A stretch of 64,000 nt of DNA from Candidatus Thalassarchaeum sp. (GTDB lineage: Archaea > Thermoplasmatota > Poseidoniia > Poseidoniales > Thalassarchaeaceae): assembly GCA_016777225.1 (NCBI GenBank), contig JADHRW010000006.1:1-64000 (forward strand), read 5' to 3'. Of this stretch, positions 1 through 64,000 are shown piece by piece. Within the stretch, counting starts at the first letter, position 1. Each line of letters opens with the position of its first letter. The notes beneath the pieces are model-generated. The model was not told where the DNA came from. It was given only the letters and a program-made list of their open reading frames with translations, and ran no database searches. Made by a program: the position numbers and the translations under genes.

Positions 1-362
1 CCCTTTGAGAAACGTTTGTCTTGCCTAGAATATCCATAGTAAGGTATTGCTAGATATACGCCTGAGCCAATATCTGGCATACTTTGAGGTTCAATTCCTT
101 TCAGATTCTCTAGATTTCCTTTTCTGACATCTCCAACTGCCTCAAGAAGTAGAATAGTCTGTAGAATTCCTGAATCAGGATATGTATTTGATACTAAAAT
201 CACAGGTTCTGAGCGAATTGCCTCTATTGCATCTTCAGGAACGCGTACATATCCTTCACTATCAGGGAATCTTCGTGTAACTAGTTCGATGTACTGCATA
301 CCCAACAGTGGAGCCAAAGCCTCTGCTACATCACGGCCAGAAGAACCACTCACAACCACCAT
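1..362 (-). CDS. prs: Ribose-phosphate pyrophosphokinase (PRPP synthetase), N-terminal part
   Basis: Makes phosphoribosyl pyrophosphate from ribose 5-phosphate and ATP, the entry metabolite for nucleotide, histidine and tryptophan synthesis; cytosolic. I translated the minus strand by hand: the start (MVVVSGSSGRDVAEALA) matches the family N-terminus, and about 110 residues in, PYYGYSRQDKRF matches the conserved PRPP synthetase motif PYxxYxRQDxxF. An in-frame stop lies ten codons upstream of the ATG, so the start is well bounded; a TTG between them is less likely. The gene runs off the left edge after about 120 of the usual 280-300 residues, so the PRPP-binding loop is not visible. It points away from the tRNA gene. 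Confidence 0.9.
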   Translation of the reverse strand, partial: MVVVSGSSGRDVAEALAPLLGMQYIELVTRRFPDSEGYVRVPEDAIEAIRSEPVILVSNTYPDSGILQTILLLEAVGDVRKGNLENLKGIEPQSMPDIGSGVYLAIPYYGYSRQDKRFSK

Positions 363-491
363 GTGTGAGCCGCTCGACAAGACAGTACTTCATGACTCTG
401 CCGCCAAAAAATAAACAAGTTCTCGATAGAAACCTATGATTAGACAAGGGACATCTTCAAAATAGGACTTGATTTCGCCAACTCTGCTTTA

Positions 492-569
492 GGGCGTGTA
501 GCTTAGTTTGGCTGGAGCACCCCGCTGATAACGGGGAGGCCACAGGTTCAAATCCTGTCATGCCCACCA
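492..569 (+). tRNA. tRNA-Ile (anticodon GAT), CCA encoded
   Basis: A cloverleaf can be drawn. The 7-bp acceptor stem GGGCGTG/CATGCCC has one G-T pair. The anticodon stem CCCCG/CGGGG carries loop CTGATAA, giving anticodon GAT (isoleucine). The T arm is CAGGTTCAAATCCTG. Discriminator A is followed by genome-encoded CCA at 567-569. No intron is apparent. Confidence 0.95.
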
Positions 570-583
570 AGATTTCTTTCAGT

Positions 584-602
584 GAGAACTATATTCGTTC
601 TC
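584..602 (+). terminator. Short hairpin after tRNA-Ile
   Basis: A 6-bp perfect inverted repeat (GAGAAC at 584-589, GTTCTC at 597-602, 7-nt loop) lies between the tRNA and the convergent gene ending at 617. It has no strong T-tract, so a terminator role is only a guess from position. Confidence 0.2.
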
Positions 603-616
603 TAGAGGGTTGATAA

Positions 617-1204
617 TCACTCTTCTTCGAAATTTGGATCATTTAATTTGAGATACGTTGGCAGTGTTACCAGGCGCTTTGTTGAGCATCTTAGTATAAC
701 CTCATCTAAACGAGCAGTAGTTCTCCCTAATTGCGCTATAGGCACTACTATTGTTTCTGGAAGATTGTATCTATCTCTTACTGTAAAGTGTGTTCTTACC
801 ACAAGTCCTTTGTATGTTCTTTTGGTTTTTGTCATTTCAATGACATTCCCTATGTCGATACCGTCATTATCTAGTACGGCTCTATCCATTAATTCATCAG
901 GTGCATACAATTTCTCATTAATTCTAACTGTATTTCTCCATCTTCTCTGTAGCTCTCGTATTGATTTAGTCAGTTTTACACTACCATCTGGTCTAACGCT
1001 ATGTACTAATTCTTTCGAAAGCGGTGCGTATTCAGCAGGTTTTCTCATATATTCTCCAGCAACATCATCAGTTACCTGAATCCTTACTGATTGCACGCAT
1101 TCGTCTCGTGGATGGAACCTTTCTCCAGTGATTGTTCCCACCAAAGTTTCTCCCACATACACGTCTCTTTGTAGTAGCTCTTGTATTCTTATTTCGTCGT
1201 TCAT
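617..1204 (-). CDS. PRC-barrel-like domain protein
   Basis: A 195-residue soluble protein with no signal peptide or membrane segment. The middle (about residues 100-125, LMDRAVLDNDGIDIGNVIEM) has the pattern of a PRC-barrel strand pair, roughly D-x-x-V-x-D-x-x-G-x-x-I-G-x-V. The N-terminus (about residues 14-35, DVYVGETLVGTITGE) looks like a second degenerate copy. PRC-barrels occur in RimM, photosynthetic reaction centre H subunit and archaeal proteins, including partners of SepF in cell division; nothing here decides between such roles. It is convergent with the tRNA and has 284 bp of AT-rich sequence upstream. The fold call is tentative and the function unknown. Confidence 0.55.
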   Translation of the reverse strand: MNDEIRIQELLQRDVYVGETLVGTITGERFHPRDECVQSVRIQVTDDVAGEYMRKPAEYAPLSKELVHSVRPDGSVKLTKSIRELQRRWRNTVRINEKLYAPDELMDRAVLDNDGIDIGNVIEMTKTKRTYKGLVVRTHFTVRDRYNLPETIVVPIAQLGRTTARLDEVILRCSTKRLVTLPTYLKLNDPNFEEE

Positions 1205-1424
1205 TTCTATTCCTCAATTGTTGGAGTGGTGCATCCCCTCGCGTTTCTCCTAAGGGTGAGTCGTGGAATTGGCACTTATACTATGCGCAAGTTAAGACTG
1301 ATAATCCAATTGAAATTTTTGTTTAATAATAAAATTTTCAATTGAAAAACTAAAGTTAGTTTAATTTTATGTATGATTATCAGAAATTGACTTTTTCCAA
1401 AACTCAGAGTTATTCAAAACCTTC

Positions 1425-1431
1425 TTTAAAT
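1425..1431 (+). promoter_or_regulatory. Candidate TATA box for the aminotransferase gene
   Basis: TTTAAAT lies 58 bp before the ATG at 1489, in the AT-rich 1205-1488 intergenic region. The spacing allows a leader of about 30 nt. Otherwise the intergenic stretch shows no repeat or RNA that I can see. Confidence 0.3.
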
Positions 1432-1488
1432 CGATTTTCATTATCTAATACAGCATATATTGATGAGTGACACCACTGTCCCACGTTC

Positions 1489-2994
1489 ATGTCAGATGTA
1501 CTCGCTCAACTGGCGGAAATCCGCGCGAACACAGGTAATCAACGAACTGTAGGTTTGAAAGATGGAATTGTAACACGTTTTGCTAGTAAAGATCAAAGTT
1601 TAATCCGTGCAATTTCCGAAGCTTCAAAAATTCATCATGAACATTTAGAAGAATTTGGTCCAGAATACATGATGATGGATGAATCCGACTTAATTACACG
1701 TCTCCAATCCGATTATGTTAACTTTTATAATCCTGCAACTGTAAATCCATATGTTGCAATTGCAGCACGTGGGCCTTGGATTATTACATCTCATGGGGCC
1801 GTATTACATGACAATGGTGGATACGGTATGCTAGGTGGAGGCCATGGGCCCGATGATATAATTGGTGTAATGTCAAAAAACTGGGTTATGGCTAACATAA
1901 TGACTGCATCATTCAGTCAAAAGAGACTTGCAGAGGCACTTCGTAAAGAAGTTGGATATTCACGTGGAGAATGTCCATTTTCGAAATTCGTTTGTATGAA
2001 TAGCGGTTCAGAGTCTGTTACAATAGGCATGAGGATAGCTGATGTTAATGCAAATCAGATGACTGGTCCTGGCGGTCGCCATGAAGGTAAACCAATCAAG
2101 AAGATTGCTCTGAAACAAGCATTCCATGGAAGAACACAACGTCCTGCATTGATTTCTGATTCTTGTAAAACAAAATATATCAAGAATCTTGCAACTTTCC
2201 GTGATCGTGAAAGTATAATTATTGTCGAACCAAATAATATTGCCGATTTACAATCAGTATTTGCTAGAGCTGAATCGGAGGGCTTCTTCATTGAACTTCT
2301 AGCTTTGGAGCCAGTACAAGGAGAAGGTTCGCCTGGCCAAGACATTAGTCGAGAGTTTTATGATGAAGCACGTAGATTAACAACCGAGCATGGAAGTATG
2401 CTGTTAGTTGATTCAATTCAAGCAGGGTTCCGTGGTAAAGGATGTCTCTCTGTAGTGGATTATCCTGGATTCCAAACAGCAAAAGTTCCAGATTTAGAAA
2501 CTTGGTCTAAAGCTCTTAATGCAGGTCAGTATCCTCTTTCCGTCCTTGGTCTTTCAGAACGCGCAGCTGAATTGTATGTAGTGGGAATATATGGTAATAC
2601 TATGACGACTAATCCGCGTGCTCTTGAAACCGCAGTAGAAGTCTTGAGTAAAGTAACTCCAGAAATGCGTGCAAATATTCTTGATAGAGGTGAAGAATTT
2701 GTACAGAAGCTCAACCTATTGAAAGATGAATTCCCTAATGATATACATCTAGTTCAGGGGTCAGGTCTACTATTATGTGCTGAATTAGACCCACATCGAT
2801 TACCTGTTGTAGGATTCGATTGTGTTGAAGAATGGTGCCGAATAAATGGTCTTGGAGTAATTCATGGTGGTCAAAATGCATTACGTTTCACTCCTCACTT
2901 CGGAATTACTTCTGATGAAATTGACCTTGTTATCGACGTAGTTAGAGATTGTCTAATTGCTTTTGCTCAAACAGAAGCTCTTGCGGCAGTATGA
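1489..2994 (+). CDS. Class III PLP-dependent aminotransferase
   Basis: A cytosolic 501-residue fold-type-I, class III (ornithine/acetylornithine/GABA type) aminotransferase. Visible features are the glycine-rich active-site region (GGGHGPDD), a PLP-phosphate contact region (NSGSESV), the cofactor Asp in LLVDSIQAGFRGKG (the family's D-E-x-Q-x-G-x-G-R, with Ser-Ile in place of Glu-Val) and the Schiff-base Lys in ETWSKALNAGQYP. The C-terminal small domain ends with FTPHFGIT, as in the family. The protein is longer than the usual 400-450 residues. Substrate cannot be assigned; lysine or omega-amino acid transamination is possible. The next gene begins 35 bp downstream on the same strand and probably shares the transcript. 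Confidence 0.85.
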   Translation: MSDVLAQLAEIRANTGNQRTVGLKDGIVTRFASKDQSLIRAISEASKIHHEHLEEFGPEYMMMDESDLITRLQSDYVNFYNPATVNPYVAIAARGPWIITSHGAVLHDNGGYGMLGGGHGPDDIIGVMSKNWVMANIMTASFSQKRLAEALRKEVGYSRGECPFSKFVCMNSGSESVTIGMRIADVNANQMTGPGGRHEGKPIKKIALKQAFHGRTQRPALISDSCKTKYIKNLATFRDRESIIIVEPNNIADLQSVFARAESEGFFIELLALEPVQGEGSPGQDISREFYDEARRLTTEHGSMLLVDSIQAGFRGKGCLSVVDYPGFQTAKVPDLETWSKALNAGQYPLSVLGLSERAAELYVVGIYGNTMTTNPRALETAVEVLSKVTPEMRANILDRGEEFVQKLNLLKDEFPNDIHLVQGSGLLLCAELDPHRLPVVGFDCVEEWCRINGLGVIHGGQNALRFTPHFGITSDEIDLVIDVVRDCLIAFAQTEALAAV

Positions 2995-3029
2995 TACTTT
3001 AGCCCCCATTCGGTCGGTTTAGGTGTAAC

Positions 3030-3761
3030 ATGTCAAAGAAAGTAGCTCTTCTTGGTGAAAAAGATAATTTTTTCTTTGCATTGAAAGACAGGCTTGAGAG
3101 GGCAGGGGCAATATTTTCTCATGATTCAGAAGAGGTTGATATTACAATCGGTCTTGGCAAATATGCATTAGATGAATTAGTCGATGTTGCAATAATTGCT
3201 GAAAATGATGATCCACGCAGTGGTAACTTGGATGAAATAAAAAATGTCGGACTAATTATTCGTATTCATGATTTGATGATTCCTGAAGGCAGCCAAGGTT
3301 GGGGGCCAGTAGATGTAGAAGAATGGGTTGATTGGATTAGAGCAGGAACTACAGATGTGACTCCGGAGATAAGACCCAAGCACTGGGTTCACATTCGCGA
3401 TACAACTGATGCAGTTTCGTTGTTAGTTATGGCTGACACTGATGCTTTCGCTCAAGGTGTGATTGATCTTTGTGGTAGAAGAGCTTGGGGTCCTGATGCA
3501 GTAATCTCAGAAATTAACCTTCTATGGAGTCGATTCACTAATGCGATTAATCATTCACATACGACCAAGTCACTTTCAGAAGTACCAAGCCCTGCAGCAA
3601 TTCAATATGAGGGAAAAAGACTCCGCCCTAATCTGAAACCTCTGCATGAAGCAATGCAAAATGCAGGTAGAGAAGAAGGTTGGAGGCCTTTAACTCCAAT
3701 GCGTGTGGCTTTGATGGAATTCCTAGCTCACGCTAAATTCCAATCAGAGCCAGAGTCATAA
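3030..3761 (+). CDS. NAD-dependent epimerase/dehydratase-like protein, degenerate N-terminus
   Basis: A 243-residue soluble protein. The second half (HWVHIRDTTDAVSLLVMAD, then G-V-I-D-L-C-G-R-R, then GWRPLTPMRVALMEFL) follows the C-terminal pattern of extended short-chain dehydrogenases/NDP-sugar epimerases: the WVHVxD motif, an adjacent G-x-x-x-x-x-G segment and the final W-x-P-x-T helix. The N-terminus (VALLGEKDNFFFALKDRL) keeps a Rossmann-like strand but lacks a clean GxxGxxG, and no YxxxK dyad is visible. It may therefore bind a nucleotide without classical catalysis. It lies directly behind the aminotransferase and probably works with it, perhaps on an amino sugar or amino acid derivative; that link is inferred from position only. 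Confidence 0.5.
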   Translation: MSKKVALLGEKDNFFFALKDRLERAGAIFSHDSEEVDITIGLGKYALDELVDVAIIAENDDPRSGNLDEIKNVGLIIRIHDLMIPEGSQGWGPVDVEEWVDWIRAGTTDVTPEIRPKHWVHIRDTTDAVSLLVMADTDAFAQGVIDLCGRRAWGPDAVISEINLLWSRFTNAINHSHTTKSLSEVPSPAAIQYEGKRLRPNLKPLHEAMQNAGREEGWRPLTPMRVALMEFLAHAKFQSEPES

Positions 3762-3785
3762 GACTTAGAGATCGTATTGACGAAC

Positions 3786-3965
3786 TCAGTTGTTCTTATC
3801 TGCTTGTACTTTAGCACGAACATCTTGTGCTGTAGCCTTTGCAGCCTGCATAGCCTTACGAACACGGGTGCCAGCAGCGGCGTTACCCTTGTCGTGCTTT
3901 GCAGCATCTCCCATAGCTTCTGTTAGTGCATCTATCATTCCTTGTACCATCGATTCAACGGACAT
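3786..3965 (-). CDS. Hc1-type histone H1-like DNA-binding protein
   Basis: A basic, Ala/Lys-rich protein of about 59 residues. The core KGNAAAGTRVRKAMQAAKAT followed by AQDVRAKVQADK matches the histone H1-like (Hc1) family known from Chlamydia, Bacteroidetes and other bacteria, whose signature is KGNxAAGTRVRKxMQ-x-L-K-x-x-A-Q-E-x-R. The family is predicted to compact DNA. I chose the ATG at 3965 (MSVESMVQGM); the open frame extends two codons to a TTG. A 12-bp inverted repeat lies in the 110-bp upstream region shared with the end of the deoxyhypusine synthase gene. It is unrelated to archaeal HMf-type histones and to HTa/HU. DNA binding is inferred from family resemblance. Confidence 0.75.
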   Translation of the reverse strand: MSVESMVQGMIDALTEAMGDAAKHDKGNAAAGTRVRKAMQAAKATAQDVRAKVQADKNN

Positions 3966-4013
3966 AAACAAAGCGGCATCAATGTCCGTTCTTAGCCATT
4001 GTGCCTCTCAATG

Positions 4014-4060
4014 CTTGAAAACGGCTAAACTTCATTATTATGTAAATCGCCGTTTTCAAG
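4014..4060. repeat. 12-bp perfect inverted repeat
   Basis: CTTGAAAACGGC (4014-4025) and GCCGTTTTCAAG (4049-4060) flank a 23-nt AT-rich spacer. The element sits just downstream of the deoxyhypusine synthase stop and 49 bp upstream of the Hc1-like start, both on the minus strand. It could be a terminator-like hairpin for the first or an operator for the second. Confidence 0.7.
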
Positions 4061-4079
4061 TCAAAAGAAGACAAAAAAT

Positions 4080-5093
4080 CTAATTTTTGAATAAATCAGC
4101 GCCTAAAATAGGCAATAATACGCTTGCATCGCCTTCTACAACGACTTGAGGTGCCTCAGGTCTTATTTTTCCCCAAGAAATAGCTTCTTTAAGCCGAGCT
4201 CCTGATAATGACCCATCATGTTCAGGTGCAGTTGTAATGCCTACTGCTGAATCTAAACCATCTCTGTATTGATTCCACCAGATGACATGATGTTTAGAGA
4301 TTCCACCTCCTACCATGAGGGCATGTGACTCTTCAGCGGTCCAAGTCAAATCTGACAATATTTGCTCATCTGCTAGAAAATCTACCATAAAACTTGGATT
4401 TTTCTGTCGATGCATGAAAAGTTGCGCACCAATAGAACCATCTGAGAGTCCTGGAATTACCATTGGAATTCTATGTTTTGCCACCCAATATAGCAACGAA
4501 GTCTCATCTTGTATTCTATCTCCCATAGCCCAACATAATTCAACAGAACCAAATCCAAGCCAAGGGTTTTCTGGAAATTTCTCTTTTCTTTCTACTTCAA
4601 TTTCTTCTAACCAAGGTAAAACTCTTTTTTCTAAGATCTCACCATAGCATTCATTTGGAACGATGACATTCCCCAATCGATTCAACCCTTCTTCTCCTAA
4701 TGCAATATCATCAAGGCTGAAATCCCCATGGAAATAATCTTGATAAGTTCTAGCAATATCATGGTCTAACGTACCACAAGTAGTAATTATCACATTGAAT
4801 GCTTTACGCTTTATTGCCTCTAAGAAGAATCCTCTAGTTCCAGTTGCACACAAGCAAGCAGGGAAAGAAATCCAATTTAGAACTCCTTCCTGATTAGTTT
4901 TCTCTATACTAAGTTTCAGTATATCTCGCGCATGAGCAAGTTTTGTTGCAGTAAATCCTCCTGCTTTAGACATTTGATCAATAAGTGATCTGACATCATC
5001 GATTTTTGAGAAGTCATAGTCCTCGACGGGCGCATTGAAATCATCACGCGAGTAGGTCGACACAAGTCTTTCGCCGAACTCTTTCGTATTCAA
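4080..5093 (-). CDS. dys: Deoxyhypusine synthase
   Basis: Transfers the aminobutyl group of spermidine to a lysine of aIF5A, the first step of hypusine formation, using NAD. The 337-residue protein has the family's TTCGTLDHD segment, NxxYxxxxE (NECYGEILE) and the catalytic lysine in VGGGISKHHVIWWN (Lys267), equivalent to the active-site Lys of eukaryotic DHS. The first codon is TTG and overlaps the uvrB stop (TTGA), indicating translational coupling; the next internal Met is about 40 residues in and would cut the conserved N-terminus. Pairing a translation-factor modifier with uvrB is probably just operon packing. It is one of the clearest archaeal markers in the window. Confidence 0.95.
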   Translation of the reverse strand: MNTKEFGERLVSTYSRDDFNAPVEDYDFSKIDDVRSLIDQMSKAGGFTATKLAHARDILKLSIEKTNQEGVLNWISFPACLCATGTRGFFLEAIKRKAFNVIITTCGTLDHDIARTYQDYFHGDFSLDDIALGEEGLNRLGNVIVPNECYGEILEKRVLPWLEEIEVERKEKFPENPWLGFGSVELCWAMGDRIQDETSLLYWVAKHRIPMVIPGLSDGSIGAQLFMHRQKNPSFMVDFLADEQILSDLTWTAEESHALMVGGGISKHHVIWWNQYRDGLDSAVGITTAPEHDGSLSGARLKEAISWGKIRPEAPQVVVEGDASVLLPILGADLFKN

Positions 5094-7384
5094 TTAGTCG
5101 GATTCTCTAATTGATAGATCCTATCTCTAAGTTGTGCTGCTCTTTCGAAATCAAGTCTAGCAGCAGCGGCCTTCATTTCTCTTTCAATTCTACTAATAAG
5201 CTTGATTCTTTCTTCATTATTTTCGGCGGACTCATCTGCAATTGTATTGATTCTTTCTATTTCATCATTAACCCAATCTGGTTGACTAATATTATCCAAA
5301 ACTGAACCAGTAGAATTCCATGAGGAAGCTCCAAGAGAGAATTTTTTAGCTAATCCTACAACTCCCTTTTTCCCCGGTTTCTTAGCTACCAATCTTCTTC
5401 CACCACCAACTCCTTTTCCAGCGACTCCAGCCATTAAATCTCCCGATTCAGAGTCCATAACTGGCATCGCTTTCTGAATTGTCCGAGGAGTTATTTGATT
5501 TTGCTCATTATGTAGATGTTGTCTTTTTCTTCTCTCAATTGTTTGTTTTATTGACGCTTCCATTGCAGCAGATATTGAATCTGCATACAGAATCACTCTT
5601 CCATTCTCATTTCTAGAAGCTCTCCCTATAGTTTGTAATAATGAGCGTTCATTTCTCAAGAAACCTTCTTTATCAGCATCAAATATTGCTACTAGACTTA
5701 CCTCAGGTATATCCAATCCCTCTCTTAGTAGATTTATTCCAACTATGATATCAATATGTCCTAATCTTAATGCTTTGATGATTTCAGTTCTTTCCAGTGT
5801 ATCAATTTCACTGTGTAAATGATGTGCCTTGAATCCATTGCGGTTGAGATATTCAGCAACTTCTTCCGCGAATTTGATAGTCATTACAGTGACTAATACA
5901 CGCTCATTTGATTCAATACGTAGACGTATTTCGTCCTCCATATCTTGAATTTGACCTTCAGTTGGTCTTACTTCAATCACGGGGTCTAATAACCCAGTAG
6001 GTCGTATTTCCATCTGTACTACGCCATCAATTGATGCCATAGTTTCAGCAAGGAAAGCCCTTTCTTTCCTTTTTTCAATATCTGGCTTTCCAGCTCCACC
6101 TTTACTTGGAACATGGAGTAAGCCATCTGGAATTGTTTGATTTGTAATTTCTGCTAGATGCCTTAATTCTCTTTCACCCGGCGTTGCACTAACATACAGC
6201 ATTTGAGGGATTAATTCTTGGAATTCATCAATTCTTAGCGGTCTATTGTCATATGCCGATGGAAGTCGGAAACCATGATCAATTAGATTCTTCTTTCGAG
6301 AATAATCTCCTCCATACATTCCTCCAACTTGGGGCAATGTGACGTGACTTTCATCCATTATTACTAGATATTTCTCCGCATCCCCATGAAATTGTTCAGC
6401 ACAGGTTGAGAAGAAATCAAGAAGACAATATGCTCTTTCATTTTTTTCTCTGCCATCGAAATGTCTTGAATAATTTTCTACACCTTTACAAGATCCAACT
6501 TCATTCAACATCTCTAAGTCAAATTTTGTTCTTTGCTCTATCCTATGGGCTTCCATTTCCATTCCTTTTGAATGATAATAGTCTATTCTTTGGTCTAATT
6601 CTGTTTCTATATCTTCAACAGCTTGCCCAAATTTTTCTTCACTAGTCATGTAGAATTCTCTAGGGTGAATCCATGCTTCTTCTATCTCATCTAGAGGTTC
6701 CCAAGAGACAGCCTCACATACCTGAATTCTTTCAATACCATCCCATCCAAACTTAATTCTAATTGGGTCGTCTCTACTTGGCATCCATACATCTAGAACT
6801 TCTCCACGAAGTCGAACATCTCCACGAACAATTTCACCAGTTGTCCTTCTATACTGTAAGCCAACTAATTCTCTAACGACTTCTTGCGGATCAACCTCTT
6901 CGCCTACACTTAGTCTCAAGTGTGATTGTTGGAATACTTCTGGAGGATTCAAGCCATAGATAACAGAGACAGTACCTACTGCTATTACATCCGGTCTGCT
7001 AACTAAAGAAGCCACAGTTGAGAACCTCTCTTGCTCAATTCTTTCATTCATTTGTAACTCTTTATCGATATACATATCTCTTCCAGGAAGATATGCTTCG
7101 GGTTGATAATAATCATAGTAACTTACAAAATATTCAACAGCATTTTGAGGAAATAATTCACTCATTTCTTGCCATAATTGTCTTGCAAGAGTTTTATTGT
7201 GGGATAATATCAACGTTGGAATTTGTAGTCTTTCGATAATATTAGCCATAGCGAATGTTTTACCAGAGCCAGTAACTCCCATCAAAACACATCTTTCTTG
7301 ACCTTCATTAATCTGTTTAATTAACTCTTGAATTGCTTGTTCTTGGTCTCCGGCAGTACCGTAATCCGATTTTAAAACAAACAT
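5090..7384 (-). CDS. uvrB: Excinuclease ABC subunit B, with lineage-specific insertions
   Basis: DNA-damage recognition helicase of bacterial-type nucleotide excision repair. Walker A GVTGSGKT is at about residue 39 (counting from an upstream GTG at 7393), the beta-hairpin region YYDYYQPEAY at about 92-101, the DESH box at 347-350, then IRPTGLLDP and the motif QTIGRASRN. A C-terminal UVR helix pair (about 725-763) would contact UvrC. At about 764 residues it exceeds the usual 660-690 because of two insertions: about 45 residues at 412-457, between SATPGE and the RPTGLLDP strand, and a Gly/Lys-rich linker at about 650-700 before the UVR motif. I prefer the ATG at 7384. uvrC lies at 51.8 kb; uvrA is not in the window. 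Confidence 0.95.
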   Translation of the reverse strand: MFVLKSDYGTAGDQEQAIQELIKQINEGQERCVLMGVTGSGKTFAMANIIERLQIPTLILSHNKTLARQLWQEMSELFPQNAVEYFVSYYDYYQPEAYLPGRDMYIDKELQMNERIEQERFSTVASLVSRPDVIAVGTVSVIYGLNPPEVFQQSHLRLSVGEEVDPQEVVRELVGLQYRRTTGEIVRGDVRLRGEVLDVWMPSRDDPIRIKFGWDGIERIQVCEAVSWEPLDEIEEAWIHPREFYMTSEEKFGQAVEDIETELDQRIDYYHSKGMEMEAHRIEQRTKFDLEMLNEVGSCKGVENYSRHFDGREKNERAYCLLDFFSTCAEQFHGDAEKYLVIMDESHVTLPQVGGMYGGDYSRKKNLIDHGFRLPSAYDNRPLRIDEFQELIPQMLYVSATPGERELRHLAEITNQTIPDGLLHVPSKGGAGKPDIEKRKERAFLAETMASIDGVVQMEIRPTGLLDPVIEVRPTEGQIQDMEDEIRLRIESNERVLVTVMTIKFAEEVAEYLNRNGFKAHHLHSEIDTLERTEIIKALRLGHIDIIVGINLLREGLDIPEVSLVAIFDADKEGFLRNERSLLQTIGRASRNENGRVILYADSISAAMEASIKQTIERRKRQHLHNEQNQITPRTIQKAMPVMDSESGDLMAGVAGKGVGGGRRLVAKKPGKKGVVGLAKKFSLGASSWNSTGSVLDNISQPDWVNDEIERINTIADESAENNEERIKLISRIEREMKAAAARLDFERAAQLRDRIYQLENPTN

Positions 7385-7401
7385 ATTATGCACTCAATCA
7401 A

Positions 7402-8280
7402 TTAAACAATTATGATGGCACCTAGAAGAACCCATCCAGTTAGCATTGAAACTCTAAAGAAGGTAGTTTGAAAATCTTTCAATCTTGTTCTAGCTAATAT
7501 TACGACTATATTGGATATTGACATTATTCCTGCTGCTGCCAGAAACCAAATTTCATCCATAGGATCTGAAATTGCAAAGCAAGCGAACCACAGTAGTGTC
7601 AGTTGTACCGACGTCCTTGTAGTCATAGTTTCATCAAATCGTGATGGGAATGAGTGTATCCCATTTTCTCTATCACTTTCAACATCCATACGTGCATAAT
7701 TAATATCAAAAGCTGCAATCCAAAACATTACTCCAAGTGATATGAATAATATTTCAGGATACCACAAATAATCAGTTATTGCCGCCCATCCATGAACGTC
7801 TGTAGCAACTGCTACCCAAGCTCCTGCTGGTGCCAATCCCAAACAAATACCTAGCCAAAAGTGACATAGCCAAGAATATCTTTTCACATATGGATATATT
7901 ACAAATACTAAAACAGGCAACCAAGCCATCATTAGTGCAACTTCATTCAATTGCCAGGCTCCTAATAGAAGCATTGAAAGGAAGACAATAGAAAGTGTAT
8001 ATGCTGTTTGCATGCTCATTGAGCCTGAAACTAGATGTCGATTTGCAGTACGTGGATTTTCAGCGTCAATATCACGATCAATTATACGATTTAGAGTCAT
8101 TGCAAGTCCCCTAGCTCCTACAGCAGCTACAAGAATCCAGAGAAGATCAATACCAAATTTCTGAGTTTCGAGATCATTCACGAATTGATTATGAGCAAGA
8201 ATATAACCAATAAGTACGAATGGAAGAGAAAATAAGGTATGCTCAATTTTTACAAACTCAAGTATTTCTTTAATTCCCAT
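7402..8280 (-). CDS. UbiA-family prenyltransferase (quinone synthesis, MqnP-like)
   Basis: An integral membrane prenyltransferase of about 292 residues with eight or nine hydrophobic segments. The first Asp-rich motif is NRIIDRDIDAENPRT, and the second is DINYARMDVESDRENGIHSF. Both bind the Mg-diphosphate of the prenyl donor. It attaches a polyprenyl chain to an aromatic acid. Overlap with a UbiD decarboxylase gene points to menaquinone synthesis by the futalosine-type route (MqnP/MqnL pair) or a similar pathway. The ATG at 8280 overlaps the UbiD stop (ATGA), so I use it rather than a GTG eight codons upstream. Digeranylgeranylglyceryl phosphate synthase is a less likely alternative, given the UbiD neighbour. 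Confidence 0.85.
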   Translation of the reverse strand: MGIKEILEFVKIEHTLFSLPFVLIGYILAHNQFVNDLETQKFGIDLLWILVAAVGARGLAMTLNRIIDRDIDAENPRTANRHLVSGSMSMQTAYTLSIVFLSMLLLGAWQLNEVALMMAWLPVLVFVIYPYVKRYSWLCHFWLGICLGLAPAGAWVAVATDVHGWAAITDYLWYPEILFISLGVMFWIAAFDINYARMDVESDRENGIHSFPSRFDETMTTRTSVQLTLLWFACFAISDPMDEIWFLAAAGIMSISNIVVILARTRLKDFQTTFFRVSMLTGWVLLGAIIIV

Positions 8281-10157
8281 CAAAGACCCTCTCTTTGCAT
8301 CCACTTTTCAACTCTTGCTTCTACTTCTGGGTCATGTAATGTTACTGCTGGCCATCTCCTTACTGGAAGCGGTCCCTCATTAGACGGAATAGGAGCAGTT
8401 GCATCCCATGAAACTCTTTTTCTTTCCTTATCGAAATGGAAATCTCTTGCCACTTCAAATCTACAAAATAATTGCCATAATAATCGTCTTCTCCAGTGTT
8501 CTTCATCTAAGTCTGCATCATCATCAGTAATGAATAACCATCTGAGATTTTTTGCAGCTTCTAATGACCAAATTTCATCTCTAATTCGTGCTATTTGCTC
8601 TCTCTGAGCCTTTGCAGTCTCTTCATTTACTTCTTCCATACTAGATTCTGGACGGGGGCCGCCCTCAACATTAGTTGTTACAACTAGCATTGATGAAGCC
8701 ATCATTTTTGCTTTTGTCACTCCTTCAATTCCTGATGCAGAGATTCCTAAAGAATCTGGACATCCCATCATCTTAGGTTCAGTTGCTCTAGGATCATTAG
8801 GAGTCGGTGTTGTTGCATCGATTAGTAGTTTTGAGTGTACGTTTTGCCATGGGGAAGCATGAGCAAGAGAATCAGCAACCATTCCATCAAGAATGATAAT
8901 ATCTTCAGGTATTCTTACATTATAATCTACAGCTCTCAATAATTCATCGAGATCTTTTACATTATGATCTTCATCTACTGCAATTATTGATTTCAAGAAC
9001 ATCATTTGTCCAGCCCCCATTAATCCTAACGCCGTTTTTCTTGCTTGTCTGGGATATCTTTGTTTCGAGGAAACGATAGCAAGGTTATGGAAACCAGTTT
9101 CTAATGGTAAGAATAAATCTTTTACATCTCTATGTTGGAATTGTAAAACTGGACGAAATGCATCACCTATCGCTTCTCCGAGGTATCCATCTTCCATTGG
9201 TGGCACTCCAACTATGGTCATCGGGATAGTTGGATTCTTTCGATGAGTAATTGCAGTTACATGCATTACAGGATACTCTTCCTCTAAGCAATAATATCCG
9301 AAATGATCACCAAATGGCCCTTCAGTTCTAGTCTCTCCAGGAATTGTGTATCCTTCAATTACAAAATCAACTTCTGAAGGAACCCATAAATCATTAGTCA
9401 AGCATTTTGTAATTCTTAATCTTCTACCGTTCAGTAATCCTGCAAATTCATACTCTGATAAATTGTCAGGAAGTGGGGATATTGCACTGAACATTACAGG
9501 AGGTGGACCTCCTAAGCAAATTGCTACTGGCATACGATTTTCTTTACCAATCTCATCTGCATGATCAGCAGCATGTTTGTGAGCTTGCCAATGAAGACCG
9601 ATTTCTTTTTCACCAAATATCTGACCTCTATACATCCCCATATTATGTTGTCCAGTCTTTGGATCTTGAGTTACAACCAATGGTAATGTGATAAACGGTC
9701 CTCCATCCATTGGCCATGTTGTTGGTATCGGAAGTTTAGTCATATCAGGATTTTCAATTACAACCGCCTGACAAGCTCCTTTCCGTATTTTTTTGGGAGC
9801 CATTGACATTCCTTGCATAGCCAGTTCTAAACCGGTCCAAGGTTTCTTTAGAATACCACCAATATCTGGTTTCATTAAATTGACCATAGTTTCTCCAATT
9901 TCTTTTGGGTCTTTTACTCCAAGGGCTTTACATGTTCTTTCTCTGGTCCCAAATAAATTCATCGCTAGAGGATATTTACTAATTTCGCCATTCGCTAAAC
10001 GAGGCTGATCGAAAATTATCGCAGGTCCACCTTTTTTCACAAGTTTATCTGCTATACAACCCGCTTCTAGATAACAGTCAACAGGGTGACTGATACGAAT
10101 AAGCTCATCAGAATCTCTCAAATTGAGGATATATTCACGAAGGTCGCGCCATGCCAT
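8280..10157 (-). CDS. UbiD-family decarboxylase (prFMN-dependent)
   Basis: Non-oxidative decarboxylase of prenylated or aromatic acids that needs prenylated FMN. The roughly 625-residue protein keeps the family's central region: GMYRGQIFGEKEIGLHWQ, then EGPFGDHFGYYCLEEEYPV, whose Glu and Arg environment forms the active site, and later HRKNPTIPMTIVG. It is longer than E. coli UbiD (about 500 residues) because of an extended C-terminus. The ATG at 10157 (MAWRDLREYI) is preferred to one three codons upstream. It is co-directional and overlapping with the UbiA gene, which supports a quinone-ring role. The UbiX-type flavin prenyltransferase it would need is not in the window. Confidence 0.9.
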   Translation of the reverse strand: MAWRDLREYILNLRDSDELIRISHPVDCYLEAGCIADKLVKKGGPAIIFDQPRLANGEISKYPLAMNLFGTRERTCKALGVKDPKEIGETMVNLMKPDIGGILKKPWTGLELAMQGMSMAPKKIRKGACQAVVIENPDMTKLPIPTTWPMDGGPFITLPLVVTQDPKTGQHNMGMYRGQIFGEKEIGLHWQAHKHAADHADEIGKENRMPVAICLGGPPPVMFSAISPLPDNLSEYEFAGLLNGRRLRITKCLTNDLWVPSEVDFVIEGYTIPGETRTEGPFGDHFGYYCLEEEYPVMHVTAITHRKNPTIPMTIVGVPPMEDGYLGEAIGDAFRPVLQFQHRDVKDLFLPLETGFHNLAIVSSKQRYPRQARKTALGLMGAGQMMFLKSIIAVDEDHNVKDLDELLRAVDYNVRIPEDIIILDGMVADSLAHASPWQNVHSKLLIDATTPTPNDPRATEPKMMGCPDSLGISASGIEGVTKAKMMASSMLVVTTNVEGGPRPESSMEEVNEETAKAQREQIARIRDEIWSLEAAKNLRWLFITDDDADLDEEHWRRRLLWQLFCRFEVARDFHFDKERKRVSWDATAPIPSNEGPLPVRRWPAVTLHDPEVEARVEKWMQREGL

Positions 10158-10236
10158 ATAGAACATTCGAGACGCTTATTGGTTGAATATGTTCGTTCGT
10201 AATCATAGGCCTTTGGACCGACGGTTTCTTTGACTA

Positions 10237-11487
10237 ATGGCCTGCCTGACTAGTCTCATGGGAGAGGCCGTGACCACCTGTGATGTACTGGTAATTGGTG
10301 CTGGACCGGGTGGTGGGAACGCTGCTTTACATAGCGCAAGAGCTGGTCTTTCAACTATTTTGATAGAGGATCATGCCGAAATTGGAACACCTGTTCATTG
10401 TGGTGAATGTATCTCAGATGTTGCTTGTGATAATCTAAATCTAGACTTACCTGATCATGTGATTAGTAAGAGAGTACATGGAATTAGAGTTATATTTCCA
10501 GATGGTACTGAAAAGAAATTAACAGAAGAAGGATATGTTCTAGAAAAGCATCTTTTCGAGAGATGGATAGCAGAAGAAGCAGTATCAGCTGGTGCTACAT
10601 TAAATCTAAATCATAAATTGATGAGTATGGAAAAAATGTTCGATGGTGACAAGTTCATTGGTTGGCGTTGTGAAGGTAAAGGAGATCATTTCCCAATTGA
10701 GACTAAAGTTGTAATTGATGCATCAGGAGTTGCTGGAGTTTCTTCTAAAATATTAGAACTCAACCCTCGTCCACAAGTAATTGCAGGTATGCAGTATGAA
10801 ATGCTTGAAGTTCCAACTGATGACTACTTAGATTTCTATATTTGGCCTAAGTATGCTGAGAAAGGTTACGTATGGATGATTCCTAAATGTGACGGTAGAG
10901 CCAATGTCGGCTTAGTCACTGAAGATAAATCTCGAACTAAGAAGGGTCTAGATGAGTTTATTGAAGATACTCATTTCAAAGACTTAGAACAGGTTGCGCC
11001 TCCTTGGAAGCAGAAAGGAAATCCCGCATTTGGTGGTACAATACCAATTTCAGGACCTCATGAGAACACCCATGCAGATGGTTTAATGCTTGTTGGAGAT
11101 GCTGCTGGTTTTACTTCACCGTTATTTGAAGGTGGTTCACATTTAGCTCTGAAATCTGCTGTTTTCGCTGCAGAAACTGCTGCTAAAGCAATTGCATCTG
11201 ATGATGTAACTGCTGATGCATTAGCGGGCTACTCACGGGCATGGAAAAAAGAATTCCCTCCTTATTCTAAGATTTTACGTGGTAAATCGGCATTATTTGA
11301 TTTGTCAGATGATGATATGTCATTGATGGCTCAGTGTTTCCCCGATGAAATGAGTAATATGGGCCCTCATGGTAAATTAGCTGTATGTCTAAAAATATTA
11401 ATTAGAAGACCTGGCCTTTATGCTAGAAAAATAATTCCTGCAATGCTATCTTTTGGATATTCACGTGCCAAGTATTATGGATGGTGA
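10237..11487 (+). CDS. Geranylgeranyl reductase family flavoprotein
   Basis: FAD-dependent reductase that saturates isoprenoid chains of archaeal lipids or of menaquinone. The Rossmann motif VLVIGAGPGGGNAALHSARAG begins about residue 17, TPVHCGECIS matches the family's conserved Cys-containing loop, and LMLVGDAAGFTSPLFEGG is the second FAD-binding motif near residue 288. Length (416) is typical. Met8 (MGEAVTTCDVL, position 10258) is an alternative start. The gene diverges from ubiD and its stop overlaps the CcmF start. Standing between quinone and cytochrome genes, it may act on the menaquinone side chain rather than on membrane lipids; the sequence alone cannot tell. Confidence 0.88.
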   Translation: MACLTSLMGEAVTTCDVLVIGAGPGGGNAALHSARAGLSTILIEDHAEIGTPVHCGECISDVACDNLNLDLPDHVISKRVHGIRVIFPDGTEKKLTEEGYVLEKHLFERWIAEEAVSAGATLNLNHKLMSMEKMFDGDKFIGWRCEGKGDHFPIETKVVIDASGVAGVSSKILELNPRPQVIAGMQYEMLEVPTDDYLDFYIWPKYAEKGYVWMIPKCDGRANVGLVTEDKSRTKKGLDEFIEDTHFKDLEQVAPPWKQKGNPAFGGTIPISGPHENTHADGLMLVGDAAGFTSPLFEGGSHLALKSAVFAAETAAKAIASDDVTADALAGYSRAWKKEFPPYSKILRGKSALFDLSDDDMSLMAQCFPDEMSNMGPHGKLAVCLKILIRRPGLYARKIIPAMLSFGYSRAKYYGW

Positions 11488-13864
11488 TTTCATCCTTTCC
11501 TTTTATGGGCAAATTCTGCTCATATTCGCAATTCTGACAAGTATCAACCAGATTTTTAGGCCAAAAAATGCTGGTATGGGCTTATACAAAAATATCGCTA
11601 TTTTTTCACAGGTTGCTCCATTTTTACTTCTTGTTATAGCATTCATAATTGATGATTCTTCTTTGAAGCTAGTTACTGAATACGGAGGAGCCGATCTTCC
11701 TATTTTATATCGTATATCTGCAGTATGGGGCGGTCGAGCTGGACCCTTGCTGTTATTTGCTGCTTTGATATCAATTGTAACTTGGTTTATGACTGATAAC
11801 GAAGAAATAGATTATGATGTACGAATTATGCATGGATTTACATTAGGTATATTGTTTATTTCTTGGTTTCTAGCACCTTTCGAAGGTTCAGAAGGAGTAA
11901 TTTCTAGCGAATTAAATCCCTTATTACAAACTGATTTGATGGTTATTCATCCACCAATCGTATTCTCTTATTATGCACTTTGTATCGCTACAGCTTCAGT
12001 GGCAATGTCAGGAGTTATTCGTCAGAAATCTGCTAAAGAAATTCACGATGAGCAATTACATTGGGCAAGAGCAGCATTTTTGGTTGGAACATTGGGAATA
12101 GGACTGGGAGGTCTGTGGGCTTACACAGTTCTAGATTGGGGAGGATATTGGGCATGGGATCCTGTTGAAACAGGTTCTATTCTGCCATGGTTTGCTCTTT
12201 TACTGATAATTCATGCAAGATCAACTTCTAATACATCTGCCTCAATAAAAATTTCACCAGCCTTAGGGCTAATTTCAGGAGCTCTTGCTATTCATGCAAC
12301 CTTGGTGACCCGTGCTAATGGTGTTTGGGCTTCAGTACATGCATTTGCGGCGGATGGATTAGGCACTGATAGCCAAGACCCATATATTCGTGTGATGTAT
12401 ATTATCGATGCTAGTCCAATAGGTTTTGAACTTGCTTCTTATGTATTTGCAATATTATTACTAGGCTCATTTGCAGTCTATTTCTTGATTAATCAACAGA
12501 TAAATGATTTTCGTTCTGAAAATAAGAAATTATTGTTTGAAGAAAAAAGAGAATATTCATTTATATTATTGGCAATTCTAATAGGGGTTTCATTTTGGAT
12601 TAGTTCTACTGCAATTACAATTGTTGGTATCTCAATTATGTTATTGTTATTGACTAGTGATTCTAGTAAACCTTCACTCCAATGGGTATTTTTTGGTGTA
12701 ATTCTAATGTTCTATGCCAGCTGGTCTTCATCAGCTACAATTCCTCAAGCAATAGCAGGAATGTCTCCATTTCTTATTATTTGGTTAATTTCTGATGATG
12801 ATGATGATGATTTAGAGTCCCTATTACTTCCTTTCAAATCAGAATCAGTAAGAATGAAGTTTGCTAAAGCAATTCCATGGTATGGAACCTCTGCTTTCCT
12901 TCTTCTTACTTGGTTATTATTAACTGTTGAAATCGATGGAACTAACCTAGAAGCTCACGAATTCTATGGGGCCCCTTTCATTGGATTATTAGCAATAGGT
13001 CTAACGATATATGCGTGGGGTAAGTCAGTAGATATCAAGACTGGAAATATCTTATTTTTTTCTGTTTTTATCATTTCTATACTATTGGGAATTTATTCTG
13101 AGGAATTTAATTTACCTGGTGATTCTTCATTGTTATTCGCTTCGAGTTTTACTCGAGGTTCAGTTTCAATATTCTTGTTAACTTGGATGGCTCTTGCTAT
13201 TCCACCTAATGTTAAACAAGCATATATGACAATTAGTAAGACACTACCCAAAATCAGACAAAATGGGTTATTCGATAAGAAGAACTCCTCTCGTATCCGT
13301 TTATTAGGCTCTCATCTTTCTCATCTTGGAATATTATTACTCTTAGTTGGGCATATATTTACCACGACTTTAATAGATCGTTCAGATCCTTCTCATTTAG
13401 TAACTTTGAGTAGGGATCAACCAATATTACACGACGGTTATGAATTTATTTTCACAGATGTAGAGCTGATTGATATAGAATCTGAAGATTATGATTATTC
13501 AGTCGGTGATGGATATCTTGGTGTTGTTATAGAGATGAAAAAAGATGGTGAGTTAATAGATATTTTACGCCCTGGAATATTAAGATTTGATTCTCCCAGT
13601 GGTCAAGTAACTCCGAGATCGGAACCAGATAGGCATGTGGGTCTATTTGGAGATACAATAATTATTTTAGATATATTCCAATCTAATGATTTGTTAGATG
13701 CAATGATGTTCAGAGAAACTAGTGAAGTAGAAAGAATTCGTGTCACTGTACACGATTTACAGGGTTCTCATGCAGTATGGATTGGTTGGATTCTAATTAT
13801 TATTGGAGGCGGTCTTGCCCTAGCATCAAGTCCAAAATATCGTCGGAAAAGACAAATTAATTGA
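11477..13864 (+). CDS. ccmF: CcmF-like cytochrome c heme-lyase subunit
   Basis: Integral membrane protein that handles heme during attachment to apocytochrome c. About 795 residues with 14 or more hydrophobic segments. The WWD signature appears as DWGGYWAWDPVETGSILPW, the heme-ligand region as VIHPPIVFSYY, and the C-terminal CcmF part contains SHLSHLGILLLLVGH. The ATG at 11477 overlaps the end of the reductase gene; an earlier in-frame ATG exists at 11453. A run of six GAT codons (12794-12811) gives a poly-Asp loop between membrane segments. Other Ccm proteins are not nearby, but secreted proteins with Cys-His heme-type motifs are encoded at 25.9-29.7 kb and are possible substrates. Confidence 0.92.
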   Translation: MDGDFILSFYGQILLIFAILTSINQIFRPKNAGMGLYKNIAIFSQVAPFLLLVIAFIIDDSSLKLVTEYGGADLPILYRISAVWGGRAGPLLLFAALISIVTWFMTDNEEIDYDVRIMHGFTLGILFISWFLAPFEGSEGVISSELNPLLQTDLMVIHPPIVFSYYALCIATASVAMSGVIRQKSAKEIHDEQLHWARAAFLVGTLGIGLGGLWAYTVLDWGGYWAWDPVETGSILPWFALLLIIHARSTSNTSASIKISPALGLISGALAIHATLVTRANGVWASVHAFAADGLGTDSQDPYIRVMYIIDASPIGFELASYVFAILLLGSFAVYFLINQQINDFRSENKKLLFEEKREYSFILLAILIGVSFWISSTAITIVGISIMLLLLTSDSSKPSLQWVFFGVILMFYASWSSSATIPQAIAGMSPFLIIWLISDDDDDDLESLLLPFKSESVRMKFAKAIPWYGTSAFLLLTWLLLTVEIDGTNLEAHEFYGAPFIGLLAIGLTIYAWGKSVDIKTGNILFFSVFIISILLGIYSEEFNLPGDSSLLFASSFTRGSVSIFLLTWMALAIPPNVKQAYMTISKTLPKIRQNGLFDKKNSSRIRLLGSHLSHLGILLLLVGHIFTTTLIDRSDPSHLVTLSRDQPILHDGYEFIFTDVELIDIESEDYDYSVGDGYLGVVIEMKKDGELIDILRPGILRFDSPSGQVTPRSEPDRHVGLFGDTIIILDIFQSNDLLDAMMFRETSEVERIRVTVHDLQGSHAVWIGWILIIIGGGLALASSPKYRRKRQIN

Positions 13865-13939
13865 TTAATTCCACCAATGACATAACCGTTTGTATCAAAA
13901 AGGGGAAGCAGGTCGGCGGGCTGCCCGGAGGCACAAAAT

Positions 13940-14635
13940 ATGGATGCTGGTTCAATTGTTCACATCGACTACGACCTGTATGATGCAGGTTCTGAAAGAC
14001 TAATCGAGACTACACGCGAGGATGTTGCCAAAGAACATGATGTCTTTGATGAATCCCGTACTTACCAACCAATGATTACTATCGTTGGAGATGGTCGTTT
14101 AATTAGTGGCTTTGAAAATCATTTGAATGATGCAGAGGCAGGTAAAGACTACGAATTTGACATTGAACCAACCGAAGGATACGGAGAGCGCGATTCCAGT
14201 CTTGTTGAAACCATAGGTCAGAATGTATTGATGCGTAGCGTACGAGATCCAAGCACTCTTGCAATAGGTGCCCCTGTCGAGATAGGAGGTCGAACTGGAG
14301 TGTTACAATTCATTAGTGCAGGTCGTGCAAGAATTGATTATAATCATCCATTAGCTGGCGCTACTCTAAGATATAATTACAATATTGTCAAGGTTGTAGA
14401 AGATCGTTCAGAACGTGTTGAAACCCTACTAAAAATGAACACAGGTCGCGATGATTTTGAAATTTCATTTGATGGTGACGATTTGACTGTTACAACTCCA
14501 GAAGCAATGGCTTATGACCAAAATTGGGCTTATGCAAAGTTTAGCCTTGTGCGTTCGCTGCGTGAGAATCTTGGTGTAGGGACTGTAATTTTCAGAGAAG
14601 TTCACGAACCTCGCGTAGTTGATGAAGAAGAATGA
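13940..14635 (+). CDS. FKBP-type peptidyl-prolyl isomerase, SlyD-like
   Basis: A cytosolic prolyl isomerase/chaperone. The N-terminal FKBP half contains GDGRLISGFENHLNDAEAGK and EPTEGYGERDSSLVE, followed by an insert-in-flap (IF) domain and IDYNHPLAGATLRYNYNI, equivalent to the SlyD/archaeal FKBP26 segment NHPLAGxxLxF. Residues 160-231 form an acidic extension with no recognised domain (FEISFDGDDLTVTTPEA onward), resembling the C-terminal domain of long archaeal FKBPs. A GC-rich patch (CGGCGGGCTGCCCGGAGGC, 13915-13933) lies just upstream of the ATG and includes an SD-like CGGAGG. Confidence 0.9.
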   Translation: MDAGSIVHIDYDLYDAGSERLIETTREDVAKEHDVFDESRTYQPMITIVGDGRLISGFENHLNDAEAGKDYEFDIEPTEGYGERDSSLVETIGQNVLMRSVRDPSTLAIGAPVEIGGRTGVLQFISAGRARIDYNHPLAGATLRYNYNIVKVVEDRSERVETLLKMNTGRDDFEISFDGDDLTVTTPEAMAYDQNWAYAKFSLVRSLRENLGVGTVIFREVHEPRVVDEEE

Positions 14636-14795
14636 GAGTGCCCCTCGGTACTCATAGGGAACGTCAAAGCCTTAGCTCGGTTCTCCTTTCGTCGTCATTG
14701 GAGCATATTCTCGGAATAGATTATCCATCATAGACGCTTGCATGAGAGTCTTGTATAGAGTGGATTGAAGAAACAAGTCCGTTTCGCGGTAAGTA

Positions 14796-15416
14796 ATGGC
14801 ATCTAACCGAATGTTAGGATTGGGATTATCCATTCTAATGATTTCAGCAACTCTTACTGGTTGCTTAGGTCTCGCATTCCAGAGAGAATTCATGGAATCA
14901 ATGAGGGATGATCCTGTTGTTCGTCTAACAGAAGAAACATATGGTTTTGATTATACCTTTGAATCAAATAGTATCGAATCTGTTTATCATACTGACAATA
15001 TTATTATTGAATTTGATAGTTCAGTATCTCAATTAGTCATTAACTTCAGAGCTCAATTTCCTTATTCCTCATTGGTAGATGAATTAGTTGGTAACGAAAC
15101 TAATCAATATCGATATGTACATGCAATGCTTTGGAAACCAGGAGTCAAAGAATCTGGTGGTGAACCTTTTTGGGAAGTTAGAGCGACACAAGATTTCCCT
15201 CAACAAAGATTCACATTCCCCCAATCAGATTTAATATTTGGAAACTGGCTTTTCGAAGTTGAGGCCCGCGGCTACGGCATCACCGCTCCGATTGACCAAG
15301 CATCTTTCTACGACTCCTTCGATACCTATGTAACAATCACCAAACCATGCGTAGTATTCGCGGAGTCCCACGAATCTGACGATTGTACACCCTTATCTGA
15401 CCTCCAATCTTCTTGA
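14796..15416 (+). CDS. Predicted lipoprotein of unknown function
   Basis: A 206-residue protein with a short hydrophobic signal (about residues 6-22) ending in a lipobox-like LTGC, so Cys23 is the likely lipidation site and the protein is probably anchored outside the membrane. No known domain is recognised in the body, which is rich in beta-prone segments (IIIEFDSSVSQLVINFRA) and contains two later cysteines near the C-terminus. From about position 15254 codon choice shifts sharply to C- and G-ending codons, unlike the AT-ending first half and most of the window. It stands alone between fkbp and rps2, with 160 bp before it. Confidence 0.6.
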   Translation: MASNRMLGLGLSILMISATLTGCLGLAFQREFMESMRDDPVVRLTEETYGFDYTFESNSIESVYHTDNIIIEFDSSVSQLVINFRAQFPYSSLVDELVGNETNQYRYVHAMLWKPGVKESGGEPFWEVRATQDFPQQRFTFPQSDLIFGNWLFEVEARGYGITAPIDQASFYDSFDTYVTITKPCVVFAESHESDDCTPLSDLQSS

Positions 15417-15486
15417 GTTGTTGATTTATGGCCTTACGCAGCGCTTATCAATCGAAGTTAGGTCGCGGCGCTGCTGAGGGACCTAA

Positions 15487-16101
15487 ATGGATGACAATCT
15501 AACTCCACTTGTACCGCTTGAAATGTATGATACGCACGCAGTGCACATAGGAACAAATCAAAAATCTGCTGATATGAAGCAGTTTTTAGATGAAGTCCGT
15601 CAAGACAATAGTGGAATCCATATTATCGATGTTCGCCAAACAGATTCAAGAATTCGTGCAGTAGCAAAATTCCTTTCTAATTTCGATGCTGAAAGAATAC
15701 TTGTAGTTAGTGCACGTCAATATGGACAAAGACCTGCAAGAAAATTTGCTCAAACAATTGGAGCAATGCGTATTGTAGGACGTTTCATTCCGGGAACTCT
15801 AACTAACTCTCGTCTTCGAACATACATAGAACCTGAAGTAATCGTTGTTACTGACCCTGCTGCCGATCAACAGGCGTTGTCAGAGGCTGTAAGTTCTGGT
15901 CTTCCAGTTGTTGCTATATGTGACGCTAATAACAGGCTAAGAAACGTTGACTTAGCTCTTCCTGCAAATAACAAGGGTCGTAGATCGTTAGCTTTTATCT
16001 ACTGGCTTCTAGCTAGAGAAATGATGAAAGCTCGTGGAGTAATTACAGATGCAGATTGGGAACGCACCCAAGATGTAATGGATTGGGAATCTACTTTCTA
16101 A
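15487..16101 (+). CDS. rps2: Small ribosomal subunit protein uS2, archaeal type
   Basis: Structural protein of the 30S subunit. The 204-residue sequence has the archaeal/eukaryotic S2 pattern: HIGTNQKSADMKQFL near residue 20, HIIDVRQTDSRIRAVAKFL, GRFIPGTLTNSRLRTYIEPE and the final NNKGRRSLAFIYWLLARE. The bacterial coiled-coil insertion is absent. Its stop (TAA) overlaps the ATG of the next gene (TAATG), so the two are translationally coupled. Confidence 0.96.
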   Translation: MDDNLTPLVPLEMYDTHAVHIGTNQKSADMKQFLDEVRQDNSGIHIIDVRQTDSRIRAVAKFLSNFDAERILVVSARQYGQRPARKFAQTIGAMRIVGRFIPGTLTNSRLRTYIEPEVIVVTDPAADQQALSEAVSSGLPVVAICDANNRLRNVDLALPANNKGRRSLAFIYWLLAREMMKARGVITDADWERTQDVMDWESTF

Positions 16102-16475
16102 TGTCATTAAAGGCAATATGGGGAATTTACCACGCCGATGGCGGCATAGTTGGCGAATTACAATATGTTCTCGGTAAAATTAGAGGTACAGCCCACTGTG
16201 CATTGTGCGATATTACACATTCTTTTGTAAGTGAGAAGAAATCGATGAAGGCCTGCCGTTCTAATAGCCCAGTTCCTTTCCATTTAGTTCATTTGAATGA
16301 ACAAATAGATGGTTTACAGTCGATTACTGAAGGAATGACGCCATGTGTCGTTGCAGAAACAGATAATGGTTTCGAAATTATTCTATATTCTGATGAGCTT
16401 GAAGAATGTAATAAGAAAGTTCAATTATTTCAAGAAAAATTAGACATTGCTCTCAGAAGATTTGATTCTAACTGA
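16101..16475 (+). CDS. Conserved small protein of unknown function with a CxxC motif
   Basis: A 124-residue soluble protein starting at the ATG that overlaps the uS2 stop. Its N-terminal half (IWGIYHADGGIVGELQYVLG, then GTAHCALCDITHSF) looks like a conserved family I have seen as uncharacterised in bacteria, but I cannot name a domain. The AHCALCDITH segment, with Cys-x-x-Cys and nearby His residues, could bind a metal. The C-terminal part is a helical, charged segment. Position between uS2 and a tRNA-dihydrouridine synthase, with overlap to the former, hints at a role linked to translation; this is inference from context. Confidence 0.6.
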   Translation: MSLKAIWGIYHADGGIVGELQYVLGKIRGTAHCALCDITHSFVSEKKSMKACRSNSPVPFHLVHLNEQIDGLQSITEGMTPCVVAETDNGFEIILYSDELEECNKKVQLFQEKLDIALRRFDSN

Positions 16476-16521
16476 ATTTTCATCAGACATTGTGATAACA
16501 AAAAAGCCCCCGGAGTTAAAC

Positions 16522-17502
16522 ATGACACAGCACACTGTGCCGTTGTTCCTAGCCCCTATGGCCGGTGTTACAGATTTAGCATATCGACTATTAGCAAGAG
16601 AATGTGGTGCGGATTTATCAATTACAGAATTTACTGCTGCATCTGGACTTTCTAGACATGACGCTAACTCATGGCTAAAGGTAGAATCTGATCCTCGCGA
16701 AAGCCCCTTTATACCACAAATATTTGGTGGTGATATTAAAGAAATGGTTACAACAGTTGAATTACTGGAAGATAAAGCTGACATTATTGATCTTAATTTT
16801 GGCTGTCCAGCTCCTAAGGTATGTCGTCATGATGCAGGAGCGGCTCTCCTCAGAGATCCTGATAGGGTAATTGAGATGGTTAGAGCCTGTATTAACGCAA
16901 CTAACGTGCCAATAACGGTAAAGATGCGCCTAGGCACCGGTTCCGGCCCTAATACCGCCTTAGAAATCACTCAACGATTAGAGAAAGAAGGAGTTGGACG
17001 AATCTGTGTACATGGGAGAACCTTACGTCAAAGATATTCTGGAGAAGCCGATTGGTCACAAATCAAAGAAATTGTAGATTCAGTCGAAATACCAGTTATT
17101 GCCAATGGCGATATTACCGATGCCTCAACATCTTCTGCATGCCTAGAACAGACAGGTGCAGGAGGTCTAATGATTGGCCGAGGGGCGATTGGTAGACCGA
17201 TGATATTTCATGAAATAAAAAGAGATTTAGGATGGTCTGTAGAAAAACCTCCATGGGGTGAAGATAATATTGCTTCATCTCGTTTATGGTGTTGGAATCG
17301 TTACTTAGAATTAAGTTCCGAACTTTATACTAATTCTAATAATAAGAATCTTAAACGCCATGCAGTATCTTTTACGAAAGGCCTTCCAGGAGCATCAAAG
17401 ATGAGGGTCGAATTACATTCTATGCCCACTCAGGAAAAGATGGGTATGAGAGTAAAGAGATACTTAGAAGAGTTGACTGAATTAGAGAGTCTAATGGTGT
17501 AA
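16522..17502 (+). CDS. dus: tRNA-dihydrouridine synthase
   Basis: Flavoenzyme reducing specific uridines of tRNA to dihydrouridine with NADPH. The protein begins FLAPMAGVTDLAYRLLAREC, the classic Dus N-terminus. NFGCPAPKVCRHDAGAALL carries the active-site Cys and the Lys/His environment. VHGRTLRQRYSGEADW and VIANGDITD, with GAGGLMIGRGAIGRP, form the FMN-binding barrel strands. I chose the ATG at 16522, 17 residues before PMAGVTD; the open frame runs 25 codons upstream into the preceding gene and lacks family similarity there. Length (326) is typical. Confidence 0.93.
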   Translation: MTQHTVPLFLAPMAGVTDLAYRLLARECGADLSITEFTAASGLSRHDANSWLKVESDPRESPFIPQIFGGDIKEMVTTVELLEDKADIIDLNFGCPAPKVCRHDAGAALLRDPDRVIEMVRACINATNVPITVKMRLGTGSGPNTALEITQRLEKEGVGRICVHGRTLRQRYSGEADWSQIKEIVDSVEIPVIANGDITDASTSSACLEQTGAGGLMIGRGAIGRPMIFHEIKRDLGWSVEKPPWGEDNIASSRLWCWNRYLELSSELYTNSNNKNLKRHAVSFTKGLPGASKMRVELHSMPTQEKMGMRVKRYLEELTELESLMV

Positions 17503-17510
17503 AAATAAAT

Positions 17511-17517
17511 TATATTT
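17511..17517 (+). promoter_or_regulatory. Candidate TATA box of the redox cassette
   Basis: TATATTT lies 51 bp upstream of the aldo/keto reductase ATG at 17568, in the only sizeable gap before four co-directional genes. Spacing suits an archaeal TATA box with a leader of about 25 nt. Confidence 0.35.
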
Positions 17518-17567
17518 CACTTCTCTAAACCACAATCTTGAAACCAATGAACCTGCTAAACTAAGGC

Positions 17568-18653
17568 ATGACAAGCGAAAATATGTACTATCGTATGATG
17601 GGAAATACTGGAATTCAAGTATCAGTCTTATCTTATGGATTTTGGGCTACTTATGGTGTTAAAAATAGATTACAAGATGAAAAAGGCGTAGAAATGGCCA
17701 AAGAATGTATGAAAATTGCTCGAAATGCAGGAGTAAACTGTTTTGATCACGCAGAAGCATATGGTAATCCCAATGGTGAGGCAGAGCGAATATTTGGAAT
17801 CGCTCTTTCAGAATTACAAGAAGAAGATCCTGATATGTGGAGACGCTCAGAACTAGTTATTACAACAAAGATATTTTGGGGAGGAAATGGCGTAAATGAA
17901 AGCGGTCTTTCACGTAAACATATAATGGAAGGTTTAGATTCCTGTTTAGAAAGATTACAATTGAATTATGTAGATATGGTATTTTGTCATCGTCCTGATC
18001 CATTTACCCCAACTTCAACAGTTGTGCGCGCCATGACTGATGTAGTTCGTAATGGGTGGGCTACTTCTTGGGGTACTTCAGAATGGTCTGCTGCTCAAAT
18101 AATGGAAGCTATATGGTTTGCTAAATCAGAAGGATTGGAGCCACCTATGTATGAACAACCTCAATATAATATGCTACATCGTCAGAAATTTGAAAACGAA
18201 CTTTTCCCACTATATCAGCCACCATATAATTATGGAACTACTATTTGGTCTCCATTACGTTCAGGATTTTTAACAGGGAAATATAATGATGGCATACCTG
18301 TAGACTCTCGTCCTACACAAGAAGGATATGAATGGTTAATTGAAGATTTAGAGATGCGAAAGAAGAATGGAGAAGTAGAAATTGTTAGAAATCTTACATC
18401 ATATGCCTTGAAAAATTTCAATTGTACTACCGCACAACTTGCTTTAGCTTGGTGTCTTAAGAATCAGAATGTTAGTACTATACTACTAGGGGCTACTAAA
18501 CCTGAACAAATGATAGAAAATCTTGGTTGTATGGAGGTTGCAGAGAAGATGACTGAACAGCATATGTCCGATATTGATGAGATTCTTGGTAATAGGCCAG
18601 AAGATTGGATCGGATACGGTGGCGCAGGGCCTCGTCAACTTCGAACTTTATGA
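17568..18653 (+). CDS. Aldo/keto reductase, Kv-beta-like subfamily
   Basis: NADPH-dependent carbonyl reductase, cytosolic, (beta/alpha)8 barrel. The AKR tetrad is visible: Asp and Tyr in NCFDHAEAYGN, Lys in VITTKIFWGG and His in MVFCHRPDPFTP. The sequence GLSRKHIMEGLDSCLERLQL followed by NYVDMVF and the Trp-Gly-Thr-Ser-Glu-Trp segment place it with potassium-channel beta-subunit-like and YghZ-like reductases. The 361-residue length fits. It is the first of four same-strand redox genes (12, 36 and 16 bp gaps), probably an operon. The natural substrate is unknown. Confidence 0.92.
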   Translation: MTSENMYYRMMGNTGIQVSVLSYGFWATYGVKNRLQDEKGVEMAKECMKIARNAGVNCFDHAEAYGNPNGEAERIFGIALSELQEEDPDMWRRSELVITTKIFWGGNGVNESGLSRKHIMEGLDSCLERLQLNYVDMVFCHRPDPFTPTSTVVRAMTDVVRNGWATSWGTSEWSAAQIMEAIWFAKSEGLEPPMYEQPQYNMLHRQKFENELFPLYQPPYNYGTTIWSPLRSGFLTGKYNDGIPVDSRPTQEGYEWLIEDLEMRKKNGEVEIVRNLTSYALKNFNCTTAQLALAWCLKNQNVSTILLGATKPEQMIENLGCMEVAEKMTEQHMSDIDEILGNRPEDWIGYGGAGPRQLRTL

Positions 18654-18665
18654 ATTGGTGATTAA

Positions 18666-19430
18666 ATGGAAACTGGACTGAATGATAGTGTAGTATTGGT
18701 TACTGGTGGTGCCGGGGGTATTGGCGAGGCTATCTGCCGAGCATTTGCATCAGAAGGTTCCCAAGTGGTAGTACATTATCATGAATCATCTGAAAATGCT
18801 GAGAAGATTGCAAAAGAAATTGGTGGGCTGCCAATTAAGGCAGATCTTAGAGATCATAAGCAAGCACTTTCATTGATTAATACCGTTGTAGAAAAATATG
18901 GTAAATTAGATATTTGTATAGCTAATGCTGGATATTATCCGCCTGAATCATTACCTCTCTGGGATATCGATAATGATAGATGGAATGAAGTAATTTCTTC
19001 TAATTTAGGTGTAGCTGTGAATACTGCTCGTGTTTTCCTTCGAGAAGCATCTAGAGCTGGCTCCGGTTCTCTTGTCTTTATTGGCTCTACTGCAGGAATA
19101 TATGGTGAATCAGGACACTCAGACTACGCCGCAGCCAAAGGAGCAATAACTTCTGGTTTACTAATGTCATTAAAAAATGACGTTTCTAAAATTGGCAACG
19201 TGAGGGTGAATGCAGTTGCTCCAGGATGGACAATTACCCCCAAAAAGAAAGAACAAGGTATTGATGATGAACTCATTAAGAATGCAACTGCAACAATGTC
19301 GCTAAAGAAATTAGCAACTCCAGAAGATATTGCTAATACAGTAGTTTCAATTTCCTCTGATTTAATTTCAGGACATATTACCGGACAAATTATCGAAATT
19401 GCTGGTGGTATGGAAGGACGTCTCGTATAG
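18666..19430 (+). CDS. Short-chain dehydrogenase/reductase
   Basis: Classical SDR of 254 residues. Cofactor motif TGGAGGIG is at residues 13-20, NAG at about 88-90 (ANAGYY), and the catalytic Ser and YxxxK are in GSTAGIYGESGHSDYAAAKG. The C-terminus GQIIEIAGGM matches 3-oxoacyl-ACP-reductase-like members. His37-Tyr-His near the end of the second strand does not clearly show NAD or NADP preference. GGTGATTAA precedes the ATG. It follows the aldo/keto reductase by 12 bp and probably shares its transcript. Confidence 0.92.
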   Translation: METGLNDSVVLVTGGAGGIGEAICRAFASEGSQVVVHYHESSENAEKIAKEIGGLPIKADLRDHKQALSLINTVVEKYGKLDICIANAGYYPPESLPLWDIDNDRWNEVISSNLGVAVNTARVFLREASRAGSGSLVFIGSTAGIYGESGHSDYAAAKGAITSGLLMSLKNDVSKIGNVRVNAVAPGWTITPKKKEQGIDDELIKNATATMSLKKLATPEDIANTVVSISSDLISGHITGQIIEIAGGMEGRLV

Positions 19431-19466
19431 TAAAAAGTAATTAGATAGAATCGTCTGCAATATCTT

Positions 19467-20138
19467 ATGTATCGTTTAATATATTTTTCATCTCCTGGTC
19501 GTGCTGAAGCAATCAGAATAGTTTTAGATATTTCGAAATTATCTTGGGAAAATGTAATTGTTGACTTTTCAGGTTATTCTGAGATGCGAGATTCAAAAAA
19601 ACTTCCTTGGGGCTTATTGCCTGCATTGGAAACTCCTTCAGGGACACTAAGTGAATCATGTGCGATTTTACGTTATCTTGGTGACATGACTTATCTAAAA
19701 ATTGACGATGAATGGCAATCAGCTAAGGTAGACGAGTGCTTAGATGCAATATCTGATATGTCAAATATCTTGACAGAAACTTTCAGAATTAATAATATTG
19801 ACGAAAAAATAGCTGCACGGAAAAAATTAGTAGATTCAGGTGGTAAATTAAGTAATTGTTATGACTTGTTTTGTGAAAAATTAGAGAATTCAAAAACAGG
19901 ATGGATAGCTGGTACTGAGAAGCCATCTATCGCAGACATCAAATTATTTTCAGATTGCTTCGGCTTAGTTAGTGGCAATTATGATGGTATCGATACCTCA
20001 TTACTCAAAGGAAGAGATGCTCTTTTAGATTTTCATTCTAAAATTTCAGTTATTCCCGAAATATCCTCAAGATATGAAGAAATGCAAGATGATCCTCTTC
20101 GTTGGGTGTATTGCCAAAATGCATTTTCTAATGAATGA
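19467..20138 (+). CDS. Glutathione S-transferase-like protein
   Basis: A 223-residue protein with a thioredoxin-fold N-domain and an all-helical C-domain. The start MYRLIYFSSPGRAEAIRIVL matches alpha/mu/pi/sigma-class GSTs, where a Tyr near residue 7 activates glutathione. WGLLPALETPSGTLSESCAI carries the cis-Pro and the Glu-Ser pair that binds the gamma-glutamyl group. Here residue 6 is Tyr (LIYFSSPG), so the catalytic residue seems kept. The C-domain has the SIADIKLF N-cap box of GSTs. This class is typical of eukaryotes and proteobacteria and rare in archaea, so acquisition by transfer is plausible. Whether the host makes glutathione or another thiol is not shown. Confidence 0.85.
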   Translation: MYRLIYFSSPGRAEAIRIVLDISKLSWENVIVDFSGYSEMRDSKKLPWGLLPALETPSGTLSESCAILRYLGDMTYLKIDDEWQSAKVDECLDAISDMSNILTETFRINNIDEKIAARKKLVDSGGKLSNCYDLFCEKLENSKTGWIAGTEKPSIADIKLFSDCFGLVSGNYDGIDTSLLKGRDALLDFHSKISVIPEISSRYEEMQDDPLRWVYCQNAFSNE

Positions 20139-20154
20139 TTATTAGGGTGATTTA

Positions 20155-21249
20155 ATGAACATAACAGATAGTCTATTATTGTCTAGAACTGGTAAAGTTC
20201 TGAAAAATAGAACGGTACTTGCTGCTATGACCAATAAACAAAGTCATGATGATGGAATTTTATCAGAAGATGAAAAAAAATGGCTTATTCGTCGAGCAAT
20301 GGGAGAATTTGCAATAACCACAACTGCGGCAACTAATGTTACTGAGCATGGGCGTGGATGGGTTGGAGAAATGGGAGTTTGGGGTGATCATCAGATACCT
20401 GAACTAACTAATTTGGCTAGAGAATTAAAGAAAACAGGGACAGTCAGTCTTGCTCAATTATTTCATGGAGGTATGAGGGCTCCTCAAAGTATCAATGGTA
20501 TTCAACCTATTTCTGCTAGTATCAATACAGAACCAGGGATGGACGGTGTATACACCAGATCTTTAGATAATACAGAAGTTATAGAAATGATCCAATCATT
20601 TACAGATGCTGCTATTCGTTGTCAAAAAGCAGGTTTTGATGGGGTGGAATTACATGGTGCTCATTCCTATCTTATTTGTCAATTCTTAGGTATAGTTACA
20701 AATCGCCGTCAAGATGAATGGGGTGGAGATTTACAAGGACGTAGTAAATTTCTAAGGGAAATTATCACATCTATTCGTAAAGCGACAGGTCCTGAATTCT
20801 TAATTGCAGTAAGAATTTCGCCAATAATTGAAAAAATAGGAATCTATTTACAGGACAGTTTAACTCTAGCTAACATACTTTCAAAAATGGAAATTGATAT
20901 GATTCATATTTCGTGCTGGGATGTATTCCAAGAGGTAGATGGTGAGAAAGATAGTAAAAGTTTGACTAGGCGCTTTAGAGAAGTCATTCCTAGTAATATT
21001 CCTCTTATATCTACTGGAGCTGTTTGGAATGCTAAAGATGCTCAATATGTTCTTGAAGAAGGTGCAGATCTAGTCGGTGTTGCAAGAGTAGGTATCGCTC
21101 ATCCTGATTGGCCTATGCATATTGGAGATATTTCATATTCCCCTCAAAGACCTCCATTCTCTGAGCAGCATCTATTGAATGTTGACTTAAGCCCAGTTTT
21201 TGTTGATTATATGCGAGGATGGAAAGACTTTGTTATCGGTGGCAAATAG
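20155..21249 (+). CDS. NADH:flavin oxidoreductase / Old Yellow Enzyme family
   Basis: FMN-dependent ene-reductase or dienoyl reductase, cytosolic TIM barrel, 364 residues. NRTVLAAMTNKQSHDDG is the FMN-phosphate entry strand, LAQLFHGGMRA carries the conserved Gln-x-x-His-x-Gly, and GFDGVELHGAHSYLICQFL with TNRRQDEWGGDLQGRSKF is the family signature with the active-site HxxH and substrate pocket. It lacks the iron-sulfur and second FAD domains of 2,4-dienoyl-CoA reductase. An SD-like GGGTGAT precedes the ATG. It closes the four-gene redox cassette and is convergent with the regulator genes that follow. Confidence 0.92.
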   Translation: MNITDSLLLSRTGKVLKNRTVLAAMTNKQSHDDGILSEDEKKWLIRRAMGEFAITTTAATNVTEHGRGWVGEMGVWGDHQIPELTNLARELKKTGTVSLAQLFHGGMRAPQSINGIQPISASINTEPGMDGVYTRSLDNTEVIEMIQSFTDAAIRCQKAGFDGVELHGAHSYLICQFLGIVTNRRQDEWGGDLQGRSKFLREIITSIRKATGPEFLIAVRISPIIEKIGIYLQDSLTLANILSKMEIDMIHISCWDVFQEVDGEKDSKSLTRRFREVIPSNIPLISTGAVWNAKDAQYVLEEGADLVGVARVGIAHPDWPMHIGDISYSPQRPPFSEQHLLNVDLSPVFVDYMRGWKDFVIGGK

Positions 21250-21259
21250 TTTATTATTT

Positions 21260-22342
21260 CTAATTAAGAGATTCATCAACTCTTGATGCTACAGTCTTGA
21301 GTCTACGAATTGTCCTATCTAATCTATTAAGAACACGTTCAGAAACCTCCTCTCCATTTTTTCCTGCTATACGGAACCCATATGGCATTCTCCCACCCAA
21401 TGTATTGAGTAGTAATTTCTGATTGTCAATAGTCACATCTTTCAGTATTAATTCTATTTTCTCAATACTAAGATTATTTTTCTTAACTCCTGAAATAATC
21501 TTCTTTGAAACTTCATCATTTAATCTACCTACTCCACCTCTTGTGATTAACCATTCTTCCCCTCTAGCATTAAATTGCCTCATTAATCCCGAATATACAT
21601 CTTGAGCGATTCTTTCAGGCATAGCGACACGTTCAGCCATACTCATCTCAAGCATTCTTTCGAGAACTCTTTGAACTCTGGATCTTGTTTCCCCCAACCT
21701 TTCTGCTAAAACTAAGAGAGTAATTGCTCGATGGCTCTGAACTAATTCCATAGTTACTTTCCTTGCCAAATTATCTTCTGATTTCACTCTCTCTCCATTT
21801 AATCCCAAATCTTCTATTAAAGAATCTATCCGATCTTTTCCTTGATTTGTAGCGCAGGGCTCTGTAATTTTGATTCTGAATCGCTTTTCTTCATCCTCAG
21901 AGGGTGTATTCATCCTTTCAGTGGATTCAACAATCAGATCAGATAATTCAGCAAGACGTATTTCAAGAATTTTTCTTGCTTGAACAGCAAGAAGTTCTAC
22001 TGCAGAGTTCATTGATCCACCTCTTAAAACATGAATATGCCATCTTCCTTTTAGTTCAGATGCAACTAATCCTGCTTCCCTTAATCTAATCATTTGATTA
22101 TGCATTGCTGTTTGCGAAAGTCCACAAGAGTCTCCTAATTCTTTTGTATTCCAGCCTCTTAGAGGGTCATCTAACAATGCTCCTCTAAACATTCTATGCA
22201 ATGCACTTGGTTCATCATTTACGTTCCAAGTTTCAGATTTTCTTCTTACCAATGATAGAGAATCAATCAGCCATTCAAGTAGAGTATCAGTATCTTTGCT
22301 ACCTGTTGGCATAGGTTGCTCTACTAGCTTTATCCTGAACAT
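21260..22342 (-). CDS. Winged-helix transcriptional regulator, large
   Basis: A 360-residue soluble protein. Residues about 45-110 form a winged helix (WNTKELGDSCGLSQTAMHNQ then LREAGLVASELKGRWHIHVL) of ArsR/MarR type. A second helix-turn-helix-like stretch is likely near residues 205-240 (ITLLVLAERLGETRSRVQRV, followed by ERMLEMSMAERV). The C-terminus is helical and basic. No sensor domain is recognised. The ATG at 22342 is used, with Met11 (22312) as an alternative. It is the last of three minus-strand regulator genes and converges on the redox cassette, which it may control; that is a guess from position. Confidence 0.65.
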   Translation of the reverse strand: MFRIKLVEQPMPTGSKDTDTLLEWLIDSLSLVRRKSETWNVNDEPSALHRMFRGALLDDPLRGWNTKELGDSCGLSQTAMHNQMIRLREAGLVASELKGRWHIHVLRGGSMNSAVELLAVQARKILEIRLAELSDLIVESTERMNTPSEDEEKRFRIKITEPCATNQGKDRIDSLIEDLGLNGERVKSEDNLARKVTMELVQSHRAITLLVLAERLGETRSRVQRVLERMLEMSMAERVAMPERIAQDVYSGLMRQFNARGEEWLITRGGVGRLNDEVSKKIISGVKKNNLSIEKIELILKDVTIDNQKLLLNTLGGRMPYGFRIAGKNGEEVSERVLNRLDRTIRRLKTVASRVDESLN

Positions 22343-22407
22343 ACAACCTTATGCCGTAATTCAGAGTGTAAGAGCATTCTGCTTAACTTTCTATAGTAAG
22401 AGGCGAA

Positions 22408-23133
22408 TCAAGCATACTCTGCACGAAGGTCAAGCCAGTTATACTCAATTCTTGAACTTCTTAATCCAATTAAATGGTCTGCTAATGTAAGTTTATTTGC
22501 TGAAATTATTCCTCTCGTTCTCAGAACACAAATTGCTGAATGCACCGCAGACCTCGATCGACCTAAATCTCGTGCTAATTGCGCCTGACTTTCAGGAGCA
22601 CAAGTCAATGCTAATCTAGCAACTATTGAACGTTGAAGACTGGAAAGCCCCACTGGTAACATCGCAGCAGCTCTTTTTTCGTCCTTCACTCCTGTCCCAA
22701 GTAATACTTCGATTTGTGATGGTGCCCCTGCATAATAACAAGTCCTTCCATTTACTGGAATAATAGTTACTGTTTTTTCATTTACTAAAACATCTAGATG
22801 GTGCCTAAGAGTTCCATTGGCTGCATTCATTCTTCTTTGTAATTCTCTAAAATGTATCCCTGGTGATTTATCTAATGTTGAAAGTATCTTTGCACGGACA
22901 GGATGTTCCCATGGATGTTCATTAGGAGAAGAAATAGCACCTTCTGTAATAGGTGGCATCATTACAGGAATTAGTGCAGTAATTCCTAGGGATGCCCCTC
23001 CCAGTGCCATGAGTCCGTCAATGGCCCAAGAACGCCTACCGCGCCATTGTTGAAGTAAAGCCATAACTCTTTTCTTATCTTCTAGTCTTTGAAAGAACCG
23101 GTCACTTGAGTCGATTTTGCTTCGTTTATACAC
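22408..23133 (-). CDS. Winged-helix regulator with a predicted membrane segment
   Basis: A 241-residue protein. A hydrophobic stretch at about residues 36-60 (WAIDGLMALGGASLGITALI) follows a basic N-terminus and probably anchors the protein in the membrane. Then come a winged helix at about 75-135 (HPVRAKILSTLDKSPGIHFR, NGTLRHHLDVLVNE) and a second at about 160-215 (SQAQLARDLGRSRSAVHSAI). Tandem winged helices behind a single membrane segment suggest a one-component membrane-linked regulator. The start codon is GTG and overlaps the HxlR stop (TAGTG), so the two genes are coupled. Confidence 0.65.
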   Translation of the reverse strand: MYKRSKIDSSDRFFQRLEDKKRVMALLQQWRGRRSWAIDGLMALGGASLGITALIPVMMPPITEGAISSPNEHPWEHPVRAKILSTLDKSPGIHFRELQRRMNAANGTLRHHLDVLVNEKTVTIIPVNGRTCYYAGAPSQIEVLLGTGVKDEKRAAAMLPVGLSSLQRSIVARLALTCAPESQAQLARDLGRSRSAVHSAICVLRTRGIISANKLTLADHLIGLRSSRIEYNWLDLRAEYA

Positions 23134-23594
23134 TAATCTTTTGAAACGACTAAGTCATTATGTATTTTCATGTACGCAACTAGTGGCCCCAATAATCTTC
23201 CACAGTTTCTTCCATGTGTCGTTAATCTGTACATCACACGAATTGGAGGGCCGTCATCAACAACTCTCTGTACTAATCCATTCTCAACACATGCAGTCAA
23301 TTTATCAGAAAGAGTTCTACTTGATATCCCTCTAAGGAGTGTTCTTAATTGATTAAATCGTTTATCGCCTGCAATGTAAAGTGCTGAAAGAATCTCAGTA
23401 GTCCATCTAGAGCTGAACATGTTGAATGCTATTACTGCAGCATCTACTTCCCATTCCATTTGACCTTCCTCTCCATCATTATAGTATCCTTGAAATATTC
23501 GCCGAATATCTCTACCGTTATCTTGTACCTGATCTAATGCAGAAGTAATTTTTTTGTAATCTGAATCTGATATAGCCATCCTCTCTCTACGCAT
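23133..23594 (-). CDS. HxlR-family winged-helix regulator
   Basis: A 153-residue DNA-binding protein. The HxlR pattern is clear: a region around residue 60 (FSSRWTTEILSALYIAGDKR), then FNQLRTLLRGISSRTLSDKL, the recognition helix, then VENGLVQRVVDDGPPIRVMY and RLTTHGR, the wing and its end. HxlR proteins usually act as dimers and often answer to aldehydes or redox stress. It lacks the usual N-terminal Cys and carries a longer N-terminus of about 50 residues. It is transcribed away from a region holding a 14-bp palindrome, a plausible self-operator. Confidence 0.82.
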   Translation of the reverse strand: MRRERMAISDSDYKKITSALDQVQDNGRDIRRIFQGYYNDGEEGQMEWEVDAAVIAFNMFSSRWTTEILSALYIAGDKRFNQLRTLLRGISSRTLSDKLTACVENGLVQRVVDDGPPIRVMYRLTTHGRNCGRLLGPLVAYMKIHNDLVVSKD

Positions 23595-23625
23595 AGTAAT
23601 CAGATATGGCGAATTTCATCTAGTG

Positions 23626-23632
23626 TATAAAA
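23626..23632 (+). promoter_or_regulatory. Strong TATA box upstream of the 16-codon ORF
   Basis: TATAAAA lies in the divergent region between the HxlR gene and a tiny plus-strand ORF. It would place a start site near 23655 and a leader of about 70 nt before the ATG at 23728. Confidence 0.45.
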
Positions 23633-23663
23633 TGCACCTTAGTGAAATCAGAAATACTTACCT

Positions 23664-23677
23664 ATTGATATATCAAT
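23664..23677. promoter_or_regulatory. 14-bp perfect palindrome, candidate HxlR operator
   Basis: ATTGATATATCAAT is perfectly symmetric and lies 70 bp upstream of the HxlR start and about 32 bp downstream of the plus-strand TATAAAA. Flanking it are CTTAGTG (23638-23644) and CACTAAG (23703-23709), an inverted pair. Position suits binding of a dimeric regulator. Confidence 0.5.
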
Positions 23678-23727
23678 TGCCATTAAGTTAGTGTGTAATT
23701 AGCACTAAGTTGCAGGAGGAAACTGTC

Positions 23728-23778
23728 ATGGACAAATGGTTAGAACAATGGTTAGATGAAACAATGAAAGAACTTTAG
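23728..23778 (+). CDS. Candidate 16-residue peptide ORF with a strong ribosome binding site
   Basis: ATG through TAG encodes MDKWLEQWLDETMKEL, a Trp-containing amphipathic acidic helix. A near-ideal AGGAGG lies 8 nt before the ATG, stronger than most sites in this window. It sits alone, 6 bp before the convergent 3' end of the beta-oxidation gene, and no other plus-strand gene follows. Coding is unproven: the case rests on the ribosome binding site, the TATA box upstream and the lack of a competing explanation. Confidence 0.4.
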   Translation: MDKWLEQWLDETMKEL

Positions 23779-23784
23779 ATAGAA

Positions 23785-25851
23785 TCAAAGATTGTCATAC
23801 TTAGGTCTTCGGCCTTCGATTAATGCAGATAATCCTTCTAATGCGTCTTTTGATTCAAAGATTGTATTTAGTTGTGCTAATTCTAGATTTAATCCTCTGT
23901 CCAGATCATCTCCTGTAGATATAGCATCGTTAAGCAGTTGATTTGCAATTTCAAGAGCAATTGGTGCAGTGAAACTCAAAGATTTCATTTGTCTAACTAC
24001 TTTTTTATTATCTTCCTCAAAATTATCTGGAATCTTTCCTGACATTATCTTTGACATATTTTCATTTTTGTAGAACTTCATTGCAAACATTGATGCTGGA
24101 TGATTCTTATCTTTTGGTTCAGCAGGATATTTATTCTCAGGTTTCCCTTCTAAAGATATTTCATTAATTATATTTGGAATATCTGATGATTCAACTAGAT
24201 GAGTGATTATTCCTAGTGCAGATGCAGTTTCAGAGTCAAGGAAATTACCAGCTAAGATCGCATATCTTGCAGCTTCTATTCCGCAAATACGTGGCGTTCT
24301 TTGAGTGCCTCCTAGACCAGGGAATATCCCAATACTTGTTTCTGGGAAACGAAACTGTGAACGTCTAGTACCTATTCTATAATCACATGATAGCGCTAAT
24401 TCTAGACCGCCTCCAAGAGCGAGTCCTGTTGTTAGAGCAATAGTAGTTTTTTCTGATTTTTCAAGTTTATTTAGAACTTCATGGCCGTATGCAGTAAAGT
24501 CATAAATTTCTTTTATAGCATCTTGATTTATTTTATCTACAAAGAATTTGACATCAGCTCCTGCTACGAAAGCTTTTCCAGCTCCTTCTAGAACTATTGT
24601 ATCGATATCATCTCTTGAATTCAATAAATCTAGGGCAGACCCTAATTGTTCAACTAAAGACTCATTGAGAGCATTCATTGCTTCCGGTCTGTTTAGTTTA
24701 ATTTTTGCAATTTTACCGTCTATATCGATATCAATATAATTAAATTTGAATAACTCCTCTTTTTCTTCCATCCATAGAGGTAACTTAAATTCTGCAAGTT
24801 CAGAATAACTTTTAGCCATCCTTATTGCTTTTTTGATACCTATTTTATTTGCAATCTCAAAAGGTCCTTCTGCCCATCTTAGACCGACTTTAGCCCCTCT
24901 ATCTACATCTTCGATAGAACAAATTTCTTCTTCTACAATTTGTGATGAAACCGCAAAAACTTGTCCAAGAAGTCTTTCTCTAATTATTTCAGCAATATCT
25001 TCATTGCATTCAGTATCTTCTCCGATTTCCCACATTCCTGAATTTTCAATAGTATCTCTAAGACTCTTAGCTCCGCTGTAACGCGAACAATTTAACTGCT
25101 CAGATAGATAATTAGTTGCATGTAGCGCAATAGCGGGTCCTGTGAGATTCATTAGAGCAAAGGGGCCCATTCCAATATTGAATGCCTTTTCCGCTACCGA
25201 ATCTATTTGAGCTATAGATGCAACTCCTTCATCTAGTAAATGGCAAGCTTCATTTAACCACGGGACAAAGAATCTGTTAACTACAAAGCCAGGCCTATCT
25301 TTACAGATAATAACAACTTTACCCATAGTTTTACAGTATTGTTCTACAGCATTTAGAGACTCAGCAGAAGTTGTTTCTGCTGGGATGATTTCAATTAATC
25401 TATTTTTAGCAGGATGATAAAAGAAGTGCAATCCAACAAAACGATCCGGTCTACCTGTAGCTTTAGCAAGTTCATTTACTGAGAGTGATGAAGTGTTTGA
25501 TGCCAGAATAGTCTTTTCATCGCACACTTTATCAAGAGTCCTGAAAACAGCAGTTTTAATATCAAAATCTTCGAATACAGCTTCGATTACTAAGTCGGTA
25601 TCAGGAGCAACATTTTCAGTTCCCACAACTCCAGTTATTCTATTCTTAATTGATTCGACTTGATCTGGACGAAAAATTCTTCTTTCTATTGCCTCTTCAA
25701 GAAAATCTGAAATTATCTTTTCTCCTCTATTTACCCACTGTTCTTCTCGGTCAACCATTTGAACATTAAATTGTTCTTGTGCTGATTTTTGAGCAATCCC
25801 TGAGCCCATGTTTCCGGCACCTATTATTGCTACTGAATCTACAGTGTTCAT
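23785..25851 (-). CDS. 3-hydroxyacyl-CoA dehydrogenase / enoyl-CoA hydratase fusion
   Basis: Bifunctional beta-oxidation enzyme, cytosolic. The N-terminal half is the NAD-dependent dehydrogenase: VAIIGAGNMGSGIAQKSAQE (Rossmann loop), LASNTSSLSVNELA, HFFYHPAKNRLIEIIP with the catalytic His, and a C-terminal helical domain with DRPGFVVNRFFVPWLNEA. The crotonase domain follows (about residues 375-685), with oxyanion-hole segments FVAGADVKFF and LALGGGLELALSCDYRIGT and PETSIGIFPGLGGTQR, which carries the catalytic Glu. Dehydrogenase-first order is that of archaeal fusions, the reverse of bacterial FadB. It could also act on crotonyl-CoA/3-hydroxybutyryl-CoA. The ATG at 25851 is chosen over a TTG five codons earlier. 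Confidence 0.93.
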   Translation of the reverse strand: MNTVDSVAIIGAGNMGSGIAQKSAQEQFNVQMVDREEQWVNRGEKIISDFLEEAIERRIFRPDQVESIKNRITGVVGTENVAPDTDLVIEAVFEDFDIKTAVFRTLDKVCDEKTILASNTSSLSVNELAKATGRPDRFVGLHFFYHPAKNRLIEIIPAETTSAESLNAVEQYCKTMGKVVIICKDRPGFVVNRFFVPWLNEACHLLDEGVASIAQIDSVAEKAFNIGMGPFALMNLTGPAIALHATNYLSEQLNCSRYSGAKSLRDTIENSGMWEIGEDTECNEDIAEIIRERLLGQVFAVSSQIVEEEICSIEDVDRGAKVGLRWAEGPFEIANKIGIKKAIRMAKSYSELAEFKLPLWMEEKEELFKFNYIDIDIDGKIAKIKLNRPEAMNALNESLVEQLGSALDLLNSRDDIDTIVLEGAGKAFVAGADVKFFVDKINQDAIKEIYDFTAYGHEVLNKLEKSEKTTIALTTGLALGGGLELALSCDYRIGTRRSQFRFPETSIGIFPGLGGTQRTPRICGIEAARYAILAGNFLDSETASALGIITHLVESSDIPNIINEISLEGKPENKYPAEPKDKNHPASMFAMKFYKNENMSKIMSGKIPDNFEEDNKKVVRQMKSLSFTAPIALEIANQLLNDAISTGDDLDRGLNLELAQLNTIFESKDALEGLSALIEGRRPKYDNL

Positions 25852-25946
25852 GGTTGCGCGAAACAAGACCTATCCATGAATGCAACGGAGCGGTAGACTC
25901 TAGCGCGGGCGTAAGTTATTCAGTATAACCTAGTCATGAAGATACT

Positions 25947-28577
25947 ATGATGCGCCGGCACCTAGCAGTATTTCTTGTTGTTTTATTCTTGATTTCCACT
26001 GCTCAAACGGTTCAATCTAATTCCTCGGGTAAAACAGGAAGTTCATCTTCAGGTTGTACTTGTCATGGTGCTAGTTCATCCATGAGTGTCTCACTAAACG
26101 GGCTTCCATCTTCAGGATATAGTGGAAATACCGCTTACAGCCTTTCATGGGATGGTGGGCCACATATTCCTGGTTCAGGTGGATTCAACATTATTGCAAC
26201 AACTACGAGCGGGCAGGGATACATGGGTACATGGAGTAGTTTAGGCTCTAATGTGAAGCAGGTTGGTAGTGAATTAACACATGACGGGACATCATCTCGT
26301 TCTTGGTCTGCAGTCTGGACATCTCCTTCTTCAGGTTCTGGTACAGTGGTATTCAATCTCGCAGTACTTTATGGAAATGGTAATGGTAATAATAATGGCG
26401 ATAATTGGGACACTGGTTCTTGGAACTTACAGGAAATCTCCGGCAGTACTAATAATCCACCAAATGCTACAAATGTACATTATGTTCCATCAAATCCGAC
26501 TAAGGAAACTGGATTAGGTGTAGAATATGATTTCAATGATGAAGATGGTAATTCTGAACAAGGAACTACAATTCGATGGTTCCGAGATGGCCTACAGATA
26601 GCACAAATTAATGATATGAAGAATGTTCCTGATGTTTGGATTTCAAAGAATCAGCAATGGAGAGTAGAGGTAACCCCTTCTGATGGTGAAGATGATGGTG
26701 AGGTTGTATCATTGAATCCCGTAATAATAGAAAATACAATTCCCATTGCACGCAATCTTGAGTTGGCTCCAGAAGCTCCACTAGATACTGATAATTTAGA
26801 ACTAGATTATGATTATTTTGACTTAGATAGTGACAATCAACAAGATTCTGAAATACGTTGGTATCTTGATGGAGTTAGAATAACAGATCTTGATGATACT
26901 CTTACAGTTTCATCTTTGATGATTCGCTCAGGTGATGAATGGGAGGCACGAATCACACCTAATGATGGGACCTCTTTTGGTTTGACAAAATCTACTGGAA
27001 TAATCATTATTGGTTCATCAAATAATGCCCCTACTGCAAACGCCTATATTTCTCAAGGTTCTAATGCATATACTGATGATAACTTACAAGTCGTAGTCGG
27101 ATGGTTCGATTCAGATGGAGACGACCTTGCTGGAACGGAGATAATTTGGTATCGTGATGGAATACAAATATCGGCATTTAATGATTTAACATGGGTAACT
27201 TCAGATGCAACTTCAAAGGAAGAAGTATGGTATGCTAGTGTTCGAGTATCGGATTCTTTGATTTGGTCAGAATGGGTTAATGCAGACAGTATTACTATAC
27301 TCAATAGTCCTCCTGAAGTGACTTCTATATCCATGATTCCTGAAGGCACTTTAATCGCGAATCAAGATCTTTCTGTTGAATGGGAACATTTTGACTTAGA
27401 TGGAGATTTAGAATCTGGTAGTGAAATTTATTGGTGGGTAAATGGTGAAAGAATCTCCGAATTTGATGGATTAATTACAATATCTTCAGAACATGTATTT
27501 CGCGATCAACATTGGTCTGTAGAAGTAATCCCTCGTGATGGAGACAGTTTAGGTAGCGGAATGACTACTCAATCAAGAGTCATCGAAAATGCTGCGCCTG
27601 AACAACCAATCATCAAATTAGGTGCCGGAATATCTGGTTATTTAGGAGAACCTTCTTCATTTCCAGAGCTTGAAGTTCCTAATTCTCTTGAGTCACTTGT
27701 CTTACTGTCCTCATCTATTGATCCCGATGATGAACCCCTATTTTTTGATGTAGCTTGGTATCGCAATGGATATCAAGTTCCAGATTTAGATGATCAATCA
27801 ATAATTTCATCTGATAGATTAGAACCAGGTCAAGTTTGGCAAGTTACAGTAACAGCTAGAGATCCTTGGGGATTAATCAGTCAAGCTTCAGAAACTGTAA
27901 CAATTTCTAATTTACCACCCATGCCTTTGTGGTCTACAATTCCCGAAGTATCTCTATCAGGATCAATGATAAAATTCGATGGAACATCTTCTTTTGATTC
28001 AGATGGCTCAATCATTAGTTGGTTTTGGCAAATAAATAGTCTATCTTATTCAGGTTCTAATATTGAAGTTCTTCTTGGTGAAGGTACTCATTCTGTTAAA
28101 TTAACAGTTACCGATGATTTAGATTCTTCAGTTACTATACAAGATGTCTTGGTCCTAGGGCCTGTTCCAATGGTTAATTCATTACTCGGAGAAATCAGTG
28201 GAACAGATGTAGAATTGTCATGGATAAGTAATGCAGATGAATATAGAATATATCTTTCTTCATCCCCAACTTTATCTTTAGAAAATATGAAGCTCGTGGA
28301 CGTAACTACTGAAAATAGTTGGAGCCATACTGCCCCAATTGCTTCCGATTTATATTATGCAGTTACCCAGATTATAGATGGGCATGAAATACTTTGGTTA
28401 GAAAATGGAACTAATATGGTTAATATTGATGCATCCGCAGTTAGTAGTTCAGTTGACGATTCACCGACAGGATCTATCACAGTTCTATCTATACCACTGT
28501 CAATAATTTTCCTAATTTTTGCCCTATCAAGTATTATATTAAATCTGCAAATTAGAAAAAGGAGGTCGTTATTATGA
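25947..28577 (+). CDS. Secreted, membrane-anchored Ig/PKD-repeat protein with an N-terminal CxxCH motif
   Basis: An 876-residue surface protein. A signal peptide (about 1-24) is followed by GCTCHG, a CxxCH heme-c attachment motif at residues 37-40, in a Gly/Ser-rich module to about 165 that resembles the choice-of-anchor V/reeler-like domain. Four to five repeats of about 95 residues follow (170-660), each with a W-Y/F-x-D/N-G-x-x-I core and an Asp-rich loop, then a PKD-like domain (SFDSDGSIISWFWQI), an Fn3-like domain (ELSWISNADEYRIYLS) and a C-terminal membrane helix (about 845-868) with basic tail. If heme is bound, this would be a single-heme surface electron carrier; CxxCH alone is not proof. 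Its stop overlaps the next start (ATGA). Confidence 0.75.
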   Translation: MMRRHLAVFLVVLFLISTAQTVQSNSSGKTGSSSSGCTCHGASSSMSVSLNGLPSSGYSGNTAYSLSWDGGPHIPGSGGFNIIATTTSGQGYMGTWSSLGSNVKQVGSELTHDGTSSRSWSAVWTSPSSGSGTVVFNLAVLYGNGNGNNNGDNWDTGSWNLQEISGSTNNPPNATNVHYVPSNPTKETGLGVEYDFNDEDGNSEQGTTIRWFRDGLQIAQINDMKNVPDVWISKNQQWRVEVTPSDGEDDGEVVSLNPVIIENTIPIARNLELAPEAPLDTDNLELDYDYFDLDSDNQQDSEIRWYLDGVRITDLDDTLTVSSLMIRSGDEWEARITPNDGTSFGLTKSTGIIIIGSSNNAPTANAYISQGSNAYTDDNLQVVVGWFDSDGDDLAGTEIIWYRDGIQISAFNDLTWVTSDATSKEEVWYASVRVSDSLIWSEWVNADSITILNSPPEVTSISMIPEGTLIANQDLSVEWEHFDLDGDLESGSEIYWWVNGERISEFDGLITISSEHVFRDQHWSVEVIPRDGDSLGSGMTTQSRVIENAAPEQPIIKLGAGISGYLGEPSSFPELEVPNSLESLVLLSSSIDPDDEPLFFDVAWYRNGYQVPDLDDQSIISSDRLEPGQVWQVTVTARDPWGLISQASETVTISNLPPMPLWSTIPEVSLSGSMIKFDGTSSFDSDGSIISWFWQINSLSYSGSNIEVLLGEGTHSVKLTVTDDLDSSVTIQDVLVLGPVPMVNSLLGEISGTDVELSWISNADEYRIYLSSSPTLSLENMKLVDVTTENSWSHTAPIASDLYYAVTQIIDGHEILWLENGTNMVNIDASAVSSSVDDSPTGSITVLSIPLSIIFLIFALSSIILNLQIRKRRSLL

Positions 28578-29698
28578 AATCTAGAATTTTAGTTCTCAGT
28601 TTAATTCTAACTTTACTTTTAGCAACTTCTTCAGGTGTCGCAAATCCTGGAGGGAAAGGAGATAGTAACAGAGACTACACCTGTGGTGGTTCTTGTCATG
28701 GTGACCCGAGCCTTTCTTCGCCTTCATCAGCAATTATTGATGTAGATATTCCATCTACTGTTTATTCTAGTACAACTGCTGAAGTATCTGTGTCCATTAG
28801 TAATTTAGATACATCCGATAATGGCTTAGTTGGTATATTCTTACTTGGTTCCAAGAATGGAAATAGCGACCATCCAGAGGACTATGGATGGGCTATAATA
28901 CAAGATCCAAATGGGGGTTCGTCAAATTATATTGAAGCAGTATCTTCAGATAATCAAGTGACAGTTAGTTGGGTTCTATTAGTTCCAGATGATTTAGGAA
29001 CAAAGGAAATTTATGTTTCAATACAACATGGTAGTTACTATAATCATAATAATAAGGCATTTATTGGTGAAACTGACGCTATAGTCGTAAATATTGAGCC
29101 TATTCCAGAAAACTATCCAACTCTTGCTGAAGGTTGGACGTCTCCCGAAGAAAGAATCTCAGGAGATTCATCGCCCATTACAATTAGAACTGTTAATACT
29201 GAGTCTCTTACTGTTTATTGGAGACTCTCGGGTGAGACGAGTTCTCATGAAGCAACTGTAGATATGGTAGCTGACCAAGAATGGGAAGTATCACTCCCAG
29301 CAACTCTTGGAGATACAAGGATTGAATATCAGATAATTGCATCAATGGATGAATTCAGTAATCAGATGCCATGGTTATCTATCGGCACTTCTGAACCATA
29401 TTTTGATGGTACATCTTTAGGCGCTAAACTACAATCCGTTGCTTTCATACTAATAATTCTTGGATTTATGCTTTCATTACAAACTTGGTTTGCACCGAGA
29501 GGAGTTAAGAAATCAATAGATCATACAACTGTGGTTGAGGAATCAATTGTCAGTAAAAAGACAGAGGAGTCTACTTCTGAACCAGATAGTGATTATTGGT
29601 CTAGATTAATAAAATCTGATGATAATCCGGGTTGGTTATGGGACCCAGTTGAAAATGAATGGGTTGCTGACCCGAATCTTTCAGGAGGCGAGCAGTAA
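28574..29698 (+). CDS. Secreted, membrane-anchored protein with a CxxxCH heme-like motif
   Basis: A 374-residue protein. The signal peptide (about 1-23) is followed by DYTCGGSCHGD, a C-x3-C-H variant of the heme-c motif at residues 37-42, close to the place of CxxCH in the upstream protein. A beta-rich extracellular region follows (about 50-280), containing GWAIIQDPNGGSS and a second Ig-like domain, then a membrane helix (about 285-305) and a cytosolic acidic tail with a WLWDPVENEWV segment near the C-terminus. It overlaps both neighbours (ATGA, TAATG), so all three genes form one coupled unit. The two paralogous N-termini suggest paired carriers; heme attachment to the x3 spacing is uncertain. 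Confidence 0.72.
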   Translation: MKSRILVLSLILTLLLATSSGVANPGGKGDSNRDYTCGGSCHGDPSLSSPSSAIIDVDIPSTVYSSTTAEVSVSISNLDTSDNGLVGIFLLGSKNGNSDHPEDYGWAIIQDPNGGSSNYIEAVSSDNQVTVSWVLLVPDDLGTKEIYVSIQHGSYYNHNNKAFIGETDAIVVNIEPIPENYPTLAEGWTSPEERISGDSSPITIRTVNTESLTVYWRLSGETSSHEATVDMVADQEWEVSLPATLGDTRIEYQIIASMDEFSNQMPWLSIGTSEPYFDGTSLGAKLQSVAFILIILGFMLSLQTWFAPRGVKKSIDHTTVVEESIVSKKTEESTSEPDSDYWSRLIKSDDNPGWLWDPVENEWVADPNLSGGEQ

Positions 29699-30261
29699 TG
29701 TATGCAGTAACATTCCATCATATGGTGGTAGGACTTGCAGCTGGTTCGGGTACTCTGATGGGAATCTGTGCATTTTTGGCATGGCTGGCTTCATATATAT
29801 CTAATCTTAAATCTTCTAAATCAACTTTAGATAAGGCGTCTTATGCTGCCTCAATTCTTACCTTGATTACTCTTCCTTTAGCTATGCTTTCCGGATACTA
29901 TTCTGTTTCAGATCCATCAGGAAGTGCTATATTATACAATAAATTTATTTTCTCAGGAATTGCAATTGGCTTTACCTTATCCTACATTATTGGGAGAAGA
30001 AGATTTGGCTCTGATATGTGGAATCATTCTGCCTTGGCTAATATACAGATGTTATCTGCTTTATTCGGTTTAACAGCGATTATGATTTTAGGATCTATTG
30101 GCTCAAAAATAACACTGGGTGAATCTACTCTTGATATCTTTCCATTTTGGCCCGAATTTATGAATTCAATTGTCATCAATCAATGGATTAGTTTATCTCT
30201 TCTCTTGATAGGACTAACATCAGTAATATTTTCATTTAGAATTGTAGATTCATCAGCATGA
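29698..30261 (+). CDS. Small multi-pass membrane protein of the heme-motif operon
   Basis: A 187-residue protein with five predicted membrane helices. The first helix begins with FHHMVVGLAAGSG (His7, His8), and His111 lies near the start of a later helix in MWNHSALANIQ. Such histidines at helix ends could ligate b-type heme or bind quinol, as in small cytochrome-b561-like or DUF2231-like proteins, but I cannot assign a family. Its ATG overlaps the stop of the upstream gene. If it is a membrane cytochrome b, the operon would link the quinone pool to external single-heme domains; this is inference. Confidence 0.6.
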   Translation: MYAVTFHHMVVGLAAGSGTLMGICAFLAWLASYISNLKSSKSTLDKASYAASILTLITLPLAMLSGYYSVSDPSGSAILYNKFIFSGIAIGFTLSYIIGRRRFGSDMWNHSALANIQMLSALFGLTAIMILGSIGSKITLGESTLDIFPFWPEFMNSIVINQWISLSLLLIGLTSVIFSFRIVDSSA

Positions 30262-30268
30262 TGTCACT

Positions 30269-31480
30269 TCAACAAAAGTTATTGTATATTTGGAATATTC
30301 TTTCTGCATGTTTTTCGCAACTTAAATCTAGTGAATGAATTCTTTCTTTTCCTGCTTTTGACCAGTTAATTCGTAGATTTTTATCTTTGACTTGTTCTAA
30401 AGCATCCCGCCATTCATTTGAATTAGTTCTAGGAATTAATCTTCCATTTTCATTATCAATAATTGTATCAAGAAATCCTCCTTCATTGACGAAGATAGCT
30501 GGTATGCCTATTGAGAATGCTTCAATGGGAGTCAGTCCAAAAGGTTCTCCATGAGCCATACTAATACTTGCTCTCGCACCTCTCAATAGTCCAGATAAAT
30601 CATTTTGAGATAATCTCGGTGCAAACCAAACTTCTACATTACAAGATTTAGCATGTGAAATGAGTTTATCGATATCATCAATATCACCTCCCCCTACATG
30701 AGCCATCGAAATTCCACTATTTTCAAGCATAGAGATGGTTTCCCAAGTTCCTTTAGCCCAACTTGCTCGGCCAATATTGACAACATAAGGCTTTGAAATT
30801 TCAGTAAATATCTTCTTTTCATTTTCTTGAGGTTCTGGTGAAAATTCTTCTGAAGATATACTTGGCCATAATAATTCTGCTTCAATATTATAAATTTCTT
30901 TTATTCTAGAAACCGTATATGCCGAATTACCACTAATTAGTGACCTTTCTCTAGATGAAAACTTTTTGATATTAGTAATATCTCTTTTTCTTGCTCTAGA
31001 TAATAGAGTGTTTGTCAATCCAAGATTTCTCTTTGGTTTACCATTTATTTTTCTATGCAGTATATCTTCATGTAAACCTCGATGCGGCTCTAAAAGGTGT
31101 AAATGAGTTGGTATTGATTCTGGGATTAATTCAACTAATGATAGAGACCCATCTCCGCTAATGATGTGTATCATATCGGAACCTAATATTGCTTCATTTA
31201 GTCCATCAGTTTCTTTCCAAGATTTCATACTTGACTCTATGGAAGAGTCTCTAATTATAGATACTGGATCTTTTGGAATTTTCCAGTTTTCTTTAGGTTT
31301 CATTAATGGAATTCTTAACTTTTTACATAACATTTCTAACTCAGATACTGTATCTAAAGTTGCTACTTTAATTGAGAATAATTTTGCGAGATATGGTAGA
31401 TTTCTTAGAATATCTCGTTCCGCCCCGCCCATTGACGAAAAACTTCCTTTAACTACCAGAAGTTGAGGTTTTGCGTCCAT
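30269..31480 (-). CDS. Glycosyltransferase family 4-like protein
   Basis: GT-B glycosyltransferase, probably cytosolic or membrane-associated, adding sugar to surface glycans or lipids. The N-domain opens with LLVVKGSFSSMGGAERDILR, the Gly-Gly-Ala-Glu loop typical of GT4. The C-domain has VVNIGRASWAKGTWETISML and MAHGEPFGLTPIEAFSIGIP, where the Glu and the E-x7-E segment contact the sugar nucleotide. I chose the ATG at 31480; an in-frame ATG at 31504 is possible, and longer versions collide with the divergent gene. The donor sugar is unknown. It converges on the heme-motif operon. Confidence 0.8.
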   Translation of the reverse strand: MDAKPQLLVVKGSFSSMGGAERDILRNLPYLAKLFSIKVATLDTVSELEMLCKKLRIPLMKPKENWKIPKDPVSIIRDSSIESSMKSWKETDGLNEAILGSDMIHIISGDGSLSLVELIPESIPTHLHLLEPHRGLHEDILHRKINGKPKRNLGLTNTLLSRARKRDITNIKKFSSRERSLISGNSAYTVSRIKEIYNIEAELLWPSISSEEFSPEPQENEKKIFTEISKPYVVNIGRASWAKGTWETISMLENSGISMAHVGGGDIDDIDKLISHAKSCNVEVWFAPRLSQNDLSGLLRGARASISMAHGEPFGLTPIEAFSIGIPAIFVNEGGFLDTIIDNENGRLIPRTNSNEWRDALEQVKDKNLRINWSKAGKERIHSLDLSCEKHAERIFQIYNNFC

Positions 31481-31545
31481 ACCACGCCCCGCATAACTCG
31501 ACATCTGACACTCCATCTCCCGTTCTCGTTTAAGGCAGATACGCT

Positions 31546-32640
31546 GTGACGTGTATCGTGGTAAGACGCGTTTTACTTGCTCGCGGAGGTAATTTAAACT
31601 CCAATACTGGCCTTGGTCGCGCTCACCTAGCAGTCGTTTCTTTGTTAGAAAAAACACTTGTTAAAGATTGGACTAAAGCCGGTATTATCGAGCATCCAGT
31701 CAAAACACAGATAGTTTCTAGAGTTTGGAACAGATGGTATAAGCATCCTGCATTAGTTGAATCTCAAACTAATTCATCTACAGCTGATTTATTGCATATC
31801 ACTGATCAAGAACAGGCACACTTAGTGCCAAAAAATAGTTCAATCCCCGTAGCAGTAACTGTACATGATTTATTTCATATTAAACCAAGAAATATTAACG
31901 TTGAAGACATGTCAATTAAAGTTGGAAATGCGAATCCAAATTTCATTAGAAAGATGGATATTAAAAAATTAAAAAATGGCTTACAGAGAGCTGATTTGCT
32001 GATTTGCATATCTGAATCAACTCGTCAAGAAGTAAAGCATCTTTTCCCAGGAAAATTAACTGCTTTAGTTAGGCACCAAGTAGACGTTGATTATTGGAAT
32101 CCTGATACAAATCCGCAGCCATTAGATATTATTTCTGAATTTTATGATGCCAAAAAATGCTTATTGATTACTGTAGGAAGTAATGAACCTAGGAAAAGAT
32201 TGAATTTAGTAAATACAATAATTTCTTGTTTACCATCTGAAGTGTCTAGTGAAATAAATATAGTAAATATTGGTAGTGAAATAAAACTTACAGATGAACA
32301 ATTAGTCGCAGCATTTCAGTATGCAGATGCATTAATTTTTCCTAGTGTATCAGAAGGTTTTGGATACCCACCTGCTGAAGCAATGGCAGCAGGTTGCCGT
32401 GTTATAGCCTCAGATTCAGCTGCTCACAATGAAATAATACCCAAAAACCATCTTCTTCCAGTTGATGAACTAAGAGCTTGGGTTGATGCAGTTGAAAGGG
32501 TCCATGCAGATTGGAAAAGGAATGGAGGAGAACCTCGTAAACCTAATCTCAATTTAATTAATCATGTTAGGAATATATTGAGTCCAGAAACTCATGGTGT
32601 TGCTCTATCTAATGCTTATGACTTACTTTTTGAAGAATAG
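31546..32640 (+). CDS. Glycosyltransferase family 4
   Basis: GT-B glycosyltransferase of 364 residues. VAVTVHDLFHIKPRN ends the N-domain, ICISESTRQEVKHLFPGK is the linker region, and the C-domain carries VGSNEPRKRLNL and FPSVSEGFGYPPAEAMAAGC with the family's E-G-F-G-x-P-x-x-E-A-M-A-A-G donor-binding motif. The start is a GTG at 31546; a second GTG at 31558 is equally possible because the first residues carry no family pattern. It is divergent from another GT4 gene with a 65-bp gap, and a DUF2237 gene follows after 11 bp. It probably modifies surface proteins or lipids. Confidence 0.85.
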   Translation: MTCIVVRRVLLARGGNLNSNTGLGRAHLAVVSLLEKTLVKDWTKAGIIEHPVKTQIVSRVWNRWYKHPALVESQTNSSTADLLHITDQEQAHLVPKNSSIPVAVTVHDLFHIKPRNINVEDMSIKVGNANPNFIRKMDIKKLKNGLQRADLLICISESTRQEVKHLFPGKLTALVRHQVDVDYWNPDTNPQPLDIISEFYDAKKCLLITVGSNEPRKRLNLVNTIISCLPSEVSSEINIVNIGSEIKLTDEQLVAAFQYADALIFPSVSEGFGYPPAEAMAAGCRVIASDSAAHNEIIPKNHLLPVDELRAWVDAVERVHADWKRNGGEPRKPNLNLINHVRNILSPETHGVALSNAYDLLFEE

Positions 32641-32651
32641 GAGATTTACAT

Positions 32652-33014
32652 ATGTTACCATCATTTAATGTGCTCGGAGAAGAATTACAACAATGCTCAA
32701 TCGATCCTTTAACAGGATGGTTCAGAGACGGGTGCTGCAATACTGATAGGAATGATAGGAGCCTACATACCGTTTGTTGCATTGTAAGTAAAGAATTTCT
32801 TGAATTTGCCTTATCTAGGGGCAATAATCTGATAACTCCTGCCCCTCAGTTTAACTTTCCTGGATTAAAACCGGGGGATAGGTGGTGTGTTTGTGCTCAG
32901 ACTTGGCAAGATGCTTACGAGTTAGGAATTGCATGCCCTGTTGTTCTAGAATCTACACATGAAGAAACATTACAGATTGTCTCAATCTCATCGTTAAAGG
33001 AATTAGCACAATAA
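32652..33014 (+). CDS. DUF2237 family protein
   Basis: A 120-residue soluble protein matching DUF2237: NVLGEELQQCSIDPLTGWFR, DGCCNTDRNDRSLHTVCCIV, then FNFPGLKPGDRWCVCAQTWQ and PVVLESTHEETL. The five to seven conserved cysteines (CCNT, VCC, CVCA) are characteristic and may bind metal or form a redox centre. Function of the family is not known to me. An AGGAG lies 11 nt before the ATG, and the gene follows the glycosyltransferase by 11 bp. Confidence 0.9.
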   Translation: MLPSFNVLGEELQQCSIDPLTGWFRDGCCNTDRNDRSLHTVCCIVSKEFLEFALSRGNNLITPAPQFNFPGLKPGDRWCVCAQTWQDAYELGIACPVVLESTHEETLQIVSISSLKELAQ

Positions 33015-33052
33015 AAACTGTATGTATCATCTATACCATAATTTTTAAGGCA

Positions 33053-33775
33053 ATGCTAAACGCAAACCGCATGCTTTATGTCGATGATCTAAGGAAAGGT
33101 TTCGGCTCAGGTCGTAGAAGGCTTGAAGTTCTTAAGGGAATAAATCTCAAAGTCGAAAAAGGAGAATTAGTCAGTTTAATGGGTCCTAGTGGCTGTGGTA
33201 AGAGTACTTTATTGAATATTATAGGTGGATTACTGGAAGCTGATTCAGGAAAAATTAATCTTGAATCTTTTGAATATGGGACTAAATCTCCTAGTAAAGT
33301 AGTAGATGTTCGTCGAAAAGGAGTTGGTTGGATATTCCAAGATTTTCATCTTGTAGAAAGGTTGACTGCTCTTGATAATGTAATATTCAGTTTAGAATTA
33401 TCTGGTGTTCCAACTTCTGAAGCAGAAACTAGGGCACGTGATGCACTCGAGAGAGTAGGGCTTGCGGATAGAATGAATTTCATACCTGATCAATTATCGG
33501 GTGGTCAACAACAGAGAGTTGCAGTTGCACGTGCGATTTCCGGATCTAGATCATTGATACTCGCAGATGAGCCAACGGGTAATCTCGATGTAAAAAGTGC
33601 ACAAGAAATAATTCATCTTTTTCAGGACCTCTGTCGTGAAGATGGGATCTCAATTCTGATGGTTACTCATGATCCTCTGCAAGCATCTATGGCAGATAGA
33701 ATGCTACTTCTGAAAAATGGAACTACAGCAGCCTCTGATATCCGTTCTGCTTGGGGCATTGAGGAGGTGAATTAA
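33053..33775 (+). CDS. ABC transporter ATPase, LolD/MacB type
   Basis: Energises an FtsX-type permease. The 240-residue nucleotide-binding domain has Walker A GPSGCGKST at about 44-52, the Q-loop in WIFQDFHLVERLTALDN, signature LSGGQQQRVAVARAISGSR, Walker B LILADEPTGNLD and H-loop MVTHDPLQA. Its stop overlaps the permease start (TAATG), with SD-like GAGGTGA just before. It belongs to the MacB/LolD clade, used for lipoprotein release, peptide efflux or transenvelope signalling. Confidence 0.95.
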   Translation: MLNANRMLYVDDLRKGFGSGRRRLEVLKGINLKVEKGELVSLMGPSGCGKSTLLNIIGGLLEADSGKINLESFEYGTKSPSKVVDVRRKGVGWIFQDFHLVERLTALDNVIFSLELSGVPTSEAETRARDALERVGLADRMNFIPDQLSGGQQQRVAVARAISGSRSLILADEPTGNLDVKSAQEIIHLFQDLCREDGISILMVTHDPLQASMADRMLLLKNGTTAASDIRSAWGIEEVN

Positions 33776-36700
33776 TGAATATTAGTACAATGTTTTCAGA
33801 AGTAGTTCCTACAATGATTATTGCATGGTTAGGTGTGATATTCACTATCATTGCAATTACTTTTTCTAAGAAAATTAGACATCTTATTTTTGTTCTAATT
33901 AAACCATTAATACAGCCGAAGCAAGTCAATCGATTAGATAGTAAAGAATTTTCCTTTAATGAATTCGTAAGTAATTGGTATGAATCATTTCGTTCAACAT
34001 GGTTAGCTGCTCCCAATAACATACGTTTGGCAATTCAGAGTGCCTGGAGGGGTAGAGAGAGAGGGTTAGCAATATTTGCAGGAGTATTCCTTGCTTCTCT
34101 TGTAATGACTACTGTTTTAGGATACGCCGTAGGTCTCAATCAAACATTCTTTCAAGCCTCGCTTGGAAATGATGTATTCGATGCAAAGATAGATTTCCAA
34201 GAAGATCCAACAGGGAATTGGGAAGGTCGCACTAATGATTCATCTGTATGGGAATCGTTTTGTGAAGACCTTACTGATAGAGATGAATTCTCTGACTGTG
34301 GTCTTGTTTTCGGACGTCAAGGAATACGGATTAACGGATTTTTTGATTCTGATTTCGCCAATCCTCAACCATTGAATGTTGAGGCAATAAATAGCACAAC
34401 ATCTGATTGGTCAAATGTGACTTGGGATTATACTGAAGCATCTGAAAATGGTCCTCCAATTAACGATCAACGCACAATAAGGTTCTATGGTGATGGTATT
34501 TGGGATGGTGAACTTGGAGAGAGACATTCTGATTCTATAATATTCGGAGAATGGCCATCTACTGCGCTTGACGCTGAAACTAATAGATCAGTCGTTTTAC
34601 CATCTAAAATAGCAAGTGCAGCGAGTATAGACATAAATGGGAAGATAGATAGTCTAACATTTTCTTATGTAATAGAAACCTATGAGGTCCGTGATGCGAT
34701 AGAGGCATATGATGAATGTATTACACAGAAGAATCTCACTCTAGATCCTAATTATGAGGTTGAAAGGTTATTTTGTAAAGATACAATAACAGTAACTAAC
34801 CTTACACTTGCCGCAATTTATGAAGAGAGTTTTGGAAATCCTACATTACTCTTTAATCCCGTAATGGTTACAGATTCAGTACTTACCGATGAGCAGAAAA
34901 CAATTCTTATGCAGAATGATCATGGATACCTTGGTGTATCTGTTGACCGAACCGTGCTCCCAACATCTTCAACCCGTGCAGCAACAACTTGGCTTAGTAA
35001 CTTGCAAGCAAATTTAGAATCAACAGAAGGCTTAGTTCCCGTATATGATGATAATGGGACTGAAATAGGTAATGAAAAATCTTCAGTGCCGCGCTATTAT
35101 GAGGTTGATAGTGAATCTGGTACCATACTCATCTCTGTAGAATATGTAGACCTAATATCTGGCTCAATAACTTTCCTCAATATTTTCTTGGGTATAATAC
35201 AGGTATTCGATTATATTCTAGTAATACCGATAATAGCACTTTCATTTGTTGTATTACTTTATGGTCTACAACTTTCTTTAGAGCAGAGAAGAAGAGAAGT
35301 GGCTATTCATAGAGTAATTGGAGGTACTGAAGAAAACTTGTCTAGGATGATGATGATTGAAGTCTTTGCAATTGGAACAGTTGCTTGGGCATTGGGTTTC
35401 CTTTTTGCCACCGGTGCTGTTGAAATAGTTCTCAGAGCAGTTGGTTTCCTCAGATTTACTGAAGAAGGAGAATTCAATGTCAACCCTATTCTAAGCGTCG
35501 TTTCAACAATATTAGTAGGTCTATTAACAATTGGCGTAGCTCACTGGAGAGGATCTGAAACAACTAGAAAATTCCTAAGTATGGAAATAGATGAGGGTGT
35601 AAGAAGAGTTAGTCGTGAGAGAGAACCATATTATCTTCTTCATTGGATTACTTTCCTTATTGGTATTCTCGCCTTTATAGAAAGTTGGATTCAATCTAAT
35701 GGCGGATATGGGCCATGGGACAGTAGAGGAATAATTACTAATTTCATCCTAAATGCAGTTCTTCTTCTATTAGGGCCATTTTTCCTATGGATAGGCGGTG
35801 CTCTTGTTCTTTCTAGAATCGGAGCCGCAGGTCCTCAAATTTTGAATCGTTTGTTTGGATGGTCACCAGCAATTTCTGATATTCGCAGGGGTCTAAGTGG
35901 TTCTGGTTCGAGTTCTTCTGTAAGTCGTTTGTCATTGATTCTTCTACTAACTCTATCGATAGTAACTCTGGCTGCGGTACAAGGCCATACGGGTACAATG
36001 GTCGATGAAAGAACAACTAGTGCTCAGAATGGTGCTGATCTAATGGTTCAGTTTGATAGTTCATTAACTGAAGAACAGGCTAGGAATCAAATTATGCTTT
36101 CAATAGATTCTATCGGTGATAACGATATCAATGATATATCTTCAATGACTTCCGTAGCTAGGACACTGACTCAGACGAAAGATGAAGGAATTATGTTACT
36201 AACTTGGGTTGTATTTGATGGTCATCAAGATACGTTACATTGGGATTCTCAGGCAATCCCTGGAAATGATATTGACGATATATCTGACACATGGCGTGTT
36301 GGTGGATACACTGCTGGTTCTGCTGCTCGTGAATCTTTAGACTTCCCGTTAAATGGTGAATCACTCACATTACAATATACTACATATGAATTAAATGAAC
36401 TCGGACTTCCAGTTGAAACAGGAACTACTGAATCTATTGTAAATTATGCTGGTCGTCATCAATGGGTACCTGGAATTACCTCAATTGAGTCATCCTCAGT
36501 AATAGTAATTGGTGAGAGCTCCTATAGAGAATTAGTCGGTGATCAAATCGTTGATTCGCATACATCTTCAATATGGATGTTTGAGTTCTGTAATCAGTTA
36601 GAATCAGACTGTGCGAAAGCATTGGAACTTTTGAGTGCTGACATTAAGAGTAACAGTGGGGTTATTTCAGCATCTGATTGGTCTACTGCTCATGAAGCGA

Positions 36701-37164
36701 ACGAGCGTAATGGTGGTTTGATTTTTGGTACTCCTGGATTACTTAGCATGATGTTCGTAGTTGCTGCCTTGGCATCGATATCTTCAGCATTCGTATTTCT
36801 TTCTTTAGTTTTAAGCCAGAGAAAGAGAGAACTAGCAATCTTACAAGCAATAGGTGCAAGTCCGAATCAGGTTATCCGCCTTGTACTATTCGAGATAATG
36901 TCTATTCTTCTTGTAAGTATGGTATTGGGGGTCACACTTGGTCTAGCCGTTTCTGAATCATTCAATGGTTTCTTTAGCATATTTGGATTTATTTTCCAAT
37001 TATTCCTTGGTCAAAGCAACCCTATTGATAGAGATTTAGTCTGGCCATGGCTGGAAATTATAGCAGTTAATGGATTAGTTCTTATCGCAGTAATTTTATC
37101 ATTACTATTCACGACTAGAAGAGCTCTTGATTCGGATTTGGCTACAGTACTAAAAGGTGAGTAA
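33775..37164 (+). CDS. Double-length FtsX/MacB-type ABC permease
   Basis: An 1129-residue membrane protein holding two FtsX-type units. It starts with a short membrane segment (about 10-30), then another (98-118), a large extracellular domain (about 120-460), and the first FtsX core (LSLEQRRREVAIHRVIGGTE). Further helices follow to about 750, then a second extracellular domain (about 770-990), and the second FtsX core (LSQRKRELAILQAIGASPNQ) followed by two or three helices ending in TVLKGE, as in MacB/LolC. The E-A-I-H/Q-R-x-I-G-A/G cores are the coupling helices. One chain therefore contains both halves of a permease dimer. It is flanked by two different ATPase genes, overlapping or adjoining both. 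Confidence 0.92.
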   Translation: MNISTMFSEVVPTMIIAWLGVIFTIIAITFSKKIRHLIFVLIKPLIQPKQVNRLDSKEFSFNEFVSNWYESFRSTWLAAPNNIRLAIQSAWRGRERGLAIFAGVFLASLVMTTVLGYAVGLNQTFFQASLGNDVFDAKIDFQEDPTGNWEGRTNDSSVWESFCEDLTDRDEFSDCGLVFGRQGIRINGFFDSDFANPQPLNVEAINSTTSDWSNVTWDYTEASENGPPINDQRTIRFYGDGIWDGELGERHSDSIIFGEWPSTALDAETNRSVVLPSKIASAASIDINGKIDSLTFSYVIETYEVRDAIEAYDECITQKNLTLDPNYEVERLFCKDTITVTNLTLAAIYEESFGNPTLLFNPVMVTDSVLTDEQKTILMQNDHGYLGVSVDRTVLPTSSTRAATTWLSNLQANLESTEGLVPVYDDNGTEIGNEKSSVPRYYEVDSESGTILISVEYVDLISGSITFLNIFLGIIQVFDYILVIPIIALSFVVLLYGLQLSLEQRRREVAIHRVIGGTEENLSRMMMIEVFAIGTVAWALGFLFATGAVEIVLRAVGFLRFTEEGEFNVNPILSVVSTILVGLLTIGVAHWRGSETTRKFLSMEIDEGVRRVSREREPYYLLHWITFLIGILAFIESWIQSNGGYGPWDSRGIITNFILNAVLLLLGPFFLWIGGALVLSRIGAAGPQILNRLFGWSPAISDIRRGLSGSGSSSSVSRLSLILLLTLSIVTLAAVQGHTGTMVDERTTSAQNGADLMVQFDSSLTEEQARNQIMLSIDSIGDNDINDISSMTSVARTLTQTKDEGIMLLTWVVFDGHQDTLHWDSQAIPGNDIDDISDTWRVGGYTAGSAARESLDFPLNGESLTLQYTTYELNELGLPVETGTTESIVNYAGRHQWVPGITSIESSSVIVIGESSYRELVGDQIVDSHTSSIWMFEFCNQLESDCAKALELLSADIKSNSGVISASDWSTAHEANERNGGLIFGTPGLLSMMFVVAALASISSAFVFLSLVLSQRKRELAILQAIGASPNQVIRLVLFEIMSILLVSMVLGVTLGLAVSESFNGFFSIFGFIFQLFLGQSNPIDRDLVWPWLEIIAVNGLVLIAVILSLLFTTRRALDSDLATVLKGE

Positions 37165-37165
37165 A

Positions 37166-38167
37166 GTGTCTGAAAAACTCAATGAAATACTTCGTGCCAA
37201 CTCTATTTATCATATCTATGAATCCAATGCGGAAGATGGAAATGTAGTCGCACTCAGAGGTCTGAGTGTTTCTATGCATGAAGGCGAAGCAGTAGCTGTA
37301 GTAGGTCCGTCAGGATCTGGTAAGTCAACTCTACTGAAGTGCCTAGGTGGATTGATGAAACCATCAGCAGGATCTGTAGAACTTGCCGGTACTAGGATGA
37401 CTAGATTAACTGGTAAACAATTGGTTAAGTTAAGGCAAGAGACAGTTTCTTTTATCTTTCAAGATGCTAATTTACTTCCTCATCTTAATGCACTTGATAA
37501 TGTTGCACAGCCTCTAATTCATCAGGGTATTCTCGCAAGAACTGCAAGGCCTAAAGCACAATCTCTACTAGATAAACTTGGTATGGGAGAGAGATCATAT
37601 GGAATGCCAGATCAATTATCAGGAGGAGAGCAACAAAGGGTTGCAATTGCTAGAGCATTAATCACAAATCCAAGATTAATCTTAGCAGATGAACCTACTG
37701 GTGCCTTAGATCCAATAACTAGTAGAGAAGTTTTACAATTGTTTAAAGAACTTCACGAAGAGAGTGATGTTGCCTTCCTTCTAGTTACTCATAACAGAGA
37801 AGTAGCTTCATTTTGTGAGCGCTCTCTAGAACTCAGAGAAGGACGTTTCATTGCTCAGCATGGTACTAACGTAGACATTGGTGATTTATCTGATTCAAGA
37901 GAATTAATTATCGATGATACTGGTACCGTAACTCTTCCACCAGATGTATTGCTCAATCTTGGCGGTCCTGGACGATTTGAGATGTCTGATATTAACAGAG
38001 ATGTTCTTCACTTAGAAAGGGTTGAAGATGAGAAAATATCCGTCTCGACTGGAAAAGATACAATGGTCCTATCCTCCCATTGTCTTGCATGTAAGTATGA
38101 TTATGCTGAAAGTGATATTCAACTATGTCCTGAGTGTGGCTCTACTCGACCAATGATTAACTACTGA
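37166..38167 (+). CDS. ABC transporter ATPase with a C-terminal zinc ribbon
   Basis: LolD/MacB-type ATPase: Walker A GPSGSGKST, Q-loop SFIFQDANLLPHLNALDNVA, signature LSGGEQQRVAIARALITNP, Walker B LILADEPTGALD, H-loop LVTHNRE. Unlike usual 225-240-residue members it has about 100 extra residues that end in a zinc ribbon (HCLACKYDYAE then LCPECGST), with Cys pairs at 309/312 and 324/327 counted from a GTG at 37157. I prefer the GTG at 37166 because AAAGGTGA lies 5 nt before it; the earlier GTG overlaps the permease. The ribbon could sense metal or bind a partner. It probably pairs with the first ATPase as an asymmetric heterodimer. Confidence 0.92.
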   Translation: MSEKLNEILRANSIYHIYESNAEDGNVVALRGLSVSMHEGEAVAVVGPSGSGKSTLLKCLGGLMKPSAGSVELAGTRMTRLTGKQLVKLRQETVSFIFQDANLLPHLNALDNVAQPLIHQGILARTARPKAQSLLDKLGMGERSYGMPDQLSGGEQQRVAIARALITNPRLILADEPTGALDPITSREVLQLFKELHEESDVAFLLVTHNREVASFCERSLELREGRFIAQHGTNVDIGDLSDSRELIIDDTGTVTLPPDVLLNLGGPGRFEMSDINRDVLHLERVEDEKISVSTGKDTMVLSSHCLACKYDYAESDIQLCPECGSTRPMINY

Positions 38168-38181
38168 GAATTATTCTTAAC

Positions 38182-39216
38182 TCAAAGTTGTGGTAATGAA
38201 AACTTCTGAGGTTTAGCAATACCCAAATCTTTTGGTAAGTCTCGTATTTTCGGCGGTAAAGTGACTGGAATCATTTCTTTACCAATCAATGCAACTCTGC
38301 TCTCTCTTCTATGAGATAATACCTCTCTTCCAACTAATGGTGCAAGATTCCTTGAAAACTCCATAACTTCATCATGAGATGGCATATTCTCAATTGTGTG
38401 ATTTGATTGTGAGTTACCCACATAGATATATCCTTTAGCTTCAATAAAATCAGGATCTGCAATATTATCTAGTCTTGCATAATCCTTCCAATGTCCTAAT
38501 GATTCTCCTTTGATCAGAGTATGTCTACAAACTGTCCTTGTATCCAAACTTGGAAGAAGCTCAAGAGTTTGTTCTAATTTTTCAAAGGCCGACTGATCGA
38601 ATTTGGGTTTACAAATTCTATCAAAAATTTCTTTGTTAGGTGCGTCTACACTAACATAAAGTTGAGTCGGCAGAGTATCTAGATTTTCGATTACTTTTGG
38701 TAATGAACCATTTGTTACAAGAAATGTTGAAACTCCGTGTTGATGGCATATGTCTAGGAATTCTCCAAGCCTTGAGTATAGGGTTGGCTCACCATTAAGA
38801 GAAATCGCCACATGCTTAGGATCTTGAGCATCTAACCACTTTTCACGAGGAACAGAGGGATGACCTCCAAAACCTGTCAATAGTCTTCTATGAGCTTTTA
38901 CTGATTGAAGGAATAGTTCGTAAGGGTCATCATCAATCTTAGTCAGACTATCCGAATGAGGTTCTCTCCAACAGTATGTACATGCTAAATTACAGGTATC
39001 CACATTGGGGGCCATTTGCATACAGCCATGACTTTCAATACCATAGAAAGTACCTTTGTAACAAGAACGATCGGCTACGAGACTCTGTTTTGTCCAATGA
39101 CAAACTTTGACTCCCCCGTGGTCTCCCACAAGATGATAACTTTGCTTAGCTAAACGAGCTGCAATCTGAGGTTCTATCTTGGTTACAGGGTTCTGCATGG
39201 GCATCAACTCCGACAT
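38182..39216 (-). CDS. taw1: 4-demethylwyosine synthase Taw1/TYW1 (radical SAM)
   Basis: Builds the tricyclic imidazopurine of wyosine on G37 of tRNA-Phe from N1-methylguanosine and pyruvate. The radical SAM cluster motif is CNLACTYCW (CxxxCxxC), and upstream cysteines in DRSCYKGTFYGIESHGCMQM can hold the second iron-sulfur cluster. The VKVCHWTKQSL segment and SLNGEPTLYSRLGE match Taw1. The open frame begins with a TTG at 39273; I chose the ATG at 39216 because family proteins have about 30 residues before the HYxLVGxHxGVK segment. Archaeal Taw1 lacks the flavodoxin domain of eukaryotic TYW1, as here. taw2 is encoded at 47.8 kb. Confidence 0.92.
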   Translation of the reverse strand: MSELMPMQNPVTKIEPQIAARLAKQSYHLVGDHGGVKVCHWTKQSLVADRSCYKGTFYGIESHGCMQMAPNVDTCNLACTYCWREPHSDSLTKIDDDPYELFLQSVKAHRRLLTGFGGHPSVPREKWLDAQDPKHVAISLNGEPTLYSRLGEFLDICHQHGVSTFLVTNGSLPKVIENLDTLPTQLYVSVDAPNKEIFDRICKPKFDQSAFEKLEQTLELLPSLDTRTVCRHTLIKGESLGHWKDYARLDNIADPDFIEAKGYIYVGNSQSNHTIENMPSHDEVMEFSRNLAPLVGREVLSHRRESRVALIGKEMIPVTLPPKIRDLPKDLGIAKPQKFSLPQL

Positions 39217-39313
39217 TACATCCCGCAGAGGGGCGGTGTCAGGCAGACCTTGGAGAGAAGGTTTAGGTTTCAATTCTATGTATGTATTAGAATTCTAGGC
39301 AGGCGAATAAATT

Positions 39314-39928
39314 ATGACTCAAGACTCATCCGAATGTCTAATGAGTGACCTGTTAAACGCCAATACATATCTTATTAGGAAGAAATTGTTGAAAATATTA
39401 GGAGAAGAATTTCATATATATACTGATGATAATCAGGATGTATTAATCGGATATTCTAAACAAAAAGCCCTCAAAATTAAGGAAGATATTCGAGTTTTCT
39501 CTGATGAATCAGAATCAAATCAGATTCTAAATATTAAAGCCAGAAATGTTTTTGATTTATCTGGAAATTATGACTTCACTGATCCAAATACGAGTGAAAG
39601 TTTAGGTGGCATACGACGTCATTTTAGAAAATCATTTTTCCAAGATTCTTATTCTATCTATGGCTCCGATAATCAAGTTTATGGGGAGATTAAAGAAGAT
39701 AGTATGATTAATGCTCTGATACGTCGTTTTGTTCCATTTGCAAGTCTCGCTTTTCCCCAAGTATTCTCTATGGACGTACAGGGTCAATCATCAATTATTT
39801 TTACACAAAAAATAAATCCAATAATTCAGAAACTTACAATTCAGATACCTGCTGAGAATCAGTTAGATCGTAGAGTGATATTAGGTGCAGCGATGATAAT
39901 TATTGCAATCGAAGGTAAGAAAAATTAG
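39314..39928 (+). CDS. LURP-one-related / tubby-like fold protein
   Basis: A 204-residue protein of the LURP-one/scramblase-like beta-barrel superfamily. TYLIRKKLLKILGEEFHIYT, then L-I-G-Y-S-K-Q-K-A-L-K-I-K-E-D-I-R-V-F, I-K-A-R-N-V-F-D-L-S-G-N-Y-D and G-G-I-R-R-H-F match the family's repeating strand pattern. The fold surrounds a hydrophobic C-terminal helix (LDRRVILGAAMIIIAIEG), also present here. Members are associated with membranes in plants and bacteria, but their molecular role is unclear. It stands alone between taw1 (divergent) and guaB (same strand, 73 bp on). Confidence 0.75.
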   Translation: MTQDSSECLMSDLLNANTYLIRKKLLKILGEEFHIYTDDNQDVLIGYSKQKALKIKEDIRVFSDESESNQILNIKARNVFDLSGNYDFTDPNTSESLGGIRRHFRKSFFQDSYSIYGSDNQVYGEIKEDSMINALIRRFVPFASLAFPQVFSMDVQGQSSIIFTQKINPIIQKLTIQIPAENQLDRRVILGAAMIIIAIEGKKN

Positions 39929-39945
39929 ACTCTTTGTAAAAATAA

Positions 39946-39961
39946 ATAATAAATTTATTAT
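39946..39961. promoter_or_regulatory. 16-bp A/T palindrome upstream of guaB
   Basis: ATAATAAATTTATTAT is perfectly symmetric. It contains TATA-like sequence about 40-95 bp before the two possible guaB start codons, so it may be the promoter core; in AT-rich DNA such symmetry also arises by chance. Confidence 0.3.
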
Positions 39962-40006
39962 CAAAGAAATATTTTTCTGAATTGATTTTTGTTATTAGAT
40001 TATGGA

Positions 40007-40026
40007 ACCATTCAAATACGAATGGT
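40007..40026. promoter_or_regulatory. 7-bp hairpin at the guaB 5' end
   Basis: ACCATTC and GAATGGT form a perfect inverted repeat around 6 nt. It lies between two candidate ATGs (40002 and 40041). If translation starts at 40041 it is a leader hairpin or operator near the transcription start. Confidence 0.35.
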
Positions 40027-40040
40027 CTAGGCCATCTTTA

Positions 40041-41504
40041 ATGGCACAGGATAGCATACCAGAGGCTCTGACCTTTGATGACGTACTTTTGTTACCTGCA
40101 GAATCAGCTGTTCTTCCAGCCCAGGTCAAGTTGAAAACTAGACTCACATCTTCAATTTCTCTTAATATACCAATTTTGTCTGCAGCAATGGATACAGTTA
40201 CCGAATCTCGTATGGCCATTGCATTGGCTCAAGCCGGTGGTATTGGAGTAATTCATCGTAATATGTCTATTGAAGAACAGGCATCTAAGGTGAATTCAGT
40301 AAAGAGATTCGAGTCGGGATTAGTTCTTGACCCTATTACGATAAGTCCAGAAACAACTATTGGAGAAATGCGGCGATTGAAAGATAAGCACGGTTTCTCA
40401 GGATTACCTGTAATTGATGATAATGATATGTTAGTTGGAATTATTACTAACCGTGATATTCGATTCGTTGATGATGATAATCAACTTGTTTCTTCAATGA
40501 TGACTACTGATTTAGTCACTGTACCTCCACATGTAGATCCTGAATTTGCAAAAAAATTACTTCATCAACACCGGATTGAAAAACTATTAGTCGTTGATTC
40601 AGATGGAAAATGTACTGGAATGATGACTGTAAGAGATATTCAAAGAAGTCGTGATAACCCTAATTCATGTAAAGATCAACATGGTCGGTTACGAGTTGCT
40701 GCAGCAACAGGTACTGGCGAAAAGGGACTTATGAGAGCATTGGCATTATTCGATGCTGGTGCTGATGTAGTTGTTGTTGATACAGCGCATGGGCACTCTC
40801 ATGGGGTGTTGCATACTGTTGCCCAAATCCGTGAACAGGCAGGTCCTGATGCTCAGATTATTGCAGGTAATGTAGCTACTGGAGCAGCTGCAGAAGCACT
40901 AATTTCAGCTGGTGCTAATGGCATAAAAGTCGGTATAGGACCAGGCTCAATCTGTACTACTAGAATTGTCTCAGGAGTTGGAGTTCCTCAACTAACTGCA
41001 GTACTGAATGTGGTTTCAGTATGTAAGAAAGCAAATATCCCAGTTATTGCCGATGGTGGAATTAAATTTAGTGGTGATATTGCTAAAGCGATTGCGGCCG
41101 GTGCAGATTGTGTAATGGTTGGAAGTGTCCTTGCAGGTACTGATGAAGCTCCTGGTGAAGTAATTCTTTACCAAGGTAGATCATACAAGGTATATCGGGG
41201 GATGGGTTCAATAGGTGCAATGAGTAAAGGTGCACATGACCGATATTTTCAGTCAGAGCAAGGAGATACAAGTAAGTATGTTCCAGAAGGAATAGAAGGA
41301 AGAGTTCCTGCAAGAGGCCCTGTTGAAAATGTAATCCATCAACTAACTGGTGGTTTACGTTCAAGCATGGGATATACGGGTAATCCTGATATATCATCTA
41401 TGAAAGTTAACTGTGATTTTGTTAGAATTACCAATGCTGGTCTATCCGAGTCGCATGTACATGATGTAGAAATTACTCGTGAAGCTCCAAATTATAGAAG
41501 GTGA
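40041..41504 (+). CDS. guaB: Inosine-5'-monophosphate dehydrogenase
   Basis: Oxidises IMP to XMP with NAD, the committed step of GMP synthesis; cytosolic tetramer. [15 protein letters not shown] begins the barrel. Two CBS domains occupy about residues 90-210 ([37 protein letters not shown]). The catalytic loop is [20 protein letters not shown], with Cys as nucleophile, followed by the flap [10 protein letters not shown]. The ATG at 40041 puts LTFDDVLL nine residues from the start, as in other IMPDHs; an ATG at 40002 would add 13 residues and swallow a hairpin. Confidence 0.96.
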
Positions 41505-41508
41505 ATTA

Positions 41509-42030
41509 ATGCAAACTATAGTTCTAGGAGGAGGTTGTTTCTGGTGTGTTGAGGGCGCTTTATTAGGACTCAAAGGGGTCTCTAAAGTAATACCAGGATA
41601 TAGTGGAGGACATACTGAGAATCCTACTTATGAAGAAGTCTGTGGTAAGAAAAGTGGACATGCAGAAGTAATTGAAGTTAGTTTTGATGAAGAAGTAATC
41701 CCTCGAAGAATATTACTTGAAGTTTTTTTCACTTGTCATGATCCAACTCAGTTAAATCGTCAAGGAAATGATATAGGACCCCAATACCGTAGTGTCATTT
41801 TTTATAAAAACGAAGAGGAAAAATATGATGTTGATGAAGTCATAGGTTATCTTCAACAGAATTTTGTTGATGACATAGTTACAGAAGTCAGTCCTTTAAT
41901 CAATTTCTTTGTTGCAGAAAACATCCATCATAACTATTTTGCTAATAATCCTAATAATCCATACTGTGCAATGGTTGTCAGTCCAAAAATTTCGAAAACA
42001 AGAGCTAAACATGCATCGTTATATGAATAA
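41509..42030 (+). CDS. msrA: Peptide methionine sulfoxide reductase MsrA
   Basis: Repairs methionine-S-sulfoxide in proteins. GGGCFWCVEGAL is the active-site motif with the nucleophilic Cys, followed by VIPGYSGGHTENPTYEEVC and SGHAEVIEVSFD, and Y-R-S-V-I-F-Y in DIGPQYRSVIFY. Length 173 is near the family norm. The ATG at 41509 begins 4 nt after the guaB stop and one residue pattern (MQTIVLGGGCFW) fits exactly; the longer frame overlaps guaB. A C-terminal Cys (NPYCAMVV) may be the resolving residue. Confidence 0.96.
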   Translation: MQTIVLGGGCFWCVEGALLGLKGVSKVIPGYSGGHTENPTYEEVCGKKSGHAEVIEVSFDEEVIPRRILLEVFFTCHDPTQLNRQGNDIGPQYRSVIFYKNEEEKYDVDEVIGYLQQNFVDDIVTEVSPLINFFVAENIHHNYFANNPNNPYCAMVVSPKISKTRAKHASLYE

Positions 42031-42129
42031 AAATACTTTCTTGGATATTACTATTCTATGTTGAAATCTTACAATTAAAACAATATTCCTGAGTAATATT
42101 CAATTATTAATTAAACTTCAATAAGTGTC

Positions 42130-42564
42130 ATGGCGACTAGTGGAGCAGCAGAAACAACATCGTCTTATGATAAAACCTGGACAATTCACGCCTCGATAAT
42201 AGGTTTGAACATGGGTAATATTTTATTTAGAGGGCTAGAATTAGATCAAGATAATCCCGACATGGTAGTTGTAACTGGACTTACAATATTGGCAGCAGCA
42301 CTGCCTTTCCAAGCAATATTTTTCTTAATAAACTCCTATATTCGTGAATTTGATGGAACTAATGAGTTAGAATATGTAATGCTAGAAAGGTTACTAATAA
42401 TTTGTCAAGTGATTTCATACTCTTCATTATTCGGAATCGCCATTCTTATGACAAATACACATTATTACATGGGAACAGCATTTATTGTTTCAGCTATTTT
42501 AGCAGTATTATTCTTGAGAACGGCATCAAATCAGGTAGATACACTGTCCAGAATGTCAAGATAG
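42130..42564 (+). CDS. Small membrane protein of unknown function
   Basis: A 144-residue protein with three or four predicted membrane helices (about 20-45, 48-70, 90-112, 115-135). No conserved catalytic or metal-binding motif is visible. The gene is 3 bp ahead of the next membrane protein gene and probably cotranscribed. The 99-bp gap before it is very AT-rich and shows no clear promoter element. Confidence 0.5.
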   Translation: MATSGAAETTSSYDKTWTIHASIIGLNMGNILFRGLELDQDNPDMVVVTGLTILAAALPFQAIFFLINSYIREFDGTNELEYVMLERLLIICQVISYSSLFGIAILMTNTHYYMGTAFIVSAILAVLFLRTASNQVDTLSRMSR

Positions 42565-42567
42565 TAA

Positions 42568-43419
42568 ATGGTGACATTCATGGCAGATGGTGTTTCAGTC
42601 GATATTATGTCGGACGCAATATATTTGCCTTCACTCCCTCCAACATCTCCATGGGATGCATATTTATTACTACTAATAATCCCATTTTTATTACGATTAA
42701 TTTTTGTCGCACCCCCATTGATTGATCTTGTTAATACATACGCACCACCAGGTGACAGAACTCAGCATGTGAAATGGTTTCTTGGAAGAATAAAAAAATT
42801 ACCAGTAGATGGTTTTTGGAAAATAGTCATGAATGAAGTTCTTTCATTTATATTACCTGCTTTAATTGCATTGACAGCAAGATTGGTTATAGATGGAGAC
42901 ATAGGGTGGAAAAGTTGGGAAGAAACTCCAGACTTTGGAAAATTTTTATTGGTATTAGCTGGATCCATATGGTTAATTGTTGATTTTGGTAAAGTTACTC
43001 GTTCACGTAAAAATATTCAGGCGATTGCAAAGTATAACCTGACTACTGCTAAGGCACTTGTTGAAGGCGCAGTAATCGGGCGTGAATTCTTGAAAACAGT
43101 CGATAACTTCACTATTCCTAGGCCTTGGAGAGAAATTATTGACATTTCAGAAGATATAGATGGAGTGCACAAACCTCAGAAAATAAATCCATTACAAGAC
43201 ATACTTACTAGTCTTTTAGATAAAGGAGTAGATATGCTTGAAGAGGTATTAGTCAAGGCAAAAGATCCTGCATCTGGAATGATTGAAAAGATAGATACTG
43301 AGATTAGAGAACGTATTACTAAACAGGTCCAAGCATCTTCCAGATCACTAATGAGAGATATTGTTTTCTCATTAGCACCCATCTTTGTCTTGATCGGACT
43401 TCAAAGATTCATAGGCTAG
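42568..43419 (+). CDS. Membrane protein of unknown function
   Basis: A 283-residue protein with membrane segments at about 30-50, 88-108 and 122-142 and a terminal one at about 264-281. Between them is a charged, helical cytosolic or extracellular region (about 150-260) rich in Lys and Glu with likely coiled coil (DKGVDMLEEVLVKAKD). I recognise no family. It follows the previous membrane gene by 3 bp, so the two products may work together. Its 3' end overlaps the convergent MFS gene by 11 bp. Confidence 0.5.
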   Translation: MVTFMADGVSVDIMSDAIYLPSLPPTSPWDAYLLLLIIPFLLRLIFVAPPLIDLVNTYAPPGDRTQHVKWFLGRIKKLPVDGFWKIVMNEVLSFILPALIALTARLVIDGDIGWKSWEETPDFGKFLLVLAGSIWLIVDFGKVTRSRKNIQAIAKYNLTTAKALVEGAVIGREFLKTVDNFTIPRPWREIIDISEDIDGVHKPQKINPLQDILTSLLDKGVDMLEEVLVKAKDPASGMIEKIDTEIRERITKQVQASSRSLMRDIVFSLAPIFVLIGLQRFIG

Positions 43420-44686
43420 TTATCGGTTCCTGATTGAATATTTCCTTTTCTCTCGGTGTAGCAAATAAAATCCAACCAATTCCCATAATAATTTGAATAA
43501 TGGCAGATAGAGCAATTACTTCTCTTAATTGTAAAAATTCATTTTCAAGAATATAACCTGCGGTTATTGCAGAAGTTCCCATCATGAAGGTTAGTGCTAG
43601 AAAATCCGCACCTGCAACTCTTCCTCTCCACTCATCTCCTGCACGTTCTTGAGTCAAAGTTGTTGATTGTACCCAATTGAATCCACTAGCAGCATGAGAT
43701 ATGAAAATCATAAGTAGTAGCAGATTGCTCCATTCCATGAATGATATTATGATATAAAATATTCCAGATGTACCAACTGCTAAGCCTATTAGATATGGCT
43801 GTAATTTCTTATTAGTCATCAGTTTTCTTCCAGCCATCGGGCCAAAGCCAGATCCAAATCCTCTAGCCATAAACAGAATGCCTATACCGGCTGCAATATC
43901 TCCAAATCCAGCCTCCATTCCTATTAATATCAGAAGGAATATTTGTGCTCCTCCTCCTGATGACCATAGTGCCTTAGCAATTACTAGTCTTCTAATTTCA
44001 GGATTTTGAAGAATATATTTCCATCCATCTGTAATTTCTTTAGTAACTACTCTTGGCGTTGCATTTTCACGTTCACTGATATCTGGGCCTCCTGGAGGAA
44101 GAGTCATGATGCATATAGCAGAAACTAGGAATGTTAGTGCATCTATCCATAAGGCAGTGGTTATTCCATAAGTTGCAATTGTTAAACCACCTATGGATGC
44201 CCCAATTCCCAATGCTATTGACCATCCTCCTGAACCAAGAGCATTGGCTGTGAGTAATTCATCATCAGTACATATGTTTGGTAAATACGCATATTGAGCA
44301 GGGTCAAAAATAGACTTAGCTACCACCATTGCCACTGCCAAGAAATATACTGAAGATAAATTATTTAGTAACTCGAATTGTAAAACTATACCTAAAACAA
44401 CACAAGCAGCAAGATCCGATGTAACCATTAGTCCTTTACGAGAATAACGGTCTGCTAGCATTCCCGTGAATGGAGTTACCGCTGCTAATGAAAAGCTCCT
44501 TGTTGCTAAAACACCAGCAATAGCTAAGGGTGAATTATCGCTTGCTTCTCCAGCCAAGATAAATAATGCGATAACAGTAAACCAATCTCCAATATAGGAT
44601 AGCTCTTGAGCAATGAATAAGCGACGAAAAGAGTGATTATTCTTGAGTATCTGTATAAACCCTACACCACTCATAGACATCCGCAT
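43409..44686 (-). CDS. MFS transporter, EntS/MFS_3 type
   Basis: A 425-residue transporter with about 12 membrane helices. RRLFIAQELSYIGDWFTVIA is the N-terminal pattern of MFS_3/EntS-like exporters, TGMLADRYSRKGLMVTSDLA is the loop 2-3 motif G-x-x-x-D-R-x-x-R-K and GRVAGADFLALTFMMG lies in the second half. Substrate unknown; relatives export siderophores or drugs, or have unknown functions. Met3 and Met5 are alternative starts. It is divergent from the oligoribonuclease gene. Confidence 0.87.
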   Translation of the reverse strand: MRMSMSGVGFIQILKNNHSFRRLFIAQELSYIGDWFTVIALFILAGEASDNSPLAIAGVLATRSFSLAAVTPFTGMLADRYSRKGLMVTSDLAACVVLGIVLQFELLNNLSSVYFLAVAMVVAKSIFDPAQYAYLPNICTDDELLTANALGSGGWSIALGIGASIGGLTIATYGITTALWIDALTFLVSAICIMTLPPGGPDISERENATPRVVTKEITDGWKYILQNPEIRRLVIAKALWSSGGGAQIFLLILIGMEAGFGDIAAGIGILFMARGFGSGFGPMAGRKLMTNKKLQPYLIGLAVGTSGIFYIIISFMEWSNLLLLMIFISHAASGFNWVQSTTLTQERAGDEWRGRVAGADFLALTFMMGTSAITAGYILENEFLQLREVIALSAIIQIIMGIGWILFATPREKEIFNQEPITSL

Positions 44687-44751
44687 AACTTATTCATTAT
44701 CATACTGATGCTTATCATAACTCATAAGACTAAACTGCTCTCGCGAGAATC

Positions 44752-45291
44752 ATGGTTGAAGACCGCTTAGTATGGATTGATCTAGAGATGACTGGCTTAG
44801 ACCCATATGAAAATACTATTATTGAGATTGCAACTATAGTAACTGAGGCAGATCTCTCAATAGTGGCAGAAGGCCCTAGTTTTGAGATTTCGGTATCGGA
44901 AGAAGACTTGGCAAAAATGGATGAATGGAATGTTTCTCATCATACTGAAAATGGTTTAATTGAGCGTGTAAGAAATTCAGAGACCAGTATGAGTGATGCT
45001 GAAATAGCTACTCTTGAATTTCTACAAATTCACTGTCTTGCGGGTGTCCCTCCTTTATGCGGTAATACAATAGGGCAAGATCGTCGTTTCCTTAGAAGAT
45101 ATATGCCTACTCTTCATTCCTTCTTCCATTATCGTAGTGTTGACGTCACTAGTGTCAAAGAATTAGTTAGAAGATGGTATCCTGATTTACCTAAATGGAA
45201 AAATCATTCTGGTCATAGAGCATTGGGAGATATTCGTGGTAGTATTAACGAACTTGCCTACTATCGTGAACATATCTTTATCAAGAAATAA
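44752..45291 (+). CDS. orn: Oligoribonuclease
   Basis: A 3'-5' exonuclease that degrades very short RNAs (nanoRNA, pGpG) to mononucleotides. It is a DEDDh exonuclease: Asp and Glu in VWIDLEMTGLDP, Asp in CGNTIGQDRRFLRRYMPTL, and His-Asp in HRALGDIRGSINELAYYRE. The 179-residue length is typical. The family is common in proteobacteria, actinobacteria and eukaryotes but unusual in archaea, where nanoRNases of the DHH type are expected. A transferred gene is likely. The next gene follows after 51 bp on the same strand. Confidence 0.93.
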   Translation: MVEDRLVWIDLEMTGLDPYENTIIEIATIVTEADLSIVAEGPSFEISVSEEDLAKMDEWNVSHHTENGLIERVRNSETSMSDAEIATLEFLQIHCLAGVPPLCGNTIGQDRRFLRRYMPTLHSFFHYRSVDVTSVKELVRRWYPDLPKWKNHSGHRALGDIRGSINELAYYREHIFIKK

Positions 45292-45342
45292 TTTTAGAAA
45301 CTTTATTCGATATGTATTTTTTAATTTAATTGAGATTTTATT

Positions 45343-45903
45343 ATGGAAATATATAGTATTCCCGATATTAATCAATTACGGAATACTGTTATCTCTAAAA
45401 TGAGGCTTTTTTCTGATTCTTCTGGAAATAGAGTCTTTACCAACTCTGAATTATTTAATTTGTCTCAAATAGGGATATCCTACCTTTCAAGAAACTCTAT
45501 TTCTAGGCATGGACTTACAACGAATTTAGATAAATCTAAGAGAATTAGTAGTGGTAATTGTAGCGTCCGTCTTAATCGTAATTTATTTCAAGAAGAATAT
45601 ATTGATTATGCTGAATTTGTACTTTTTCATGAATATATCCATTGTCTAGGTAATTTTACTCATAACAAGGATTTCCGTCTGATTGAGAATCTTTGGCCGA
45701 ACAAAAAACAAATGAATCTTATTGGAAAGAAATTAACTAGAGATTTACAGAATATTAATTCTAAGTGGGCTTGGACTTGCTCGAAGTGTGGTTTTATTGT
45801 TAGAAAAAGCACTCGAAAGTTTAGAAGTAATTATTTTCACAAAGAATGTAAAGGGAAATTAGAAAATATTCCCATCATTCATCCCACCAAACTGGAACAT
45901 TGA
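45343..45903 (+). CDS. SprT-like zinc metalloprotease
   Basis: A 186-residue protein. The active site is FVLFHEYIHCLGNFTHNKDF with HExxH at residues 96-100 and a third His ligand at 107, followed by a zinc ribbon TCSKCGFIV and FHKECKGKL (Cys146, Cys149, His166/Cys169), which is the SprT/Spartan layout. SprT-like proteases cleave DNA-protein crosslinks or act in DNA repair. The long N-terminal part lacks the usual extended domain. Its last 29 bp overlap the convergent S15 peptidase gene. Confidence 0.82.
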   Translation: MEIYSIPDINQLRNTVISKMRLFSDSSGNRVFTNSELFNLSQIGISYLSRNSISRHGLTTNLDKSKRISSGNCSVRLNRNLFQEEYIDYAEFVLFHEYIHCLGNFTHNKDFRLIENLWPNKKQMNLIGKKLTRDLQNINSKWAWTCSKCGFIVRKSTRKFRSNYFHKECKGKLENIPIIHPTKLEH

Positions 45904-47746
45904 ACCAGTTCTCATGAGCAATCGGACGATCTAATGTAGGTAGGGTCAGAACCTGATATCCTGCGAAAATTGTCATTCCCAAAGAAGCACATGGTGATGG
46001 CAAGTAATCCTCTCCAGTTTCAGTGACTACCAATTGAATAGTATGTCCTTTTGGCACAATCACATCCATCGGATTAAATTCCATTAGCATTCTATAACTT
46101 GTCATTGGAGATGTAGGAAGCGCATCATATCCTCCATCTCTATATCTAACATCCATAGTTGCATGTCCCAATCTTAAACCGCTAGTTCCATCATACATTG
46201 TTACAAATAATTGTCCTCCATTGCACATATTTGTTCTAGCGTCAATATGTAATGTTGGTAATCCTGAGATATGCATATCGGTTGTAATTGGCTGACTAGT
46301 TATTGTCATAGATTGTTGAGAATTAATAGTTCCCGACATACCTCCTTCCCAGTCAGCGATTGCAAATTGTATATTTTCAGTATCTTCTGCTGGCCATGTG
46401 TCTTCAATATGCCATTTTCCATCATTTCTTTGAACTTGAACATAGGATTCGGGTTCATCTCCTATTCCTTTGAGATAATATTCAAACCATGGAAATAATT
46501 CTACTGCCCAATCCATTCTTGTGACATTTGGAAATGCTTCAGCTCCATATCCTGACTCTAGTCCTTCGTGAACAGTAGGTTGGTCAGGATAATTATGCCC
46601 CCATTGTCCAGAAATAGTCCTTACATTAATCCCCGCATCTTTCAAGAGCTGATGTGTAGGGAATGCATGATAAGGATCTACATTCCAATCTTGTAAACCC
46701 CAAACAATGTATACACTTCCATTATAGTTATCTATCACATCTTGTAAGTGGTATCTTTCATCCCAATAGTCATTCCATTCATCCCCTCCAAATCCAGCAC
46801 CTAGCCAAGTTGTAAACGGACTGATAGGTCCAATAGCGTCATCTGAACATAATCTCATATCATCACTTGTTGCATCAGCTGTGGCTCCTTCGTATAGAAC
46901 ATCATACAACATTGCTCTTGCTTCACTAGAACCATTTCTGTAAAACATCTGCTGAACACCAATCGATCCAGATATCGGTACTATGGTTTTCAGATGTTCT
47001 GAAGGATTTTGTGCTGCTTCCCAATTAGTGGTACCAGCATATGATTTACCCATTAAACCAACATTTCCATTTGACCATTCTTGTTCTCCAAGCCAATGAA
47101 CTGCTGACTGAATTCCTATTTGTTCACCTAAACCCTTGACATCTTGACAGTGAGTAGATTTTCCGGTACCAAAAGTTGAGACTTGAGCCAGAGCATATCC
47201 ATGTGGTACAAATTCTTCAAGTACCCAAAGACCGACTCCAGCATCAGGTATTGTATTTGGATTAGAATCATCACCTACAACTCCTTCTCCACCAAAGTCA
47301 TAGTATGGATGGACAGTTGCAATAACTGGAACTTTTGTACCATTTGGAACATTTGGCATCCATAGAGAAACATGCATGAGAGCAGGTCCGGGATATCCTA
47401 CATCTTGTTCTGAAGCAGGTAAATCTACTTCAACAAAATATTCTGTTGGTCCTGACCATGAATATAATCCTTCAACTGGTAGTTGACTTCTCCATCCAGT
47501 CATATTCAAATCCATATTATATCGTTCATTAACAGGAGTTTCCCACCATTCATATTCTGAATTACTAAATCCTCCAGGGCCTGCTCCAGCCCATATTGTT
47601 GAACTTACAATTAATCCGATTACAACAGTTGTAGAGATTACAATTCCTAGTTTCTTATTTGTATCTAAATTATTTAAAAATGGATTATTTAGTATAAAAG
47701 AGAATCTGTTCTCTTCGATAATTTCGGCATCCAAGACCTCATCCAT
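45875..47746 (-). CDS. Membrane-anchored S15/CocE-type hydrolase (X-Pro dipeptidyl-peptidase-like)
   Basis: An extracellular serine hydrolase of 623 residues with a cytosolic N-terminus, a membrane helix at about 33-53 and an extracellular alpha/beta-hydrolase body. The nucleophile elbow is GLMGKSYAGTTNW (Ser235), the Asp is in YIVWGLQDWNVDPYHAF and the His is in ISGQWGHNYPDQP. The C-terminal jelly-roll (LPTLHIDARTNMCNGG, TVVTETGEDY) is the family beta-sandwich domain. X-Pro peptidase, acylase or esterase activity cannot be told apart. Surface placement fits protein scavenging from seawater. Confidence 0.85.
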   Translation of the reverse strand: MDEVLDAEIIEENRFSFILNNPFLNNLDTNKKLGIVISTTVVIGLIVSSTIWAGAGPGGFSNSEYEWWETPVNERYNMDLNMTGWRSQLPVEGLYSWSGPTEYFVEVDLPASEQDVGYPGPALMHVSLWMPNVPNGTKVPVIATVHPYYDFGGEGVVGDDSNPNTIPDAGVGLWVLEEFVPHGYALAQVSTFGTGKSTHCQDVKGLGEQIGIQSAVHWLGEQEWSNGNVGLMGKSYAGTTNWEAAQNPSEHLKTIVPISGSIGVQQMFYRNGSSEARAMLYDVLYEGATADATSDDMRLCSDDAIGPISPFTTWLGAGFGGDEWNDYWDERYHLQDVIDNYNGSVYIVWGLQDWNVDPYHAFPTHQLLKDAGINVRTISGQWGHNYPDQPTVHEGLESGYGAEAFPNVTRMDWAVELFPWFEYYLKGIGDEPESYVQVQRNDGKWHIEDTWPAEDTENIQFAIADWEGGMSGTINSQQSMTITSQPITTDMHISGLPTLHIDARTNMCNGGQLFVTMYDGTSGLRLGHATMDVRYRDGGYDALPTSPMTSYRMLMEFNPMDVIVPKGHTIQLVVTETGEDYLPSPCASLGMTIFAGYQVLTLPTLDRPIAHENWFNVPVWWDE

Positions 47747-47799
47747 TGCCCCTCCGAAAAGATGATAGCAGATTATGGTAATGTTTTATCGACATAGAA

Positions 47800-48636
47800 T
47801 TATGCTTCATCTATTTCTATATCTAGGACTAAATGGTCCCAATGAGGTGCATAAGATTTGATTCTATTGATATTAATATTTTTCACTTTATATGAAGAAT
47901 CTAGATTTTCTAAAATATTAGTTGTGTCGAGTACTAACTTTTGATAATCATTAGCAGGTGCTAGACCATGTAAATGTAAAACTCCTCCACTTTTTTTCAG
48001 ACAACTTAATGCTATGTCATAAGACTTCTCAGCGGTAGGAAGAAGCCCTAATAACACCCTATCTGCAATATTAATTAGGTCTCTAGTAGTCGTTCTATTA
48101 TCTCCTTCATATATCGTACATCTTCCCTCAACATTATTAATTTTCAAATTATATTTCAGAGCTCTTATTGCATTAATATTCCATTCACATGAATATACAT
48201 GCTTTGCTTGACTTTTGACTAAAATCGGTAAAGTATAATACCCAATTCCACAAAATAAATCAACAATAATATCGTCTTTAGGTATGACTTCTCCCATTCT
48301 CCTACGTTCATTGATATTCCCTGATGAGAACATACATTGAGTCAAATTATATCCGTACTTTATTCCACTCTCTTTCCTAATAACCCAGTCATCTTCCCCA
48401 ACCAATATTTCTACAGTCGATTCTCTCTTTTCTCCAACAATTTCCCCTAATCTTGCCAGTCTCTTAACGCCTAAACTATTACAAATATTCAGCCAAAAAT
48501 CATTACAAATAATCAATTTCCAATGTATATTTTTAAAAGCTGAATTTGGTAGCAGTACAATATCTGCAAATTTTTCCCATTTCTTTGGTATATCATCTAA
48601 TAATAATGATATATTTTCTAAATCATTATGATTCAT
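47800..48636 (-). CDS. taw2: Wyosine synthesis aminocarboxypropyltransferase Taw2/TYW2
   Basis: Transfers the 3-amino-3-carboxypropyl group of SAM to the tricyclic intermediate made by Taw1. GYNLTQCMFSSGNINERRRM and IIVDLFCGIGYYTLPILVKS (SAM motif I), CEWNINAIRALKYNL, and ADRVLLGLLPTAEKSY match Taw2/Trm5-class proteins; the Leu-Leu-Pro-Thr in place of the NLP/NPPY of Trm5 favours Taw2. The open frame reaches an ATG at 48693, but the ATG at 48636 leaves room for the divergent promoters and fits the family's N-terminus. Trm5, which makes the m1G precursor, is not in the window. Confidence 0.87.
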   Translation of the reverse strand: MNHNDLENISLLLDDIPKKWEKFADIVLLPNSAFKNIHWKLIICNDFWLNICNSLGVKRLARLGEIVGEKRESTVEILVGEDDWVIRKESGIKYGYNLTQCMFSSGNINERRRMGEVIPKDDIIVDLFCGIGYYTLPILVKSQAKHVYSCEWNINAIRALKYNLKINNVEGRCTIYEGDNRTTTRDLINIADRVLLGLLPTAEKSYDIALSCLKKSGGVLHLHGLAPANDYQKLVLDTTNILENLDSSYKVKNININRIKSYAPHWDHLVLDIEIDEA

Positions 48637-48755
48637 TATAAGATATGAATTTACAAAATTTCGTAGTCGTAAGTGAGGTTGATGCATACTCATTCGTATC
48701 CTCGGAGATGCAAGATGGATTCAGACTTATGGTATATGAGTTCCTCCAGCATAAT

Positions 48756-51749
48756 ATGCAACGTCTAGTAGTGTTACTAGTTTTGTTGTTAATTTCTCCA
48801 GTTTCTCTAGCATCTCCTCCTCCGGGTGAACCCGATATTGTAAATGATATTTGTTCGACATGGAACAGTTCGGATGGTAATTGTGATGATTATCAGTCTA
48901 TTTTAGATGGTTCTACTACTGATGAATGGATCAAATCTTCAATCTCTGTAAACGTTGATGATGCTGAATCAGTTTCGTTAACAATTGCCACAGCAATACA
49001 TGAACTTTCTCGCGCGGATCTCAATCTAGAAGATCTAGATTTGGAAGGAGATAGTGACTTTGGAGATGGTATTCCTGCAGACTATATACGAAATTACCTT
49101 GATTTAGATAGAAATGGTCTAACTGTCGAAGATAGAATGCTTTCTCTGATTCAAAATAATATGAAAGAATATATTGAAGATAATTTTGATTATACAGAAA
49201 GTTCACTTTTGAATACAATTTCCAGTATCGAATTTTCTTCAGATAGTGAATTACAATGTACCTACAGTAAAACTCTAGACTCTATTGATGAAGTTAATGG
49301 ATTCCCAAATGATCCATTTAATCCTCCTATTTGTTTCCGAGGAGTATTTGTATTAGTCCTTAATCCCTCTAAATTAGGACTAAATGAAGATACAGGTGAT
49401 ATCAATAGAATGATGCAAGGTGTATTATTGATGGGGGGTGATATTAATTCTTCATTTAATGCTAAAGCTTTGCCTGGGCACTATGTCGAATTGACTGTTT
49501 TACCTCCTGATTATTCAACTGCTTATCAAGTTGATAATCCTGGTATTTTACTTACTAATAATTTTCCTAATCAATACCCCCAAACATATGGTCATTTATC
49601 TTTGGATAATACTAATCCTGAAATCATTACTAGTATCTCAGAAGATCTCAATATGAGAATAAAGAATCGTAATCCACTCTCTGTTTTATCAATTAATGAT
49701 GAACAACCTGCTTTGACCATTGATATTGTAATTGATGCTAGAGATTCTAGTAATACTGAAATTGAAATGATATTATCTATTCATCACCTTAAATCTGAAA
49801 CATTAGATGCATGGATGATAGATTTAGATGACGGTAATATGAATCTACCAATAATAACTTCTGATGGTATTAGAATGATAAATACTGAATTAGATAGAGA
49901 TTTGACTGATCTTATCAACGGTATTCCTATTCAATCATTATCTTTGGGGTTCTCTGAATTATTTGGATCTGAGATTCACTTCCTTGAACCTATTTTTTCT
50001 CCCTCTGATGATGAAGGAGGAATAGATTTCCGGCATAAATTAGGGGAAACCTGCAATGAATTATTAGAAGTAAAATATTGTTTAGATGGTGATGAATCAA
50101 TGTCCGGTCAGAATCCAATTTATATCGAATCTAGTTCTCAATCAGTTCAACTTAAGATATCAAAAATTATCGAGAATATGTTAGGTTCGAGTTTAGGTGA
50201 TGTGTCAACACTTGATTTTTCTATAATTAATGACGAAGATTTAGCAGCTGCAATGAGTATCATAGAGGTTGAGTTTTCTTCTAATACCGATTGGCTACAA
50301 GATTTACTACCAATAGGATTTCCAAATACTAATATTAATTTTGAACTGTTTCTTCCTGAATGGATTAAATCGACAAAGGGTGACCGTTCTATTCTTGAAA
50401 TAAAATCTTCTTTCCATAATCAGGAAATATCTAAATTAGGTCTTGAAGGTGCCAGACAGTTCGATTGGGAACATCCTATTTGTTTGAATTCGGAGCCTTG
50501 TGAAGATACTTCAAAAGATTTGATTTGCTCTTCTAAACAAGGAACATGTATTACTTCAAAAGTTGAATTCTTCTTTAATAATGTAGCAATTAATGAATTA
50601 AATAGTGCTATAAAAATTGATTTTGAGGCCGAATTAACTTTATCTATTCATCGATTGAGGATTTCTTCTGGGCAAGAAGGGATTGAATTAAAACCGATTC
50701 CTTCTGATTTAATTCATAGAGCAATCGCAGTTGGAGATAGGCGTTCGTCTGTTTTTGTTATTGATGATAATGGTGGTACAAATATAATTGAAGGTGGGCT
50801 TTTAGGCGGTTCTGAAATTTCTGCTCCAATAGATTTTGGTAATGGCCATAAAATCAATCTAGTAATTTCTAATTCAGGAATGAATCAGTTTGCAAATGAA
50901 TTAAATGATTTATTTCCAATTATTACGGAAGAGAACAGTATCACAGGATTTCCTTTAGATTTAGGATTTGACAAATATGAATTAAATGTAGATTTAGAGT
51001 CTACTCCATTCTCCTTCGAGCCTAAAATATATCAGATTCCTAGTACAATCACTCCTTCTGATTTGAATCCAATTAATTTTTCTGCATCAATCAGGAATGC
51101 AGAAATGAGTATTACTTCTGATAACAATCAAATCGATTTAGATGTACATCGTTCGTACATTAATTCATTATTCAATGATAATCTAGGTTGGCCATTTGGT
51201 GATCCTATTACAAGTGATTTTGGGATTACATTTGATGAATCTCAAATGCAACAAAAGATATTTCCAATAATGGAACATACTACTTTTGGAACAATTCATT
51301 CTTCTGCTTTGATTGTTATTCATATGCCAAATGAATTCAGATTCACATCATTTGAGAGTTCTAATGGATTAAGTAATATTTCTGAAATTAATAATCGACA
51401 AGTATTAACTTATCTTACCCCTATCTGTCCTGAATCTATATCATGGGATAACTGCAAGACAAATTATGATACAGTAACATATAATCTTGAATATAGTTGG
51501 ACATTTGTATTTGCAGAATTAATTCCTTATGGGATAATTTTTTCGACTTTATTTGGCTTATTAGTAGTCCGGATAATAAGGAATAGAAAAGAAAAACAGT
51601 ATCAGAAAATAATCCAACAGGAAGTTGAACAAGAACGTCTTACTGAAGATGCAGCAGTAGCTGAATTCGGGGCAATGAATTCACCTATTTTAATGGTCGA
51701 AGAATCATTCTTTGAGATGGACACAATTGAAGAGAATAATGAATTATAG
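48756..51749 (+). CDS. Large secreted, C-terminally anchored surface protein, no known domain
   Basis: A 997-residue protein. The start at 48756 gives a clear signal peptide (MQRLVVLLVLLLISPVSLAS). The extracellular region is acidic and rich in Ser, Asp and Asn, contains repeated helix-strand modules, some with Cys pairs (EPCEDTSKDLICSSKQGTC) and Asp-rich loops (LDLDLEGDSDFGDGIPADY), and shows no domain I recognise. A membrane helix lies near the C-terminus (YGIIFSTLFGLLVVRIIRNR, about 907-927), then a basic then acidic cytosolic tail of about 70 residues. The topology matches the other giant surface proteins here. Confidence 0.7.
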   Translation: MQRLVVLLVLLLISPVSLASPPPGEPDIVNDICSTWNSSDGNCDDYQSILDGSTTDEWIKSSISVNVDDAESVSLTIATAIHELSRADLNLEDLDLEGDSDFGDGIPADYIRNYLDLDRNGLTVEDRMLSLIQNNMKEYIEDNFDYTESSLLNTISSIEFSSDSELQCTYSKTLDSIDEVNGFPNDPFNPPICFRGVFVLVLNPSKLGLNEDTGDINRMMQGVLLMGGDINSSFNAKALPGHYVELTVLPPDYSTAYQVDNPGILLTNNFPNQYPQTYGHLSLDNTNPEIITSISEDLNMRIKNRNPLSVLSINDEQPALTIDIVIDARDSSNTEIEMILSIHHLKSETLDAWMIDLDDGNMNLPIITSDGIRMINTELDRDLTDLINGIPIQSLSLGFSELFGSEIHFLEPIFSPSDDEGGIDFRHKLGETCNELLEVKYCLDGDESMSGQNPIYIESSSQSVQLKISKIIENMLGSSLGDVSTLDFSIINDEDLAAAMSIIEVEFSSNTDWLQDLLPIGFPNTNINFELFLPEWIKSTKGDRSILEIKSSFHNQEISKLGLEGARQFDWEHPICLNSEPCEDTSKDLICSSKQGTCITSKVEFFFNNVAINELNSAIKIDFEAELTLSIHRLRISSGQEGIELKPIPSDLIHRAIAVGDRRSSVFVIDDNGGTNIIEGGLLGGSEISAPIDFGNGHKINLVISNSGMNQFANELNDLFPIITEENSITGFPLDLGFDKYELNVDLESTPFSFEPKIYQIPSTITPSDLNPINFSASIRNAEMSITSDNNQIDLDVHRSYINSLFNDNLGWPFGDPITSDFGITFDESQMQQKIFPIMEHTTFGTIHSSALIVIHMPNEFRFTSFESSNGLSNISEINNRQVLTYLTPICPESISWDNCKTNYDTVTYNLEYSWTFVFAELIPYGIIFSTLFGLLVVRIIRNRKEKQYQKIIQQEVEQERLTEDAAVAEFGAMNSPILMVEESFFEMDTIEENNEL

Positions 51750-51758
51750 AACTGAGAG

Positions 51759-53483
51759 TTAAATTAATTCTGAATGAATTCTCTCAGCCATCTCTTTACC
51801 AATACCTGGGACTTTTCTGAGCTCTTCTACTGATGCAAATTTTATTTTTTTATAGCCTCCAAAGTGTATCAATAATGATTGTATTTTTTTTGCTCCTAAT
51901 CCTTCTATATTTTCTAATGGGTTTTTCAGTGTTGATTTACTGCGTCTTTTTCTATGGTATTTATTGACAAATCTATGTGCCTCATCTCTGGAATGAATCA
52001 AAACTCTACCTTTTCTATCTAATATCAATGGTTCTTTTCCTTTACGGAATATAGTTTCCTCTTTTTTTGCTAATGCTGCAATTGGAAATATATTTTTCAA
52101 TCCCTGTTTTTCTAAAACTCTGTGAATGGTATCTAAGTGAGTTTTACCTCCATCTAATAGAAGTAAATCTGGCCATTCTTCCTGTCTTTTACTCCATCTT
52201 TCAATAACTTCTGACATCATCTTTAAATCATCTAAAACATCAGTTTTAACACGATAAGTTCTATACTCTTTTTTAGAAGGTCTTCCTTTTCTTAGAACAA
52301 TTGATGCCCCAACTCTCTCTGAGCCTTGAAGTTGAGCCATATCAAAACAAACAATGTAATCTAGCGATTTTAATTGTAATAGCTTTGCTCCATCATCAGC
52401 AGCAATTTTCTCTAAATTCCCTGAACGTTTATTTTTATGTCTTACAACTTGAAAATCAGCATTTTGATTTGCCATCCTTAGTAACTTTGCCAATTCTCCT
52501 CTAATTGGTACTCTTGTTTCTACATTTGCCCCTCTTCTATTTTCAAGCCATTGTTGCATTACATCTGTAATTGGTGTAGGTAGAAGTATTATTTTGGGTG
52601 GTTTCCTTTCTGAGTAATGTTCAGAAAGAACTAATGAAACTGATTCTGCAATATCTCCTCTATGGATTAATGGATAATTAACCTCACCTTGTATTCTACC
52701 ATCTTTTGCATGAAGTATTACTACTACAGCTACATCATTTCGAAAAGCGAAACCTACTGCATCACAATCTTGATAAAATCTAGAATTAATAATTTGTTGA
52801 GATATTATTGTTTGAATTGCTGAGATCAGGTCTCTTGTTTTAGCGGCATTTTCATAATCTAAATTCTCTGAATATTCCTCCATTTCTTTATTTAATTTTT
52901 GAATTAATTTCCCTGCATTTCCGTTCAGGACTTCCTTTGCAGCAGTGACTAATTTTCCATATCCATCAGGATCTAAGCATGGGCCTCTACACAGACCAAT
53001 ATGCATTGCTAGACAACCATCGGCACCCTTACAATCTTCATCTCTTATTCCAAAATGTCTTCTGATAAGTTGTATGACTTTTTTAGCCGCTCCAGCATCT
53101 GGGAAAGGCCCCCATCTGAGAGAATCATCTGATGGGAATCTAGTATAGATAATTCTTGGATATTCTTCATTTGTAAGGCAGATATATGGAAATGATTTAT
53201 CATCCTTTAACATAGAATTATATCTTGGTTTATGTTTTCTTATTAGTTCTCTCTCAAGAACTAATGCTTCAGCAGGATTCTGAGTTACAATAAAATCTAT
53301 ATTCTCAGATCTTTGAATCAGTTTGGGAATCATTTTTCTATCAGGATTTTTAGAAAAATATGAACGTACTCTTTCTTTTAGATTATTTGCTTTACCGACA
53401 TACAAAACTCTCCCCTCTTTTTGTTTGAAAAGATATACTCCAGGATTAGCTGGAAAGTCCAAATTTCCATTCTCGAGTGCCAT
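51759..53483 (-). CDS. uvrC: Excinuclease ABC subunit C
   Basis: Makes the two incisions in bacterial-type nucleotide excision repair. The N-terminal GIY-YIG nuclease is visible in PANPGVYLFKQKEGRVLYVG followed by KANNLKERVRSYF; the UVR motif lies at about 195-230 (NKEMEEYSENLDYENAAKTR), the RNase H-like C-terminal nuclease at about 370-500 with the DMAQLQGSERVGA and LLLDGGKTHL Asp residues, and the helix-hairpin-helix at the end (VPGIGKEMAERIHSEL). I chose the ATG at 53483, 11 residues before PGVYLF; an ATG at 53528 is possible but leaves 11 bp to the divergent gene. Confidence 0.95.
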   Translation of the reverse strand: MALENGNLDFPANPGVYLFKQKEGRVLYVGKANNLKERVRSYFSKNPDRKMIPKLIQRSENIDFIVTQNPAEALVLERELIRKHKPRYNSMLKDDKSFPYICLTNEEYPRIIYTRFPSDDSLRWGPFPDAGAAKKVIQLIRRHFGIRDEDCKGADGCLAMHIGLCRGPCLDPDGYGKLVTAAKEVLNGNAGKLIQKLNKEMEEYSENLDYENAAKTRDLISAIQTIISQQIINSRFYQDCDAVGFAFRNDVAVVVILHAKDGRIQGEVNYPLIHRGDIAESVSLVLSEHYSERKPPKIILLPTPITDVMQQWLENRRGANVETRVPIRGELAKLLRMANQNADFQVVRHKNKRSGNLEKIAADDGAKLLQLKSLDYIVCFDMAQLQGSERVGASIVLRKGRPSKKEYRTYRVKTDVLDDLKMMSEVIERWSKRQEEWPDLLLLDGGKTHLDTIHRVLEKQGLKNIFPIAALAKKEETIFRKGKEPLILDRKGRVLIHSRDEAHRFVNKYHRKRRSKSTLKNPLENIEGLGAKKIQSLLIHFGGYKKIKFASVEELRKVPGIGKEMAERIHSELI

Positions 53484-53539
53484 ATCTGTATGATGCGGCG
53501 CAGGTGAATACCCATGAACCCTAGACATGTTCGAGAGTC

Positions 53540-55711
53540 ATGCTTAGTGACACTGAGAGGGGTATTCTCTCCCAACTTTCTAAGTTTTCAGAGGGACTTG
53601 AAAAGAGTTGGGATGTCCCTAGAAGCCTTTCATTGCCAGGATTAGCAGAATCTCTTGGTTTAGCTCGTTCTAGTCTTCACAAACCTCTCGCCAAACTCGA
53701 AGACGAAGGCTTAGTGTTTACTAGAGCAGCCCATGTCATTGGAGGCGGTTCTAGAAAACGTACAGTGATTCATCTCACACTCAATGGTCGTTTAGAAGCT
53801 GAATCTTTAGATATCAAGCATATCTCAAAAGTAGGAAAAGGATATGGGGAAATCCCGAATCTTACAAAATTATTTGGTAGAAATAAAGAAACTGAAGATT
53901 TATTAAAATTAATAATTAATCGAAATAATATTTTCTTAAGTGGCTTACCAGGAATTGGTAAGACCAGTCTCGCAAGAAGTGTCGTAGCAGAAATTTTGAA
54001 TGATGGTTGGACAGTTCGCTGGGCAACTTGCTATTCTAATTCAGATGTTTCTGATATCACCAGACAATGGGTTGGAAAAAATCCTCCTCGTGATAAATCA
54101 GCATTAACATCTTATTTTGGGAAAAATAAGAATTTATTAGTAATTGATGAAATCCAAGAAATTCATTCTAGGCACATCAATAGCATCAAACATTTGCTCG
54201 AAGAACTAGTTAAGAGTCAGGCATCAATTTTAGTAATAATCCGTTCACCTAATCCTTTTACTTTGATTGAAGGATATTCTGATTTCCGCTTGTTGGGGAT
54301 TTCGCAAAATGAGGGACGTTTCCTTCTTCCTGAAGATTTAACTAAAGAAAAGGCGAATAAAATCGTGAATTCATTAGGAGGGCACCCCCTAGCCCTCCAT
54401 CTTTGGAGTCCTGAAAGTAAATTACCCGAAGAGGTTCAGGCAGTTCAACAATTTGTTGAATCTACTGTTATTGAGAAATTGAGTGAATATGGTATTTCTA
54501 AATTAGATGAACTAAGCATTACTCCTGCTCCATTAACAATTGAAGAATTATCTGATTCAGAGGGTATTACTGAACTCGATGAATCAGCAATTCTTCGATG
54601 GACTAACAATAAATTTGAGCCACACCATCTGATAAGAAATGTACGTAGATCTTTATGGTCTGCGAATGAAACAAAAAATCTCCATACTATTGCAGCCAAT
54701 AATTGGTCTGAGAGAGAAGGATCTAGAGCTCTGTGGATGGAATCTTACCATAGAATAAAGTCTGAGGATTTTAATAAATCTTGGCTAATTGATAAAATAA
54801 ACTTAATTTCACAGGATAATACTGCAACTGCAGCATTATTAATCGAAGATGCTTTACAGATGTATGACGATTCTGATATTCGTATGCAGGCAGTAAATTT
54901 AGCATTTGAGAGAGCCGAATATGAAATTGCTGAGAATCACATATCCAATATAGAAACCAGTCCGCAAAAGAAAATATTAATCGCACGTTTATCAAGAATT
55001 AGAGGCGATATTGAATCTGCTATTAACCTAGAAAATCAAGCGATATCTGAATTATCGTCTGCTGAGAGAGTTAGGTTTCAGATATCTATTTTAGTTCGAA
55101 AATATGATGATAGGTTACCTGGGAAATTGAGTAAATCATCAGCAGATGAAATTCTATTAGGTATTAATGAGATAAATTTGAAAGATATTTCCGATAGAGA
55201 CCGCTATACTGCCGAACTTTCATTAAATTTATTGAAACATGCAATCTCTTTGCAGATTTCAGATTTAACTTTAGCATCTCAATCCAGAGCTGAATTAGAA
55301 ATTATCCTTTCAGGAGACTCTGAAACTCTTTTATTACTAGATTTACGTGCAAGATTAATAATATCAAGTACACCAGATTTATTAGATTCTTCTTTACAAT
55401 CAGTGCGATTATTTATTCAAGAATGCACAGATCCGTTAAACAAAATTAGTATAATTCATGCTGCTCTTGATGTAACGAAAGGTAATCCTCCTGAGTGGCT
55501 AGAAAAATTACATAATGATTCATTCAATATTCCATTAAGAGAAGATTTAGCAGCATACCGTAGAATAATCGCCCAATCTTGGTATTGGCGAGGTGTACTA
55601 AATCCCAATCAAAGACTTTCATATTGGCAAGAATCTATACATAGATTCCGCAATGCAGAGTGTATTATTGCTGCAAATCAATTACTCGAAGAACTAACAA
55701 AATCGATTTAG
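53540..55711 (+). CDS. Winged-helix STAND/AAA ATPase with helical repeats
   Basis: A 723-residue protein of three parts. A winged helix at about 5-90 (SLPGLAESLGLARSSLHKPL, followed by the recognition helix and wing). A STAND-type ATPase at about 110-300: Walker A GLPGIGKTSLA at 135-145, Walker B LLVIDEIQEI at 199-208, arginine finger region ILVIIRSPNP, and GGHPLAL at 280-286, the GxPLA box of NB-ARC/STAND proteins. From about 330 on, helical repeats of TPR-like character (AFERAEYEIAENHISNIET, RLSRIRGDIESAINLENQAI). This layout suits a signal-gated switch controlling transcription, as in MalT/AfsR proteins; a defence role is also possible. Divergent from uvrC. Confidence 0.8.
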   Translation: MLSDTERGILSQLSKFSEGLEKSWDVPRSLSLPGLAESLGLARSSLHKPLAKLEDEGLVFTRAAHVIGGGSRKRTVIHLTLNGRLEAESLDIKHISKVGKGYGEIPNLTKLFGRNKETEDLLKLIINRNNIFLSGLPGIGKTSLARSVVAEILNDGWTVRWATCYSNSDVSDITRQWVGKNPPRDKSALTSYFGKNKNLLVIDEIQEIHSRHINSIKHLLEELVKSQASILVIIRSPNPFTLIEGYSDFRLLGISQNEGRFLLPEDLTKEKANKIVNSLGGHPLALHLWSPESKLPEEVQAVQQFVESTVIEKLSEYGISKLDELSITPAPLTIEELSDSEGITELDESAILRWTNNKFEPHHLIRNVRRSLWSANETKNLHTIAANNWSEREGSRALWMESYHRIKSEDFNKSWLIDKINLISQDNTATAALLIEDALQMYDDSDIRMQAVNLAFERAEYEIAENHISNIETSPQKKILIARLSRIRGDIESAINLENQAISELSSAERVRFQISILVRKYDDRLPGKLSKSSADEILLGINEINLKDISDRDRYTAELSLNLLKHAISLQISDLTLASQSRAELEIILSGDSETLLLLDLRARLIISSTPDLLDSSLQSVRLFIQECTDPLNKISIIHAALDVTKGNPPEWLEKLHNDSFNIPLREDLAAYRRIIAQSWYWRGVLNPNQRLSYWQESIHRFRNAECIIAANQLLEELTKSI

Positions 55712-55945
55712 TTAGATTTCAGCACCAATTAATGTTCTTGTTTCATAAATTCCCTTTACTGAACGAATATCTTGTACGATACACTGGGTTAGCTCAGATT
55801 CATTTTCTGCCTCAACTTTTACAAATAAATCATGATTACCGAACACGATCCACTGCCCTTTAACACATTTAATTTTACTTACTTCTTCACGAACCCGAAT
55901 TTCGCAACCCGGTTCAGTGGTGATAAGAATAAATCCTACTGCCAT
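55712..55945 (-). CDS. Stand-alone Lrp/AsnC ligand-binding (RAM) domain
   Basis: A 77-residue protein matching the alpha/beta RAM (AsnC C-terminal) domain: GFILITTEPGCEIRVREEVS, then VFGNHDLFVKVEAENESELT and SVKGIYETRTLIGAEI. There is no helix-turn-helix, so it cannot bind DNA itself. The family fold oligomerises and binds amino acids. It lies 2 bp after a paralogous gene and its stop adjoins the STAND ATPase stop, convergent. Confidence 0.85.
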   Translation of the reverse strand: MAVGFILITTEPGCEIRVREEVSKIKCVKGQWIVFGNHDLFVKVEAENESELTQCIVQDIRSVKGIYETRTLIGAEI

Positions 55946-55947
55946 TA

Positions 55948-56181
55948 TTATGCCTCCACTGCTATCAAAGTTTCAGTTTTTTGAACACCAGGGATTGTCC
56001 GCATATTACCGATTAAACTATTTGCCATTTGCTTTTCATCTTCAAAATCAATTCTTGCTACTAGATCATATTCTCCATAGGCAACATGGGTTTCGGTTAC
56101 GCTATCAATTTCTAATAATGCAAGATACACTTCTAATTCTCTTTGTGGTTCACACTTAAATAAAACAAAAGCAGTACTCAT
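55948..56181 (-). CDS. Stand-alone Lrp/AsnC ligand-binding (RAM) domain, second copy
   Basis: A 77-residue paralogue of the next gene: AFVLFKCEPQRELEVYLALL, AYGEYDLVARIDFEDEKQMA, then IPGVQKTETLIAVEA, the RAM fold with its G-x-Y/H-D-L central strand. Again no helix-turn-helix. The two copies could form a hetero-oligomer that senses an amino acid for a partner elsewhere, or modulate an Lrp-type regulator. Confidence 0.85.
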   Translation of the reverse strand: MSTAFVLFKCEPQRELEVYLALLEIDSVTETHVAYGEYDLVARIDFEDEKQMANSLIGNMRTIPGVQKTETLIAVEA

Positions 56182-56299
56182 TATCTATAATCCTCAACTA
56201 TGTGGTCATGTATTACACTTATTATGCCTCGTTTCTTATCTGTTATGTCTATGCCCATTTATCCACCATAGATATATGGTATTGCACTGCCGTTGTACT

Positions 56300-59200
56300 A
56301 TGCCTGACCGACTTACTCGACGTCCAAGGCATGCTATTATTCTAGTTTCTATACTTCTTTTGTCGACAATTGCTTTTGTACCTTCTAATTCAGTTGCTAG
56401 TTCATCGAAGACTACTACTATATGGAGCGGAACTGTAAATTTGGTAGATGGATATACAGTAGAAAGTGGGGATATTTTGATTGTTGAGCAAGGTACAACA
56501 ATAAATTTAGGAGATGATGAGGATATATTAGTGGCTGGACGAATTACTATTCAAGGCACATACTTATCTCCAGTAATTTTGAATTCAATCTTAGGTGATC
56601 ATGATGGAATTATTTTTAATTCATCTAGCAATAGCCTAGGTTCTAAGATTGATAACTTAACTATAAGTAATTCAGAATATGGTATTACAATCTATGGCAG
56701 TGACCCGATTATTAATAATTTAAGAGTAGAAAATGCAGATTTAGTTGCTATAGATATTTTTGATTCGGCATCTCCAAGAATCAATGACCTTGTTATTGAG
56801 GGGGGGGGGCAAGATATTCCATTGAACACAAATTGGAGGAAAGGAATTGGGATATCTGTTGGTGCTTTGTCCAGCCCTATTATCGACGGTGCATTAATCA
56901 ATAATTTAGTAACTCGAGGATTGAATTATTGGGGTAATTCTGGAGGAATAATTTCCAACCTACAAATAACTAACATCAGTGGGGCTACTACAACAATAGC
57001 AGCGGGTATTTGGATTGAAGATTCTTTACCTTTAATATTAGATTCTAGTGTAACTCGTTCCGATAATGGAATTTATGTTAGACATATTACTCAAGGATGG
57101 AATACAAGACCTACTTTTACAAATGTAGTTGTTGAAGATAGTCAATATCGAGGGGTAATGGTTGAACAATATAATCATAGTCAATTTTCGAATTTACCAA
57201 TGAATGCAATTTTCAATAATCTAGTTATTAGAGGAACTGGAGGAGAAAACGCAAAAACTCCCGGCCTTGGTATTGCTGCCTTAGATGTAAATACTAGTGG
57301 CATCAAGATTCAAGGCGGTTTAATTGAAAATAATCCTGTGGTTGGTTTTAGAGCTTATATGATAGATTCTTCTATGGTCATTAATAATTTAACATTATTA
57401 AATAATGGCGATGAAGGTTTTTCAATTCCTTTTAACGATCGAGCCGGTTTATTCTGGAGGTCATCTAATTGGGGCTCTTCAGGACCTCCGACTATCAATG
57501 ACTTGGTTGTAAGAAATTCTTCAGGACCAGGGGTTCTAATGTGGAAAGGAGGGGTCCGAGGGACTAATTGGGATATTAGTGAAAATGGTGCAAATGGTGT
57601 AGACTTCAGAGAATTTCATCCAGATGTCAATGCAATCCAAAGTCTGAATAATTCAGGACATGGAGTCTCAATCAAAGATTCAAGTAATGTAGAATTAGAA
57701 TATGTTGTAACTTCAGGAAATGGGATGGATTCTTTGTCTGCAAATCTTGGTTCTGGTTTTTATTTCGAGGAATCTAATGATGTTGTAAGTGGAGGCAAGA
57801 ATGTATCTTGTTACATGTGTACATCTATTAATGACAAGTATGGAGTAACTATTGAAGATAGTATTGATTTACAACTTCATTCTATGGCAATCATAAATCC
57901 GATTAATTCTCCCGCTCTTAATGTTGATAATTCAGGCTTATCTCAAGACGGTAATATAATTTTAAAGAATATTACAGTAGAGTTTAATTCAACTGATTTT
58001 AATAATTATGCGATTATTTTAAACGAGGTAGATGCAGATATTTCTAATTTACAAATCAATGGTAATAATAGTGGATTTTATTGGAATGCTAAAGGTTCTA
58101 TTGTCTCCTACTTCAATGATAGTGTAATTAATACTAGAGGCACTAATGCTTGTTTTGATCTAGTAGAACATTCCCAATTACTAATGAATAATATAAATTT
58201 TCAGTGCGATTCAGCTCCTAGTTTAGATTTTAGTTTTGTTAATATTACTAATTCCTATTTCTCTTCTAATTCAAGTAACTCTGGCTATTTCTTAATGAAA
58301 TCTAGTAGCCACCTTAGATGGATTTCTTCCTCGATAATGAGTGAGCCTTTATTTGAGTCAGATGATAATATTGTCGATGAAATGTGGTTTATCGAAGTTC
58401 ATGTGATGAATCAGTATTTCAATCACATACCTTTTTCTTCAATAAATATTACTTTCGACCAATATGAATCAGAGTATATTGGTGTATTGCCATATGAAGG
58501 ACTCGATATTCTGGGGCCATTTAATGGCAAGCGATGGACTCCTTTGAACGGATGGTCTTCCTCAAATAACGTTTATGCTGGCTGTGATTATGATTCGGTC
58601 CATAATGACACTCAGTCTTCGCAGTTAATTAATGATATTGAGGTAACCTGTATTCTAGAAATTTCTAATCAGCCTCCAATCATTATCTGGACTACACCGA
58701 GTAATGATGAGGTTTATGCCAGTGGTTCTGAAGTTATTTTTGATGCAAGTTCATCATGGGATTTAGATAATGAATTACTGACCTATTCATGGCTAAGTAA
58801 CATTGATGGAGATATTACAAATACATGTGATTTTAATGCGAATAATTCAATTATTGTAGCGAATAATTTAATTCAATGTATCTCGGATGGGAACCACCAA
58901 ATCACACTAGAAGTTTGTGATTCATCGAATAACTGTGCTTCTGAAATTAGATTAATTGAATTAACCAATAACCCCCCATTACTCACAGTAGATACTACTC
59001 CTGATATATCGGCTTGGGGCACTCTCTATCTCGGTAAAACAGCATTTGTAAATATCGATTTAACAGGTACAAATGATCCTGAGAATGATCAAATAACCTG
59101 TTGGATAAAAATGTCTTATGAAGAGATTGAAACATATCTTTCAGAATGCCCGGGCAATATTAACAAAACATTCCCTCTTGCTCCAAATCAGTTTACTGTG

Positions 59201-60946
59201 ACAGTCTTTGCTACTGATGGTATACACACACCAGTAACTTGGACTTTTAATGTTGAATTATTTAATGAGTTACCAACTGCTTCTATCGATATAACAAGAA
59301 CAGGAATGAGATCACAAGATATTTTACTTATCGATGGTAACAATACTGTAGATCCCGAAGGTGATGAAATCAAGTTCGAATTCTGGAGTGATATTGATGG
59401 ATTAATTTATTCGGGTATAACTCCTAATGATTTACTTGAGTGGTCAGGAACTCTTTCAAAAGGCACTCATAAAATTACCATGTATGCCAGTGATGACTTA
59501 CCCAATCATGCAGGACAATGGACAAATTCTGAATTAACTCTAGTTGTAGAAAACTCCCCCCCCGTTGCTATGATTTCACAACCAAATGATGGATATTCTA
59601 CTAATTCAGGTCATCTAATTTCTTTTGATGCGACTGGTTCAGGGGATTGGGACATTGCTTGTTCTGATTTAGAAAATAGTACTGGAATAATATGTAATCA
59701 TTTCTCAGATTCTAGTAAAGATTTGGTCAGTGTATTATGGCAAAGTAACTTACTTTCAGAGCCAATAGGAAGTGAATGGAAATTTAATGCTCGTCTCCCC
59801 GAAGGAAATCATGAAATTACACTTAATTTAGACGACGGAGACGGAGAAAAAGCAATATTTTCTATAATAATTAATGTTGAACAATCTGCCCCTATATTAG
59901 TTCTTGAGTCTCCTGAAGAAGGTGTTGAGGTATATTCTAATCTACCTGTTTTATTTGATTTCCGAGAGTCTTTCGATCCAGATGGAGATGAATTTACTGT
60001 TTCATTATATTCAGATATTATTTCTACTCCGATACTTGAAAACAAGACCAACGATTATTGGTACAATGATTATATTATTGCAGGCGTTCATGAATTATCA
60101 TTTATTTTAACAGATTCAACCGGACGAGTATCCACTTATTCTCAATCTTTGACTGTACTTGAAACTGGCCCAATAGCAGGGATTAGAGAATTTTCTGATG
60201 GTCAATATATTCCCCCAGGTAGGGAAATAATATTGAATGCATCATCCTCTTTTGATTATGATGACGATATTATACTCTATAGATGGAGTTTAAGCGATGG
60301 AACCGAAATTGGCGATAAAGAAGAAATATCAGTTTCTTTTTTACCTGGGACAGTACAGATTAATCTCTTAGTCAAAGATTCAAGAGGTGAATCAGATACA
60401 ATTTCTATTAATTTGACAATAGGTTCTAGTTCGCCTATTCTCTATGAATTATCTATTAACCCTATAAAGTTACAATATAATGAAGTAAATCCAATCTTTA
60501 TTACAGTAAGATTGGATGATTTAGATGGGACTACTCAGACGGTATTTTGTAAATTTAAGGCAGGAGAAATTGAGAGAGAATTTGAGTTAAGAGATGACGG
60601 AGTTGAAGGTGATTCTATTGCAGGTGATAATATATGGAGTTTGCAAACTGCTTTACTAATTGATGATGGCAGCACAGCTAAGGTTGAAGTGTGGGCTATT
60701 GATGGAGAAGTAGTAAGCCCAATTCTTTTCGAATTATTACCAATTAAATCTGAAGAAAATAGTAATTTAGTTTCATGGTTATTTTCTGGTGGATTACCAC
60801 TATTAACTGTATTAGTATTTATTTCGGCTTTAATAGGCATATTTTATTCATCTAATCGCCGTAAAGAATTGGTCAAAGACCTTGAAATGATAGAATCATG
60901 GTCTACATTCGATCCTAGAGAACTGGATGACGAATTCAACGAATAA
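56300..60946 (+). CDS. Giant surface protein: beta-helix and PKD-like repeats, C-terminal anchor
   Basis: A 1548-residue secreted protein. The signal peptide follows the ATG at 56300 (HAIILVSILLLSTIAFVPS); a longer frame to 56276 adds nothing useful. Residues about 80-640 are parallel beta-helix repeats (GITIYGSDPIINNLRVENAD, GIYVRHITQG, HGVSIKDSSNVEL), typical of right-handed pectate-lyase-like domains that bind or cut polysaccharides. About 780-1400 are PKD-like/cadherin-like repeats with D-x-D-x-D-E loops (SSSWDLDNELLTYSWLSNID, SFDPDGDEFTV). A membrane helix lies at about 1500-1520, followed by a short acidic tail. No catalytic residues can be assigned, so binding rather than cleavage is likely. 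A G10 and a C8 tract lie inside. Confidence 0.75.
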   Translation: MPDRLTRRPRHAIILVSILLLSTIAFVPSNSVASSSKTTTIWSGTVNLVDGYTVESGDILIVEQGTTINLGDDEDILVAGRITIQGTYLSPVILNSILGDHDGIIFNSSSNSLGSKIDNLTISNSEYGITIYGSDPIINNLRVENADLVAIDIFDSASPRINDLVIEGGGQDIPLNTNWRKGIGISVGALSSPIIDGALINNLVTRGLNYWGNSGGIISNLQITNISGATTTIAAGIWIEDSLPLILDSSVTRSDNGIYVRHITQGWNTRPTFTNVVVEDSQYRGVMVEQYNHSQFSNLPMNAIFNNLVIRGTGGENAKTPGLGIAALDVNTSGIKIQGGLIENNPVVGFRAYMIDSSMVINNLTLLNNGDEGFSIPFNDRAGLFWRSSNWGSSGPPTINDLVVRNSSGPGVLMWKGGVRGTNWDISENGANGVDFREFHPDVNAIQSLNNSGHGVSIKDSSNVELEYVVTSGNGMDSLSANLGSGFYFEESNDVVSGGKNVSCYMCTSINDKYGVTIEDSIDLQLHSMAIINPINSPALNVDNSGLSQDGNIILKNITVEFNSTDFNNYAIILNEVDADISNLQINGNNSGFYWNAKGSIVSYFNDSVINTRGTNACFDLVEHSQLLMNNINFQCDSAPSLDFSFVNITNSYFSSNSSNSGYFLMKSSSHLRWISSSIMSEPLFESDDNIVDEMWFIEVHVMNQYFNHIPFSSINITFDQYESEYIGVLPYEGLDILGPFNGKRWTPLNGWSSSNNVYAGCDYDSVHNDTQSSQLINDIEVTCILEISNQPPIIIWTTPSNDEVYASGSEVIFDASSSWDLDNELLTYSWLSNIDGDITNTCDFNANNSIIVANNLIQCISDGNHQITLEVCDSSNNCASEIRLIELTNNPPLLTVDTTPDISAWGTLYLGKTAFVNIDLTGTNDPENDQITCWIKMSYEEIETYLSECPGNINKTFPLAPNQFTVTVFATDGIHTPVTWTFNVELFNELPTASIDITRTGMRSQDILLIDGNNTVDPEGDEIKFEFWSDIDGLIYSGITPNDLLEWSGTLSKGTHKITMYASDDLPNHAGQWTNSELTLVVENSPPVAMISQPNDGYSTNSGHLISFDATGSGDWDIACSDLENSTGIICNHFSDSSKDLVSVLWQSNLLSEPIGSEWKFNARLPEGNHEITLNLDDGDGEKAIFSIIINVEQSAPILVLESPEEGVEVYSNLPVLFDFRESFDPDGDEFTVSLYSDIISTPILENKTNDYWYNDYIIAGVHELSFILTDSTGRVSTYSQSLTVLETGPIAGIREFSDGQYIPPGREIILNASSSFDYDDDIILYRWSLSDGTEIGDKEEISVSFLPGTVQINLLVKDSRGESDTISINLTIGSSSPILYELSINPIKLQYNEVNPIFITVRLDDLDGTTQTVFCKFKAGEIEREFELRDDGVEGDSIAGDNIWSLQTALLIDDGSTAKVEVWAIDGEVVSPILFELLPIKSEENSNLVSWLFSGGLPLLTVLVFISALIGIFYSSNRRKELVKDLEMIESWSTFDPRELDDEFNE
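56800..56809 (+). repeat. G10 homopolymer inside the giant surface gene
   Basis: Ten G in a row, read as GAG GGG GGG GGG (Glu-Gly-Gly-Gly), lie early in the beta-helix region. A change of one unit would shift the frame and truncate the protein after about 170 residues. The tract is far longer than expected in an AT-rich genome. Confidence 0.9.
59556..59563 (+). repeat. C8 homopolymer inside the giant surface gene
   Basis: Eight C in a row, read as TCC CCC CCC (Ser-Pro-Pro), in the PKD-repeat region of the same ORF. Slippage here would also cause a frameshift. Confidence 0.9.
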
Positions 60947-60947
60947 T

Positions 60948-61685
60948 TCATTCTGACTCTGGGCCCCAAGGGGTTTTTTGTTGAGTCAGTCCTAATCTAT
61001 GTGTGAATAAGAATCTTAGATTTAATAATCCATCCCCCCAGGTATTGATCTCTGCTTCTCCTACACGTGGACGATATGGCACGCTTACTTCTGCAGTATT
61101 TTTCTTTCCTAGGAATCTTCGAGCGCGAATCTTAAATTCTTGAGAAAGTGGCATACCATCATGTTTTGGCCGAACTCTTTCATCTTCAAATATTGATTTT
61201 CTAAATACCCACATCCCACTTTGAGAATCATGTATGCCATACCAATAAAGAATTGTTGCTGTTGTTGATAAAACCCAATTTCCAAAACCATGGAGCCCAG
61301 GCATCGAACCCTCTTCTGCACGTTTCAGCCTATCACAAGAAATCCACTGCAAGTCTTCGTCAATCAGTTTTTTGACTAAAGAAGGAACTTCTTCACCTGG
61401 ATATGTACAATCAGCATCCATTGTAACAATAATGTCACCAGGGGCCATAGCAAAACCAGTCTTGTATGCTCTTCCATAGCCTTTACGTGATTCAAGATAA
61501 ACAGTCGCTCCTTCTTCTATAGCTAATTCTCTAGTCTTATCTTTTGAATTTCCATCTATAATAAGAAAGTCAAGCTTATCACACCATCCTTCTTTTGGTA
61601 TCGAGCGGATAGTGTCAACTATTGCAGCTTCTTCATTTCTTGTAGGTATAACTACGGTGACGTGTACGGGTAGCGTTTCTGCCAT
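60948..61685 (-). CDS. Glycosyltransferase family 2, dolichyl-phosphate-sugar synthase-like
   Basis: A 245-residue GT-A enzyme. VVIPTRNEEAAIVDTIRSIP is the nucleotide-binding strand, IIDGNSKDKTRELA the second, and VTMDADCTYPGEEVPSLVKK holds the metal-binding DxD. This pattern, with RKGYGRAYKTGFAMAPGDII, matches DPM1/DPG-synthase-like members that load mannose or glucose onto dolichyl phosphate, supplying glycans for surface protein N-glycosylation. No C-terminal membrane helices. Its stop adjoins the giant surface gene (2 bp, convergent), and it diverges from the GT4 gene. Confidence 0.87.
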   Translation of the reverse strand: MAETLPVHVTVVIPTRNEEAAIVDTIRSIPKEGWCDKLDFLIIDGNSKDKTRELAIEEGATVYLESRKGYGRAYKTGFAMAPGDIIVTMDADCTYPGEEVPSLVKKLIDEDLQWISCDRLKRAEEGSMPGLHGFGNWVLSTTATILYWYGIHDSQSGMWVFRKSIFEDERVRPKHDGMPLSQEFKIRARRFLGKKNTAEVSVPYRPRVGEAEINTWGDGLLNLRFLFTHRLGLTQQKTPWGPESE

Positions 61686-61789
61686 ATTTCTCGTTTGGGC
61701 GACGATAGTTTCCTCTTTGAATCAAACTGATACGTGTCCTGTGTCCAATCGCTTGAAAACCGGTTAACTAAACGCAGGCATGATACTGT

Positions 61790-62998
61790 ATGCACATCGC
61801 AATGTTGTCTGCCGAATATCCTCCGCGTTGGGGGGGCATGGGTTCGACAGTTTTTCACCTCTCATCTGCTCTAGTATCTAGAGGTCACCAAGTCACTGTA
61901 ATTACTAGAAATGGTGCTGGTAATAATATTCCATCTATGGATGGAATCGATGTAATTACGGTTGGGTGGCTGAGATTACCAATGGAATTCACTAGATCTT
62001 ATGGACGCTCTGCGCTTCGAGCATTGAAAAAATTAAACGAAACAAATCCAGTTGATGTTGTACATTTGCATTGTCCAATGATCTCTTGGAATAAAAAACA
62101 GTTTGATGATTGTAAAAAGAATGTTGCTCCTGTTGTTTCCTCTTTACATGGTTCTTGGCTTGGCGAGAAAGATGGATTAGTTACTGCAGCGAATCAGAAA
62201 GAGGCTGCAGTTTGGGCAAATCCTAATGATCTAGCAATATTATTGTCCGCAAATAGATATGCGAGATTTGAAAACGCAGCAATAATTAACTCTGATGTAT
62301 GTATTGCAAATTCTAAAGCCACAAAAGAAGATTTCTTAAAACGCTATTTGGTACCTGAAAATTGGGATTGCGAAGTTATTTATTGGGGAGTAGATACTGA
62401 AATGTTCACAATTGATAATCCTATTAATCAGGAACTAAGAAATCGTTTTGGATGTTCTGAAAATGGAATTTTATTACTTGCAGTAGGTCGTTTAGCTGCT
62501 AGAAAAGGATATGGTTCTTTGTTGAAAGCATTTGCATTAGTCAATACTGAATTACCTGATTCTCGTTTAGTAATAGTGGGGCGGGGTCACTTACGATCTC
62601 GTCTATTAAAACAGGCAGATAAACTGGGAATTTCATCCTCAGTTTTCATTGAGTCTAGTATGTCATTTTTAGAATTAGCATCCTTATTTAGAAGTGCTGA
62701 TTTGACTATTTACCCATCATACTATGAAGGTCAAGGGTTAATACCTCTCGAATCAATGTCTTCAGGAACCCCTGTTGTAACTGTTGATCACGGACCATTA
62801 CCCGAAATGGTCGACTCTACAGTTGGAGCATTATTCACAATGGGTGATGTCAATTCTATGTCCTCTACAATTCTCGATGAGATTAAAGATAAAAAGATAC
62901 TAGAAAAGAAAGGTATTGCTGGACGAAGAAGAGTGACTGAAAATTTCACATATGAGATTGACGCGGATTATTTTATCAAAATATATAGTCGAGTTTAG
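61790..62998 (+). CDS. Glycosyltransferase family 4
   Basis: GT-B glycosyltransferase of 402 residues. The start MHIAMLSAEYPPRWGGMGST matches the glycogen-synthase-like N-domain of GT4 enzymes with the Gly-Gly-Met/Ile-Gly loop, HLHCPMISW follows, LLAVGRLAARKGYGSLLKAF opens the C-domain, and YPSYYEGQGLIPLESMSSG is the donor-binding E-x7-E region. The codons TGG GGG GGC near the start hold a G7 run. A 104-bp divergent gap separates it from the GT2 gene, with a palindromic AACCGGTT at 61758-61765. Acceptor unknown; likely surface glycan or glycolipid. Confidence 0.88.
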   Translation: MHIAMLSAEYPPRWGGMGSTVFHLSSALVSRGHQVTVITRNGAGNNIPSMDGIDVITVGWLRLPMEFTRSYGRSALRALKKLNETNPVDVVHLHCPMISWNKKQFDDCKKNVAPVVSSLHGSWLGEKDGLVTAANQKEAAVWANPNDLAILLSANRYARFENAAIINSDVCIANSKATKEDFLKRYLVPENWDCEVIYWGVDTEMFTIDNPINQELRNRFGCSENGILLLAVGRLAARKGYGSLLKAFALVNTELPDSRLVIVGRGHLRSRLLKQADKLGISSSVFIESSMSFLELASLFRSADLTIYPSYYEGQGLIPLESMSSGTPVVTVDHGPLPEMVDSTVGALFTMGDVNSMSSTILDEIKDKKILEKKGIAGRRRVTENFTYEIDADYFIKIYSRV

Positions 62999-63054
62999 CC
63001 TCTTGTCGGGAAACCCTTGATGAATCAAAACTCCTCGCAGGCTTAGGGACGCAC

Positions 63055-64000
63055 ATGACTTCTACAAGAGCATTCAGAGGGATTCCAGTAAGTACTGTAT
63101 CAGATATATTGGTAATATTGTTCATATCTATACTTGCAATCATACATTTGAAAGTAGTAATACAACCACTTGTAATTGCTACTTTACTTTTCTTACTGAT
63201 AAGACCACCTGCTAATTGGTTGGAACAAAGATTTGGTCACCCACTTCTGGCATATGGGGGTCTGATTACAATTATTGCTACAATCATTTTTCTTGCATCA
63301 CAAGTACTTTATTCAAACCTTACTGAATTTACAGAAATCGGTACTCAGCAGCGAATCACAGACGCATTTTCAGAGAAAATGTCTCGACTTGAAAATACAA
63401 AGATTTTTGGATATGAAATCGATACTTCTGGTTTAGAAGAATTAGTGAGTATTGATGTCATTACAAACTTTGCAACTAATTTTGTAGGTTCTATAGCAGG
63501 ATTTACTGCTAGTGCAGTTACGATTTTCATATTCCTTCTATTCATTATACTCGAAGCAGAGACACTTCCTAATCGTATTAAGGCAGCCTATCCTGAAGAA
63601 GTAGACAGGTTCAAGAAAATAGCATCTAATTCTGGAGCTGGAATTAATACTTATGTTGTCACTAGAGCGACAGTTGCCTTAGGACAAGCTATAATTGCTG
63701 CAATGATTCTTTGGTACTTAGAAATCCCTGGTTGGTTCCTCTGGGCATCAATTACATTCTTTTTAGATTTCATACCGTATATCGGAGCATTAATTTCCAT
63801 GATACCTCCTGGTATTCTTGCATTGATTCTATTAGAACCTGGAAATGCTTTATTGATGATAGCACTATTGATTGGAAATCAACAAGCATGGGGCGCTTTT
63901 GTGGAGCCTCAATTATCTGGTCAGAGGCTTGATATGTCTCCAATTGTGTTACTAATATTAGTTTCTTTTTGGGGCTGGGCGTGGGGGATAATGGGCGCCG
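63055..64000 (+). CDS. AI-2E family transporter (PerM-like), N-terminal and central part
   Basis: Hand-translated from the ATG at 63055; the frame stays open to the right edge (about 315 residues), so the gene is incomplete. The N-terminus has two pairs of helices (VSDILVILFISILAIIHLK and ALLVIATLLFLLI-like stretches), then a charged loop region and further helices, and the end shows WFLWASITFFLDFIPYIGAL and AFVEPQLSGQRLDMSPIVLL, the family's F-x-x-x-Y-I-P-Y-x-G and E-P-x-x-x-G-x-x-L segments. The family includes Na+/H+ antiporters and the disputed AI-2 exporter TqsA; function here is open. Confidence 0.85.
   Translation, partial: MTSTRAFRGIPVSTVSDILVILFISILAIIHLKVVIQPLVIATLLFLLIRPPANWLEQRFGHPLLAYGGLITIIATIIFLASQVLYSNLTEFTEIGTQQRITDAFSEKMSRLENTKIFGYEIDTSGLEELVSIDVITNFATNFVGSIAGFTASAVTIFIFLLFIILEAETLPNRIKAAYPEEVDRFKKIASNSGAGINTYVVTRATVALGQAIIAAMILWYLEIPGWFLWASITFFLDFIPYIGALISMIPPGILALILLEPGNALLMIALLIGNQQAWGAFVEPQLSGQRLDMSPIVLLILVSFWGWAWGIMGA

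Follow-up and report, generated by a model that had tools for sequence, protein, structure and literature searches.

Cytochrome f is a beta-sandwich protein with an N-terminal heme motif and a C-terminal anchor, and it works in a complex with a Rieske protein and cytochrome b. The c-type cytochromes matured by the Ccm system (System I) share a canonical CxxCH motif. A c-type heme motif can also sit on an extracytoplasmic fold that is not a cytochrome, as described for the heme-containing Cache domain (DUF3365/Tll0287) (PMC12889525). The Reeler domain of animals, which is joined with DOMON and cytochrome b561 in SDR2/FRRS1-type proteins, has no known redox role (PMC10691727). Homologous to it is choice-of-anchor V (NCBIfam NF041895), a family whose name assigns no function and whose members are also found in Bacteroidota, Acidobacteria, Gemmatimonadetes, Planctomycetota and others. 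In the part of the literature covered by our search, neither the name choice-of-anchor V nor a link of prokaryotic Reeler-like domains to cytochrome c was found.

The locus described here lies in the window, by which we mean the whole 64,000-nucleotide stretch of DNA that was analysed, from a Candidatus Thalassarchaeum genome of 1.48 Mb in 17 contigs. It encodes two proteins, A and B, that open with the same domain, choice-of-anchor V, and a membrane protein, C. With the c-type cytochromes of System I, A and B share a Cys...Cys-His triad outside the membrane, the Ccm genes and respiratory partners; they differ in having a Reeler-like beta-sandwich and cysteines that are separated by 1 to 6 residues, and their heme is predicted. 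The canonical CxxCH is found in neither, A having CxCH and B CxxxCH. The Cache domain has an unrelated fold and the canonical CxxCH, and its heme was proven experimentally, whereas that of A and B is a prediction. The likeness to cytochrome f is drawn from how it works; no cytochrome f was found among the profile matches at E up to 1 or among the 50 listed matches of a Foldseek search, which was swamped by generic Ig folds.

The A-B-C operon and its products

Genes A (25947–28577, 876 aa), B (28574–29698, 374 aa) and C (29698–30261, 187 aa) are three open reading frames on the + strand of the window, with an overlap of 4 bp between A and B and of 1 bp between B and C, in line with the coupling described in a first-pass annotation of this DNA. 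About 40 Poseidoniales-like genomes from two families keep the three genes as an operon, and orthologs of A occur in both families. In 40 loci that were read, the order A-B-C recurred nearly everywhere the locus was complete, the genes overlapping or almost touching. Among 60 relatives, orthologs of C were found in 42 and those of B in 51, the latter tally including matches to the tail of B alone; B and C are apparently absent from three genera (g2, g5 and g11). In two loci (L073 and L042) the B ortholog is split into pieces, probably by sequence errors in the draft assemblies.

Protein A is predicted to be secreted. Its choice-of-anchor V (Reeler-like) domain is N-terminal and is followed by Ig/PKD-like repeats; the membrane segment at its C-terminus is a hydrophobic stretch of the translation at approximately 28476–28550 (+). 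The domain occupies residues 12–158 (25980–26420, +); it matches NF041895 with 71.9 bits (E 5.8e-20), above the curated cut-off of 42 bits, and was modelled as a beta-sandwich with a pLDDT of 91.1. The Ig/PKD repeats that had been annotated next to it agree with a PKD-like domain in A, the PKD_4 match being sub-threshold (E 5.4e-5). Protein B has a divergent choice-of-anchor V domain, an Ig-like region, one membrane segment and a tail with a WLWDP motif. Both N-termini are hydrophobic and signal-like, as expected of the secreted proteins proposed at first pass. The C-terminal anchors proposed along with them apply to A and not to B, since in B a further 70 aa or so come after the membrane segment, as a tail. 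Against NF041895 the domain of B scores 20.8 bits (E 3.2e-4), under the 42-bit cut-off, and the B profile aligns with the A-type domain profile at E 8.4e-7; as judged from sequence, the domain is a divergent relative of choice-of-anchor V. In relatives, the tail of B at 29590–29695 in the window (PGWLWDPVENEWVADP) also closes very long proteins (about 1,400–1,500 aa), and in the other family B terminates instead in a PPGWTMEQWEYYG-type tail.

Protein C was modelled with five membrane helices (pLDDT 82.9, pTM 0.77), as had been annotated, and the distribution of charges in its loops places the N-terminus outside. The accompanying description of C as His-rich was not upheld, in that His7 (29716–29718, +), on the predicted outer face, is the sole invariant histidine; it is kept in 39/39 orthologs and also in the C homolog that lies beside a B gene at locus L186 (E 1.7e-24), whereas H8 and H110 are not conserved. 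The other invariant residues are G16, P60, G66, N81, K82, G91, G135 and S165, and D45, R100, S133 and E142 are nearly so. The model had been suggested as a place to look for a heme site, and a heme b or di-heme reading of C is unsupported because C keeps this single histidine. Like C, cytochrome b561 and DUF2231 are small multi-helix membrane proteins, but an assignment to either rests on weak matches of single members; the b561-type set of conserved heme-ligating histidines is missing from C, and a Foldseek search with the C model returned no PDB match at E < 0.001, and thus no recognisable fold relative. What the conserved residues of the outer face (H7, N81, K82 and E142) suggest is compatibility with a quinol or docking site, and a quinol role for C is a tentative and rather doubtful proposal.

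The Reeler-like domain and its conserved triad

The relationship of the A domain to Reeler is best seen with profiles. The A-type profile matched the Reelin-N domain of F-spondin (Spondin-1; PDB 2zot and 2zou) at E 3.4e-7, the matched part of F-spondin beginning after the CxnCH region, and the Pfam Reeler profile (PF02014, Reelin-N) matched 25/46 family members with a best E of 2.6e-9, so that homology to the domain family of A and B is detectable; PF02014 matched neither the full A protein nor its isolated domain. Foldseek with the model of the A domain returned generic Ig-like sandwiches only, and the sequence profile was here more telling than the fold search. A plasmid search with a hand-written consensus of the domain gave no match.

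The first-pass annotation had read a CxxCH motif in A. This was a misreading: the sequence at 26055–26066 (+) is C37-T-C39-H40, which rules out the canonical motif, and CxCH is found in 34/36 orthologs of A, the other two having CX4CH. The CxxxCH of B, in turn, was read correctly as C37-GGS-C41-H42 (28682–28699, +), and it is kept in 40/40 orthologs. A second conserved histidine, the candidate distal ligand, was found in each protein: H112 of A (26280–26282, +; invariant column H88 of alignment A2) and H152 of B (29027–29029, +; invariant column H130 of alignment A4).

Among 154 copies of the domain from Archaea and Bacteria, every readable one has the triad, and the Cys-His motifs on which the first-pass annotation had staked its reading are conserved in homologues. 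By profile-based count, the second cysteine and its histidine are found in 101/101 A-type and 53/53 readable B-type copies, and the second histidine in 95/101 and 50/53, or about 94% overall. The loop between the cysteines is free, at 1 to 6 residues, while the triad residues are fixed. In a non-redundant tally, the archaeal A-type copies had spacings of 1 (69 copies), 2 (3) and 4 (5), and the B-type copies of 3 (50), 1 (2) and 5 (1), with one more copy masked by N; the bacterial copies had spacings of 1 (1), 2 (9), 3 (1), 4 (10), 5 (1) and 6 (1), although these were gathered with a hand-written bacterial-style consensus in which one of six patterns is EGTCTSCH, which may favour CxxCH. Together with the recurrent order of A, B and C, this constancy of the triad in readable copies makes the first observation more than chance.

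The bacterial members share the C...CH signature with A and B, while the archaeal ones are mostly CxCH and several of them are fused to respiratory subunits. One Acidimicrobiales protein (locus L155) combines a choice-of-anchor V domain (CASCH) with a PKD-like stretch and three CxxCHG segments that resemble ordinary cytochrome c domains. Some other bacterial members are plain surface proteins. These last would suit an account in which a structural disulfide joins the two cysteines, the domain serves in adhesion or as a scaffold, and the operon encodes a surface complex with no redox function. The homology to Reeler points the same way, cysteines being so used in other Reeler-family and surface proteins, as do the Ig/PKD repeats, and a variable spacing is easier to reconcile with a disulfide than with heme attachment. 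Nevertheless, we consider a structural disulfide quite improbable: the histidine beside the second cysteine is never lost, and a loop of one residue between two cysteines is unfavourable for a disulfide. It also leaves unexplained the respiratory fusions and the link to Ccm that are described below.

Respiratory partners and cytochrome c maturation

The source genome has four NF041895 copies, and two of them lie among respiratory genes. On contig C17 (L174:7687-10059), a protein of 791 aa joins an N-terminal choice-of-anchor V domain (CNCH) to COX1 (E 1.4e-141), and its gene sits between those of COX2 and COX3. Matches to the domain and to COX1 share long reading frames across Poseidoniia (for example on contig C4 of genome G031 and contig C34 of G173), and the fusion looks general in this class. 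On contig C7 (L172:8252-14030), a choice-of-anchor V protein of 270 aa with CTCH and one membrane helix heads an operon that continues with DUF7318, a Rieske-type protein, cytochrome b and an Fe-S protein; it might occupy the position expected of cytochrome c1. Finding the same domain in a respiratory oxidase and in a quinol-oxidising complex suggests that it replaces ordinary cytochrome c.

Beyond Poseidoniales, the B-type domain is found in similar company. It is fused through Ig-like repeats to cytochrome b in one locus (L189:788-3610), and in another it is fused to NrfD beside a molybdopterin oxidoreductase (L187:492-2783). As cytochrome b and NrfD are membrane proteins that interact with quinones, these fusions suggest that C is a similar partner for B. 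At L186 the adjoining homologs of B and C lie next to an octaheme cytochrome c, with genes for CcmF, CcmE, CcmC, CcmB and a CcmA-type ATPase also among the neighbours, and at L184 and L185 a B-type gene is followed by that of an Fe-S membrane protein and then by a ccmF-type gene.

Such neighbourhoods could also be read to mean that B and C are biogenesis factors rather than carriers, handling heme or aiding its attachment to the unusual CxnCH sites, and the invariant histidine on the outer face of C would fit this as well. In Poseidoniales, however, the A-B-C operon does not adjoin the ccm genes, some genera seemingly without B and C still keep Ccm, and the proteins to which B-type domains are fused, cytochrome b and NrfD, are not biogenesis proteins. 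The repeat stalk of A would be unexpected too. Of the accounts weighed here, biogenesis is the one to which we give the least credence.

The connection with Ccm extends well beyond these loci. The window itself has a CcmF-type cytochrome c assembly gene at 11453–13864 (+; PF01578, E 3.5e-21), as the first-pass annotation had stated, and the maturation genes of the source genome comprise PF01578 matches on contigs C3 and C8 and CcmE on C7. In a set of 293 genomes of the phylum, the domain and PF01578 are both present in 88/88 Poseidoniia. Outside Poseidoniia, PF01578 was found in 18/18 genomes with a strong domain match (E below 1e-6) versus 21/187 others (p 2e-15, shared ancestry uncorrected). 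Having an oxidase does not explain this link, since among the COX1-positive genomes outside Poseidoniia the domain is present in 8/13 with Ccm versus 0/36 without (p 3e-6, shared ancestry again uncorrected); an aerobic lifestyle is thus insufficient as the sole cause. Among the genomes of the loci gathered with the bacterial-style consensus, PF01578 is present in 18/20, the other two being drafts of unknown completeness, so that this count carries no weight. CcmE, which is short and divergent, was dropped as a strict marker, as it is mostly unmatched in one genus: its match is missing in 6/7 genomes of g9 (G020, G030, G188, G238, G284 and G302), which retain CcmF/CcmC and the domain, and also the operon in the two that were examined for it (G020 and G030). 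The profile of the cbb3-type cytochrome c (PF13442) matched in 0/146 Poseidoniia genomes, A and B included, while seven control genomes did match; with Ccm present and PF13442 absent, Ccm appears to be kept in Poseidoniia without that usual substrate.

The same comparisons bear on the nature of the cofactor. Two cysteines and two histidines could bind copper or another non-heme metal, in which case the domain would still be a redox carrier and A-B-C would still transfer electrons. A conserved Cys2His2 set whose cysteines are joined by a free loop is what such a site might look like, and the fusions suit any carrier; copper proteins, too, act as carriers for oxidases and quinol-oxidising complexes. 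Nonetheless, the domain tracks Ccm and not COX1, as no COX1-positive genome without Ccm carries it (0/36), and ccm genes adjoin B-type genes. A non-heme metal is therefore unlikely, if less so than a structural disulfide. Covalent heme is favoured because the triad, the second histidine and the link to Ccm all fit it.

A proposed electron-transfer complex on the outer cell face

The simplest account of the domain is that of an extracytoplasmic electron carrier, and that it is a redox carrier of some kind we hold with considerable confidence. The heme itself is a step less secure. In the literature that was searched we found no description of CxCH as a heme site, and to our knowledge heme on CxCH would be unprecedented. 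A cysteine spacing of 1 to 6 residues is unlike that of c-type cytochromes and speaks against heme; altered cysteine spacing has been found to disturb attachment by Ccm (PMC3601427), and odd heme motifs have been described with dedicated lyases (PMC6976685). The missing CcmE match in most g9 genomes, which keep the domain, counts against heme as well. Weighing both sides, we regard covalent heme on the domains of A and B as rather likely.

We propose that A, B and C assemble into an electron-transfer complex that is anchored in the membrane and lies on the outer face of the cell. Its electron carriers would be the domains with which A and B begin, members of the Reeler-like beta-sandwich family. 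In each of them the cysteine pair and the histidine next to it (CxCH in A, CxxxCH in B) would most likely hold a heme that the Ccm system attaches covalently, with the second conserved histidine as the likely distal ligand. C would be the membrane partner, with H7, N81, K82 and E142 on its outer face as a quinol or docking site. Electrons could then pass from C to B and from there to A; the Ig/PKD-like repeats would hold the carrier domain of A off the membrane, where a partner outside the cell could be within its reach. Heme as the cofactor, the path through C, B and A, and the direction in which electrons move along it are our inferences. Taken as a whole, an electron-transfer complex with covalent heme is somewhat better supported than not. 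The idea of an undescribed electron-transfer complex facing outward was already raised in the first-pass annotation; it has gained from the fusions to COX1, cytochrome b and NrfD, from the ccm neighbours and from the tracking of Ccm, and has had to give up the motif it assigned to A and the histidines it assigned to C.

The planktonic Poseidoniales (Marine Group II archaea) are abundant in the surface waters of the ocean and uncultured. With a domain in the places where one would look for cytochrome c1 and cytochrome c, there is a direct and testable answer to the report that their electron transport chain lacks a canonical bc1 complex (PMC6336850). It is possible, if a little more doubtful than not, that Poseidoniales respire aerobically with no ordinary cytochrome c or c1, that a Reeler-fold domain with covalent heme on CxCH does both jobs, fused to COX1 in one place and heading the Rieske/cytochrome b operon in the other, that A-B-C extends this chemistry to the cell surface, and that the animal Reeler domain shares its ancestry with a prokaryotic respiratory heme domain. 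Motif scans for CxxCH overlook most archaeal members of this domain class. If heme is indeed attached through CxCH, the range of sites that Ccm can modify would be widened and a new fold would be added to the c-type cytochromes; if the reading as a whole is true, the c-type electron carriers would gain both a fold and a motif class that are new to them, and the finding would suggest that the Reeler domain of animal proteins has redox ancestors.
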